A stretch of DNA of 40,972 bases, taken from assembly GCA_004144345.1 (NCBI GenBank), contig SEEL01000033.1, positions 1 to 40,972 on the forward strand. The letters are read 5' to 3'. The stretch comes from Hyphomicrobiales bacterium (lineage in GTDB: Bacteria; Pseudomonadota; Alphaproteobacteria; Rhizobiales; Devosiaceae). The notes under the pieces are model-generated. The model ran no database searches. It was not told the origin of the DNA and was given only the letters and a program-made list of their open reading frames with translations. Of the stretch, positions 1 to 40,972 are shown in pieces; the stretch's first letter is position 1; every line of letters begins with the position of its first letter. A program made the translations under genes and the position numbers.

Positions 1-299
1 GCCATTGGCGGCACGGTGGACGGCAGGGACAGTTACCAGCCCTGTCGAGCAGGTGCGTTAGGAGCCGGTAGGGCGGCGCATCTGAACCACCGCCGGACGT
101 GGAGAGAGATTCCGGCAGACCATCGATCCTGAGGCGAACCCGGTTGCAGCGGCGAGGCGCGAGCCTCAATTCTGCGGACTACCCGCGTCGAGGCAAGACC
201 TCGCCGCTGCTCGCTCCATACCCGGCGGATGGAGCCCTGCCCCGAAACCGGGAGCCGAAAGGCGATCCGGGGCTCGCCCTCACCCAAACTAGCATCACT
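1..299. other. Non-coding region with stacked inverted repeats
   Basis: No convincing gene is visible. The plus strand can form several hairpins. GCAGCGGCGAGG (146-157) pairs perfectly with CCTCGCCGCTGC (199-210). GAGGC (154-158) pairs with GCCTC (163-167) around a GCGA loop and competes for the same bases. GCTCCAT (213-219) pairs with ATGGAGC (229-235). CCCCG (240-244) pairs with CGGGG (268-272), enclosing GCC-GAAA-GGC (254-263). Two GNRA-type loops favour plus-strand RNA. It does not match RNase P, tmRNA, cobalamin or glycine riboswitch landmarks that I know. It could be the 3' part of a structured RNA, or a leader of the gene at 354. Confidence 0.35.
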
Positions 300-320
300 T
301 GCAAATCATTCCTATTTGCA
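300..320 (+). promoter_or_regulatory. Fur/Mur-like palindromic operator
   Basis: TGCAAAT (300-306) and ATTTGCA (314-320) form a perfect inverted repeat around the 7-base spacer CATTCCT. The arms resemble metal-responsive Fur-family boxes, which often carry GCAAAT/ATTTGC halves. The site is an AT-rich island in GC-rich DNA and ends 33 bases before the ATG of the membrane protein at 354. Metal control of that gene is inference. Confidence 0.45.
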
Positions 321-353
321 CAATCATGACACCTCCCGCTCCGGAGTGCCGCC

Positions 354-761
354 ATGTGGCCGTTCCTGTCCGACCCGCCCTCGATCGTCCAGTTCATCAT
401 GCTCATCGCCTGCGTGCCGATGGGCCTGTCGCACATCGTCCGCCCGGCGCTATGGATCGATTTCTTCGCCCGGCTCACGGCCATGGGCCGGCCCGGTCTC
501 GTGCTGAAGGTGCTGGCGGTGGAACTCTGGCCGGCGCTGCTGATCGTCAGCCTGCACCAGGTCTGGAGCGGCCCGGCGATCGTGCTGACGCTCTATGGCT
601 GGGCGCAGTTCGGCAAAGTGTGGATCGCCCTGCTCTTCCCTGCCATCGGCATGCGCTCGATGGCGATGGCCGAAAAGCACGGCGCCCGCGGTTTTGTCGC
701 GGGCGGCCTGCTGCTCATTGCCGTCGGCCTCTCGGCCGGCGCGGCGCTGTACTGGGCTTAG
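354..761 (+). CDS. Small hydrophobic membrane protein, unknown function
   Basis: A 135-residue protein with about four hydrophobic segments (roughly residues 10-30, 48-68, 72-95 and 108-133) and short polar links, so an inner-membrane protein. The start is supported by GGAG at 343-346, seven bases before the ATG. No catalytic motif is visible and I do not recognise the family. It stands alone, followed by the convergent DUF1476 gene. The Fur-like palindrome at 300-320 just upstream suggests metal-responsive expression, but nothing in the protein itself shows metal binding. Confidence 0.7.
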   Translation: MWPFLSDPPSIVQFIMLIACVPMGLSHIVRPALWIDFFARLTAMGRPGLVLKVLAVELWPALLIVSLHQVWSGPAIVLTLYGWAQFGKVWIALLFPAIGMRSMAMAEKHGARGFVAGGLLLIAVGLSAGAALYWA

Positions 762-828
762 GGGCCGCCCGGCGGTTGGCCGAGCGAGCCCACTCGGGAT
801 CGTTCGGCCAGAGCGAAAATAGAGCCCC

Positions 829-1152
829 TCAGCCCTCGTTGAGCACCTGGTCGCGGGCCACGGCGACCAGTTCGGCCATCTTGGCACGAATCATGTCGTC
901 GGAGACCGACGCGCCCTTGGCCTTGATGTCGGCCGAAACCTTGCGGAACACGTCCTCATCGCCGGCTTCCTCGAAATCGGAAGCCACGACTTCGGCGGCA
1001 TATTCGCGGGCGTGCTCGTCGCTCAGGCCCATATGCTCGGCGGCCCACAGACCCAGCAGCTTGTTGCGGCGGGCTTCAGCCTTGAACCGCAGTTCGCCAT
1101 CGCGGGCAAACTTGGCTTCCTGGGCTTTCTCGCGATCGTCGAACTGGGCCAT
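829..1152 (-). CDS. DUF1476 protein, ATP synthase inhibitor zeta-type
   Basis: A 107-residue, highly charged helical protein beginning MAQFDDREKAQEAKFA, matching the alphaproteobacterial DUF1476 family. Its best-known member is the zeta subunit of Paracoccus denitrificans, which binds the F1 part of ATP synthase and blocks ATP hydrolysis. The typical LLGLWAAEHMGL segment is at residues 32-43. The start was placed at 1152 rather than further upstream because the family begins exactly here and the upstream extension is antisense to purC. It is divergent from purC, the usual arrangement in rhizobia. Family assignment is firm; inhibitory function in this species is inferred. Confidence 0.88.
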   Translation of the reverse strand: MAQFDDREKAQEAKFARDGELRFKAEARRNKLLGLWAAEHMGLSDEHAREYAAEVVASDFEEAGDEDVFRKVSADIKAKGASVSDDMIRAKMAELVAVARDQVLNEG

Positions 1153-1404
1153 TGCTGTGGTCTCCGCCTCTAGCTGTAAACGGGCCGTCTGGCCCGGAAA
1201 GCTGGAGATAGTCGGGAAGTCGCGGCAAATCAACGGGCGCCACGCCGCAGCAGGGGCCCGGACCGCGGCGCCTAAGGCGTTCTGCCGCCTCACCGATTTG
1301 GGCGAACGGTGCCAAAGGGCCGAAACATCTTGCTTTTCTGGCCTGTTCTGGCGCATGAACGGCCAAAATCCCTCCCCTATCGACGACATCAGGATGGCTT
1401 CGAC

Positions 1405-2169
1405 ATGAACCGCCGCCGGAAGATTTATGAAGGCAAGGCCAAGGACCTCTATGAAGGTCCGGAACCGGGCACGCTGATCCAGTATTTCAAGGATGACGCG
1501 ACCGCCGGCAATGGTGCCAAGCACGAGATCATCGACGGCAAGGGCGTGCTCAACAACCGCATTTCCGAGTTCGTCTTCACCAAGCTGAACACGCTGGGCA
1601 TCCCGACTCATTTCATCCGCCGCGTGAACATGCGCGAGCAGCTGATCAAGGAAGTCGAGATCATCCCGCTTGAGGTCGTGGTCCGCAACGTCGCCGCCGG
1701 CTCGCTGGTCAAGCGCCTCGGCCTTGAGGCCGGCACGCAGCTGCCGCGCTCGATCATCGAGTTCTACTACAAGGACGACGCGCTCAACGATCCGATGGTG
1801 TCGGAAGAGCACATCACCGCCTTCGGCTGGGCCACCCCGCCCGAGCTCGACGACATCATGAGCCTCGCCGTTCGCGTCAACGATTTCCTCTCCGGCCTGT
1901 TCACCGGCGTCGGCATCCAGCTGGTCGATTTCAAGATCGAATGCGGCCGGCTCTACGAGAACGACACGATGCGTATCGTGCTCGCCGACGAGATCTCGCC
2001 CGACAATTGCCGCCTGTGGGACATCAAGACCCGCAACAAGCTCGACAAGGACCGCTTCCGGGAAGACCTCGGCGGCCTCGTCGATGCCTATCGCGAAGTT
2101 GCCCAGCGCCTCGGCATTCTTGTGGAAACCGAGAACGCCCTGACGACCGGCCCGCGCCTCGTCCAGTAA
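1405..2169 (+). CDS. purC: Phosphoribosylaminoimidazole-succinocarboxamide synthase
   Basis: PurC (SAICAR synthetase) joins aspartate to CAIR using ATP in IMP synthesis in the cytosol. The protein is 254 residues, the normal length, and starts [18 protein letters not shown], the glycine-rich N-terminal signature. Conserved segments follow: [30 protein letters not shown], the substrate loop [13 protein letters not shown] and the [14 protein letters not shown] motif. An ATG 96 bases upstream is in frame, but it adds a non-homologous extension; AGGA at 1391 supports 1405. The gap from DUF1476 (1153-1404) holds a CGGGCC-GTCT-GGCCCG hairpin at 1181-1196. purS follows after a palindromic repeat. 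Confidence 0.96.
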
Positions 2170-2177
2170 GACCCGGA

Positions 2178-2222
2178 GCGCGCCCAGGAAAAGTGGCTAC
2201 CGGTTTTCCGGTTCGGGCGCGC
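2178..2222. repeat. Palindromic intergenic repeat, rhizobial RIME-like
   Basis: GCGCGCCC (2178-2185) pairs with GGGCGCGC (2215-2222). Inside, GGAAAA (2187-2192) pairs with TTTTCC. The core, AAAAGTGG then ACCGGTTTTCC, resembles short palindromic intergenic elements common in rhizobial genomes. Only this copy is seen in the window. It lies between purC and purS and could fold in their shared mRNA, stabilising it or weakening readthrough. Confidence 0.6.
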
Positions 2223-2240
2223 GACCACTAAGGAATATCG

Positions 2241-2480
2241 ATGCGCGCACGAGTCACCATTACCCTCAAATCCGGTGTGCTTGACCCTCAGGGCCAGGCC
2301 ATCACCGGTTCGCTGAAGAGCCTCGGCTTCGACGGCGTCTCCGCCGTCCGTCAGGGCAAGATCTTCGATCTCGAACTGGGCGACGTCGATCCGTCCGACG
2401 CGCGGCTGCAGCTTGCCGCCATGTGCGAAAAGCTGCTCGCCAACACGGTGATCGAGAACTACGCGATCGAACTGGTCTAG
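2241..2480 (+). CDS. purS: FGAM synthetase subunit PurS
   Basis: PurS is the small structural subunit of the three-part phosphoribosylformylglycinamidine synthase (PurS, PurQ, PurL) and bridges the glutaminase and synthase subunits. The 79-residue protein has the family start MRARVTITLKSGVLDPQG, the DPQGQAI turn, and the ending CEKLLANTVIENYAIEL. Length and sequence are typical. TAAGGAA sits just before the ATG. It shares its CTAG stop with the convergent YCII-like gene. In most relatives purQ follows directly; here purQ is 4.2 kb downstream. Confidence 0.95.
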   Translation: MRARVTITLKSGVLDPQGQAITGSLKSLGFDGVSAVRQGKIFDLELGDVDPSDARLQLAAMCEKLLANTVIENYAIELV

Positions 2481-2878
2481 GCGCCGGTTTCGCTGATCGC
2501 GGGCCGCCCGACGCCGCTGACGCTGTGGGTCTGCTCGAGCACCGGGCGGATCTCGACGCGGCCCCGCTTGGTGATCTCGCTGGCCGCCGAAATGGCCACC
2601 GCCTCTTCCATGTCGCGGGCGAGCAGCAGCGTGAAGCCGCCCAGCCATTCCTTGGTTTCGGCAAACGGCCCGTCCGTCCGCACCACCTTGCCGCCCTTCA
2701 CCCGGACGCTCACGGCAGTGCGGGGGTCCTGCAGCGGCTGGGCAAGGATCAGCTTGCCCTCCGCCCGTAACTGCCGGTCTTCCTCGATGGTGGCGTCGGT
2801 CAGCGCCTTGTCCTCGGCGTCCGTCATGCCGGCAAAGCTTTGATCGTCGAAATAGACCAGGCACATGAACTTCTGCAT
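2477..2878 (-). CDS. YCII-related (DGPF domain) protein
   Basis: A 133-residue protein of the YCII/DGPF family, starting MQKFMCLVYFDDQ and containing the diagnostic TDGPFAETKEWLGGF segment (near residues 69-83). Members adopt a dimeric ferredoxin-like barrel. Many lie beside ECF sigma factors, but none is seen here. Biochemical function is unknown. The start was placed at 2878, not nine codons upstream, because AAAGGAG lies six bases before this ATG and homologues begin here. The stop codon overlaps that of convergent purS within CTAG. Confidence 0.85.
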   Translation of the reverse strand: MQKFMCLVYFDDQSFAGMTDAEDKALTDATIEEDRQLRAEGKLILAQPLQDPRTAVSVRVKGGKVVRTDGPFAETKEWLGGFTLLLARDMEEAVAISAASEITKRGRVEIRPVLEQTHSVSGVGRPAISETGA

Positions 2879-2960
2879 TGCGTGCTCCTTTGTTTGAGTT
2901 CGCAATCACGACGAAGCGGTCTTTGGCCGTTCGACAAATGCCGGCGAGGAATTCTCCGGC

Positions 2961-3881
2961 CTAGTAGGCGAAGCCCGGCGGCACCGGCGGCGAGGCATGC
3001 ATCAGGGTGATTTCCACCCGCCCATTGCCCGACAGATAGGGGTCGTTGGGGAACAGCGGATCGCTGGTCGCCCGCCCGTTCACCGAGTTGAAATGGTCCT
3101 CGGGCACGCCGAATTCGCCCAACAGCCCACGCACCGTCGTGGCGCGGTCGGACGACAGCTCCCAGGCGCCATAGTTCGGGTCGTCATATTTCGAGCCGCT
3201 GGCGGTATGCCCGGAAATGGTGATCTGGTTGGGCAGGCGCTGCAGCGTCGGCGCCAGCGCCGCGATCGCCCGGCGGGTGATCTCGAACGGGTAGCGCGAC
3301 CCCTCGGGGAACATCGGGCGCCCCGCCTGGTCCATGATGACGATGTTCAGCCCCTCCGGCGTTTCCTCGATGATGAGGTTCTCGGAGATGGTGCTGATAT
3401 CGGGCATCGCCTGCCAGGCCTGCTGGATGCTGGCCGCCGCCGCCTGGAACTCGGCGTCGAATTTGGAGCGGATGTCCTCATTGGAGGCGAGGTTCTGGCG
3501 CATCTCGCCATTGATGTCGGTGCCCTGCTCGCCGGTCGACGCGTCGAGCGTCGCCATGCCGGGCTGGCGCGTCGAGGTGGCGACGCCCGGTACGGCGTCC
3601 ACATTGCTGTCCGTCGTCTTGGCGCCGGCCGTGTCGAACGATTTGCCCGCCAGCACGCCGCCGGCGCCGCTATTGGTCTCGCTGACGCTGGCCGGGGCGA
3701 AATAGTCGGCTAGGCCCTTCTTCTGCTCGGGCGTCGTCATCGAGATCAGCCACAGCAGCAGGAAGAAGGCCATCATCGCCGTCACGAAGTCGGCATAGGC
3801 GATCTTCCACGCCCCGCCATGATGGGCGTGCGCGGTCTTCTTCACCCGCTTGATGATGATCGGCTGGTCGAAATTGGCCAT
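2961..3881 (-). CDS. motB: Flagellar motor stator protein MotB
   Basis: MotB anchors the stator to peptidoglycan and, with MotA, conducts ions to drive flagellar rotation. The 306-residue protein has a basic N-terminus, one membrane helix (about 27-47), and Asp31 in AYADFVTAMMAFFLLLWL, which corresponds to the essential ion-binding aspartate. A long linker (60-185) is rich in Ala, Gly and Thr. A C-terminal OmpA-like domain carries ISGHTAS, LSSDRA and NGRVEI. It follows motA by 21 bases in the same operon. No other flagellar genes are in the window, so the stator pair lies apart from any flagellar cluster. Confidence 0.94.
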   Translation of the reverse strand: MANFDQPIIIKRVKKTAHAHHGGAWKIAYADFVTAMMAFFLLLWLISMTTPEQKKGLADYFAPASVSETNSGAGGVLAGKSFDTAGAKTTDSNVDAVPGVATSTRQPGMATLDASTGEQGTDINGEMRQNLASNEDIRSKFDAEFQAAAASIQQAWQAMPDISTISENLIIEETPEGLNIVIMDQAGRPMFPEGSRYPFEITRRAIAALAPTLQRLPNQITISGHTASGSKYDDPNYGAWELSSDRATTVRGLLGEFGVPEDHFNSVNGRATSDPLFPNDPYLSGNGRVEITLMHASPPVPPGFAY

Positions 3882-3902
3882 CTGGACCTACTCGGCTACG
3901 CG

Positions 3903-4763
3903 TTACACAGGCTCGAGCTCGGCAGTCGCCGCGTCGATTTCGAGGAAGCTCGGGCGGTCCTCGCTCATCAGCATTTTGCGCGCGAACTCGATGGCCATTT
4001 CAGGGCCGTAGCCCGAAATGTGGGCCAGCAGCCCGGTCTTCATCGAGAGGAAATACTTGGCCTCGGCGTCAAAGGTGTTGCGCAGCGCCTGCGCCATCGG
4101 ACCGAAGAAGCCATAGGCCACGAACACGCCGAGGAAGGTACCGACCAGCGCGCCGCCGATCATGTGCCCCAGCACTTCGGGGGGCTCGGCGATCGAGCCC
4201 ATGGTCTTGATCACGCCCAGCACGGCGGCCACGATGCCGAGGGCGGGCGTGCCGTCGGCCAGCGACTGGATGGCCGTCACCAGCCGGTTGTTCTCCTGGT
4301 GATGCGTCTCGAGCTCCTCGTCCATCAGGGCTTCGAGCTCGTGCACATTGTTGGTGCCCAGCGTCACCATGCGCAAATAGTCACACATGAATTCCACCGC
4401 GTGATGGTTCGCGGCGAATTTCGGGAAGCGCTGGAAGATCGAGGATTCCTCGGGGTTTTCGATATGCGGTTCGAGCGCCAGCAGGCCGCGCGACTTCACC
4501 AGCTTGAACAGGCTGTACTGCAGCCCGAGCAGTTCGATGTAGGACGCCTTGTTGTAGCGCGAGCCCCGGAACAGCGTCCCGAACACGCCCAGCGACTGCT
4601 TCAGCACCGGGCCGGTGTTGCCGATCACGAAAGCACCGAAAGCGGCGCCCAGGATGATCACCGCCTCCCAGGGCTGGATCAGCACCTCGATGTGCCCGCC
4701 CATGGCGATGTAACCGCCGATGACCGAAACAACGATGACGACGATGCCAATAATAAGACGCAT
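3903..4763 (-). CDS. motA: Flagellar motor stator protein MotA
   Basis: MotA forms the ion channel of the flagellar stator with MotB in the inner membrane and contacts the rotor protein FliG through its cytoplasmic loop. The 286-residue protein begins MRLIIGIVVIVVSVIGGYIAMGG. It has two N-terminal helices, a long charged cytoplasmic loop (about 70-165) and two more helices near 175-225, with the conserved LADGTPALGIVAAVLGVI segment. Length matches the longer rhizobial type. It is first in the motA-motB operon. A CtrA-like half-palindrome sits about 50 bases upstream. Confidence 0.94.
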   Translation of the reverse strand: MRLIIGIVVIVVSVIGGYIAMGGHIEVLIQPWEAVIILGAAFGAFVIGNTGPVLKQSLGVFGTLFRGSRYNKASYIELLGLQYSLFKLVKSRGLLALEPHIENPEESSIFQRFPKFAANHHAVEFMCDYLRMVTLGTNNVHELEALMDEELETHHQENNRLVTAIQSLADGTPALGIVAAVLGVIKTMGSIAEPPEVLGHMIGGALVGTFLGVFVAYGFFGPMAQALRNTFDAEAKYFLSMKTGLLAHISGYGPEMAIEFARKMLMSEDRPSFLEIDAATAELEPV

Positions 4764-4812
4764 GAACTAGCTCGCCCGCGGCAATTGCCCGGCTATCTCA
4801 CACGAAACCCCC

Positions 4813-4827
4813 TTAACGCCCGGTTCA
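4813..4827 (-). promoter_or_regulatory. Possible CtrA-binding site upstream of motA
   Basis: TTAA-N7-TTCA on the plus strand (TGAA-N7-TTAA on the motA strand) matches seven of eight bases of the TTAA-N7-TTAA CtrA consensus. It lies 50-64 bases before the motA ATG. CtrA controls flagellar genes in many alphaproteobacteria. A single near-match in GC-rich DNA is suggestive only. Confidence 0.35.
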
Positions 4828-4996
4828 CCACAGAGCAGAATTCGCAGCAGGAACAATCGGCCACCGTTCCAGCGGGTAAGTGCGGCTTTGGAGTCACAGG
4901 CTGTGGCCAACTCCCCGGCAACGCGAATTCGTCATCGCGGCTCGCCCCGAATCCTGTAGACGGAGCGCCGTTCGCCCAAACTAGTGCCGTGTATAG

Positions 4997-5080
4997 ATGC
5001 TCAAGACTATTTCGCTTTCCGTGCTGTTCCTGCTTGCTTTGGGCCTCATTGGTGCGGCATACGCCACCATCCCTGTCTGA
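4997..5080 (+). CDS. 27-residue hydrophobic micro-protein (copy 1)
   Basis: ATG to TGA encodes 27 residues beginning MLKTISLSVLFLLALGL and ending AAYATIPV: a short basic N-terminus, one hydrophobic helix and an AxA-like end. It could be a tiny membrane protein or a signal-peptide-like peptide. A paralogue at 6463 keeps 17 of 27 residues, and nine of those 17 shared residues use different synonymous codons, which argues for selection on the peptide. No ribosome-binding site is visible; a TATAG just before the ATG leaves the true start open. The glycosyltransferase begins 15 bases after the stop, so the two are probably co-transcribed. Function unknown. Confidence 0.6.
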   Translation: MLKTISLSVLFLLALGLIGAAYATIPV

Positions 5081-5095
5081 CGCATCGGAGCCAAA

Positions 5096-6355
5096 TTGGC
5101 TCGCATTGCTATCCTCAGCGTCCCCGCCTACGGGCATTTGAACCCCGTTCTGCCGATCACCGGTGAGCTGGTGCGGCGCGGTCATAGCGTCACCGTCTTC
5201 AACGAAGCCAGCTTCGAGCCGCTGATCCGGGCCACGGGCGCGGGCTTTGCTGCCTATCCGCCGGTGATTCACCTCGAGGATTTCTCGCGCACGCTGAAAG
5301 ACGGCGACATGATCGCCTGGATCGAGATGATCTTCAGCGCCACCGGCCCGCTGCTGGGCGCGACCTATGCGGCGCTGCGCGACGATCCGCCCGATCTCAT
5401 CGTCTTCGACGGCGTGGCGCTGTGGGGCGAGATGCTCGCGAAAAAACTCCGCGTGCCGTCGGTTTCGATCTCGACGACCTTCGCGTCCGACGCCTTTGCC
5501 CGCGACTTCGGCCAGTTCGTGCAGGACACGCTGAACGCCATCAAGCTCTCGCCGCGCTTCTTCGTGGCCGTCCTCAAGATGACCTGGCACGGCGCCCTGG
5601 CCATGCCCTCGCCCTTCCCGCCGCTCGTGCCGCGCCGCGGCACGAAAACCCTGATGATGACCAGCCGGGACTTCCATCCCCCGAGCCGCATCAAGGCCAG
5701 TTCGAACTTCAGCTTCGTTGGCTGCTCCATCGCGCCCCATACGCGGCAGGAGGCCTTCGACTTCTCCCGGCTCGACGGCCGCCCCCTGCTCTACATTTCG
5801 CTGGGGACGCTCCATCACGGCAATTCGGCCTTCTTCGATACCTGCATCGACGCCTTCCGCGACTATGACGGCCAGGTCCTGCTGTCGGTTGGCCGCGGCA
5901 CGGACCTCGCCCCCTATGCCAACGCCCCGGCCAATTTCATCTTCGCCGAGGCCGTGCCGCAGCTCGCCATCCTCGAGCGGGCGCGGATCTTCCTCACCCA
6001 TGGCGGGCTCAACAGCACGCATGAGGGCCTCTGGCACGGCGTGCCGATGGTCGCGGTGCCGCAGCAGCTCGAGCAGTTCCACAACGCCCAGGCCATGCAG
6101 GCGGCCGGAGCCGGCATCACTATCGACAGCGAAATCCACGGCCAGCACGTCACAGCCGCCGCGCTGCGCGCGGCCATTGCCAGGGTCGAGGCCGGTCACG
6201 CCGGCTTTGCCGCCGCAGCCGCCGGGATTGGCGCTACCCTGCGCGATGGCGGCGGCTATGTCGAAGCGGCCAATCGCATCGAGGAAGTGGCCGGGCGCCG
6301 TTCAGCGGCCATTCAGCCGGAAAGCGCGATACGGCCCCTGTCGGGCAAGGCCTGA
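5096..6355 (+). CDS. GT1-family (UDP-glycosyltransferase-like) glycosyltransferase
   Basis: A 419-residue GT-B fold enzyme of the UGT / macrolide glycosyltransferase type, moving a sugar from a nucleotide donor to a small hydrophobic acceptor. The N-terminal acceptor domain starts ARIAILSVPAYGHLNPVLP. The C-terminal nucleotide-sugar signature is near residues 300-345, with FLTHGGLNSTHEGLWHGVP and PQQLEQFHNA. No signal peptide. The start is TTG, chosen because GGAG (5087-5090) lies five bases before it and homology begins there. The donor and acceptor cannot be named from sequence; carotenoid, lipid or antibiotic glycosylation are all possible. It is flanked on both sides by paralogous micro-proteins. 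Confidence 0.88.
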   Translation: MARIAILSVPAYGHLNPVLPITGELVRRGHSVTVFNEASFEPLIRATGAGFAAYPPVIHLEDFSRTLKDGDMIAWIEMIFSATGPLLGATYAALRDDPPDLIVFDGVALWGEMLAKKLRVPSVSISTTFASDAFARDFGQFVQDTLNAIKLSPRFFVAVLKMTWHGALAMPSPFPPLVPRRGTKTLMMTSRDFHPPSRIKASSNFSFVGCSIAPHTRQEAFDFSRLDGRPLLYISLGTLHHGNSAFFDTCIDAFRDYDGQVLLSVGRGTDLAPYANAPANFIFAEAVPQLAILERARIFLTHGGLNSTHEGLWHGVPMVAVPQQLEQFHNAQAMQAAGAGITIDSEIHGQHVTAAALRAAIARVEAGHAGFAAAAAGIGATLRDGGGYVEAANRIEEVAGRRSAAIQPESAIRPLSGKA

Positions 6356-6421
6356 CAGCGTAAACGGACCACTAACCAATTGCGCTCAATCCGCCTTAAC
6401 CCGTTCGACCCCATAACATCC

Positions 6422-6441
6422 GGGCGCTGACCGAAGCGCCC
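6422..6441 (+). terminator. Hairpin after glycosyltransferase gene
   Basis: GGGCGCT (6422-6428) and AGCGCCC (6435-6441) form a perfect 7-bp stem with a six-base loop. No U-run follows. It lies 67 bases after the glycosyltransferase stop and 21 bases before the second micro-protein, so it could end the first transcript or fold in the leader of the second. Confidence 0.4.
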
Positions 6442-6462
6442 CTCCCCCAAGCCGGCCCCCAA

Positions 6463-6552
6463 ATGATCAAGACCTTTTCGCTCTCCATCCTGTTCTTCCT
6501 CACGCTCGGCCTGATGTTCGCGGCCTATGCGTCGGTCCCCCCGGGCCTCTGA
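6463..6552 (+). CDS. 29-residue hydrophobic micro-protein (copy 2)
   Basis: ATG to TGA encodes 29 residues beginning MIKTFSLSILFFLTLGL and ending AAYASVPPGL. It aligns without gaps to the product at 4997: M1, K3, T4, S6-S8, L10, F11, L13, L15-L17, A20-A23 and P26 are identical, many with different third-codon bases. Predicted as one membrane-spanning helix or an uncleaved signal-like peptide. No clear ribosome-binding site. It follows the glycosyltransferase by 107 bases and precedes purQ by 137, so it could belong to either transcript. Function unknown; the pairing with the glycosyltransferase is the only clue. Confidence 0.6.
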   Translation: MIKTFSLSILFFLTLGLMFAAYASVPPGL

Positions 6553-6689
6553 CCTCAAAAGTCCTCCCGATCGCCGTCGCGTGAGCGCGCCCCGTCCTTT
6601 GGATGGGGACGTGCCAATGCGTCGCTTGCTTTTCCGGTCCAGACTCACGACAAGGTCGCCCATCCGACCCTTGCCGTGAGCCAAGTCCC

Positions 6690-7355
6690 GTGAAATCGGC
6701 TGTCATCGTCTTTCCCGGCCTCAACCGCGACCGCGACATGATCGCCGCGCTGACCACGGTCGGCGGCACGCCGCCCGCCGTGGTCTGGCACAAGGACACC
6801 GACATCCCGGATGTCGATCTCATCGTCATCCCGGGCGGCTTCTCCTATGGCGACTACCTCCGCGCCGGCGCCATCGCCGCCCGCTCGCCGATCATGTCCG
6901 CCATTCGCGGCAAGGCAGCGCGCGGTGTCCATGTGCTGGGCGTCTGCAACGGCTTCCAGATCCTCACCGAGGCGGGCCTGCTGCCGGGCGTGCTGATGCG
7001 CAACGCCTCGCTGCGTTTCGTCTGCCGCGAAGTGACGCTCGAAGTCACCAATGCCGACACCCGCTTCACCGCGGGCTACAAGGCCGGCCAGCACATCCAG
7101 ACGCCCGTCGCCCACCATGACGGCAATTATTTCGCCGATGCCGCGACGCTCAAAGCCGTCGAGGACAATGGCCAGGTCGCCTTCCGCTATGCCAACGGCA
7201 CCAATCCAAACGGCTCGGTCAACGACATCGCCGGCGTGTTCAACCGCGACAAGAACGTGCTCGGCCTGATGCCGCACCCGGAAAACCTGATCGAATCCGC
7301 CCATGGCGGCCTCGACGGCAGGGCCCTCTTCGCCAATCTGCTTCAGGTCGCCTGA
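6690..7355 (+). CDS. purQ: FGAM synthetase glutaminase subunit PurQ
   Basis: PurQ is the class I glutamine amidotransferase subunit of FGAM synthetase and passes ammonia to PurL. The protein is 221 residues. The nucleophile Cys86 is in LGVCNGFQ, and the triad is completed by His196 and Glu198 in [21 protein letters not shown] is the glycine-rich oxyanion region. The start is GTG at 6690: the open frame runs 29 codons further upstream, but that part is unlike PurQ and family members begin KSAVIVFPG. It overlaps the end of the convergent methyltransferase gene by 13 bases. It is separated from purS by 4.2 kb. Confidence 0.95.
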
Positions 7356-8158
7356 CGGCCAAATCCCTGCGCGCGCCAGGCCTCGTAGACCATCAGCCCC
7401 GTCGCAATGCCGAGGTTGAGGCTCTCCGCCCGTCCCATCATCGGGATGCGCACCAGCTCATCGCACTGGTCTTCGACCGCGTCCGGCAGGCCTGACTGCT
7501 CATTGCCCATCAGGATGCAGCTCCGCTCGCCATAGGTCGCTTCATGATGCGGGTGATCGCCCCGCATCGAGGCCGCGACGATCCGCACTTTGCCGGCCCC
7601 GCACCAGTCGCGGAACGCCGCGAACGGCACCGATGCCAGGCGCATCGCGAACAGCGAGCCCATGGTGGCGCGCACCGCGTCCACCGAGAAGGGATCGCAG
7701 GTGCTGCCGATCAGGATCACGCCATCGCATCCGGCCGCATCGGCCGTGCGGATGATCGTCCCCAGATTGCCGGGGTCGCGCACTTCATAGAGCGCCACAT
7801 AGCGGCGCTTCCCCGTCACCGGCAGATCCCGCAGCGGCGTCAGCCGCTGGTGGAAGGCCGCGACGATGCCCTGCGGATTGTCCTTGCCTGAAATCGCCGC
7901 CAGCACCTTATCGGCGGCCGTCAGAACCCGGGCGCCGGCGCCGCGCATCCGCTCCAGCAGGTCGCGCGTCCGCGGCCGGTCCGCCGCCGCGACATCGGCA
8001 AAGACATAGGCCGGCTTCCAGCCATTGCCGAGCGCCTCCTCGGCAAAATGCTCGCCCTCGGCGAGGAACAGCCCGGTCTCCTGCCGTTCCTTCTTGCGGT
8101 CCAGCGCCTTCAGCAGCTTTACCGTGTCATTGCTGGTCGATGAGATGTGCTCGAACAT
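7343..8158 (-). CDS. SpoU/TrmH-family RNA 2'-O-methyltransferase
   Basis: A 271-residue SPOUT-fold methyltransferase using S-adenosylmethionine on rRNA or tRNA ribose. The N-terminal substrate-binding part (about 1-110) begins [19 protein letters not shown]. The catalytic half has the three SpoU motifs: [32 protein letters not shown], and [19 protein letters not shown]. The exact target nucleotide cannot be told from sequence; RlmB- and TsnR-like roles are possible. It is antisense to the purine genes and overlaps the purQ end by 13 bases. Confidence 0.88.
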
Positions 8159-8267
8159 CAGGCACGTCTAGGGCGACAACGCCCAAACCGCAATCGCTGC
8201 CGCCTTCCTTGCGTCGTCCTTCACCAGAGGGCAAAGGTGCACCCATTCGATTCAGCCACGGCCCCTC

Positions 8268-8942
8268 ATGTCTATCCGCCTGCCCTATGCCCTGCTCGCC
8301 ATCCTCATTGGCGTCGTCGGCCTCGCCCTCAATTTCCACGGCATCGCCGGTACCATGGTCGCCTCGGCGACTAACCCGGAGCCGCGCAATTTCCCAAGCT
8401 TCCTCGTCTATTACTGGAGCTTCTTGACCAATCTCAGCAACACCGCGCTGCTGCTGATCTACCTTGCCGAGCTGACGCAGGCCCGCTGGCTGGGCTGGTT
8501 CCGCGATCCGGTCACCAAGGCCGGCATGGCGGGCATCATGATGCTGGTGATGTTCTTCTACCACTTCATGCTGGCGGCCAATCTGCCGCCCGTGCCGCCC
8601 ACCATCGAGATCTCCAACATCCTGCTGCACTACCTGACGCCGCTGCTTTATCTCGGCTGGTGGCTGTTCTTTTCGCCGCGCGGGGCCCTGCGTTTCCCCG
8701 ATCTGCCGATGATGCTGCTGCCGGGTCTGCTCTACGTCGCCTATATCGAGCTGCGGGGCCTCTGGGTGAACGACTACCCCTACACCATCCTCGATCCGGG
8801 CTTCGCCCCGCCCGGCGGCACGCCTGTCGGCTGGCTCACGGTCGGCATCAGCATCGGTGTGCTGGTGGTGCTCGTCGCAATCTTCGACTTGCTCCTCATC
8901 GCCATTGACGGTCTTATCGCGAGGCGGCGGCAGTCAGCCTGA
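8268..8942 (+). CDS. Pr6Pr-like six-helix membrane protein (copy 1)
   Basis: A 224-residue inner-membrane protein with about six hydrophobic helices, starting MSIRLPYALLAILIGVVGL. It resembles the Pr6Pr / FAR-17a-AIG1-like family: aromatic clusters such as FYHFMLA, a YLTPLLYLGWWLFF segment with a likely membrane histidine (LLHYLTP), and VNDYPYTILDP in the last loop. Function is unestablished; distant eukaryotic relatives hydrolyse lipid esters. The neighbouring gene ten bases downstream is a clear paralogue with the same landmarks, so this is a tandem duplication and probable operon. Confidence 0.75.
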   Translation: MSIRLPYALLAILIGVVGLALNFHGIAGTMVASATNPEPRNFPSFLVYYWSFLTNLSNTALLLIYLAELTQARWLGWFRDPVTKAGMAGIMMLVMFFYHFMLAANLPPVPPTIEISNILLHYLTPLLYLGWWLFFSPRGALRFPDLPMMLLPGLLYVAYIELRGLWVNDYPYTILDPGFAPPGGTPVGWLTVGISIGVLVVLVAIFDLLLIAIDGLIARRRQSA

Positions 8943-8952
8943 GGGGCATGGT

Positions 8953-9585
8953 TTGAAGAACATCGCGACGGGATTCGGGCTGGTCTTCGGCGCTGCGGCG
9001 CTCGTCCTGCAATTCGCCCTCGCGATCCCGCTGCGCATCGGCAATGGCGATACGCTGCTCGGCGCGGTGATCTACTTCTTCACCTTCTATACCATCCTCA
9101 CCAACATCATGCTGGTGCTGGTCTATGCCTCGGACCTCTGGCCCCGGCAGGGCCTCCGCTGGTGGCGTTCGCCGGTGACGCGCGGCATGATGGCGGCGGT
9201 AATCGTCCTGGTCGGGCTGTTCTACCATTTCGTGCTGGCCGGCACCTGGAACCCGCAGGGCTGGTCCAAGGTGGCCGACGTCAGCCTCCATTACGTCACC
9301 CCGATCTTCTACGTCCTGTGGTGGGTGCTGTTTCAGTGGCACGGCAAGCTCAAATACGCCCACATCCCGGTCATGCTGCTGCCCTCGACCATCTGGCTGG
9401 TCTGGGCCATGGCGCGCGGCGCCCTGCTCAATGAATACCCCTACCCAATCCTTGAGGCCCACATTCTCGGCTACCCCCAGGTGGCGCTCAACGTGCTGAT
9501 CGTGCTGGCCGGGGTGACGCTGCTCTGCGCCCTCATCGTCGCGCTCGACAAGGCACTCACCCGCATCGACATGCCGGGGCCATGA
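8953..9585 (+). CDS. Pr6Pr-like six-helix membrane protein (copy 2)
   Basis: A 210-residue paralogue of the gene just upstream. Shared landmarks are FFTFYTILTNI, FYHFVLAGTW, LHYVTPIFYVLWW and NEYPYPILE, giving about six membrane helices. The start is TTG at 8953, supported by GAGGGG at 8941-8946. The nearest ATG, at 8948, is out of frame, and the longer open frame upstream overlaps copy 1. The stop overlaps the next gene's ATG as ATGA, so translation is probably coupled. Function unknown. Confidence 0.75.
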   Translation: MKNIATGFGLVFGAAALVLQFALAIPLRIGNGDTLLGAVIYFFTFYTILTNIMLVLVYASDLWPRQGLRWWRSPVTRGMMAAVIVLVGLFYHFVLAGTWNPQGWSKVADVSLHYVTPIFYVLWWVLFQWHGKLKYAHIPVMLLPSTIWLVWAMARGALLNEYPYPILEAHILGYPQVALNVLIVLAGVTLLCALIVALDKALTRIDMPGP

Positions 9586-9953
9586 TGAGCGAACTCAACG
9601 TCCTCGGCGAACCCCTTCAGTCTTGCTCCGACGAGCCGCTGACCGGCTTTTTCCGCGATGGCCACTGCCATGCCGGGCAGGACGGCACGGCCCGCCACCT
9701 CGTCTGCATCGAAGCCAGCGCCGACTTCCTCGCCTTCAGCAAATCGGTCGGCAACGACCTCTCGACGCCCCGTCCGGAAATGGCCTTCCCCGGCCTCGTC
9801 CCGGGCGACCGCTGGTGCCTCCTCGCCCCCCGCTGGGCCGAAGCCCACCGCGCCGGCAAAGCCCCTCGCGTGGTGCTGCTGAGCACCCACGAAGCCGCCC
9901 TCAACTACACCGACCTCGCCACCCTCAAGGCCTACGCGCTGGACTTGTCCTGA
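9582..9953 (+). CDS. DUF2237 family protein
   Basis: A 123-residue soluble protein matching DUF2237: NVLGEPLQSCSDEPLTGFFRDG near the N-terminus, FSKSVGNDLSTPRPE in the middle, FPGLVPGDRWCLLAPRW, and the ending VLLSTHEAALNYTDLATLKAYA. Members are about 110-125 residues, so this one is full length. No biochemical role is known. Two ATG codons (9582 and 9585) are both possible; the first overlaps the previous stop. It ends a three-gene run with the two Pr6Pr-like proteins, 81 bases before purL. Confidence 0.85.
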   Translation: MMSELNVLGEPLQSCSDEPLTGFFRDGHCHAGQDGTARHLVCIEASADFLAFSKSVGNDLSTPRPEMAFPGLVPGDRWCLLAPRWAEAHRAGKAPRVVLLSTHEAALNYTDLATLKAYALDLS

Positions 9954-10034
9954 ATAACGGCGCCGCCGCTCTGTCCCCCCGGCGATTCCTGCGTTAAGAG
10001 GGCGCCATCGCGCTCCTGACCCCCGCGGAATCCC

Positions 10035-12263
10035 ATGGCCTTCGACAACAATATCGAGATCACGCCCAAGCTCATTGCCGATCACGGGCTGAAGTCGGAC
10101 GAGTACAAAAAGATCATCGAGCTGATCGGCCGCCAGCCGACCTACACCGAGCTCGGCATCTTCTCGGCCATGTGGAACGAGCACTGCTCCTACAAATCCT
10201 CGAAGAAATGGCTGCGCACGCTGCCCACCAGCGGCCCGCGCGTCATTCAGGGCCCCGGCGAGAATGCCGGCGTGGTCGATATCGGCGACGGCCAGGCGAT
10301 CGTCTTCAAGATGGAATCGCACAACCACCCGAGTTTCATCGAGCCCTACCAGGGTGCGGCGACCGGTGTCGGCGGGATTCTCCGCGACGTGTTCACCATG
10401 GGCGCCCGTCCGGTCGCGGCCATGAATGCGCTGCGCTTCGGCGCGCCGGAGCATGAAAAGACCCGCCATCTGGTGTCCGGCGTCGTCGCCGGCGTCGGCG
10501 GCTATGGCAATTCCTTCGGCGTGCCGACCGTTGGCGGCGAAGTCGAGTTCGACGCGCGCTACAATGGCAACATCCTCGTCAACGCCTTCGCGGCCGGCCT
10601 CGCCGACACCGACAAGATTTTCTACTCCAAGGCCGAGGGCGTCGGCCTGCCGGTCGTCTATCTTGGCGCCAAGACCGGACGCGACGGCGTCGGCGGCGCC
10701 ACCATGGCCTCGGCCGAATTCGGCGACGACATCGACGAAAAGCGCCCGACCGTCCAGGTCGGTGACCCCTTCACCGAAAAGCGCCTGCTCGAAGCCTGCC
10801 TCGAACTGATGCAGACCGGCGCCGTCATCGCCATACAGGATATGGGCGCCGCGGGCCTCACCTGCTCGGCCGTCGAAATGGGCGCCAAGGGCGACCTCGG
10901 CGTCGAACTCGATCTCGACAAGGTGCCGGTGCGCGAAGTCGCAATGACGCCCTATGAAATGATGCTGTCGGAGAGCCAGGAGCGCATGCTCATGGTGCTG
11001 CATCCCGAAAAGGAAGCCGAAGCCAGAGCGGTGTTCCAGAAATGGGAACTCGACTTCGCCACTGTCGGCCATACCACCGACGACCTCCGCTTCCGCGTGA
11101 AGTGGCAGGGCAATGTCGTGGCCGACCTGCCGATCAAGGAACTGGGCGACGCCGCCCCCGAATATGACCGCCCGTGGACCAAGCCCGAACCGCGCCAGCC
11201 GCTCGAGGCGAACGATATTCCACAAATGGATGTCGCCGACGCACTACTGAAGCTGGTGGGCACGCCTGCCCTCTCGTCGCGCCGCTGGGTTTATGAGCAG
11301 TATGACACCTATATCCAGGGCAATTCGCTGCAGCGCCCGGGCGGCGATGCCGGCGTCATCCGCGTCGAGGGTCACCCGACCAAGGCGCTCGCCTTCACCT
11401 CGGACGTGACGCCGCGCTATTGCGAGGCCGACCCCTATGAGGGCGGCAAGCAGGCCGTGGCCGAAGCCTGGCGCAATCTCACCGCCGTCGGTGCCGAGCC
11501 GCTCGCCGCTACCGACAATCTCAATTTCGGCAATCCCGAGCGCCCCGAGATCATGGGCCAGCTGGTCGAGGCCGTACGCGGCATCGGCGAGGCCTGCCGG
11601 GCGCTGGAATTCCCGATCGTTTCGGGCAATGTCTCGCTCTACAACGAGACCAACGGCAAGGGCATTCTGCCCACGCCCACCATTGGCGGCGTCGGCCTCA
11701 TCCCCGACTGGAACCGCACCACCCGCATCGGCTTCGCCGCCGCGGACGAAGCCATCCTCCTCGTCGGTGCGCCCGATTGGTGGGGCACGCATCTGGGCCA
11801 GTCGATCTATCTGCGCGACCTCTTCGACCGCCAGGACGGCCCGCCGCCGCCGGTGGATCTCGCGCATGAAAAGAAGGCCGGCGACCTCGTCCGCATCCTC
11901 ATCCGTGACGGCCACGCCACCGCGGTGCACGACCTCAGCGATGGCGGCCTTGCCATCGGCCTCGCCGAAATGGCGATGGCCTCGGGCATCGGCGCCACCA
12001 TCAACCAGCTGGAAGGCGGCGATCCCATCCCGCAATTCTTCGGCGAGGACCAGGGCCGCTATCTCGTCACCGTGAAGCGCGATTTCCTCGATCGCTTCTA
12101 TGACGAGATCTATCCCTATGCGGGCCTGTTCGTGCCGTGGATCGGCACCACCGGCGGCACGAGTCTGAAGCTGGGCAACGCCCGCGCCGTGGCTGTCGCC
12201 GACTTGAAGGCGGCGCATGAGGCGTGGTTCCCCAACTTCATGGCGGGCGAAATCGCGGCCTGA
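10035..12263 (+). CDS. purL: FGAM synthetase large subunit PurL (small form)
   Basis: PurL uses ATP and ammonia from PurQ to turn FGAR into FGAM in IMP synthesis. At 742 residues it is the small form that needs separate PurS and PurQ subunits, both present upstream. Seen features: [20 protein letters not shown] near residue 40, the glycine-rich [38 protein letters not shown], a second AIR-synthase-like half with [22 protein letters not shown], and [16 protein letters not shown]. No frame break. A large overlapping antisense frame was disregarded. It is followed at once by a palindrome and a HigBA module. Confidence 0.97.
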
Positions 12264-12265
12264 CC

Positions 12266-12314
12266 GTCAAGTGTCGCGTGACACTTGACAGTGCCGCAGC
12301 CATGACCCTATCTA
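12266..12314 (+). promoter_or_regulatory. higBA promoter and palindromic operator
   Basis: GTCAAGTGTC (12266-12275) and GACACTTGAC (12280-12289) form a perfect inverted repeat around GCGT. The right arm runs into TTGACA (12285-12290), a consensus -35; 18 bases on is TATCTA (12309-12314) as a possible -10, inside CCCTA-TC-TAGGG. The site begins three bases after the purL stop. HigA-type antitoxins normally bind palindromes over their own promoter. With this -10 the transcript would start at about the higB ATG, so the mRNA could be leaderless. The palindrome may also help end purL transcription. Confidence 0.55.
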
Positions 12315-12318
12315 GGGC

Positions 12319-12609
12319 ATGGACGTCGACAGCATAGCCCACAAGGGCCTGCGGCGGTTTTTCGAGACCGGCAATGCCAAGGGCATCGTCGGCGATACCG
12401 CCCGTTTGCGGAAGATGCTGGCCTTCATCGATGCTGCCCAAAGCCTTGGGGAGTTGGCGACGCCGCCAAACTATGGGCTGCATGAATTGACCGGCGACCG
12501 CAAAGGGATCTGGTCGATGACGGTGACAAAGAACTGGCGGCTGACGTTCCGCATCGATGCGCGCGGCGCACTGACGGAGATGAACCTCGAGGACTATCAT
12601 GGCTCTTAA
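12319..12609 (+). CDS. higB: HigB-type toxin (RelE/ParE superfamily)
   Basis: A 96-residue toxin of the HigB family, ribosome-dependent mRNA endonucleases of the RelE fold. Visible family features are HKGLRRFFETGNAKGI at the N-terminus, ARLRKMLAFIDAA, PPNYGLHELTGDRKGIWSM, and the core NWRLTFR near residues 74-80. It is in the toxin-first order typical of higBA and overlaps the antitoxin gene by 11 bases. The module sits exactly between purL and bolA, genes close together in relatives, so it looks like an insertion. Activity not shown. Confidence 0.9.
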   Translation: MDVDSIAHKGLRRFFETGNAKGIVGDTARLRKMLAFIDAAQSLGELATPPNYGLHELTGDRKGIWSMTVTKNWRLTFRIDARGALTEMNLEDYHGS

Positions 12610-12898
12610 GATGCATTCGTCGCTGGCGGTCCATGTCGGCGACTGGCTGAAGACGGAGATCGTCGCGCCTGCCGGCATTAGCGTGACGGCGCTGGCCGAG
12701 CATCTTGGCGTGTCGCGGCAGGCCCTGAGCACGCTGCTCAACGGCAATGCCAGCCTCTCGGCGGATATGGCGATCCGGTTCGAGAAGGCGTTCGGCGTCA
12801 AGGCGGATACACTGCTGCGCATGCAGGCGACCTACGAGCTGGCGCAGGCCCGACTCCACGAGCGCGATATCAAGGTCCGCAAACTCGCCGCGGCCTGA
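12599..12898 (+). CDS. higA: HigA-type antitoxin (XRE helix-turn-helix)
   Basis: A 99-residue antitoxin that should neutralise the upstream toxin and repress the operon. The helix-turn-helix is at about residues 28-50: ISVTALAEHLGVSRQALSTLLNG, followed by SLSADMAIRFEKAFGVKADTLLRMQ, the classic HigA/VapI signature. The C-terminal helix (80-99) is rich in charged residues. The ATG is inside the end of higB, pointing to translational coupling. The likely operator is the palindrome at 12266-12289. A CATCCG-AA-CGGATG hairpin at 12912-12925 follows the stop. Confidence 0.92.
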   Translation: MALKMHSSLAVHVGDWLKTEIVAPAGISVTALAEHLGVSRQALSTLLNGNASLSADMAIRFEKAFGVKADTLLRMQATYELAQARLHERDIKVRKLAAA

Positions 12899-12988
12899 CC
12901 GGAGCGCTTTACATCCGAACGGATGATGCGCCCGGCCGCTTCCTCTGGCACCCCTGTTACGCGGCGGGGCGCCATTGAGGAGGCCATG

Positions 12989-13306
12989 ATGTCTCGACTA
13001 CCATTGCTCGCGACTGCCGCGGCGCTGGCTTTTGCCATCGCGTCAGTCGCTCCAGCCCATGCCTGGGTCAAGTCCTTCGAGGGAACCCGCGGCCAGGTCC
13101 GATCGGCCTGTTCTGCGGTCGGTGGCGAACTCATCGAAGGCGGCACCAATACGACCTGCTTCAACCACAAGAATGGGACGGGCGTCAGCTGCGGCGACGA
13201 CGGCAAGTGCACCGGCAGCGGTCCCGGCCAAGGTCCCAATCGCGCCGCCGACGTCTCGACCATGCTCGGCACAATCGTCGCACCAACTACCGGCACCAAG
13301 CGGTGA
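12989..13306 (+). CDS. Small secreted or periplasmic protein, unknown
   Basis: A 105-residue protein with a clear Sec signal peptide: MSRLPLLATAAALAFAIAS, then a likely cut after AHA (about residue 25). The mature part, some 80 residues, has four cysteines (in SACSA, TTCFN, VSCGD and GKCTG) that could form two disulfides, and a Gly/Thr/Asn-rich centre. I do not recognise the family. Start at 12989 rather than 12986 or upstream, because GAGGAGG (12977-12983) is best spaced for it. It follows higA by about 90 bases. A strong hairpin follows the stop. Confidence 0.7.
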   Translation: MSRLPLLATAAALAFAIASVAPAHAWVKSFEGTRGQVRSACSAVGGELIEGGTNTTCFNHKNGTGVSCGDDGKCTGSGPGQGPNRAADVSTMLGTIVAPTTGTKR

Positions 13307-13311
13307 CGGTG

Positions 13312-13340
13312 GGGCCGGCGGTTCCTCCAGCCGCCGGCCC
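13312..13340 (+). terminator. Hairpin terminator-like element
   Basis: GGGCCGGCGG (13312-13321) and CCGCCGGCCC (13331-13340) form a perfect 10-bp stem with a nine-base loop, six bases after the secreted-protein stop. There is no U-run, so termination is likely but not certain. Confidence 0.55.
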
Positions 13341-13408
13341 GTATCGGCGTTGCTGCCCTGACGCAGCGCATGGCATAGTCTCCGCCTGACCAACTGCGGA
13401 GTCTTCCC

Positions 13409-13642
13409 ATGCCCATGAGCGCGTCCGAAATCGAAAAACGGATCAAAGCGGCGATCCCGGACGCCATCGTCGAACTGCGCGATCTCGCCGGCGACGACAA
13501 TCACTGGGCCGCCACCGTCATCTCCGAACAGTTCCGCGGCAAATCCCGCGTCGAGCAGCAGCGCCTCATCAACAACGCCTTCGGCGCCGACATGGGCACC
13601 ACCCTCCACGCCCTCACCGTCCAGACCAAAGCGCCGGACTGA
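13409..13642 (+). CDS. bolA: BolA family protein
   Basis: A 77-residue BolA/IbaG-type protein that partners with monothiol glutaredoxins to hold or pass on a [2Fe-2S] cluster, linked to iron signalling. Seen: the short helix SASEIEKRIKAAIPDA, the DDNHWAATVIS strand region, the signature FRGKSRVEQQRLINNAFGADM, and the final strand TTLHALTVQT. The histidine in the NHW segment and the one near the C-terminus (LHAL) are the usual cluster ligands. GGAG (13398-13401) supports the start. grxD lies about 780 bases downstream, separated by one membrane-protein gene. Confidence 0.9.
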   Translation: MPMSASEIEKRIKAAIPDAIVELRDLAGDDNHWAATVISEQFRGKSRVEQQRLINNAFGADMGTTLHALTVQTKAPD

Positions 13643-13672
13643 GCCCTCCCGGCGCGAACAACGTCTGCACCG

Positions 13673-13712
13673 TTGCTTCAAATCATTCCGCTCCGTATTG
13701 CTAGGGCAATAC
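13673..13712 (+). promoter_or_regulatory. Promoter with overlapping inverted repeat
   Basis: TTGCTT (13673-13678) and TATTGC (13696-13701), 17 bases apart, form a weak sigma-70-like promoter. GTATTGC (13695-13701) and GCAATAC (13706-13712) are a perfect inverted repeat around TAGG, overlapping the -10. It precedes the membrane protein at 13730 and may be a repressor site. The repeat could instead end bolA transcription. Confidence 0.4.
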
Positions 13713-13729
13713 TGACCGGAGTTATTGCA

Positions 13730-14311
13730 ATGCTTCGTGTTCTTGCCTTCTTCCTCGCCGCGACTGCAATTATCAGCGGCGTCCTCGGTCTTATCATGAT
13801 CGCCAGCGGCGCTCTGGCCGCCAACACCAGCGACATTGTCGTCGGCGCCGCGATGATCGTCCTCCCGGCCCTGGGTTACGCAGCGCTTCGCTGGTATGCT
13901 TGGCAGAGGGGGCGGCGCGCTTTCGACGCGGTGCTGCAGGACGGTTTCGCGGCCGATGGGCAGAACTGGTTCGATGGGTGCGGTGTGGCAATCAGCACCA
14001 CGCGCAGCCAGATTCTCGTGGCAGTGCCGGGAGCGCAGAGGGTCTACCCTGCCAGCGAGATGCGGGCCGTCTATTCGATCGTAACGGGCGACGTCTACGG
14101 ACCAGGCGGTATTGCCGTGCATGCCGACGGCATGCTGGCCGGTCTCGTCTCGATCATCGCCTTTGGCCGCGTGATTCTCGCCTACTTCACCGATGGCATG
14201 TTCATCGATTTCAGCGACGGCACGCGATGGCGAATTGTCGGCGTCCGGAAGGCGGACGCACGCGCGTGGGAGCAGCGCTTCGCCGACGCCGGACTCCCGC
14301 TGGCCGCATAG
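13730..14311 (+). CDS. Membrane-anchored protein, unknown function
   Basis: A 193-residue protein with two N-terminal membrane helices (about 2-22 and 30-52), then a soluble part of about 135 residues. That part has WFDGCGVAISTTRSQILVAVPG, resembling the beta-rich domain of PH-like membrane proteins, and a further hydrophobic stretch near 140-157. I do not recognise a named family. An in-frame TTG at 13673 exists, but GGAG (13718-13721) correctly precedes the ATG at 13730. It is inserted between bolA and grxD, genes often adjacent in relatives. Confidence 0.7.
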   Translation: MLRVLAFFLAATAIISGVLGLIMIASGALAANTSDIVVGAAMIVLPALGYAALRWYAWQRGRRAFDAVLQDGFAADGQNWFDGCGVAISTTRSQILVAVPGAQRVYPASEMRAVYSIVTGDVYGPGGIAVHADGMLAGLVSIIAFGRVILAYFTDGMFIDFSDGTRWRIVGVRKADARAWEQRFADAGLPLAA

Positions 14312-14425
14312 CTGCCTCCATCGTCACCTCCCGATGAACGCCTCGACATGGCCCCGATCTGGGCCTATCTATCCGGCAAACATTCCTGACGGCCCGCTGG
14401 GCCGGGCACGCGAAAGGCAGAGCCC

Positions 14426-14761
14426 ATGACCGACATCAACGCCCGTATCGACGAGCAGGTGAAGAACAACGACGTGTTCCTCTACATGAAGGGCACCAAG
14501 GATTTCCCGATGTGCGGCTTCTCCGGCCGCGTCGTGCAGATTCTCGATTATCTCGGCGTCGACTACCAGACCGCCAATGTGCTCGAGGACCAGGATCTGC
14601 GCGAAGGCATCAAGGCCTACACCAACTGGCCGACCATTCCGCAGCTCTACGTCAAGGGCGAGTTCGTCGGCGGCGCCGACATCATCACCGAGATGTTCCA
14701 GGCGGGCGAATTGCAGACGCACTTCGCCGAAAAGGGCGTCGCGCTCAAGCAGACCGCCTGA
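14426..14761 (+). CDS. grxD: Monothiol glutaredoxin Grx4
   Basis: A 111-residue class II glutaredoxin that carries a glutathione-ligated [2Fe-2S] cluster and works with BolA proteins. The active site is CGFS with Cys30, in KGTKDFPMCGFSGRVV. The glutathione-binding elements NWPTIPQLYVKGEFVGGADI follow. Length is standard. It is transcribed in the same direction as bolA, 783 bases upstream, and ends at a bidirectional terminator shared with the convergent Dabb gene. Identification is firm. Confidence 0.96.
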   Translation: MTDINARIDEQVKNNDVFLYMKGTKDFPMCGFSGRVVQILDYLGVDYQTANVLEDQDLREGIKAYTNWPTIPQLYVKGEFVGGADIITEMFQAGELQTHFAEKGVALKQTA

Positions 14762-14772
14762 TCCAGTCTGCC

Positions 14773-14792
14773 GGGCTCGCCCAGGCGAGCCC
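14773..14792. terminator. Bidirectional hairpin between grxD and Dabb gene
   Basis: GGGCTCGC (14773-14780) and GCGAGCCC (14785-14792) pair perfectly around CCAG. The element fills the 31-base gap between two convergent genes and can serve both directions. No U-run is seen on either side. Confidence 0.6.
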
Positions 14793-15113
14793 TCAGGCCG
14801 AGCGCCTGATCGACCCCACGGCCTCTTCCGCCGCCTCGAAATCGGCCGCGAGGCGCAGTTCGCGCAGCGGCCGGACCCGGCGGGTGGCTTCGGCATAGGT
14901 CGGATGCGCCTTATAGGCCCGGAGCGCCGCCTCGTTCTCGAACTCGGCATAGACGACCACGTCGACGTCATTGCCGATCTGGTCGACCTTGCGGTTCTCG
15001 GTCACCTCGAAATGGCTGACATGCGGGATGCTCCCGAGCAGGCTGAGGCCATCCAGTATGGCGGGCAGGTTTTCGGGGGTCTTGGCAGTAAAGAAGACGA
15101 TGTGGCGGATCAA
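14793..15113 (-). CDS. Dabb family (stress-responsive A/B barrel) protein
   Basis: A 106-residue protein of the Dabb family, starting MIRHIVFFTAKTPENLPAI, with SHFEVTENRKVDQIGNDVDVVVYAEFENEAALRAYKAHPTY in the centre split over two strands and a helix. Such proteins form dimeric alpha-beta barrels; bacterial functions are mostly unknown. It is convergent with grxD. Starts and length fit the family. No partner gene is evident. Confidence 0.85.
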   Translation of the reverse strand: MIRHIVFFTAKTPENLPAILDGLSLLGSIPHVSHFEVTENRKVDQIGNDVDVVVYAEFENEAALRAYKAHPTYAEATRRVRPLRELRLAADFEAAEEAVGSIRRSA

Positions 15114-15181
15114 AAGCGGGCTCCGGCGTTTGCCGTGGAAGTAAGCTCTTCAGCCCCCACGTCAATGCGTCATGAAGACTC

Positions 15182-15198
15182 GTGATAAGCTTCATCAC
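15182..15198 (+). promoter_or_regulatory. Inverted repeat upstream of MFS gene
   Basis: GTGAT (15182-15186) and ATCAC (15194-15198) flank a 7-base spacer. It lies 45-62 bases before the MFS start at 15244, in a short AT-richer stretch. A regulator-binding site is possible; the regulator is unknown and no clear -10/-35 pair was found. Confidence 0.3.
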
Positions 15199-15243
15199 AA
15201 CAACTCGTTTCGAATAGCAGCCCGCAGGGCGTAATTACCCGCC

Positions 15244-16470
15244 ATGACCATCGCCGCCACCGCGCCCCGCTCCACCGCCGTCCCGCTGCTCGTCCTCGTC
15301 ATTGCCGGCTGTCTGATCGCCGCCATCACCAATGGCATCCGCACGACCTTCGGCCTGTTCACCCTGCCGATGACGGCCGAACTCGGCCTCAGCCGCGAGG
15401 CCTGGGGTATGGCGATGGCCATCCAGAACCTCGTCTGGGGCATGGCGCAGCCCTTTGCCGGCGCCATCGCCGACAAATACGGCACCGCCCGGGTCGTCGT
15501 CTTCGGCCTTGTCGTCTATGCCGCCGGCCTCGTGCTGATGGTGGTGTCGCCCGATGCACTGCTGCTCAACCTCACGGCCGGCATCCTCTGCGGCGTCGGC
15601 ATCGCCACCTCGTCCTTTTCGATCGTCATGGTCGCCTTCGGCCGCAACGTCCCGGCCGAGAAGCGGCCGATGATCTTCGGCGTCGCCACCGCCGCCTCGT
15701 CCTTCGGCCAGTTCGCCTTCGCCCCCATCGGTCAGGGCTTCATCTCCGCCTTCGAGTGGCAGAACGCGCTGGTCTATCTCGCGGTCTTCCTCGTCGCCGC
15801 CATCCCCCTCGCCTGGGCGCTGCGCGGCAAGACCGAGAACCCCACCGGCCAGGCCGATCTGCGCTTCATGGAGGCGCTGTCGCGCGCCTGGGGCCATGGC
15901 TCCTACCGGCTGCTGGTGATCGGCTTCTTCGTCTGCGGCTTCCACCTCGCCTTCATCAACGTCCACATGCCGGCCTATCTGGTGCAATGCGGGCTCACCC
16001 CCGAAGTGGGCAGCTGGTCGATCGCCATCATCGGCCTCTTCAACATCGCCGGCTCGCTCTCGGCCGGCTACCTCGGCGGCAAGCTGCCCAAGCAGCTGAT
16101 GCTGGCGACCATCTATTTCTCGCGCGCCGTGGCCATTGCGCTGTTCATGCTGTTCCCGGTCACCGAGCTCTCGGCCTATATCTTCGCCGCGGCGATGGGG
16201 TTCCTCTGGCTCTCCACCGTGCCGCTCACCGCCGGGCTCGTCAGCCTCTTCTTCGGCGCGCGCTACATGGGCATGCTGTACGGCGTCGCCTTCTTCTCCC
16301 ACCAGCTCGGCTCCTTCGTCGGCGTGTGGCTGGGCGGCTATGCCTTTGACGTCACCGGCTCCTACAGCCTTGTCTGGTATCTGGGCATCCTGCTCGGCCT
16401 CGGCTCGGCGGCAATCCATCTGCCGATCCGCGAGCGGCCGTCCCTCAACTTTCAGCCGGCGCGGGCCTGA
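15244..16470 (+). CDS. MFS transporter (OFA/monocarboxylate-like)
   Basis: A 408-residue major facilitator transporter with about 12 helices. The N-terminal half shows NGIRTTFGLFTLPMTAELGLSREAWG and the loop FAGAIADKYGTARVV, a version of the MFS DxxGRR motif A. The pattern resembles OFA/MCT-like carriers for small carboxylates, but substrate cannot be told. The central cytoplasmic loop follows helix 6 near residue 195. It is preceded by a 130-base gap with a GTGAT-N7-ATCAC repeat. The next gene is another MFS transporter of a different subfamily. Confidence 0.85.
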   Translation: MTIAATAPRSTAVPLLVLVIAGCLIAAITNGIRTTFGLFTLPMTAELGLSREAWGMAMAIQNLVWGMAQPFAGAIADKYGTARVVVFGLVVYAAGLVLMVVSPDALLLNLTAGILCGVGIATSSFSIVMVAFGRNVPAEKRPMIFGVATAASSFGQFAFAPIGQGFISAFEWQNALVYLAVFLVAAIPLAWALRGKTENPTGQADLRFMEALSRAWGHGSYRLLVIGFFVCGFHLAFINVHMPAYLVQCGLTPEVGSWSIAIIGLFNIAGSLSAGYLGGKLPKQLMLATIYFSRAVAIALFMLFPVTELSAYIFAAAMGFLWLSTVPLTAGLVSLFFGARYMGMLYGVAFFSHQLGSFVGVWLGGYAFDVTGSYSLVWYLGILLGLGSAAIHLPIRERPSLNFQPARA

Positions 16471-16578
16471 ACCCCCTCGCCGCAATAGAAAATTTGATAG
16501 GACCCTAAACTTGCCAAGTATCGGCAGCGGGCGCATGGTCCCGGCCAATCAGGCGGCCTCCTCGCCTGCGGATATCAG

Positions 16579-17832
16579 ATGACAACTCAATCGCTTGCGC
16601 AACGGGTGCTGTCCCGGCCCGAATTTATTGCTCTCATTGCTGCCCTGATGGCGCTCAATGCGCTCGCCATCGACGTGATGCTGCCGGCCCTGCCCTATAT
16701 GGGCGAAGCGCTGGGCATCTCGAACGAGAATGAGCGCCAGCTCGTGGTCTCGATCTACATGATCGGCTTCGGCGCCGCGCAGCTCATCTACGGGCCGGTC
16801 ACCGACCGCTTCGGCCGCCGCGCGCCGCTGTTCTTCGGCATGGCGCTCTATGTCATCTGCGCCTTCGCCGCGACCTTTGCGCCGAGCTTTGCAATCCTGC
16901 TCGCCATGCGCTTCGTCCAGGGGCTGGGCGCCGCCGCCACCCGCGTCATCGCTACCTCGATCGTGCGCGACCGCTTCTCTGGCCGCGAGATGGCCGAGGT
17001 CATGTCGCTCACCTTCATGGTCTTCATGGCCATCCCGATCATCGCGCCGGGCATCGGGCAGATCATCCTGCTCACCGGACCGTGGCAGTACATCTTCCTG
17101 TTCATGGCCGGCCTCGCCGCCGTCATCGCGATCTGGGCGTGGTTCCGCCTGCCCGAGACGCTGCATCCCGAATATCGCCGCAAGCTGCAGCTGAGCGTCA
17201 TCTTCGACGGCTTCCGCATCGTCTTTACCAACCGCGTCGCCTTCTTCTACGGCCTCGCCGGCACCTTCCTGTTCGGCGCCATGTTCGGCTTCATCGTCAG
17301 CTCGCAGCAGATCTTCGTTGATATCTACGGGCTGGGCGCGCTGTTCCCGGTAGCCTTCGCCTGCATGGCCGGTGCCATGGCCATCTCGTCCTTCATCAAT
17401 TCGCGCATCGTCCGCCGCTTCGGCATGCGCCGGCTGAGCCACGGGGCGCTCATCGTCTACATTTCGGGCGCGGCGATCCTGCTCGGCCTCAGCCTCATCG
17501 GGCCGGTGAATTTCTGGGTGTTCTACGGGCTGCTGCTGGTCATCCAGTTCTTCTTCGGCAACGCCGCCTCGAACATGAATTCGCTGTCGATGGAGCCTCT
17601 GGGCCGGGTCGCGGGCACCGCCGCCGCCGTGTTCGGCTTCATGCAGACCGTCGGCGGCGCCCTCCTCGGCACCTATATCGGCCAGCATTTCAACAACACG
17701 CTTACCCCCAACGCCACCGGCTACGTCATCATGGGGTCGCTGGCGCTGCTGAGCGTGCTGATCGCCGAAAAGGGCCGGCTGTTCGGGGTCAGCCCCGACC
17801 ATGCCCACCCCACCCCGGCCCACAGCGACTGA
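16579..17832 (+). CDS. Bcr/CflA-type MFS drug exporter (copy 1)
   Basis: A 417-residue, 12-helix MFS protein of the Bcr/CflA subfamily, exporters of drugs or metabolites by proton antiport. Diagnostic features: ALNALAIDVMLPALPYMG in helix 1, GFGAAQLIYGPVTDRFGRR as motif A near residue 70, and RFVQGLGAAATRVIATSIVRDRFSG in helix 4-5. A close paralogue is at 20183; both share AEVMSLTFM/AEIMSLILS and NRVAFFYG/NRRAFFYG. ATG follows GGATATCAG. No regulator gene is adjacent, and the substrate is unknown. Confidence 0.88.
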   Translation: MTTQSLAQRVLSRPEFIALIAALMALNALAIDVMLPALPYMGEALGISNENERQLVVSIYMIGFGAAQLIYGPVTDRFGRRAPLFFGMALYVICAFAATFAPSFAILLAMRFVQGLGAAATRVIATSIVRDRFSGREMAEVMSLTFMVFMAIPIIAPGIGQIILLTGPWQYIFLFMAGLAAVIAIWAWFRLPETLHPEYRRKLQLSVIFDGFRIVFTNRVAFFYGLAGTFLFGAMFGFIVSSQQIFVDIYGLGALFPVAFACMAGAMAISSFINSRIVRRFGMRRLSHGALIVYISGAAILLGLSLIGPVNFWVFYGLLLVIQFFFGNAASNMNSLSMEPLGRVAGTAAAVFGFMQTVGGALLGTYIGQHFNNTLTPNATGYVIMGSLALLSVLIAEKGRLFGVSPDHAHPTPAHSD

Positions 17833-17884
17833 TCCCGGATCGAAACGCGCTATGGTGGCGTTCTCTGGGCAAAGGGAGATCGCC

Positions 17885-18190
17885 ATGAACACCGCCAATC
17901 TGCAGCTCGAGGGCCTCTACATCGTCCTCGCCTCGCTCAACAACACGCTGGTGGGCAAGGGCCTGCTCTCCCGCGAGGAAGTCGGCCATGCCCTCAAAGT
18001 GGCCGAGCAGACCGCGCTGGGCGACGATGGCACCGAGGAGCGCAGCCCCTCGCACCGCGACGCCGTCGCCTTCCCGGCCCGCCTGCTGATGCTCGCCAAC
18101 AATGGCGCCAGCGACGCGCAGATCCAGTCCTTCTCTGAACTGGCCAAGCTCGTCGGCCAGACCAAGCACCCGCACAATGACGCGCTGTAG
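17885..18190 (+). CDS. Small conserved-looking protein, unknown
   Basis: A 101-residue soluble protein, largely helical, beginning MNTANLQLEGLYIVLASLNN. The pattern LVGKGLLSREEVGHALKVAEQTAL is a regular amphipathic helix pair, followed by an acidic and polar link and AVAFPARLLMLANN. No known domain recognised. AAGGGAG (17872-17878) six bases before the ATG fixes the start; the longer upstream frame overlaps the MFS gene. It is probably co-transcribed with the Bcr/CflA gene 52 bases upstream, and is convergent with the methyltransferase. Confidence 0.75.
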   Translation: MNTANLQLEGLYIVLASLNNTLVGKGLLSREEVGHALKVAEQTALGDDGTEERSPSHRDAVAFPARLLMLANNGASDAQIQSFSELAKLVGQTKHPHNDAL

Positions 18191-18201
18191 CCGCCTGAGG
18201 C

Positions 18202-18921
18202 TCAGCCCGCCTTGTGGCCCACGAGGATGGTCCAGCCCAGATACGGCCGGACGGTCTTGAGGTAATAGTTCCAGTCGTCGCTGCTCTTGTGCGCCACGTC
18301 CTGCTCGTCGGGATGGCCCGGATGCTGCAGCACCCAGCGCACCGTGGCGTGCCGGTGATGGCTGGCATAGCGCTCGAAATCGGCCTCCGAGGCCGAGATC
18401 ATCGCCGACACCTCCACCCCGTGCCGCTGCATCACGCCGGCCAGCTCCACCGAATCCTGCGGCAGATGCTGGTGCGTCGCCACCGCCGGCCGGTGCTTGG
18501 TGGTGAGGTCGCCCACCACCACCGCCCCGCCGGGTTTCGTTGCCGCCACCATCCACTCGACCGCCGACACGAACCCGCCCAGCGCAAAGGTCGCGCCGAG
18601 GCACATCACCACGTCATAGCTGGCCGGCTCCGGCACGAAGCGCTCGGCTGGCCCCTCGAGATAGGTCAGGCCGCCGCGCAGCGGGCTGCGGCTGCGCGCA
18701 AAATCGAGGAAGGCCGGATTGGTCTCGAGCCCGGTGCCCTCGATGTCGAAGCGCTCGGCCCATTGCCGCATCAGCCAGGCCTTGCCGCAACCGATATCGA
18801 GCACCCTGAGGCCGTCACGAATATCGCAATAATCGTCGAGCAGCCTGAGCTTCCGCTCCGTCACCGGATTCTGGATCTCGATATCCGCCTCGGCGATCGC
18901 CCAATAATCCTGATGATCCAC
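18202..18921 (-). CDS. SAM-dependent methyltransferase (class I)
   Basis: A 239-residue Rossmann-fold methyltransferase. Motif I is VLDIGCGKAWLMRQWAERF near residue 40, motif II around GTGLETNPAFLDFAR, and the post-motif DVVMCLGATFALGGF. The C-terminal half has EADFERYASHHRHATVRWVL, seen in small-molecule methyltransferases. Substrate unknown. GTG at 18921 was chosen because GGAGGAG lies seven bases upstream and a TATAAT -10 at 18946-18951 predicts a transcript start near 18939. The open frame upstream to 18942 would begin before that. Confidence 0.8.
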   Translation of the reverse strand: MDHQDYWAIAEADIEIQNPVTERKLRLLDDYCDIRDGLRVLDIGCGKAWLMRQWAERFDIEGTGLETNPAFLDFARSRSPLRGGLTYLEGPAERFVPEPASYDVVMCLGATFALGGFVSAVEWMVAATKPGGAVVVGDLTTKHRPAVATHQHLPQDSVELAGVMQRHGVEVSAMISASEADFERYASHHRHATVRWVLQHPGHPDEQDVAHKSSDDWNYYLKTVRPYLGWTILVGHKAG

Positions 18922-18945
18922 CCGCGCTCTCCTCCGCCTCACACG

Positions 18946-18976
18946 ATTATAACGCCTCAGGCGCCAATGCGTGCAA
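18946..18976 (-). promoter_or_regulatory. Promoter of the methyltransferase gene
   Basis: On the minus strand a perfect TATAAT -10 (18946-18951) follows TTGCAC (18971-18976) with a 19-base spacer, longer than optimal. The predicted start, near 18939, leaves a leader of about 18 bases before GTG 18921 that contains GGAGGAG. Confidence 0.5.
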
Positions 18977-18996
18977 GGCCGGGCTGGCGCGATAGC

Positions 18997-19818
18997 TCAC
19001 ACCGTGAAAATCTCGCGGCGGACGAGGTCCCAGCTGTCCTTGTCCGACGCCAGCAGCAGGCCGCCGCTGGTTTCGCCGACGCGGTAGGGCGAGCCGTCGA
19101 ATTTGGCGACATGCGCCCCGGCTTCGGCCGAGATCAGCGTGCCCGGCAGATGGTCCCAGGGCAGCAGCTTGTTGAACATCACGAAGTCGCAGTGGCCGGA
19201 GGCGAAGGTCCGGTAGTCGTGCCCGGCGACGCGGTAATGCGCCGGCACCCGGATCTTGGCGAGGTTGGCGAACACCAGGGGCTTCGTCTCAGGCGGCAGG
19301 AAGGTCAGCGACACATGGCCGATCATCTCGGACAGGATTTTGGGTGCCGCCACGCGCAGCCGCACCGCTTCGCCATCGGGCCGCCGCAGCCAGGCGCCGG
19401 AGCCGCGTTCGGCCAGCACCCAATCGTCGCCCATCGGGTCGTAGATGATGCCCGCCGCCACCTCGCCGCCGATCACCAGCGACGCCATCACCGCATAGAG
19501 CGGCAGTCCAGCCGCGAAATTGGCGGTGCCATCGACCGGATCGACGGTGATCGCCACCTCCGCTCCGGCCAGCCGGTCGAGCAGCGCCGGGTCGGCCGCA
19601 ACGGATTCCTCGCCCACCACGAGCGTCCCCGGCCAGCGCCGTTCGATCTCGCGCTTGATGAACCATTCGGCCTGCGTATCCGCCTCGGTCACGAGGTCCG
19701 CCGGGTTGGATTTGGTCCGCACCGTCTCCGGCTCCAGCCGCCGGAAGCGCGGCAGGATTTCCGCCTTGGCCGCGTCACGCAGGATTTCGGCAAGTTCGGC
19801 AATATCGGGCACGGGCAT
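18997..19818 (-). CDS. Inositol monophosphatase family phosphatase
   Basis: A 273-residue magnesium-dependent phosphatase of the IMPase/FIG superfamily. Metal ligands are visible: Glu70 in VVGEES, Asp93 and Asp96 in DPVDGT, and the Asp of PWDHLPG near residue 221. Members dephosphorylate inositol phosphate, histidinol phosphate or other sugar phosphates. SuhB-, HisN- and CysQ-like roles cannot be separated safely here. No histidine or sulfur genes are adjacent. It lies 75 bases before the methyltransferase, which has its own promoter. Confidence 0.88.
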   Translation of the reverse strand: MPVPDIAELAEILRDAAKAEILPRFRRLEPETVRTKSNPADLVTEADTQAEWFIKREIERRWPGTLVVGEESVAADPALLDRLAGAEVAITVDPVDGTANFAAGLPLYAVMASLVIGGEVAAGIIYDPMGDDWVLAERGSGAWLRRPDGEAVRLRVAAPKILSEMIGHVSLTFLPPETKPLVFANLAKIRVPAHYRVAGHDYRTFASGHCDFVMFNKLLPWDHLPGTLISAEAGAHVAKFDGSPYRVGETSGGLLLASDKDSWDLVRREIFTV

Positions 19819-19952
19819 GGACTGTTCCGGAGCGTTGAGGGTGCCCGTTGACTAGCACAGACCGGACCGCTGGCGAGCCTCAACCGCCATGCCGATTGCC
19901 ACGGACAAAACCCTGTCCCGGTAATTGATGACAATCCCGAGCCACGCTTTAC

Positions 19953-19981
19953 TTTAAAACACCGGTCCGATGCGGTACTAT
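19953..19981 (+). promoter_or_regulatory. Possible promoter before the transporter fragment
   Basis: TTTAAA (19953-19958) and TACTAT (19976-19981) are separated by 17 bases in an unusually AT-rich part of the 221-base gap between divergent genes. It would start RNA about 50 bases before the ATG at 20040. No other candidate is as good. Confidence 0.4.
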
Positions 19982-20039
19982 ACGGGCAATCCAAAGAATA
20001 CTTCCGGTCTTGATCTACAGATCATTCGGAGTTTCCGGG

Positions 20040-20183
20040 ATGAATTTTCCAGTACTTTCAAAGACTGAGTTCGTCTTGCTGATGGCTGCCCCCACCATGG
20101 TGGAGGCATTTGCCGGCGACATCATGCTGCCGGCCGCCATGGCCCGAAGACGCCTGTTCCTCGACCCGGCCGGTGGCTCGTGA
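20040..20183 (+). pseudogene. 47-residue N-terminal remnant of a Bcr/CflA transporter
   Basis: ATG to TGA encodes 47 residues. The segment LSKTEFVLLMAAPTMVEAFA followed by GDIMLPAAM aligns with the start of the next gene, LSRREFIFLAAGLMMVDALA followed by IDIMLPALP. After residue 34 the match ends in an unrelated basic tail (ARRRLFLDPAGGS). GGAG (20028-20031) gives it a good ribosome-binding site, while the full-length gene has none of its own. Its stop overlaps that gene's ATG as TGATG, so it may act as a translated leader that couples expression. It could be a decayed duplicate or a functioning upstream ORF. Confidence 0.6.
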
Positions 20184-21424
20184 TGAGCACGCTACGATCC
20201 GCGCTGTCCCGGCGCGAATTCATCTTCCTCGCCGCCGGCCTGATGATGGTCGATGCGCTGGCCATCGACATCATGCTGCCGGCGCTGCCCGACATCGGCG
20301 ACGCCTTCGGGGTGTTGCGCGACAATGACCGCTCGCTGGTCATTACGGCGTTCCTGTTCGGCTTCGGCCTGCCACAGATCGTGTTCGGACCGCTGAGCGA
20401 CCACTTTGGCCGCCGCCCGATGATTTTGGGCGGCATGGTCGCCTATATCGCCTGCACGCTGCTGGCGATCGTGTCGCCGAGCTTCATGCTGCTGCTGGCC
20501 TGCCGCTTCCTTCAGGGCGTGGCGGCGGCCTGCGTCCGCGTCGCCCTCGGCGCCTGCGTGCGCGATCTCTATTCGGGCAAGGCGATGGCCGAGATCATGT
20601 CGCTGATCCTGTCGATCTTCCTGCTGGTGCCGATCATCATGCCGGGCGTCGGCCAGCTCATCCTGCTTGTCGGCCCGTGGCAGCTCATCTTCCTCGTGAT
20701 GGGCGGCCTTGCCGCGCTCTTTGGCACATGGGCCTTCCTGCGCCTCGCCGAAACGCTGGCGCCCGCCGAGCGCCGTCCGCTCAGCCTGACGGGCATCGCC
20801 GAGGGTTTTGCGATTGTCCTCACCAACCGCCGCGCCTTCTTCTACGGCATCGCCAGCACGTTCCTGATGGCGGCGGTGCTGGGCTTCATCCTCCCCGGCC
20901 AGCAGATCTTTGCCGAGCAATATGGCTGGGGGCCCTATTACCCTCTGGCCATGACCGGGATGGGCGGGGCGGCCGCCATCTGCTCGCTGCTTTCCTCGCG
21001 CATCATCCGTGTGGTCGGAGTGCGCCGCAGCGCCCATTACGGGGCGCTGCTGCTGCCGCTTCTGGCCCTCACCGCCGCCCTTCTCAACGTCACGGTCGGG
21101 CTCAGTGCCTATGCCTATCTTGCCTTCGTCATGGCGTTCGCGCTGCCCCTGGTCACCGGCTTTTCTAGCAGCGGTGCGCTGTCCATGGAGCCGCTGGGCG
21201 CAGTGGCGGGAACAGCGCAAGCGGTCTTCGGGCTCATCTCGACGCTCGGCGCGGCGTACCTCTCCTACCTCATCGCGCAAAGCTATGACGGCACGACCAC
21301 GCCGATCCTGCTGGGCATCGCCCTCATGGGGCTGCTGACCTTCGCCTGCTTTTTCATCGCCGAAGGCGGTAAGCTCTTCGGTGAAGATCCCGCGCCGCTC
21401 GCGCCCGCGGCCGTCGAGGCCTGA
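20183..21424 (+). CDS. Bcr/CflA-type MFS drug exporter (copy 2)
   Basis: A 413-residue 12-helix transporter, paralogous to the gene at 16579. Helix 1 has MMVDALAIDIMLPALPDIGDAF; motif A is GPLSDHFGRRPMILGG near residue 75; helix 4-5 has CRFLQGVAAACVRVALGACVRDLYSG. Proton-coupled efflux is expected; substrate unknown. ATG at 20183 overlaps the stop of the 47-residue remnant, with no clear ribosome-binding site of its own other than within that ORF. The gene ends two bases before the convergent ttcA stop. Confidence 0.88.
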   Translation: MSTLRSALSRREFIFLAAGLMMVDALAIDIMLPALPDIGDAFGVLRDNDRSLVITAFLFGFGLPQIVFGPLSDHFGRRPMILGGMVAYIACTLLAIVSPSFMLLLACRFLQGVAAACVRVALGACVRDLYSGKAMAEIMSLILSIFLLVPIIMPGVGQLILLVGPWQLIFLVMGGLAALFGTWAFLRLAETLAPAERRPLSLTGIAEGFAIVLTNRRAFFYGIASTFLMAAVLGFILPGQQIFAEQYGWGPYYPLAMTGMGGAAAICSLLSSRIIRVVGVRRSAHYGALLLPLLALTAALLNVTVGLSAYAYLAFVMAFALPLVTGFSSSGALSMEPLGAVAGTAQAVFGLISTLGAAYLSYLIAQSYDGTTTPILLGIALMGLLTFACFFIAEGGKLFGEDPAPLAPAAVEA

Positions 21425-21426
21425 AC

Positions 21427-22284
21427 CTACTCGGCGCGCCCCAGCGACAGGAAGTCGAACAGCTTGGGGTCCAGCATGTGGCTCGGATTGACGTTGCCCA
21501 GCGCGCGGATCATCACGTCCTTGCGGCCCGGCTGGCGTTGCTCGATGTCGTCCAGCATGGCCTTCATCGCATTGCGCTGCAGCCCGTCCTGCGAGCCGCA
21601 CAGGTCGCAGGGGATGATCGGGAACGCCATGTGCTGCGAGAATTTCTCGAGGTCCGGCTCCGCGCAATAGATCAGCGGCCGCAACACTTCGACATCGCCA
21701 TCATCGTTCAGCAGTTTTGGCGGCATGGCCGCGAGCCTGCCGCCATGGAAGAGGTTGAGGAAGAACGTCTCGAGGCTGTCCTCGCGATGATGCCCCAGCA
21801 CCAGCGCCGAACAGCCCTCCTCCCGCGCGATCCGGTAGAGATGGCCGCGGCGCAAGCGCGAGCAGAGCGAGCAATAGGTCGCTCCCTGCGGCAGCTTGTC
21901 GGTGACGATCGAATAGGTGTCCTGGTACTCGATCCGGTGCTCGATGCCGTTGGCGGTCAAGAACTCCGGCAGGATGTGCTTGGGGAAATTGGGCTGGCCC
22001 TGGTCGAGATTGCAGGCCAAGAGCTCCACCGGCAGCAGGCCGCGCCATTTGAGGTCGAGCAGGATCGCCAGCAGCCCGTACGAATCCTTGCCGCCCGACA
22101 GCGCCACCAGCCAGCGCGACCCCGGCTTGACCATGCCGAATTTGTCGATCGCCTCGCGGGTCAGCCGCACCAGCCGCTTGCGCAGCTTGTTGAATTCGAC
22201 GCTCCGCGGCGCGGCGCGGAACATCGCGGGCGCCAGTTCCTCGGCGCCCTCTTCCATCTCAGCGGTCGAAACGATCTCGTTCAT
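21427..22284 (-). CDS. ttcA: tRNA 2-thiocytidine synthetase TtcA
   Basis: TtcA adds sulfur to cytidine 32 of certain tRNAs, using ATP and a [4Fe-4S] cluster. The 285-residue protein has the ATP PP-loop SGGKDS at residues 63-68. The cluster cysteines are CSLC (138, 141) and the further CDLC (226, 229). [18 protein letters not shown] is also characteristic. Length is normal. It is transcribed alone on the minus strand, convergent with the transporter and divergent from sbmA. Identification is firm. Confidence 0.93.
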
Positions 22285-22370
22285 GGCGCCCTGATACGCC
22301 CGAATTCCTTTGCTTACAACGCGGTAAGGCGCACGCAGATTCCTTGCTGAGTCTCGTTTCTGTCGATTAG

Positions 22371-23702
22371 ATGACCGCCATCACGAGCCCCCGAGGAGTC
22401 CGCGCCGTGTTCCGCTCCTTCTTCCCCAATCCCGTCAATTTCTTCACCTCGGCGATAGCCTGGACCGCGGTCGTCATGACCCTGTGGTTCCTCGGCGGCT
22501 CTACCATCGAGCCCTATCTGAGCCTGGGGCCCTGGCTCGGCATCACGCCGACCGAGGCCAATCCGGCGCCGTTCTTCAGCCCGGACAAGGTCTGGCTGTA
22601 CCAATATGTGATCATGTCGGGATACCTCTTCTGTATCCCGTGGTTCTTCCTCGGCGACAACAAGCGCTGGTACTGGTGGAGCGTCGTGGGCACGGTGACG
22701 ATCATCGAGATCGTCTATTTCAACGTGCAGGTCGGCGCCTGGCTGAACGACTGGTACGGCGACTTCTACAACATGATCCAGACGTCGCTGCAGACGCCGA
22801 ACACCTTCACCTTCGACCAATATATCGAAAAGGTCTGGACGGTGGCGGCCGTGCTGGCGGTCAACATCCTCGTCCTCGTGTTCAACGCCTTCCTCAACGC
22901 CCACTATCTCTTCCGTTGGCGCCGGGCGATGAACTTCTTCTATATGGCCAACTGGCCAAAAGTCCGCCACATCGAAGGCGCCTCGCAGCGCGTGCAGGAA
23001 GACACCCAGAGCTTCTCGTCGATCGTCGAGAGCCTTGGCCTGACCATCGTCGAATCCGTCATGACGCTGATCGTGTTCATCCCGATCCTGTGGTCGCTGT
23101 CCGACGCCATTTCGGTCCTGCCGTGGATCGGCGCCGTGCCCGGCAGCCTCGTCTGGATCGCGCTCGGTTCGGCGGTGTTCGGCACCCTGCTGTTCGCCGT
23201 CGCCGGTATCCGCCTGCCCGGCCTGCAATTCGCCAATCAGCGGGTCGAGGCGGCCTATCGCAAGGAACTGGTGTTCGGCGAAGATCATCCCGAACGGTCG
23301 CAGCCGATCACCATCCGCGAACTGTTCCGCAACGTGCAGCGGAACTACTTCCGCATCTACTTCCACTACACCTACTTCAACGTCTTCCGGTACACGTACC
23401 TGCAGGCATCGACCTTCTTCCCCTACATCGCGCTCGGCCCGTCGATCGTCACCGGTGCCATCACCTTCGGTATCTTCCAGCAGATCCTCAACGCTTTCGG
23501 CGAGGTCTCTAGCTCGTTCCGCTTCCTGATGAACTCGTGGACGACGATCATCAACCTGATCTCGATCTACCAGCGTCTGCGCGGCTTCGAACGGCAGATC
23601 CCGAAGGAAACGCTGGTCTTTGCCAACGATTATGACGACCCGCGCTATCTCGCCACCGCGACGGTGCCCGCCGCGGCCACGCCCGCGGTCGTGCCGGAAT
23701 AG
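22371..23702 (+). CDS. sbmA: SbmA/BacA family peptide transporter
   Basis: An inner-membrane, proton-driven importer of antimicrobial peptides; BacA in rhizobia is needed for survival in legume cells and for very-long-chain fatty acid lipid A. The 443-residue protein has about seven or eight membrane segments, starting at [20 protein letters not shown]. Signature stretches: [34 protein letters not shown] near residue 205, and [27 protein letters not shown] near residue 380. The last about 20 residues are an Ala/Pro/Val tail. Whether it behaves as SbmA or as a BacA-like paralogue cannot be decided here. Confidence 0.9.
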
Positions 23703-23724
23703 TGCTGGCACCCAATACATCCTG

Positions 23725-23752
23725 GGCAGGAGCGGTCCGCCGCCCCTGCCCG
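23725..23752 (+). terminator. Hairpin downstream of sbmA
   Basis: GGGCAGG (23725-23731) and CCTGCCC (23746-23752) pair, with an inner GCGG/CCGC extension. It lies 22 bases after the sbmA stop and 16 bases before the next gene. No U-run, so attenuation rather than full termination is possible. Confidence 0.45.
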
Positions 23753-23768
23753 GTCCCGACGCTCAATC

Positions 23769-24692
23769 ATGCCTGAGCCGGCGCGCCCGCTTCGCATCGC
23801 CGTCGTCGCGCATGTCTTTTTCCCGGCGCTGTGGCCCGAACTGGCCGCCTACATCGCCAACATCCCGGCGCCCTTCACGCTCTTCGTGACGCTGCCCGAA
23901 GGCAGCACTGCCGAACCTCTCATCCGGCGGACCCACGCGGATGCCGAAATCCGCTACGTGCCCAATGTCGGGCGCGACGTGGCGCCGTTCCTGTCGCTCT
24001 ATCCGGCGCTCGCGGCCTTCGATGTGGTGTGCAAGCTCCACACCAAGCGTGACGGCCTGCTGCACCGCGAGTGGCGGCTGGAGTGCCTCAAGGGCGTGTT
24101 GGAGAGCCGCGGCCTCGTCACCGCGCTGCTCGCCGCCTTCGCCGCCCATGACGATCTGCTGCTGGCCGGTGCCGCCGACCTCTATCTCGATGGCCCGCGG
24201 CATGTGGCAGGCAATCTGCCCATGCTGCACCGGCTGCAGGATCCCCTGCCCACTGCCTACGGTTTTTTTGCCGGCACCATGTTCTGGGCGCGCCCCGCCC
24301 TCTTCGCCGATCTCGCGCCGCGCTTTCCGGCGGCCGCCTTCTCAGTGCATCGCGACAAGGATGGGCATCTCGAACATGCCCTTGAGCGCCTGTTTGGCGC
24401 GCGCGCCGCCACCCTCGACGGCATAGTTGCCCTGACCCGTCCCGCCCCTGCCGGACGGACGGTCGACATCGTCCCCGCAGGCTCCGGCACGGCGCGGCGG
24501 TTCAGCCATATCTACCATTTCAAGCTGCCACTCCGTCATGCGCCCACCGCGCCGCTCACCCATCTGCCGCTCGGGGCGCTGCACGAGGCAATCGGCTTCA
24601 TCCAGCGGCTCCAGAAGATTTCCGCCAACCGGCGGGCCGCAAGGCGCGCCGCGCTCGACGCATCCACACCGGCGGGCGATACTTCGGCTTAG
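23769..24692 (+). CDS. RgpF-like (rhamnan synthesis F family) protein
   Basis: A 307-residue cytosolic protein of the RgpF family, seen in polysaccharide and O-antigen gene clusters. It starts with a strand-rich LRIAVVAHVFFPALWPELAAYI. The family motifs PNVGRDVAPFLSLYP, VCKLHTKRD and GFFAGTMFWARPALF are all present. Members are proposed to add rhamnose or to act with glycosyltransferases; the exact reaction is not well settled. No other polysaccharide genes are adjacent except the acyl-activation operon nearby. The stop overlaps that of the convergent 36-residue ORF. Confidence 0.75.
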   Translation: MPEPARPLRIAVVAHVFFPALWPELAAYIANIPAPFTLFVTLPEGSTAEPLIRRTHADAEIRYVPNVGRDVAPFLSLYPALAAFDVVCKLHTKRDGLLHREWRLECLKGVLESRGLVTALLAAFAAHDDLLLAGAADLYLDGPRHVAGNLPMLHRLQDPLPTAYGFFAGTMFWARPALFADLAPRFPAAAFSVHRDKDGHLEHALERLFGARAATLDGIVALTRPAPAGRTVDIVPAGSGTARRFSHIYHFKLPLRHAPTAPLTHLPLGALHEAIGFIQRLQKISANRRAARRAALDASTPAGDTSA

Positions 24693-24799
24693 TGGCGGCG
24701 GGACTGCGCCAGTGCGAACAGCACCAGCACCATGCCGGCCGCCGGCACGGTCAGCAGCACCGCAAGATCCATCGCATCGATCCAGTGCTGGTACCTCAT
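24689..24799 (-). CDS. 36-residue membrane micro-protein (third of three)
   Basis: Encodes 36 residues beginning MRYQHWIDAMDLAVLLT and ending LVLFALAQSRRH: a short polar start, one hydrophobic helix (about 12-31), and a basic tail that would stay in the cytosol. Third codon bases are mostly G or C, as in real genes here. Its ATG overlaps the preceding stop as ATGA. Its stop (TAA) overlaps the stop of the convergent RgpF-like gene. Family unknown. It is not in a longer frame, and it makes sense only as part of the three-gene unit 24689-25079. Confidence 0.55.
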   Translation of the reverse strand: MRYQHWIDAMDLAVLLTVPAAGMVLVLFALAQSRRH

Positions 24800-24897
24800 C
24801 TGGTGCCCGTCCCCAGCATCCAGATGGCGGCAACGAAGGCGCCGATCAGCAACAGCACCATCAGCGCTTCGAGCACGCGGTAGAGGACAGTGGACAT
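24796..24897 (-). CDS. 33-residue membrane micro-protein (second of three)
   Basis: Encodes 33 residues beginning MSTVLYRVLEALMVLLLIG and ending AIWMLGTGTR. One hydrophobic helix covers about residues 11-28. The ATG overlaps the previous stop as TGATG, and the stop overlaps the next ATG as ATGA, so translation should run through all three ORFs. GC-rich third positions support coding. Family unknown; small subunits of membrane complexes look like this, but no such complex is encoded nearby. Confidence 0.55.
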   Translation of the reverse strand: MSTVLYRVLEALMVLLLIGAFVAAIWMLGTGTR

Positions 24898-25079
24898 CAC
24901 GCCGCCTTGCGGGCGCGCACTGCCGCCGTCCGGCGCTTCACCGGCTTGCGGGCCGCAACCAGATGCGCCTGATCGGCGGCGATCTCGGCCACGATGGCGA
25001 GCATGCCGTGGTCGATGATGTCGAAAGCGGCCCCAACGGCGGGCACTGACTTGATGCGTTTACGGGAAGTCTGCTGCAT
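24897..25079 (-). CDS. 60-residue basic protein (first of three)
   Basis: A 60-residue soluble protein beginning MQQTSRKRIKSVPAVG, with a mildly hydrophobic helical centre (IIDHGMLAIVAEIAADQAHLVAA) and a strongly basic end, KPVKRRTAAVRARKAA. The basic ends suggest nucleic-acid or acidic-lipid contact, but no fold is recognised. GGGGTGA five bases before the ATG may serve as ribosome-binding site. It leads the micro-operon. The 126-base gap upstream contains ATCGG-TAT-CCGAT, a small inverted repeat. Confidence 0.6.
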   Translation of the reverse strand: MQQTSRKRIKSVPAVGAAFDIIDHGMLAIVAEIAADQAHLVAARKPVKRRTAAVRARKAA

Positions 25080-25205
25080 GGCGTCACCCCAGACGACTAT
25101 CTGAGCCTGACGCTAGTATCGGTATCCGATCTTCTGCAACGACTTACCACTTCTTAAGTAAAGCGGCGCGGTTAACTGCATCGCTAGCTGAATGGCAAAC
25201 AAATC

Positions 25206-26198
25206 TCAGCGCTCATACATCCACTCGGCGAAGAACCGCCCCAGCCGCCGCCGCTTCGCCAGCGGATAGAGCGCCGCGTGACCGACCGGTTTCCTGCCGT
25301 CACGGATCGGCACCAACTCGCCGCCAAGCAGCATCCTGTTGCGTTCGGCATTGGTGACGTCGGCGGCGACATCGGCGCCATAGGCATGCGCCAGCCGTGT
25401 TGCCGCCCCCGCCCCCTGCCGCAGCGCGACGAGAACATCGGCAAAGGAGACCCCGCCCAGTGGCAACTGGCGGCTGTCGTCGTGGCCACCCGCCCCCACC
25501 GTCATGATCGCCGTCGCGCCGAGCGCCAGCCCTGTCGCCAGTGCCGCAAGACCACCGGCGCTGGTGCCAAGGCAGTACAATTGGCGATAGCCGTGCTGGC
25601 GCCGGTAATCGCGGAGCAGGTCGATCGTCTCCGCAAGGCTCGACGTGCTGCCGCCAACCCCCGCCGCAAAGGCACGTTGCGCCGGATCGCGCAGTATCAG
25701 CACATCGGTCGCCCGCGCCTCGAGGTGCTGCAGGTAGACCGGCACCGGCAGCGTCGGCCGGTGCGTGCTGGCACAGAACACGATGGTCAGCGCCTTCTCC
25801 GCCGCTGCGCCCGGCCCGCCATACAACCCGATCGAGCGCGCGATGCGCCGCCGGACGAAGGGCTCAGGACGGCACTTGCCAGCCAGCGACAGCCAGTGGC
25901 GGAGGTTCAGCGCCCATTCCTCCGTTCCCGCCGCGATGGCCTCGGTGCTCAGCGGCTGCAGTCGCCGCTCGATCCCGTTTAACTGCCGTGCCAGCCCGTT
26001 GGGCACCACCATCTGCATCTCGGCCAGCATCGCCGGCAGCGTTTGCCGTGCCGGCAGGAACCGCTCCAGCACGCGATAGGCTTCGATTGCCGTCATGCGG
26101 TTCTCGAGCGCGATACGCAGCCGGTTGCGCTGGTTCTCGGTCGTGAGGCGGGGCAGCTGGCGCGTATAGAGGGCGGTAAGATCAACCGCCCCGGACAC
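25206..26198 (-). CDS. Alpha/beta-hydrolase-like protein of the ACP operon
   Basis: A 330-residue protein. The N-terminal part (about 1-110) is helical and polar. The C-terminal part looks like an alpha/beta hydrolase: IVFCASTHRPTLPVPVYL as first strand, LYCLGTSAGGLAALATGLAL as nucleophile elbow with Ser213, and a later VTNAERNRM. It could be an acyltransferase or thioesterase working on the carrier protein upstream; this is inference. GTG at 26198 was chosen because earlier codons in this frame overlap the carrier protein and have no homology-like pattern. It overlaps that gene by 17 bases. Confidence 0.65.
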   Translation of the reverse strand: MSGAVDLTALYTRQLPRLTTENQRNRLRIALENRMTAIEAYRVLERFLPARQTLPAMLAEMQMVVPNGLARQLNGIERRLQPLSTEAIAAGTEEWALNLRHWLSLAGKCRPEPFVRRRIARSIGLYGGPGAAAEKALTIVFCASTHRPTLPVPVYLQHLEARATDVLILRDPAQRAFAAGVGGSTSSLAETIDLLRDYRRQHGYRQLYCLGTSAGGLAALATGLALGATAIMTVGAGGHDDSRQLPLGGVSFADVLVALRQGAGAATRLAHAYGADVAADVTNAERNRMLLGGELVPIRDGRKPVGHAALYPLAKRRRLGRFFAEWMYER

Positions 26199-26442
26199 GG
26201 TCCACCAGCTGGCCGAGGGACGCGATGGACACCAGGTCACCGGGCACGATCGAGACGCCCGTGCTGGTCTCGATGGCGATGCACAATTCCATGCTGGCAA
26301 GGCTGTCGATATCGAGGTCACGCACGGCAATGTCGCGCGCCCCCGCCACGAAGGCCGCCTCGACATCGCTGTCGCGGAAATGCGGCACGGCGGCATAGCG
26401 CAGCGCCTCGGCAATGAGGCGTCGAATATCCTCGTCAGTCAT
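26182..26442 (-). CDS. Acyl carrier protein
   Basis: An 86-residue, acidic, four-helix carrier protein. The phosphopantetheine-attachment site is Ser47 in DLDIDSLASMELCIAIE. It also has the later STGVSIVPGDLVSIASLGQLVD. It is longer than housekeeping AcpP and has a distinctive N-terminus, so it is probably a dedicated carrier for the upstream ligase rather than the fatty-acid one. Its ATG overlaps the ligase stop as ATGA, with GGGGAG seven bases before it. A phosphopantetheinyl transferase is not in the window. Confidence 0.9.
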   Translation of the reverse strand: MTDEDIRRLIAEALRYAAVPHFRDSDVEAAFVAGARDIAVRDLDIDSLASMELCIAIETSTGVSIVPGDLVSIASLGQLVDRVRGG

Positions 26443-27842
26443 CTAGTACTCCCCAAAATATGAAATTTCGCCGCCAGCTCGCGGCGCACAATCTTGCCCT
26501 GGCTGTTACGCGGCAGGGCCTCGACAATCAGGATGCGGCGCGGCGCCCGCAGTGCCAGTCGCTCGCGGGCAAACGCCTGCAGCTCCTGCGCCAGCGCCGT
26601 GCGGCCCGGCTTCAATTCCACCGCCGCCACCGGGATCTGCCCATGCACCGGCGAGGGCAGCCCAAGCGCCGCCGCCGCACCGATCTCAGGATGGCTTTCC
26701 AGTACCCGCTCGATCTCGGATGGAAAGATATTGATGCCGTTGAGATTGATCATGTCGTCGGCCCGCCCAAGTACGCGCAGCGTGCCATCCGCCGCCAGCG
26801 CACCGATATCGCCCGGCCAGAACCAGCCCTCGCGAAACCGCGCAGCACTCTGTTCCGGCGCATCCAGATAGAAGGCGGCAATCCCCTCACCCCGCAGCCG
26901 GATCTGCCCGCTTTCGCCATGCGGCAACGCCCACCCGTCCGCATCGACGATCTCAAGCTCAATCCCGGCAACAACTCGCCCGACGCTGCCCTCCCCGGCA
27001 TGCGCCGCCGGCCCGGCGACGGCGATTGTCCCCACCTCCGTCGCCCCGTAGCGCACGACCAGTTTTGGCGCGGCCGTCGCCAGCAACCGCTGACGCAAAT
27101 CGTGCGGCACGGACGAGCCGCTGACCCGCACCTCACAATCGAACGGCTGGCCCTGCAAATCCGCCGCCTGCATCAGCGCCAGATCGAGCGCCGTCACCCC
27201 AAGCCTCCGGCAATAGTCGGCGAGATCCACTTGCCCCGCTGGCAGGAACACATTGGTCCCGCCCATCGCCGCGCAATAGAGCCGGTGGCGCTTCGAATTG
27301 TTGTGCTCGATCGATGCCGGCCGCAGCAGCCGCCCGCCGGCATATTCCGGATGGCGCGCCGCCTGCACGAGCAGAGCATCGCCGCTGAGCGGCACGATGT
27401 TCATCGTGCCCGTCGTCCCCGAGGTCCGCAGCAGCACGCCGCCAGCGTCGCTCGCCGGCGCCGCCACGTCGCCCGCCGGCAACGGCCAGCTCAGCGCCCC
27501 CGGCCCCACCGCCGCCGGTTCGCCCTGCGGCCCCAGCAGCACATGGCTCACCCCGGCCCGCGCCGCAATCGCCTCGCGCTCGGCCGCCGTATCATGGGTC
27601 GCCAGCGCGACCTGCCACGCCCCCAGCCGCAACAGGGCAAGGCTCGCGACAAAATGCTCGATCTCGTCCGGGATGGTGATGCCGACATGCATGCCCGCAC
27701 GCAGCCCGGCCGCCTGCAGCGCCGCCGCCTCGCGCTCGACGCGTGCCAGCAGGCCCGCCCAGTCCAGCGCCGGGCCGTCCTTTACGATGGCATCGCCACG
27801 CCCCGTCATCCCGTGACGGCGCAGCTGCCCCCAAAACCCCAT
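26439..27842 (-). CDS. AMP-dependent acyl/aryl ligase (ANL family)
   Basis: A 467-residue adenylate-forming enzyme that should activate a carboxylic acid with ATP and load it on the carrier protein downstream. Motifs: RTSGTTGTMNIVPLS (139-153; the usual P-x-K ending is absent), RYGATEVG (264-271), GWFWPGDIG with Asp345, GRADDMINLNGINIFPSEIE (359-378), and the catalytic Lys450 in NSQGKIVRREL. Shorter than most acyl-CoA ligases. Start at 27842 follows GGGGGAG; an upstream ATG at 27890 is less likely. Substrate unknown. It leads a ligase-ACP-hydrolase operon. Confidence 0.85.
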   Translation of the reverse strand: MGFWGQLRRHGMTGRGDAIVKDGPALDWAGLLARVEREAAALQAAGLRAGMHVGITIPDEIEHFVASLALLRLGAWQVALATHDTAAEREAIAARAGVSHVLLGPQGEPAAVGPGALSWPLPAGDVAAPASDAGGVLLRTSGTTGTMNIVPLSGDALLVQAARHPEYAGGRLLRPASIEHNNSKRHRLYCAAMGGTNVFLPAGQVDLADYCRRLGVTALDLALMQAADLQGQPFDCEVRVSGSSVPHDLRQRLLATAAPKLVVRYGATEVGTIAVAGPAAHAGEGSVGRVVAGIELEIVDADGWALPHGESGQIRLRGEGIAAFYLDAPEQSAARFREGWFWPGDIGALAADGTLRVLGRADDMINLNGINIFPSEIERVLESHPEIGAAAALGLPSPVHGQIPVAAVELKPGRTALAQELQAFARERLALRAPRRILIVEALPRNSQGKIVRRELAAKFHILGSTR

Positions 27843-27893
27843 AGCGCTCCCCCAAGCGCGCAAACCCTTGCTGCACCTAGCAAGGCACACGGC

Positions 27894-27926
27894 AAAACGA
27901 AAGGGCCGCCCGGTGGGGCGGCCCTT
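27894..27926 (-). terminator. Rho-independent terminator of rpsD
   Basis: On the minus strand AAGGGCCGCCC pairs with GGGCGGCCCTT (27901-27926), an 11-bp stem with a four-base loop, followed by TCGTTTT. It lies 30 bases after the rpsD stop. This is the clearest intrinsic terminator in the window. Confidence 0.88.
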
Positions 27927-27956
27927 CGCAATTCCGTGAGGACAAATCCCTCGCGC

Positions 27957-28574
27957 TTAGCGCGAATAGAATTCGACGACCAGGTTCGGTTCCATCTGGA
28001 CCGGGTACGGCACGTCGGCGAGGGCCGGAACGCGCACGAAGGTCGCGGTCTGCTTGCCGTGATCGACTTCCACGTAATCGGGAACGTCGCGCTCGGCGAG
28101 CTGGTTGGCTTCGAGGACGATGCCGAGCTGCTTGGAGCGCTCACGCACTTCGACCTTGTCGCCGACCTTGACCAGGTAGGACGGAATGTTGACGCGCTTG
28201 CCGTTGACCAGGATGTGGCCATGCGACACGAACTGGCGCGCGGCGAACACGGTCGGCACGAACTTGGCGCGGTAGACGATCGCGTCGAGACGGCTCTCGA
28301 GCAGGCCGATCAGGTTCTCGCCGGTGTCGCCCTTGACGCGCGAGGCTTCCGAATAGAGCCGCTTGAACGACTTCTCGGTGATCGAGCCATAGTAGCCCTT
28401 GAGCTTCTGCTTGGCGCGCAGCTGCAGACCGTAGTCGGAGGTCTTGCCCTTGCGGCGCTGGCCGTGCTGGCCGGGACCATAGGCGCGCGCGTTGAGCGGC
28501 GAGCCCGGACGGCCCCACAGGTTTTCGCCCAAACGGCGGTCGATCTTGTGCTTAGACTGAATGCGCTTCGACAT
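27957..28574 (-). CDS. rpsD: 30S ribosomal protein S4
   Basis: S4 nucleates 30S assembly by binding 16S rRNA. The 205-residue protein has the alphaproteobacterial start [21 protein letters not shown], the [23 protein letters not shown] stretch, and the S4 RNA-binding domain at about 95-160 with [35 protein letters not shown] divided over helix and strands. It is a single-gene unit with its own promoter (28708-28736) and terminator. This stand-alone arrangement is normal in many alphaproteobacteria. AAAGGA precedes the ATG. Confidence 0.97.
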
Positions 28575-28707
28575 CGGAATCCTTTCATACCGTCGAAAGT
28601 GATTGCGCCCTCCTCTGCCCTGCCTTGCGGCGAGGGCCGACAGATTCCTGAGTTATTTCAGCGAATCCCGGGTGCGCTTCACGGGCCAAAGCCCGGAAAG
28701 TGGCGGT

Positions 28708-28736
28708 TCTCTAGAGGCGGAGGCCGGTGGAGTCAA
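28708..28736 (-). promoter_or_regulatory. rpsD promoter
   Basis: On the minus strand TTGACT (-35, 28731-28736) and TAGAGA (-10, 28708-28713) are 17 bases apart. The leader is about 125 bases, with CGGGC-CAAA-GCCCG forming a small hairpin at about 28682-28695. A leader of this kind could be a target for autoregulation, as S4 represses its own operon in enterobacteria; that is untested here. Confidence 0.55.
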
Positions 28737-28759
28737 GCGGCGGATGGCCGAAACCCGCG

Positions 28760-30001
28760 CTAGGCCGTCTTCTTGTCCAGCCGCCGCTGTTGGCGCAGTC
28801 CCGGGAACAGCACGCTCCAGGTCACGGCCACCACCATCGCCCCAAACCCGCCGATCACCACGGCGGGGACCGGGCCGATCAGCGAGGCGACCGTGCCGGC
28901 GCGGAATTCGCCCAGCTCGTTGCTCGCGCCGATGAACACCGAGTTCACGGCGTTCACCCGGCCGCGCACTTCCTCGGGCGTCCAGAGCTGCATGATGGTC
29001 TCGCGGATGGTGACGCTCACCATGTCCGAGGCGCCCACCAGCGCCAGCGCCGGCACCGAGATCCAGACCGTCGTCGAAAAGCCGAACAGCACGGTAAAGG
29101 CGCCGAACAGGCCGACGAACAGGAACAGCAGCTTGCCCGCATGGTCGCGGATCGGGAAGCGCGTCAGCACCAGCGCCATGACAATGGCGCCAACGCCGGG
29201 CGCGGCGCGGAGGAACCCCAACTCCTGCGGCCCGGCATGGAGGATGTCCTTGGCGTAGATCGGCAGCAGCGCCACCGCGCCGCCCATCAGCACGGCAAAC
29301 ATGTCGAGCGAGATGGCGCCCAGCACCACCTTGTTGGAAAAGATGTAGCGGAAGCCAGCCAGCACCGTTTCGAGGCTCGTCGCCTGATGCGACTGGCGCG
29401 CCGGGGGTTTCGGGATCAGCAGGACGCAGATGATGGCGAAGGACAGCAGCACGGCGCCCGTCCCGAACGCCACCACCGGCGACACGCCATAGAGCAGCCC
29501 GCCCACCGCCGGCCCGGCAATGGAGGCCATCTGCCAGGCCGAGGCATTGGTGGTGATGGCGTTGGCCAGCGCCTGCGGCGGCACGAGGTTGGGCGCCAGC
29601 GACTGCGCCGCCGGGTTCATGAAGGCCCGCGCCGTGCCCAGCGCCACGAGGATGCCGAAGATCGGCCAGATCTCATGCGCGTGCACTTCGGAAAACAGCA
29701 GGAAGCCCAGCGCACAGCCGAGCTCGACGACAAGGCAAACCGCCATGATCGCCCGCCGGTTGAACCGGTCGGCGGTCAGCCCGGTGACGAGGATCAGCAG
29801 CAGCGCCGGGGCGAACAGCGACAGCCCCACCAGCCCGAGCAGGAAGGCGTTGCTGGTCAGGTCGTAGATCATCCAGGCGATCGACACCGACATGATCTGC
29901 ACCGCGAAGCTCGTGAGCAGCGTGGTCAGCCAGTAAAAGCGGAAGCCGAGATAGCTGAACGCGTAACGCGATGGTTCGGCGGCGGGTGCGGGAGACGTCA
30001 T
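28760..30001 (-). CDS. MFS transporter (EntS/MFS_3-like)
   Basis: A 413-residue transporter with about 12 helices, in the EntS/MFS_3 group known for siderophore and metabolite export. Seen: FSYLGFRFYWLTTLLTSFAVQIMSVSIAWMIYDLT near the N-terminus in two halves, TGLTADRFNRRAIM as motif A, and ARAFMNPAAQSLAPNLVP. ATG at 30001 was chosen because homology starts soon after; the open frame runs into trmJ upstream and that extension is not protein-like. Substrate unknown. The basic stop region is close to the rpsD promoter. Confidence 0.83.
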   Translation of the reverse strand: MTSPAPAAEPSRYAFSYLGFRFYWLTTLLTSFAVQIMSVSIAWMIYDLTSNAFLLGLVGLSLFAPALLLILVTGLTADRFNRRAIMAVCLVVELGCALGFLLFSEVHAHEIWPIFGILVALGTARAFMNPAAQSLAPNLVPPQALANAITTNASAWQMASIAGPAVGGLLYGVSPVVAFGTGAVLLSFAIICVLLIPKPPARQSHQATSLETVLAGFRYIFSNKVVLGAISLDMFAVLMGGAVALLPIYAKDILHAGPQELGFLRAAPGVGAIVMALVLTRFPIRDHAGKLLFLFVGLFGAFTVLFGFSTTVWISVPALALVGASDMVSVTIRETIMQLWTPEEVRGRVNAVNSVFIGASNELGEFRAGTVASLIGPVPAVVIGGFGAMVVAVTWSVLFPGLRQQRRLDKKTA

Positions 30002-30090
30002 GGGACGGCCGAAGTGGCACGCCCGACCTGAACAGTCAAACCACGCTTGGCCATAACAACCGACCGCCAGAGGGGCGGTGCCGCCCCGGC

Positions 30091-30903
30091 CTACTCCGCC
30101 TCGCCCTTCTGCCCCTTGCTGGGCCGGTTGGCCTTCGGCCGTTCGTGCTTGCGCTCGATCGACGAGATCACGCCGTGCAGGGTGCGGACTTCCTGGGCCG
30201 ACAGGGTGCCGCGGCTCAGCATGGCACGCAAATTCATCACCACGGTCGGCCGCTTGTCGGGCGCGGTGAAGAAGCCCGCCTCGTCCAGCGACGCCTCGAG
30301 ATGCTCGAACAGTTTGAGCAGTTCGCCCTTGGTCGCCGGCTCCGCCACCGTCTCGCCGAACAGCAGCTCCTTGCCGATATCGGTCTGGCGCCGCCACTCA
30401 TAGGCCATGATCAGTACCGCCTGCGCGATGTTGAGCGAGGCGAAGGCGGCCTCGACCGGCAGCGTCACGATGGCGTCGGCCAGCGCCACTTCTTCGTTGA
30501 GCAGGCCCCATTTCTCGCGCCCGAACAAAATCCCGGCGCCGCCGACATTGCGCGCAATATGCGAAATCACCCGCTGCGACGCCTCCTCGGGCCCCAGCAC
30601 CGGCTTCTGCAGATCGCGGCGCCGGGCCGTCGTCGCATAGACCAGCGTCAGATCCGCAATCGCTTCCTCGGTGGTCGGGAACACCCGTACGCGCTCCAGC
30701 ACATGCTCGGCACGCGAGGCGGCGGCAATCGCTTCCTCGTTCGGCCAGCCGTCGCGTGGGTTGACCAGCCGGAGGTCCCACAGGCCGAAATTGGCCATGG
30801 CGCGCGCTGTCGTGCCGATATTCTGGCCGAGCTGCGGCTCGCAAAGGATCACCGCCGGCGAGGGGCGGAAGTTGAACTGCTGGGTTTTATCGGTACCGGC
30901 CAT
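30091..30903 (-). CDS. trmJ: tRNA (Cm32/Um32) methyltransferase TrmJ-like
   Basis: A 270-residue SPOUT methyltransferase; TrmJ methylates ribose 32 in the anticodon loop. Motifs: ILCEPQLGQNIGTTARAMANFG near residue 20, LVYATTARRRDLQKPV, GILFGREKWGLLNEEVALAD near residue 125, and FASLNIAQAVLIMAYEW near residue 155. The C-terminal helical extension (175-270) is typical of TrmJ, ending in a basic KANRPSKGQKGEAE tail. E. coli TrmJ is about 246 residues. Exact target is inferred. Confidence 0.88.
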   Translation of the reverse strand: MAGTDKTQQFNFRPSPAVILCEPQLGQNIGTTARAMANFGLWDLRLVNPRDGWPNEEAIAAASRAEHVLERVRVFPTTEEAIADLTLVYATTARRRDLQKPVLGPEEASQRVISHIARNVGGAGILFGREKWGLLNEEVALADAIVTLPVEAAFASLNIAQAVLIMAYEWRRQTDIGKELLFGETVAEPATKGELLKLFEHLEASLDEAGFFTAPDKRPTVVMNLRAMLSRGTLSAQEVRTLHGVISSIERKHERPKANRPSKGQKGEAE

Positions 30904-30935
30904 GGGCGCGAGATAGGGCCGAAGCCGGGGTCAGA

Positions 30936-32385
30936 TCAAGCCGCCACGGCAAACTTGTCCGTGCGCCGCCGGGTCCCGGGCTCCACATTCGGCACGGCGT
31001 CGACCGTCACGCGGTTTCGCCCCGCCTCCTTGGCGCGGTAGAGCGCCCGGTCGGCGAAGGACAGCAAATCGTCAAGCTGCACCGGCAAGTGGGCCGTGGC
31101 CGCGCCGATGCTGACGCTGACGCCGACCGAGCCATTGCCGTCGCAGGGCAGATTGATCTGCGTCACGGCGAGCGCAGCCGTTCGGCGATCATGACGGCGG
31201 CGCGCCGGTCGGTGTCGGGCAGCAGCGCCACGAACTCCTCGCCGCCGAACCGGCCGAGCAAATCGGTCGCCCGCAATTCGGCACGCGCGGCGTTGGCGAA
31301 GGCGACCAGCACGTCGTCGCCGATGAGGTGGCCATGCCGGTCGTTGATCGACTTGAAATGATCGAGGTCGAGCATCAGCAGCGCGACGCCCTTGCTGCCG
31401 CGGCGCTCGTTCGCCAGCAGCTTGCTCGCCGCCGTCACCAGCGCGCCGCGCGTCAGCACGCCGGTCAGATGGTCATGGTCGGCAGCGAAGTTGAGTTTGC
31501 GCAGCAGCTCGTTGCGGGCCGAGTTCATGCTCGCGACCGCGAGCGGCGCCAGCGCCAGCATGGCGACGCCGATGCGGACCGAGATCGTGCCGCTGATGCG
31601 GTCGTCAGCGTCGCCATGGCCACGAAGCCGTCGGTGAAGCCAATCATCAGCCAGCCCCCGAGGACCACGGTCAGGATCGAGGTGGTGAACAGGCTGTAGC
31701 TCAGCGCGCACCAGAGCAGCGCCGGTACCGGGATGGCCAGCGACCCCGGTCCGCCGATCAGCGTGCTCGCAATGATCGAGGCGCCGAGCGACAGCGCCGG
31801 CAGCATTGGGCGCCAGTGGAAGGCGCCCCGCAGCCGCTGCCACACCGCCAGCAGGCCCGGCGCCGTCAGCACGACGGGCAGGATGATGATGTAGTTGACC
31901 AGCTCCGACGCCGACCAGAAGGCGAAGCCTCTGAGGCGGTCCGTGCCGAGGAGGTCGGGCGCCACCCAGAGGCCGACCGCTGCCGCCGCGATGGCCGCCG
32001 CCACGCTGCCGCCCAGCAGATAGAAGATCGAGGACGGACGGGAGAGCCGGTGGTGCTCGGCTGGGACGCCGCGCAGCACGAGCCATCCGGTGAGGGCACC
32101 CGCGACATTGGCCGCGGTCAGCCACAGGGTCACGCCCAATTCGCTGCCGGTCAGCATGTCGGCGGCGACGAAGCCGCCGAACGCGGCAAGCCAGTTCTGG
32201 GGTGTTGAAAGCTCCGGCTGCCGCAGCATCACGCCGAGCAGCAGCGCATTGGCCGGCCAGAAGGCGGAGAGGAAACCGATCGGTCGAGTCAGGATGCCGA
32301 ACAGCGCCGCGGCGAAGACGAGAAGAGCGATGAACACAACGTCCTGCAGGCTGGCTTTCAGCCGTGCCGAAGAACTCCAAACCAC
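30936..32385 (-). pseudogene. MASE1-GGDEF diguanylate cyclase, two frameshifts
   Basis: Three frames together encode one protein. Frame 1 (from GTG 32385) gives an eight-helix MASE1-like sensor, up to GFVAMATLT. Near 31600-31615 the reading frame shifts by one lost base, and the GGDEF domain follows: HDHLTGVLTRGALV, an RATD inhibitory site, then FGGEEF five residues on. Near 31168-31175 a second one-base loss follows AERLRS, and the end (VSIGAATAHLPVQLDDLLSFADRALYRAKEAGRNRV across one strand and helix) is in a third frame. All catalytic residues survive. So the breaks are recent, or errors in the sequence. Confidence 0.8.
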
Positions 32386-32496
32386 AGGCGAACCCTCGTC
32401 AAACAGGCCGCCAGATTAGTCGATTGGATCAGCAAACTGCCGGAAGATGTCCGGCGAGGCTAATGATTGGTCAATATTGCGCCGGGCACGTACCTC

Positions 32497-33090
32497 TTAG
32501 GCGACCTTGTGCCGGGAGAGGTCACGCACCTTGGCGCTGCGCTGCCATTCGCGATCCAGGATGGCGAAATGCAGCTCCTCGTCCCACTCGCCCTGGAACA
32601 GCGCGTGCTCGCGGTAATGGGCCTCGAGCCGCATGCCCAGATGCTTGAGCAGTTTGGCCGCCGCCTCGTTCTTGCCGGCAGTAACGGCGAAGATCCGGTG
32701 CAGCTTGTAGTCGGCAAAGCCCATGGTGATGACGGCATTCACCGCCTCGCTGCCAAAGCCCTGGCGACGGAACGCCGGCCCGAGCGCGAAGCGGACTTCG
32801 CCCTGCGCCGCATGGGCGTCGGCCCAGCGCAGCGACACATGGCCCATCACCGCGCCATCGGTCTTGCGCACGATGGCAAAGGTGATGATCTCGCCGGGCC
32901 GGGTCAGCCGCGTCTGCTTGCGCAGCGCGTCGAACGCGACCTTCGCCTCGATCTTGTCGCGCGCCTTCCAGTCGAGATAGCGCTGCACATCGGGCAGCGA
33001 ATAATAGCTCAGAACGGCGTCGAAATCGGAACGTTCGAGCGGCCTCAAAATCAGCCTGTCGGTTTTTACGGTCAATTCGTTCTTGGTCAT
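32497..33090 (-). CDS. GNAT acetyltransferase, RimJ/RimL-like (copy 1)
   Basis: A 197-residue GNAT enzyme transferring acetyl from acetyl-CoA to an amine. It starts TVKTDRLILRPLERSDFDAVLSYYS, the RimJ/RimL-type opening. The acetyl-CoA loop is near residues 107-113 (RRQGFGSEA), followed by FADYKLHRIFAVTAGKNEAAAKLLKHLGM. Acceptor unknown; ribosomal protein, peptide or drug are possible. GGAGGG precedes the ATG by nine bases. A clear paralogue lies just upstream on the same strand. Confidence 0.88.
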   Translation of the reverse strand: MTKNELTVKTDRLILRPLERSDFDAVLSYYSLPDVQRYLDWKARDKIEAKVAFDALRKQTRLTRPGEIITFAIVRKTDGAVMGHVSLRWADAHAAQGEVRFALGPAFRRQGFGSEAVNAVITMGFADYKLHRIFAVTAGKNEAAAKLLKHLGMRLEAHYREHALFQGEWDEELHFAILDREWQRSAKVRDLSRHKVA

Positions 33091-33226
33091 GATGAGGCGC
33101 CCTCCGCTGCGCTCTCAGCCCTGAGCAGACAACGTGACCTTGCGCGCCCGGTTCCGGCGCAAACCGTCGCAGCCGCTGAAAGAACTTTCCCGTGAGCGAC
33201 ACAATTGCGTCGCGGTCGGCGCACCG

Positions 33227-33820
33227 TCAGCGCGCGAACCACTCGGCTTCGCGGATGCCGTAGATCAGCTCTTCGTCCCAGCGGCCCTTGACCTGCATGT
33301 GCTCGCGCAGATGCGCTTCCTCGACCATGCCGAGCCGCCGCATCACCCTCGCCGAGGCAAGGTTGCGCGCGTCGCAGCGGGCATAGATGCGGTGCAGCCC
33401 GACCACTTCGAAGCCGAAGGCGAGCAGCGCCCGCCCGGCTTCCGTCGCGAGGCCCTGCCCCTGCGCGTCGGGATGGAGGATGTAGCCGAGCTCGGCCTGT
33501 GCGTCGGCAACGCTGCGCCAGATCAGCGACACTTCGCCGACCAGCCGCTGGTCCTCCTTGCGCTCCACCGCGAGCAGGAGTTTGTCGCCCTCGCCCGAAA
33601 ACGCGATCTGCCCGATGCGCTGGCGCACGGCCTCGGCGCATTCCTCATGCGTCATCGGCGGATCGAACAGATATTCGGCGACGTCCGCGCGGCTGCGATA
33701 GGAATAGACCGCATCCACATCGCCCCGGCTGAACGGCCGCAGCAGCAGCCGCTGCGTCTCGACCGGATAGTCGGGCGCGAACTGTACAGTCGCCGGCAGA
33801 GGGACGTGACTGACATTCAT
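33227..33820 (-). CDS. GNAT acetyltransferase, RimJ/RimL-like (copy 2)
   Basis: A 197-residue paralogue of the gene at 32497. It shows VETQRLLLRPFSRGDVDAVYSYRS, the acetyl-CoA loop AQGQGLATEAGRALLAFGFEVVGL (split over loop and helix), and the family ending ARNLASARVMRRLGMVEEAHLREHMQVKGRWDEELIYG over two elements. The two proteins have the same length and parallel motifs, so a tandem duplication. It is divergent from the GFA gene. Acceptor unknown. Confidence 0.88.
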   Translation of the reverse strand: MNVSHVPLPATVQFAPDYPVETQRLLLRPFSRGDVDAVYSYRSRADVAEYLFDPPMTHEECAEAVRQRIGQIAFSGEGDKLLLAVERKEDQRLVGEVSLIWRSVADAQAELGYILHPDAQGQGLATEAGRALLAFGFEVVGLHRIYARCDARNLASARVMRRLGMVEEAHLREHMQVKGRWDEELIYGIREAEWFAR

Positions 33821-33891
33821 GCCCGCGACCTAGACCCCCGGGCCGGCGGAATCAACCGTCTTGCGGCGCAGGCCCGCCCGGTGGCAGCCTC

Positions 33892-34344
33892 ATGGCCATG
33901 GACCGCAAGCCCCGCCCGATTGTCGATCTCACCGCCAGCTGCGCCTGCGGCGCCGTCAGCGTCCGCCTCGCCGGCAAGGTGCTGTCGATGTTCATGTGCG
34001 CCTGCGAGGACTGCCAGAAGGCGAGCGGCACCGGCCATTCGACCATAGTCCTCGCCCGGCCGGACGATGTGACCATCACCGGCGAGACGCGCAGCTTTGC
34101 CCGCCCGGCCAATTCCGGCGCCACCCTCACCCGCAGCTTCTGCCCGCAATGCGGTACGCCCATCGCCGCACGCTCAAGCCGCGCCGAGCAATTGCTGATG
34201 CTGCCCGCCGGCCTCTTCGGCAGCGCGACCGAGTGGTACGCGCCCAACCAGCTGATCTTTGCCCGCAGCCACCGCGAATGGGACGAGATCGCCGCGGATT
34301 TGCCGCGCCACGACACCTATCGCGATCCCGGAGCGCTGATGTGA
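33892..34344 (+). CDS. GFA-domain (CENP-V/GFA) zinc protein
   Basis: A 150-residue protein of the GFA family, which includes glutathione-dependent formaldehyde-activating enzyme. Zinc-binding cysteines are seen in SCACGAVSVRL, CACEDCQKASGTGHS and SFCPQCGTPIAA. These are the two metal sites of the fold. Function here is unknown; family members are often misnamed formaldehyde enzymes. A second ATG six bases later is also possible. The stop overlaps the GTG of the next gene, so translation is probably coupled. Confidence 0.88.
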   Translation: MAMDRKPRPIVDLTASCACGAVSVRLAGKVLSMFMCACEDCQKASGTGHSTIVLARPDDVTITGETRSFARPANSGATLTRSFCPQCGTPIAARSSRAEQLLMLPAGLFGSATEWYAPNQLIFARSHREWDEIAADLPRHDTYRDPGALM

Positions 34345-34673
34345 CCATCGCCTCCGATGCTCTCGCCAAGCGCCTCCGCCCGCTGCTCAAGAAGCCGGGC
34401 ATCGTCGAAAAGAAGATGTTCGGCGGCACCGGCTTCATGCTGCATGGCAACATGGCCGTCGGCACCACCGCCAAGGGCGATCTCCTGATCCGCGTCGATC
34501 CCGGCAAGGCCGATGCCGCGCTCGGGCGTCCCGGCGCGTTCCAGATGATGATGGGCGAGCGTCCGATGAAAGGCTTTGTCGGCGTCGCCGCCGCCGACAC
34601 CGAAGACCCCGACGAGCTCAAGGGGTGGATCACCCTCGCCCTCGACTACACAAAGACATTGGATCCCAAATAG
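34341..34673 (+). CDS. TfoX N-terminal domain protein (copy 1)
   Basis: A 110-residue protein of the TfoX_N family (found in the competence regulator TfoX/Sxy), without the C-terminal domain. Seen: KKMFGGTGFMLHGNMAVGTTAKGDLLIRV, the central GRPGAFQMMMGERPMKGFVGV, and a helical end. Stand-alone TfoX_N proteins are common in rhizobia; their role is unknown. GTG start at 34341 overlaps the GFA stop as GTGA. The longer upstream frame crosses the GFA gene and was rejected. Confidence 0.85.
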   Translation: MTIASDALAKRLRPLLKKPGIVEKKMFGGTGFMLHGNMAVGTTAKGDLLIRVDPGKADAALGRPGAFQMMMGERPMKGFVGVAAADTEDPDELKGWITLALDYTKTLDPK

Positions 34674-34684
34674 CGGTCGGGCGG

Positions 34685-34706
34685 CCGAGCCCCATTTCGG
34701 GCTCGG
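34685..34706 (+). terminator. Hairpin between the two TfoX_N genes
   Basis: CCGAGCCC (34685-34692) and GGGCTCGG (34699-34706) pair perfectly around a six-base loop. It fills the 51-base gap between the two genes. No U-run; it could attenuate readthrough or protect the upstream mRNA end. Confidence 0.5.
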
Positions 34707-34724
34707 TCGAACAGAGGGCAAGGC

Positions 34725-35150
34725 ATGAAGCACAACGAGACGATGACCCACCTCATCGAGCGCGTGCGCGCGCTGGTGGGCGACCATCCGGCGGTGACTG
34801 AGAAATACATGTTCGGCACGCAGAGCTTCCTGCTCAACGGCAACATGTTCGTCGGATGCACCAAGGATGGCGAAATCCTCATCTCCGTCGGCAAGGCGTT
34901 TGCCGAAGCGACCGAAGCGCGCTCGGGCGTCCGCCCGATGATCATGCGCGGCCAGCAGGTCTCCGGCTTCTACTGGATCGAAGCCGACGCCATCGACGAT
35001 GATGACGACCTCGCCGGCTGGATCGACTTCCTCTTCCACGCCGTGTCGCAGCGGCCGGTCAAGAAGGACAAGCCAAAGCCCGCCGCGAAGCAGCCGGTGG
35101 CCAAAAAGGCGCCGGCGAAAAAAGCCGGTGCAGGGAAGGCCGCGAAATAA
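34725..35150 (+). CDS. TfoX_N protein with lysine/alanine-rich tail (copy 2)
   Basis: A 141-residue protein: a TfoX_N domain (about 1-108; EKYMFGTQSFLLNGNMFVGCTKDGEILISV split over strands, then GVRPMIMRGQQVSGFYWIEAD) followed by a tail of about 30 residues made almost only of Lys, Ala, Pro, Val and Gly, such as KPAAKQPVAKKAPAKKAG. The tail resembles histone H1-like C-termini, suggesting DNA contact. Paralogue of the gene upstream, which lacks the tail. Its stop overlaps the next ATG as TAATG. GAGGG at about 34713 supports the start. Confidence 0.85.
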   Translation: MKHNETMTHLIERVRALVGDHPAVTEKYMFGTQSFLLNGNMFVGCTKDGEILISVGKAFAEATEARSGVRPMIMRGQQVSGFYWIEADAIDDDDDLAGWIDFLFHAVSQRPVKKDKPKPAAKQPVAKKAPAKKAGAGKAAK

Positions 35151-36250
35151 TGCGCATTCTGATCATCGGCGCCGGCATCTTTGGCGCCAGCACCGCCTAT
35201 CACCTCGCCCGCGAGGGCGCCGATGTGCTGGTGGTCGATGCCAACCATTCCGGCAAGGGGACGTTGGCCGGCGCCGGCATCGCCTGCCCATGGGTCGAGG
35301 ACGATGCGGATATCGAGCGCTATCGCCTGTGCATTGCCGGGGCGCGCTACCACCGGCAATTGCTGGCCGAGCTTGCCTCGCAAGCGGGCGCCGATATCGG
35401 CTTCGCGCCGGTCGGCGCGCTGGTGCTGTCCGAGGATCAGGAGCGGTTGGCGCAGCTTGAAGCGCGGCTCAATGGCCACCGCGCCGAAGCTCCCGAGATC
35501 GGCACCGTCACGCCTGTCCCAGCCGCCCGCGCCCGGCAGATGTTCCCGCCCCTGCGCGATGGCCTCGGGGGCCTCTCGATCAGCGGCGGCGCCCGCGTCG
35601 ATGGCAAACTGCTCACCGCCACGCTGATGCGCGCCGCCATCGCGGCTGGCGCGACCGTACACAATGACAATGTCAGCCTCGAACGCACCGGCAATGGCGT
35701 TCGCGCCCTTGATGGCAGCGGCAACCCTATCGCGGCCGACCAGATCATCGTCACCTCAGGCGTCTGGGCGCCGCAGCTGCTCAGCCCGCTCGGCATTGCG
35801 CATCCGGTGACGCTGCGCCGCGGCCAGATCAGCCATCTCGGCCTCAACGGCATCGACACGCGCGACTGGCCCGTCGTGCTGCCGCTCAACAGCCATTACT
35901 TCGTGCCCTTCGACGACAGCCGCCTCGTCGTCGGCGCCACCTTCGAGGCCGATGTCGGCTTCGACTACCGCGTCACCGCCGCCGGCCAGCACGAAGTGCT
36001 CACCAAGGCGCTGACCATCGCCCCCGGCCTCGCCGACGCGACGCTGATCGAGACCCGCATCGGCTTTCGCCCCTTCGGCCCCACCGACCGCCCGATCTTC
36101 GGCCGCGCGCCCGGCTTCGACAACCTCATCCTCGGCAACGGCCTCGCCGCAACGGGGCTCACGATCGGCCCCTATTGCGGTAAGCTGCTCGCCGATCTGG
36201 CGCTAGGACGCGATTCCGGTTTCGACATCACGCCCTTCGCGCCGCGCTAG
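35150..36250 (+). CDS. FAD-dependent oxidoreductase (DAO family)
   Basis: A 366-residue flavoprotein of the D-amino-acid oxidase / glycine oxidase type. The FAD-binding GAGIFG motif is at about residues 7-12, in RILIIGAGIFGASTAYHLARE. The C-terminal segment IGFRPFGPTDRPIFGRAPGFDNLILGNGLAATGLTIGP, split over strands and helix, closes the flavin site. Substrate is probably an amine or amino acid; which one is not evident. ATG is joined to the upstream stop (TAATG). It shares CTAG as stop with the convergent fabF-like gene. Confidence 0.88.
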   Translation: MRILIIGAGIFGASTAYHLAREGADVLVVDANHSGKGTLAGAGIACPWVEDDADIERYRLCIAGARYHRQLLAELASQAGADIGFAPVGALVLSEDQERLAQLEARLNGHRAEAPEIGTVTPVPAARARQMFPPLRDGLGGLSISGGARVDGKLLTATLMRAAIAAGATVHNDNVSLERTGNGVRALDGSGNPIAADQIIVTSGVWAPQLLSPLGIAHPVTLRRGQISHLGLNGIDTRDWPVVLPLNSHYFVPFDDSRLVVGATFEADVGFDYRVTAAGQHEVLTKALTIAPGLADATLIETRIGFRPFGPTDRPIFGRAPGFDNLILGNGLAATGLTIGPYCGKLLADLALGRDSGFDITPFAPR

Positions 36251-37503
36251 ACGGCGCTCAGCACGAGGCTCGCATTCACGCCGCCAAAGCCGAACGAATT
36301 GCTCAGCACATGCTGCAGCGCCTTCGGCTTGGCCTTGTTGGGCACGAGGTCGAACTGCGCCGCTACCGGCTCGGGATCGACGAGGTTCAGCGTCGGCGGC
36401 AACATCTGATGCTTGAGCGCCAGCGCGCAGAACACCGCTTCGATGGCGCCGGCCGCGCCGAGCAGATGCCCGGTCGCCGATTTCGTCGACGACACGGCCA
36501 GCGTCTGCCCGCGATCACCGAACACGGCGCGGATGCCGTTGATCTCGGCATTGTCGCCGACCTCGGTCGAGGTCGCATGCGCGTTCACATAGCCGATCTC
36601 GTCGGGCAGGATGCCCGCCATGCGGATCGCCTGGTTCATGGCCACCTGCGCCCCTGCCCCATCGGGCGAACCCGAGGTCAGGTGGTACGCATCGGCCGAG
36701 GTGCCATAGCCGGCGACGATCGCCAGCGGCGTCGCGCCGCGCGCCAGCGCATGGCTCAGCCGCTCGATCACCACCACCGCCGCGCCCTCCGCCAGCACAA
36801 AGCCGGCATGGCCCTTGTCGAACGGCCGCGATGCCTCGGTCGGCCGGTCGTTGAAGGTCGTATTGAGCGCCCGGCTCGCGGCGAAGCCGCCGATCGAGAT
36901 CGGGTCCACTGACCCTTCGGCACCGCCGACCACCACGACTTCGGCCTCGCCGGTGCGGATCAGCCGCATGCCGTCGCCGATGGCCTGTGCGCTCGCCGCG
37001 CATGCCGTCACCGGCGCGCCGATCGGGCCCTTGAAGCCGTATTTGATCGAGATCCAGCCCGCCGCCAGATTGGCGAGGAACGAGGGCACGGTGAAGGGCG
37101 AGAGCCGCCGCGGCCCCCTGGTGCGGATCGTATCGACCGCGTCCGCCATGACCGGCGAGCCGCCGACGCCCGAGCCGATGATCGTCGCCGTCACCGCCTG
37201 TTTTTCCGGCGTATCGGCCACCCAGCCCGACTGCGCCAGCGCCTCATGCGCTGCCGCCAGCCCATACTGGATGAACAGATCCATCTTCTTGATGTCTTTG
37301 GGGTCGATGAAGGCGGTCGGGTCGAATTCCGCTGGCACCAGCCCCGCAATCTTCGCCCCGAAATCGGTCACGTCGAAACGGTCGTTCATGACGATGCCGC
37401 TCTTGCCCGCCATCAGCGCCTGCCAGTTCGCCTCGACGCCCACGCCGAGCGGCGAGACGGCGCCCATGCCGGTGATCACTACAGGATCGGTATCGCGTGC
37501 CAT
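36247..37503 (-). CDS. fabF: Beta-ketoacyl-ACP synthase II (FabF-like)
   Basis: A 418-residue condensing enzyme that elongates acyl chains on a carrier protein. Start VVITGMGAVSPLGVGVEANW is typical of FabF. The triad is Cys168 in VTACAASAQ, His309 in NAHATSTE and His346 with Lys341 in STKSATGHLLG. Length is normal. It lies outside any fab cluster and 12 bases downstream of a MarR gene on the same strand, so it is probably co-transcribed and regulated. It may serve a special fatty acid (for instance long-chain lipid A or a secondary product), not bulk synthesis; this is inference. Confidence 0.88.
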   Translation of the reverse strand: MARDTDPVVITGMGAVSPLGVGVEANWQALMAGKSGIVMNDRFDVTDFGAKIAGLVPAEFDPTAFIDPKDIKKMDLFIQYGLAAAHEALAQSGWVADTPEKQAVTATIIGSGVGGSPVMADAVDTIRTRGPRRLSPFTVPSFLANLAAGWISIKYGFKGPIGAPVTACAASAQAIGDGMRLIRTGEAEVVVVGGAEGSVDPISIGGFAASRALNTTFNDRPTEASRPFDKGHAGFVLAEGAAVVVIERLSHALARGATPLAIVAGYGTSADAYHLTSGSPDGAGAQVAMNQAIRMAGILPDEIGYVNAHATSTEVGDNAEINGIRAVFGDRGQTLAVSSTKSATGHLLGAAGAIEAVFCALALKHQMLPPTLNLVDPEPVAAQFDLVPNKAKPKALQHVLSNSFGFGGVNASLVLSAV

Positions 37504-37515
37504 GATGATGTCCCT

Positions 37516-37932
37516 TCAGACTTTGGCGAGTCGGCGCAGCATGTTGACGCTGTCGTCGAATGTGCTGGATGAAAGTTCGGCGCGCAGGTCCGCCTGCGCC
37601 TGCCGCCACAGCGGCAGCAATTGAGTGAGCAGCGCCTTGCCCTTGGGTGTCAGTTCGGCGATCCGTCCGTTGCGCCCGCCGCCCCGCGCCGATGCCGCCA
37701 GCCCCGCCGCTTCGAGCTTGTCGAGATTGCGGATCAGGGTCGTGCGGTCGAAGCCGCGTGCCTCGGCCAGCGCCGACACCGTCGCACCCGGCGATTGCTG
37801 CACCGCCCCCAGCAGCGACAGCTGCGTCGCCGTCAGGCCGTGCGGCCGCAGATACGCATCATAGCGCCGCGTGATCGCCCGCGCCGCCATGCGCGAGTTC
37901 GAGACCATGCATTGGGTGAAGTCGTCAGCCAT
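37516..37932 (-). CDS. MarR-family transcriptional regulator
   Basis: A 138-residue winged-helix regulator. The DNA-binding part is LTATQLSLLGAVQQSPGATVSALAEARGFDRTTLIRNLDKLEAAGL (divided as helices and wing, about 33-78), followed by the basic wing RGGGRNGRIAELTPKGKALL. No cysteine-based sensor is clear, though Cys8 is present. MarR proteins usually repress their own gene and a neighbour. A perfect palindrome lies in its own promoter (37940-37967). The fabF-like gene follows in the same operon. Confidence 0.9.
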   Translation of the reverse strand: MADDFTQCMVSNSRMAARAITRRYDAYLRPHGLTATQLSLLGAVQQSPGATVSALAEARGFDRTTLIRNLDKLEAAGLAASARGGGRNGRIAELTPKGKALLTQLLPLWRQAQADLRAELSSSTFDDSVNMLRRLAKV

Positions 37933-37939
37933 GCCGGCC

Positions 37940-37967
37940 TACATAGTGTGTAGATACACAGTGTCAA
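37940..37967 (-). promoter_or_regulatory. MarR promoter with operator in the spacer
   Basis: On the minus strand TTGACA (37962-37967) and TATGTA (37940-37945) are 16 bases apart. In the spacer TGTGTA-GA-TACACA (37947-37960) is a perfect palindrome. A repressor bound there would block the polymerase, so autoregulation by the MarR protein is likely. Confidence 0.7.
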
Positions 37968-38018
37968 GGGCGGCGGCGGCTCGGTTGACCGCGCCGGGGG
38001 CCTGCGGCTAACTCGTTC

Positions 38019-38034
38019 ATGTCAACGTTGACAT
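38019..38034. promoter_or_regulatory. 16-bp perfect palindrome before outer-membrane gene
   Basis: ATGTCAACGTTGACAT reads the same on both strands. Its central CG and TCAACGTTGA core resemble LacI/GalR-type operators. It lies 26 bases before the ATG at 38060, downstream of a weak TTGACC-N18-TAACTC pair (37985-38014). No LacI-family gene is in the window. Confidence 0.5.
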
Positions 38035-38059
38035 TCTAGTCTGTCGGGGGGCAGCAGAC

Positions 38060-38758
38060 ATGAAACTTCACGCATCGACGACATTGGCGGCGCTGCCGCT
38101 CCTCGCCCTCTTCGCCGCCGCGCCGGCGCTTGCCGAGGGGCCCTCCGCAGCGACATCGTGGAGCGGTGCCTATGTCGGCGCCACGCTCGGCGCCGGCTAC
38201 CTCACGACCGACCAGTATTCGCCGCCGCAACTGACCTATGGCGGCTATGACGCCGCCAGCTATGACGGCTGGCATCCCTATGCCGGCATCCAGGCCGGCC
38301 TCGATGTGCAGCTCGGCGCGACCGTGCTCGGCCTCAAGCTGCAGCACATCGTCACCAATTCGGACGGCGACTCCTTCATGAAGGTGGACGAGTTGATCTC
38401 GTCCAACGCCGTGGCGCTGACCTCGCTGGCGGCGCGGGCGGGCTATCTGTTCCAGCCGAACCTGCTCGGCTACGTCAACGCCAGCGTGGTCGCCGGCCAT
38501 TTCAACTATGCCAGCGTCGACGAGCGCTGGGGCCTCGTGGACGACAGCCTCAACGCCATGCGGATCGGTGCGGGGCTCGGGGCCGGCCTCGAACTGAGGC
38601 TCTCCGAGCAGCTTTCGGTGTTCGCCGAATACAATCATGTGCAGTTCGCCACCGGCAGCTCCACCTTCGACTACGGGTCGGCCTACCCCTCGAACTGGAC
38701 CTACGACTACACCCACTCGCTCGGGCTGGTGCAGGCCGGCCTCAACTACCGCTTCTAG
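38060..38758 (+). CDS. Outer-membrane beta-barrel protein (Omp25/OmpA-like)
   Basis: A 232-residue protein with a Sec signal peptide (cut expected after ALA, near residue 25). The mature part has alternating hydrophobic strands: SGAYVGATLGAGYLT, HPYAGIQAGLDVQLGA, LAARAGYLFQPN, LGLVQAGLNYRF. The final aromatic (Phe) is the usual signal for barrel insertion. It resembles the small eight-strand Omp25/Omp31 proteins of rhizobia and Brucella. Role could be porin-like or structural. It follows a 16-bp palindrome that may bind a repressor. Confidence 0.83.
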   Translation: MKLHASTTLAALPLLALFAAAPALAEGPSAATSWSGAYVGATLGAGYLTTDQYSPPQLTYGGYDAASYDGWHPYAGIQAGLDVQLGATVLGLKLQHIVTNSDGDSFMKVDELISSNAVALTSLAARAGYLFQPNLLGYVNASVVAGHFNYASVDERWGLVDDSLNAMRIGAGLGAGLELRLSEQLSVFAEYNHVQFATGSSTFDYGSAYPSNWTYDYTHSLGLVQAGLNYRF

Positions 38759-38827
38759 CGCTCCCGGAAGTTCAACACGGGAGGGAGAAAGTGGCTAGGC
38801 TCGGTGGCCCGATTGAGGAGATTCCAA

Positions 38828-39343
38828 TTGAGCGACCGCCCTGCCCGCCCCGATTTCATCCGTCACTTCAAGGAACTGCAGCAACCCTTCAGCGACGGAC
38901 TCAATCCCGACCTCGCCGGTCGCGGCAGTCCGCTCGGCCGCGCCCTCGGCCTCGTCAAGCTTGGCATCCATTATGAAGTGATCCCGCCCGGCAACCGCTC
39001 GTCCCTCCCGCATGCCGAGAGCGAGGAGGAAGAGTTCGTCTACATCATTGAGGGCAAGCCGGATGTGTGGATCGACGGCGTGCTCCATCCGCTGGTGCCC
39101 GGCGACGCGGTCGGCTTTCCTGCCGGCACCGGCATCGCCCACAGCTTCCTCAACAATTCGAGCGAGGACATCCACATCCTCGTCATCGGCGAGGCCAACA
39201 AGGACACCAACCGCGTCAACTATCCGCTCAATCCGGCGCGCATGGCCGAGTTCGCCACCCGCAACCGCGCTTGGCTGGACGCGCCAAAACACGAACTCGG
39301 CCCGCATGACGGCAAGGCCATCGCCGGCACCCGCACCGACTAA
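38828..39343 (+). CDS. Cupin-domain protein
   Basis: A 171-residue cupin. Metal-site motifs: LPHAESEEEEFVYIIEGKP (about residues 60-78) with the cupin H and E residues, then PGDAVGFPAGTGIAHSFLNNSSEDIHILVIG holding the second histidine. Function unknown; such proteins include sugar isomerases, dioxygenases and transcription-linked sensors. A start at TTG 38828 is favoured because GAGGAG (38815-38820) lies seven bases before; the longer frame starts at GTG 38804. The gene is nearly joined at its end to the convergent WYL regulator. Confidence 0.8.
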   Translation: MSDRPARPDFIRHFKELQQPFSDGLNPDLAGRGSPLGRALGLVKLGIHYEVIPPGNRSSLPHAESEEEEFVYIIEGKPDVWIDGVLHPLVPGDAVGFPAGTGIAHSFLNNSSEDIHILVIGEANKDTNRVNYPLNPARMAEFATRNRAWLDAPKHELGPHDGKAIAGTRTD

Positions 39344-39346
39344 ACC

Positions 39347-40036
39347 TCAACCGCCGCTGCGCGCCTCGAGCGCCGCCAGATGCTCGCGCAGCAAGGCAGC
39401 GCGGCGCGGCCTAAAGCTGCGCCCCGCCAGGGCCACCGCCTGCATCCGCTCGGGCCGGAAAATGCGAAAATCCTGGCGCAGTTCGCACCAGGCGAGCACC
39501 GCCAGCGAGCGGTCGGCATAGACGATGGCGAGGGGCAGGATAATGCGCTCGGTCGGCCGGTCGCCCTTGTCGAGATAGCTGATCGCCAGCGCCTGCTCGT
39601 CCCAGCAGGCCCGGCGCAGCAGCTCCATGTCGACCTGCGGATAGCGCCGGTCGGGCCGGTAGACGCGCGACACGGCATGGAACAGATATTGCTCGCGATC
39701 GTCCGGCAGGGTCGCCGCGACTTTCGCCAGCACTGAGGTGGCGGCCGCAGCCAGTTGCGGGTCGCCCATATGCTGCACTTCGGCCAGCCCGAGCGCGATC
39801 GCCTCGATTTCGCTGCGCTCGAAAGTCTGCGGCGGCAGCGCGTAATCCTCGGTCAGCCGATAGCCATAGCCGCGCTCGCCCTCGATCCGCGCCCCGGCCG
39901 CCCGCAGACTGTCGATGTCGCGATAGAGCGAGCGCAGCGAGACGCCCGTCTCTTCCGCCAGCCGTGCCGCGGTCACCGGCGCGGGCAGCACCCGCATCGC
40001 CTGCAGCAGTCGAAAAAGCCGGTCCGGACGCGCCAT
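39347..40036 (-). CDS. WYL-domain transcriptional regulator (YafY-like)
   Basis: A 229-residue regulator: an N-terminal HTH (about 5-55; DRLFRLLQAMR, TAARLAEETGVSLRSLYRDIDSL), then a C-terminal WYL domain with AISYLDKGDRPTERIILPLAIVYADRSLAVLAWCELRQDFRIFRPERM, split over strands. The WYL triad is here replaced by more variable residues. It is divergent from the VOC gene. A CAACTG-CAGTTG repeat lies in their 73-base gap. This gene pair is common in rhizobia, and the regulator probably controls the VOC protein. Confidence 0.88.
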   Translation of the reverse strand: MARPDRLFRLLQAMRVLPAPVTAARLAEETGVSLRSLYRDIDSLRAAGARIEGERGYGYRLTEDYALPPQTFERSEIEAIALGLAEVQHMGDPQLAAAATSVLAKVAATLPDDREQYLFHAVSRVYRPDRRYPQVDMELLRRACWDEQALAISYLDKGDRPTERIILPLAIVYADRSLAVLAWCELRQDFRIFRPERMQAVALAGRSFRPRRAALLREHLAALEARSGG

Positions 40037-40040
40037 CGCT

Positions 40041-40063
40041 CAACTGACGGAAAGTGGCAGTTG
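40041..40063. promoter_or_regulatory. Inverted repeat between WYL and VOC genes
   Basis: CAACTG (40041-40046) and CAGTTG (40058-40063) flank an 11-base spacer; the arms extend to 8 bases with one mismatch. It lies just outside the WYL start, within the divergent gap, so a regulator site is likely. A TTATAC (40071-40076) could be the -10 of the VOC gene. Confidence 0.45.
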
Positions 40064-40109
40064 GGCTTCCTTATACCGGCTCCATCGACAGATCCAAACC
40101 GGAGCCGAA

Positions 40110-40532
40110 ATGACCATCAAGACCACCACCCATCTCAACTTCCGCGGGCAGGCGCGCGCTGCGCTGGAGTTCTACCAATCCGTGTTCGGCGGCCAGCTCG
40201 CCGCCGTGACCTATGCCGACGCCCATGCCGTGCAGCGCCCGGAAGAGGCCAACCAGATCATGTGGGGCCAGGTGGCCGCCGAGAACGGCTTCCGCATCAT
40301 GGCCTACGACGTTCCCGCCGCGCAGCCCTGGGACGCCGGCATCATCCCGCTCTTCGTCTCGATCCGCGGCACCGACGCCACCGAGCTCACCGGCCTCTGG
40401 GAAAAACTCAGCCCCGGCGCCACGCCCCTCGTCCCCCTCGCCAAATCCGCCTGGTCGCCGCTCTACGGCATGCTCAAGGACCGCTTCGGCATCACCTGGG
40501 TGCTGGATATCGAAGTCGCCTATCCGGGCTGA
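40110..40532 (+). CDS. VOC-family (PhnB/glyoxalase-like) protein
   Basis: A 140-residue protein of the VOC superfamily, PhnB-type, beginning TTTHLNFRGQARAALEFYQSVFGGQ, with the two-repeat babbba fold. PhnB-type members usually lack catalysis and bind a ligand or metal; no complete metal triad is evident. It ends in SPLYGMLKDRFGITWVLDIEVAY, the usual close. It is divergent from the WYL regulator. Role unknown. Confidence 0.85.
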   Translation: MTIKTTTHLNFRGQARAALEFYQSVFGGQLAAVTYADAHAVQRPEEANQIMWGQVAAENGFRIMAYDVPAAQPWDAGIIPLFVSIRGTDATELTGLWEKLSPGATPLVPLAKSAWSPLYGMLKDRFGITWVLDIEVAYPG

Positions 40533-40591
40533 GTTAGTTCACCAGCCGCTGCCCATTCCCGCGAGAGCGTGAACCTCCATTTCGGCTGCTA

Positions 40592-40741
40592 CCCCACCCA
40601 CCAGCCTTCGGCTGGTCCCCCCTCCCCAGCGCTACGCGCCGAGGAGGGAGACCCGACTGAAAGTACGCGTGATGCTGCACCTTGGGTGGAGCCCCTCCCT
40701 CCCCTCCGGGGAGGGGGGACCGGCGAAGCCGGTGGGTGGGG
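40592..40741. repeat. Long imperfect inverted intergenic repeat
   Basis: The left arm 40592-40627 begins CCCCACCCACCAGCC and ends CCCCCCTCCCC. The right arm 40708-40741 is nearly its reverse complement: GGGGAGGGGGGACC to GGTGGGTGGGG. Each arm contains its own small hairpin (CAGCCTTCGGCTG; CCGGCGAAGCCGG). This is the style of mosaic repeats scattered in rhizobial-type genomes. It is between genes, and no coding is expected. Confidence 0.6.
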
Positions 40742-40761
40742 CGGGCCCAGTGCTCAGACCC

Positions 40762-40972
40762 CGCTACAATTCACTAGAGAAACACCGCCGAACCCGCTGC
40801 CCCCACACACCAATCCAAGAAATATCCGGAAACTTATCCACGTCCCCCTGGACCACCCGCATAATGCCCCCGCTGTCGCCGACTACCGCGGCGTACCGAC
40901 GAAGTGCGGGTGGCAGCAGCGGGGGCGGGGCAGTCGTGCTCTGTATGGTCCAGCCTTCGGGTACCCGTAGTT
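40762..40972. other. Non-coding edge region with interleaved inverted repeats
   Basis: No convincing gene is seen. CTGGACCA (40848-40855) pairs with TGGTCCAG (40946-40953). Inside, CCACCCGCA (40853-40861) pairs with TGCGGGTGG (40905-40913), and GCCCCCGCTG (40866-40875) with CAGCGGGGGC (40917-40926). The last two pairs cross, as in a pseudoknot or a switch. A minus-strand frame stays open from the edge to 40764, but it is unlike a known protein. The region is cut by the window edge. Confidence 0.35.

Follow-up and report, generated by a model that had tools for sequence, protein, structure and literature searches.

The window, a 40,972-nucleotide stretch of contig SEEL01000033.1 from a bacterium of the Hyphomicrobiales (family Devosiaceae), carries three very small open reading frames (ORFs) in succession on its minus strand, flanked upstream by a ligase–acyl carrier protein–hydrolase unit (25206–27809) on the same strand and downstream by a convergent RgpF-like gene. 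The trio and its neighbors are arranged as follows.

23769–24692, plus strand: RgpF-like gene, convergent with the trio, 307 aa (PF05045, E 2.2e-23, residues 7–210)
24689–24799, minus strand: ORF3, ATG start, 36 aa, one predicted membrane helix, Arg-Arg-His at the C terminus
24796–24897, minus strand: ORF2, ATG start, 33 aa, one predicted membrane helix
24897–25079, minus strand: ORF1, ATG start, 60 aa, basic (pI 11.6)
25080–25205, minus strand: leader of 126 nt that separates ORF1 from the hydrolase-like gene; its G+C (about 0.49–0.55) is the lowest in 23600–26600
25081–25113, minus strand: predicted leader hairpin, with the likely Shine-Dalgarno sequence of ORF1 in its 3' arm
25206–26198, minus strand: hydrolase-like gene, its protein with a GTSAGG motif recognized by eye
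26182–26442, minus strand: acyl carrier protein gene (PF00550)
26439–27809, minus strand: AMP-ligase gene (PF00501)

ORF1 and ORF2 meet at a TGATG (24895–24899) with 1 nt in common, and ORF2 and ORF3 at an ATGA (24796–24799) with 4 nt in common, so that both junctions show the 4-nt or 1-nt overlap of a stop with the next start by which termination-reinitiation-coupled genes are recognized. A GTG at 24900, one codon upstream, is an alternative start for ORF2 and would give 34 residues and a GTGA overlap. At 60, 33, and 36 residues, and in a gap between two larger genes (hydrolase-like and RgpF-like), the trio falls within the size range of 15 to 70 codons and the setting that define small intergenic ORFs. 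The original prediction had described minus-strand ORFs of these lengths joined by TGATG and then ATGA, and its coordinates and junctions were reproduced exactly. It had also placed the last stop over that of the convergent RgpF-like gene, as is the case: the ORF3 stop TAA (24691–24689) and the RgpF-like stop TAG (24690–24692) have two bases in common. A fourth minus-strand ORF (24536–24667, 43 aa) in the frame of ORF3 was left out of the unit, as it scored only 0.22 bits/codon and lies opposite the coding strand of the RgpF-like gene. In that gene, the final 82 codons (24444–24692, plus strand), which lie past the Pfam domain and have this 43-aa ORF antisense to them, show weak coding bias.

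To score coding potential, a codon model was built from 802 called genes of the source genome, taken from 1,025,618 of its 4,095,956 bases, with the ORFs of the window's island excluded. ORF1 scored 0.44 bits/codon, which places it at the 16th percentile of real-gene windows of equal length; 1.3% of stop-free windows in a wrong frame scored as high or higher. The corresponding values were 0.45 bits/codon, 20th percentile, and 2.5% for ORF2 and 0.48 bits/codon, 23rd percentile, and 2.0% for ORF3. G+C by codon position was 0.73/0.51/0.83 in ORF1, 0.59/0.44/0.88 in ORF2, and 0.74/0.40/0.89 in ORF3, against a mean of 0.67/0.46/0.85 in a sample of the source genome with 179 called genes, which bears out the earlier statement that the third positions are GC-rich like those of real genes. 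When all six frames were scored in a sliding window, the top minus-strand frame switched at the borders of the ORFs. In a single window (24764–24860), centered on the ORF2/ORF3 junction, a plus-strand frame won, as expected because two short frames meet there, and it came near a tie in the windows beginning at 24740 and 24884. Codon signal was absent from the first 12 codons of ORF1 (−0.18) and the last 9 codons of ORF2, and little was present in the first 12 codons of ORF3 (0.12). As a codon-based gene caller also favored a GTG at 25046, 11 codons into ORF1, the start of ORF1 is less certain than its body.

Chains of three ORFs of 25 to 80 aa joined by 4-nt or 1-nt overlaps were common by geometry, with 92 in 1.03 Mb of the source genome (15 of them ATG-only) and 683 and 676 in two first-order random replicates (79 and 78 ATG-only). 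The original prediction that such exact coupling is unusual by chance thus fails for geometry alone. It stands once codon usage is added: when more than 0.25 bits/codon was required in every member, the trio was the single chain retained from the source genome sample (1/92, and 1/15 ATG-only), against 0 of 1,359 random chains (0/157 ATG-only). A smaller, earlier count was concordant (1/28 versus none in five random replicates). The best-scoring version of the chain has a shortened ORF1, and full-length ORF1 still yields the 0.44 bits/codon given above. Because geometry and codon usage are so rarely found together, the three frames very probably encode proteins.

The predicted products are one basic peptide and two hydrophobic ones, in agreement with the earlier description. 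ORF1 carries a charge of about +8, and ORF2 and ORF3 each contain one strongly hydrophobic stretch, with best 19-residue Kyte-Doolittle means of 2.55 and 2.57, consistent with a single membrane helix in each. An AlphaFold model of ORF1 from its single sequence (mean pLDDT 75.7, pTM 0.39) showed a long helix (residues 13–43) and a short C-terminal helix (51–59). The model had no fold match in the PDB at E ≤ 10, and a PDB sequence search with ORF1 returned six sequences (best E 0.27). A 19-nt direct repeat (89%) raised the idea that ORF2 and ORF3 are duplicates of one another; it was rejected, as 1,206 of 2,000 membrane-aware shuffles aligned equally well or better.

No Pfam or NCBIfam model reached its cut-off for any of the three proteins, and neither PHROGs (E up to 0.5) nor PADLOC (E up to 0.1) returned a family, so the claim that the products match no known family holds for these libraries. 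The nearest Pfam model to ORF2 was PF16935 (Hol_Tox; E 0.023, 15.0 bits against a gathering cut-off of 23.3, 18 residues aligned), and the nearest family to ORF1 was DUF7556 (E 0.075, sub-threshold). Protein searches with ORF1 gave no match at E ≤ 0.001 in 60 other genomes or in the 18 other congeneric genomes, where the best hit (E 0.002, locus L022) was rejected as a homolog since it runs antisense to a 504-aa ORF, which by eye we take to be a histidyl-tRNA synthetase. ORF2 and ORF3 had no match at E ≤ 0.05 in 135 other genomes of the family. Among 396 other genomes of the order, sampled evenly from a larger group, weak matches numbered two for ORF1, three for ORF2, and three for ORF3, and none was accepted as a homolog: one runs antisense to a 247-aa ORF (L218), two lie in frame within ORFs of 412 and 183 aa (L220 and L222), and the others coincide, according to the match tables, with open frames of 408 to 611 aa (L219, L221, L284–L286). 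Because the first pass of the genome search can miss very short, distant relatives, absence here means absence of recognizable ones. A protein search with ORF1 alone found no match in plasmids or phages and none that was confirmed in viral contigs, and the DNA of 23703–25205 had no match in plasmids. A DNA search with the complete region of 571 bases yielded just short matches of 23 to 81 bases in 17 of 60 other genomes (best E 2.9e-6), which were taken as chance in GC-rich, repetitive codons.

An association with RgpF genes elsewhere was also rejected. At 74 of 79 RgpF-like loci, scanned over bases 6501–8500 of each as far as available, with five short or off-center loci excluded, no convergent three-ORF chain with two hydrophobic members was present. 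Among the tblastn matches listed for the trio against the collected loci, the best for ORF1 were L022 (E 2.6e-4) and L023 (E 0.001), both of which had entered the set through the ORF1 search itself; the former is the antisense match described above, and the latter lies in a 233-aa open frame. A literature search returned no paper on small open reading frames in Devosia, and the RgpF and SbmA matches that it listed were unrelated.

The trio sits between sbmA and rpsD, two genes present in all 19 congeneric genomes, the source included, and found on one contig in 17 of the 18 others and on two contigs in the remaining one (G012). It was not found in the 17 genomes with the spot on a single contig. 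By tblastn, the sbmA–rpsD regions gave four chance-level matches to the trio ORFs (E 0.14–0.96) in three genomes; at E < 1e-4, none of the 18 other congeneric genomes had an RgpF-like gene there. Among the 19, the RgpF-like gene and the trio occupy this gap in the source genome only. The trio is absent from most relatives searched, as expected of lineage-restricted small ORFs. The ligase–ACP–hydrolase unit was detected at the same place in four of the 18 (G001, G002, G014, and G017), and the ligase alone in a fifth (G013). Eight gaps were read for other ORFs, and the remainder were covered by tblastn of the window's genes. In G002, the unit is separated from sbmA by an outer-membrane barrel gene (PF13505). 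The gap of G005, whose sbmA is the most similar (83%), contains a HigB-like toxin gene (PF05015, E 7e-14) together with another gene that has helix-turn-helix (HTH) matches below threshold. Because its content differs among congeneric genomes, the sbmA–rpsD gap is a place of accessory gene turnover in the genus. At some loci, the gap is a short spacer only (content compared over 23703–27956 of the window and loci L199, L204, and L206–L209).

The hydrolase-like protein of the upstream unit matched no Pfam or NCBIfam model; of three relatives scanned, one had a sub-threshold match to Abhydrolase_6, one a sub-threshold match to DUF3701, and one none, and its AlphaFold model was unusable (mean pLDDT 37). 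Together with the AMP-ligase and the acyl carrier protein, it possibly forms an uncharacterized acyl-transfer pathway.

At the DNA level, nothing in the 18 other congeneric genomes matched the 126-nt leader. Its low G+C makes it the likely position of a promoter, and a consensus scan of 24500–25400 recognized no sigma-70-like promoter and no terminator. By eye, GGGGTGA at 25084–25090 is presumably the Shine-Dalgarno sequence of ORF1, its GGGG lying 7 nt before the ATG. The segment 25078–25118, which spans the predicted hairpin, folded at −17.9 kcal/mol (z −3.05, 0/200 shuffles equally stable), with the hairpin chosen post hoc from the fold. The whole leader was unremarkable (z −1.4, 21/200 shuffles), and the leader with the first 20 nt of ORF1 gave z −2.41 (5/200). 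Predicted openness of the ORF1 ribosome site was 0.18, with lower values in 6.5% of 494 called genes; the ribosome sites of ORF2 and ORF3 were ordinary in openness, as was the fold energy of the wider ORF1 start region. From the leader through ORF3, the RNA folded better than shuffles (z −3.34, 0/100 equally stable), and ORF2–ORF3 gave z −2.66 (3/200); ORF1 alone (z −0.49) and ORF1–ORF3 (z −1.79, 13/200) had weak or no excess. An Rfam scan of the window matched no family; a non-coding RNA is possible, but the fold excess was not counted as evidence of one.

Taken together, these observations are best explained by a real, lineage-restricted accessory micro-operon with coupled translation, which would encode a basic, helical peptide together with two peptides that each cross the membrane once, and in which the ribosome site of ORF1 perhaps lies in a hairpin; we assign this reading a probability of about 0.5. 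The frames, their coding signal, the hydrophobic segments, the variable location, and the lack of the trio in the relatives searched are observed; how it would be transcribed, coupled, gated, placed, and held together is inferred. On a single mRNA, ribosomes would enter at ORF1, where a binding site within the predicted leader hairpin might allow control, and would then pass by termination-reinitiation into ORF2 (at TGATG) and ORF3 (at ATGA), so that the three products would be made together. The ORF2 and ORF3 products would most likely be single helices in the inner membrane, and the basic helical ORF1 peptide would most likely lie on the cytoplasmic side and bind either the membrane surface or the ORF2 and ORF3 products. 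As the trio follows an acyl-activating unit and faces a gene of surface-polysaccharide type, a role at the envelope is plausible. A bolder version, in which the basic peptide, under hairpin gating, would assemble with the two coupled single-helix peptides into one small complex, a self-contained three-part membrane microprotein machine new in sequence and spread as cargo of the sbmA–rpsD spot, is doubtful.

The architecture of the trio is ordinary and its kind already known, while the proteins are new. KdpF and CydX are small accessory subunits of membrane complexes, of about 30 to 40 aa with one membrane helix; ORF2 and ORF3 resemble them in size and in the single helix, but differ in that no large partner subunit gene was recognized beside the trio and no sequence match to them was found. 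Huber et al. (2023, PMC10666635) report that, among unidirectional gene pairs, overlaps of 4 nt and 1 nt far outnumber other spacings, and that short overlaps are enriched among subunits of heteromeric complexes; a review states that translational coupling requires short overlaps (PMC12548453). That enrichment is the one observation that bears on the original prediction's suggestion of small subunits of a membrane complex or envelope stress peptides, which is speculative. The 1-nt TGATG and 4-nt ATGA of the trio have these standard spacings, but here three very small genes stand in a row, and their coupling is putative, as read from sequence. A preprint on enterobacterial intergenic small ORFs (PMC11188072) describes frames of 15 to 70 codons that are mainly hydrophobic and potentially transmembrane, mostly lineage-restricted, and mostly of unknown function. 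The trio is likewise small, partly hydrophobic, and lineage-restricted, but has a GC-rich host, forms an overlapping unit of three, and follows the codon usage of that host.

Several other readings bear on the same evidence. The trio may have been captured behind the ligase–ACP–hydrolase operon and form its co-transcribed tail, with products that aid acyl transfer at the membrane, as it lies on the same strand 126 nt downstream of the unit with no terminator between them in the consensus scan. However, all four other congeneric genomes with a complete unit are without the trio, and therefore the unit does not need it, and the low-G+C leader suggests a separate promoter; we regard this reading as unlikely, although it is compatible with the micro-operon reading and its odds overlap with those given above. 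In one of these four genomes (G014), a GC-rich inverted repeat was seen by eye between the unit and sbmA, which says little on where the unit ends because its longer run of T lies on the strand of sbmA. Recent open frames in inserted DNA, perhaps translated but with no selected function, would account for the presence of the trio in the source genome alone among those searched and for the abundance of geometric chains (92 in 1.03 Mb), and the preprint cited above reports that small intergenic ORFs of enterobacteria turn over at a high rate and emerge in a lineage-specific way (PMC11188072). That such proto-genes or chance frames explain the trio is nonetheless improbable in our estimate, as the codon usage of all three ORFs fits that of the source genome's genes, unlike the other chains (1/92), and is reached by 1.3 to 2.5% of wrong-frame windows.

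Short single-helix peptides also bring to mind a unit resembling toxin-antitoxin systems, in which ORF2 and/or ORF3 would damage the membrane and be restrained by ORF1 or the leader. The weak match of ORF2, a short single-helix peptide, to Hol_Tox, a family of putative holin-like toxins, points in this direction, as does the HigB-like toxin gene beside an HTH-like gene at the same spot in G005. That match is nevertheless below the cut-off, the NCBIfam, PHROGs, and PADLOC searches gave nothing at the thresholds used, and the window holds no Rfam family; by these tests, the trio does not belong to Hol_Tox or to a known defense or phage family, and a toxin-antitoxin role appears quite unlikely. 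Finally, three successive frames on one strand, beside an RgpF-like neighbor with a weakly coding tail, could be the remains of one longer gene split by frameshifts. This is very improbable: the frame switches coincide with the start/stop overlaps, no Pfam model reached its cut-off when the three frames were extended to longer stop-free stretches (best Hol_Tox, E 0.19), and no longer relative was found in the searches.

If the frames are translated, they would represent three protein families that none of the searched libraries contains. Three such overlapping genes in a GC-rich host may escape standard gene callers because each is so short. The trio would also offer a small natural system for testing how coupled translation passes through very short frames, and its surroundings mark the sbmA–rpsD gap as a site of accessory-gene turnover in the genus. 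The RgpF-like domain at this locus stands alone in a protein of 307 aa; in Phyllobacterium sp. 2063 (L055, 5404–8016), such a domain lies within an 870-aa ORF, the later part of which looks glycosyltransferase-like by eye.
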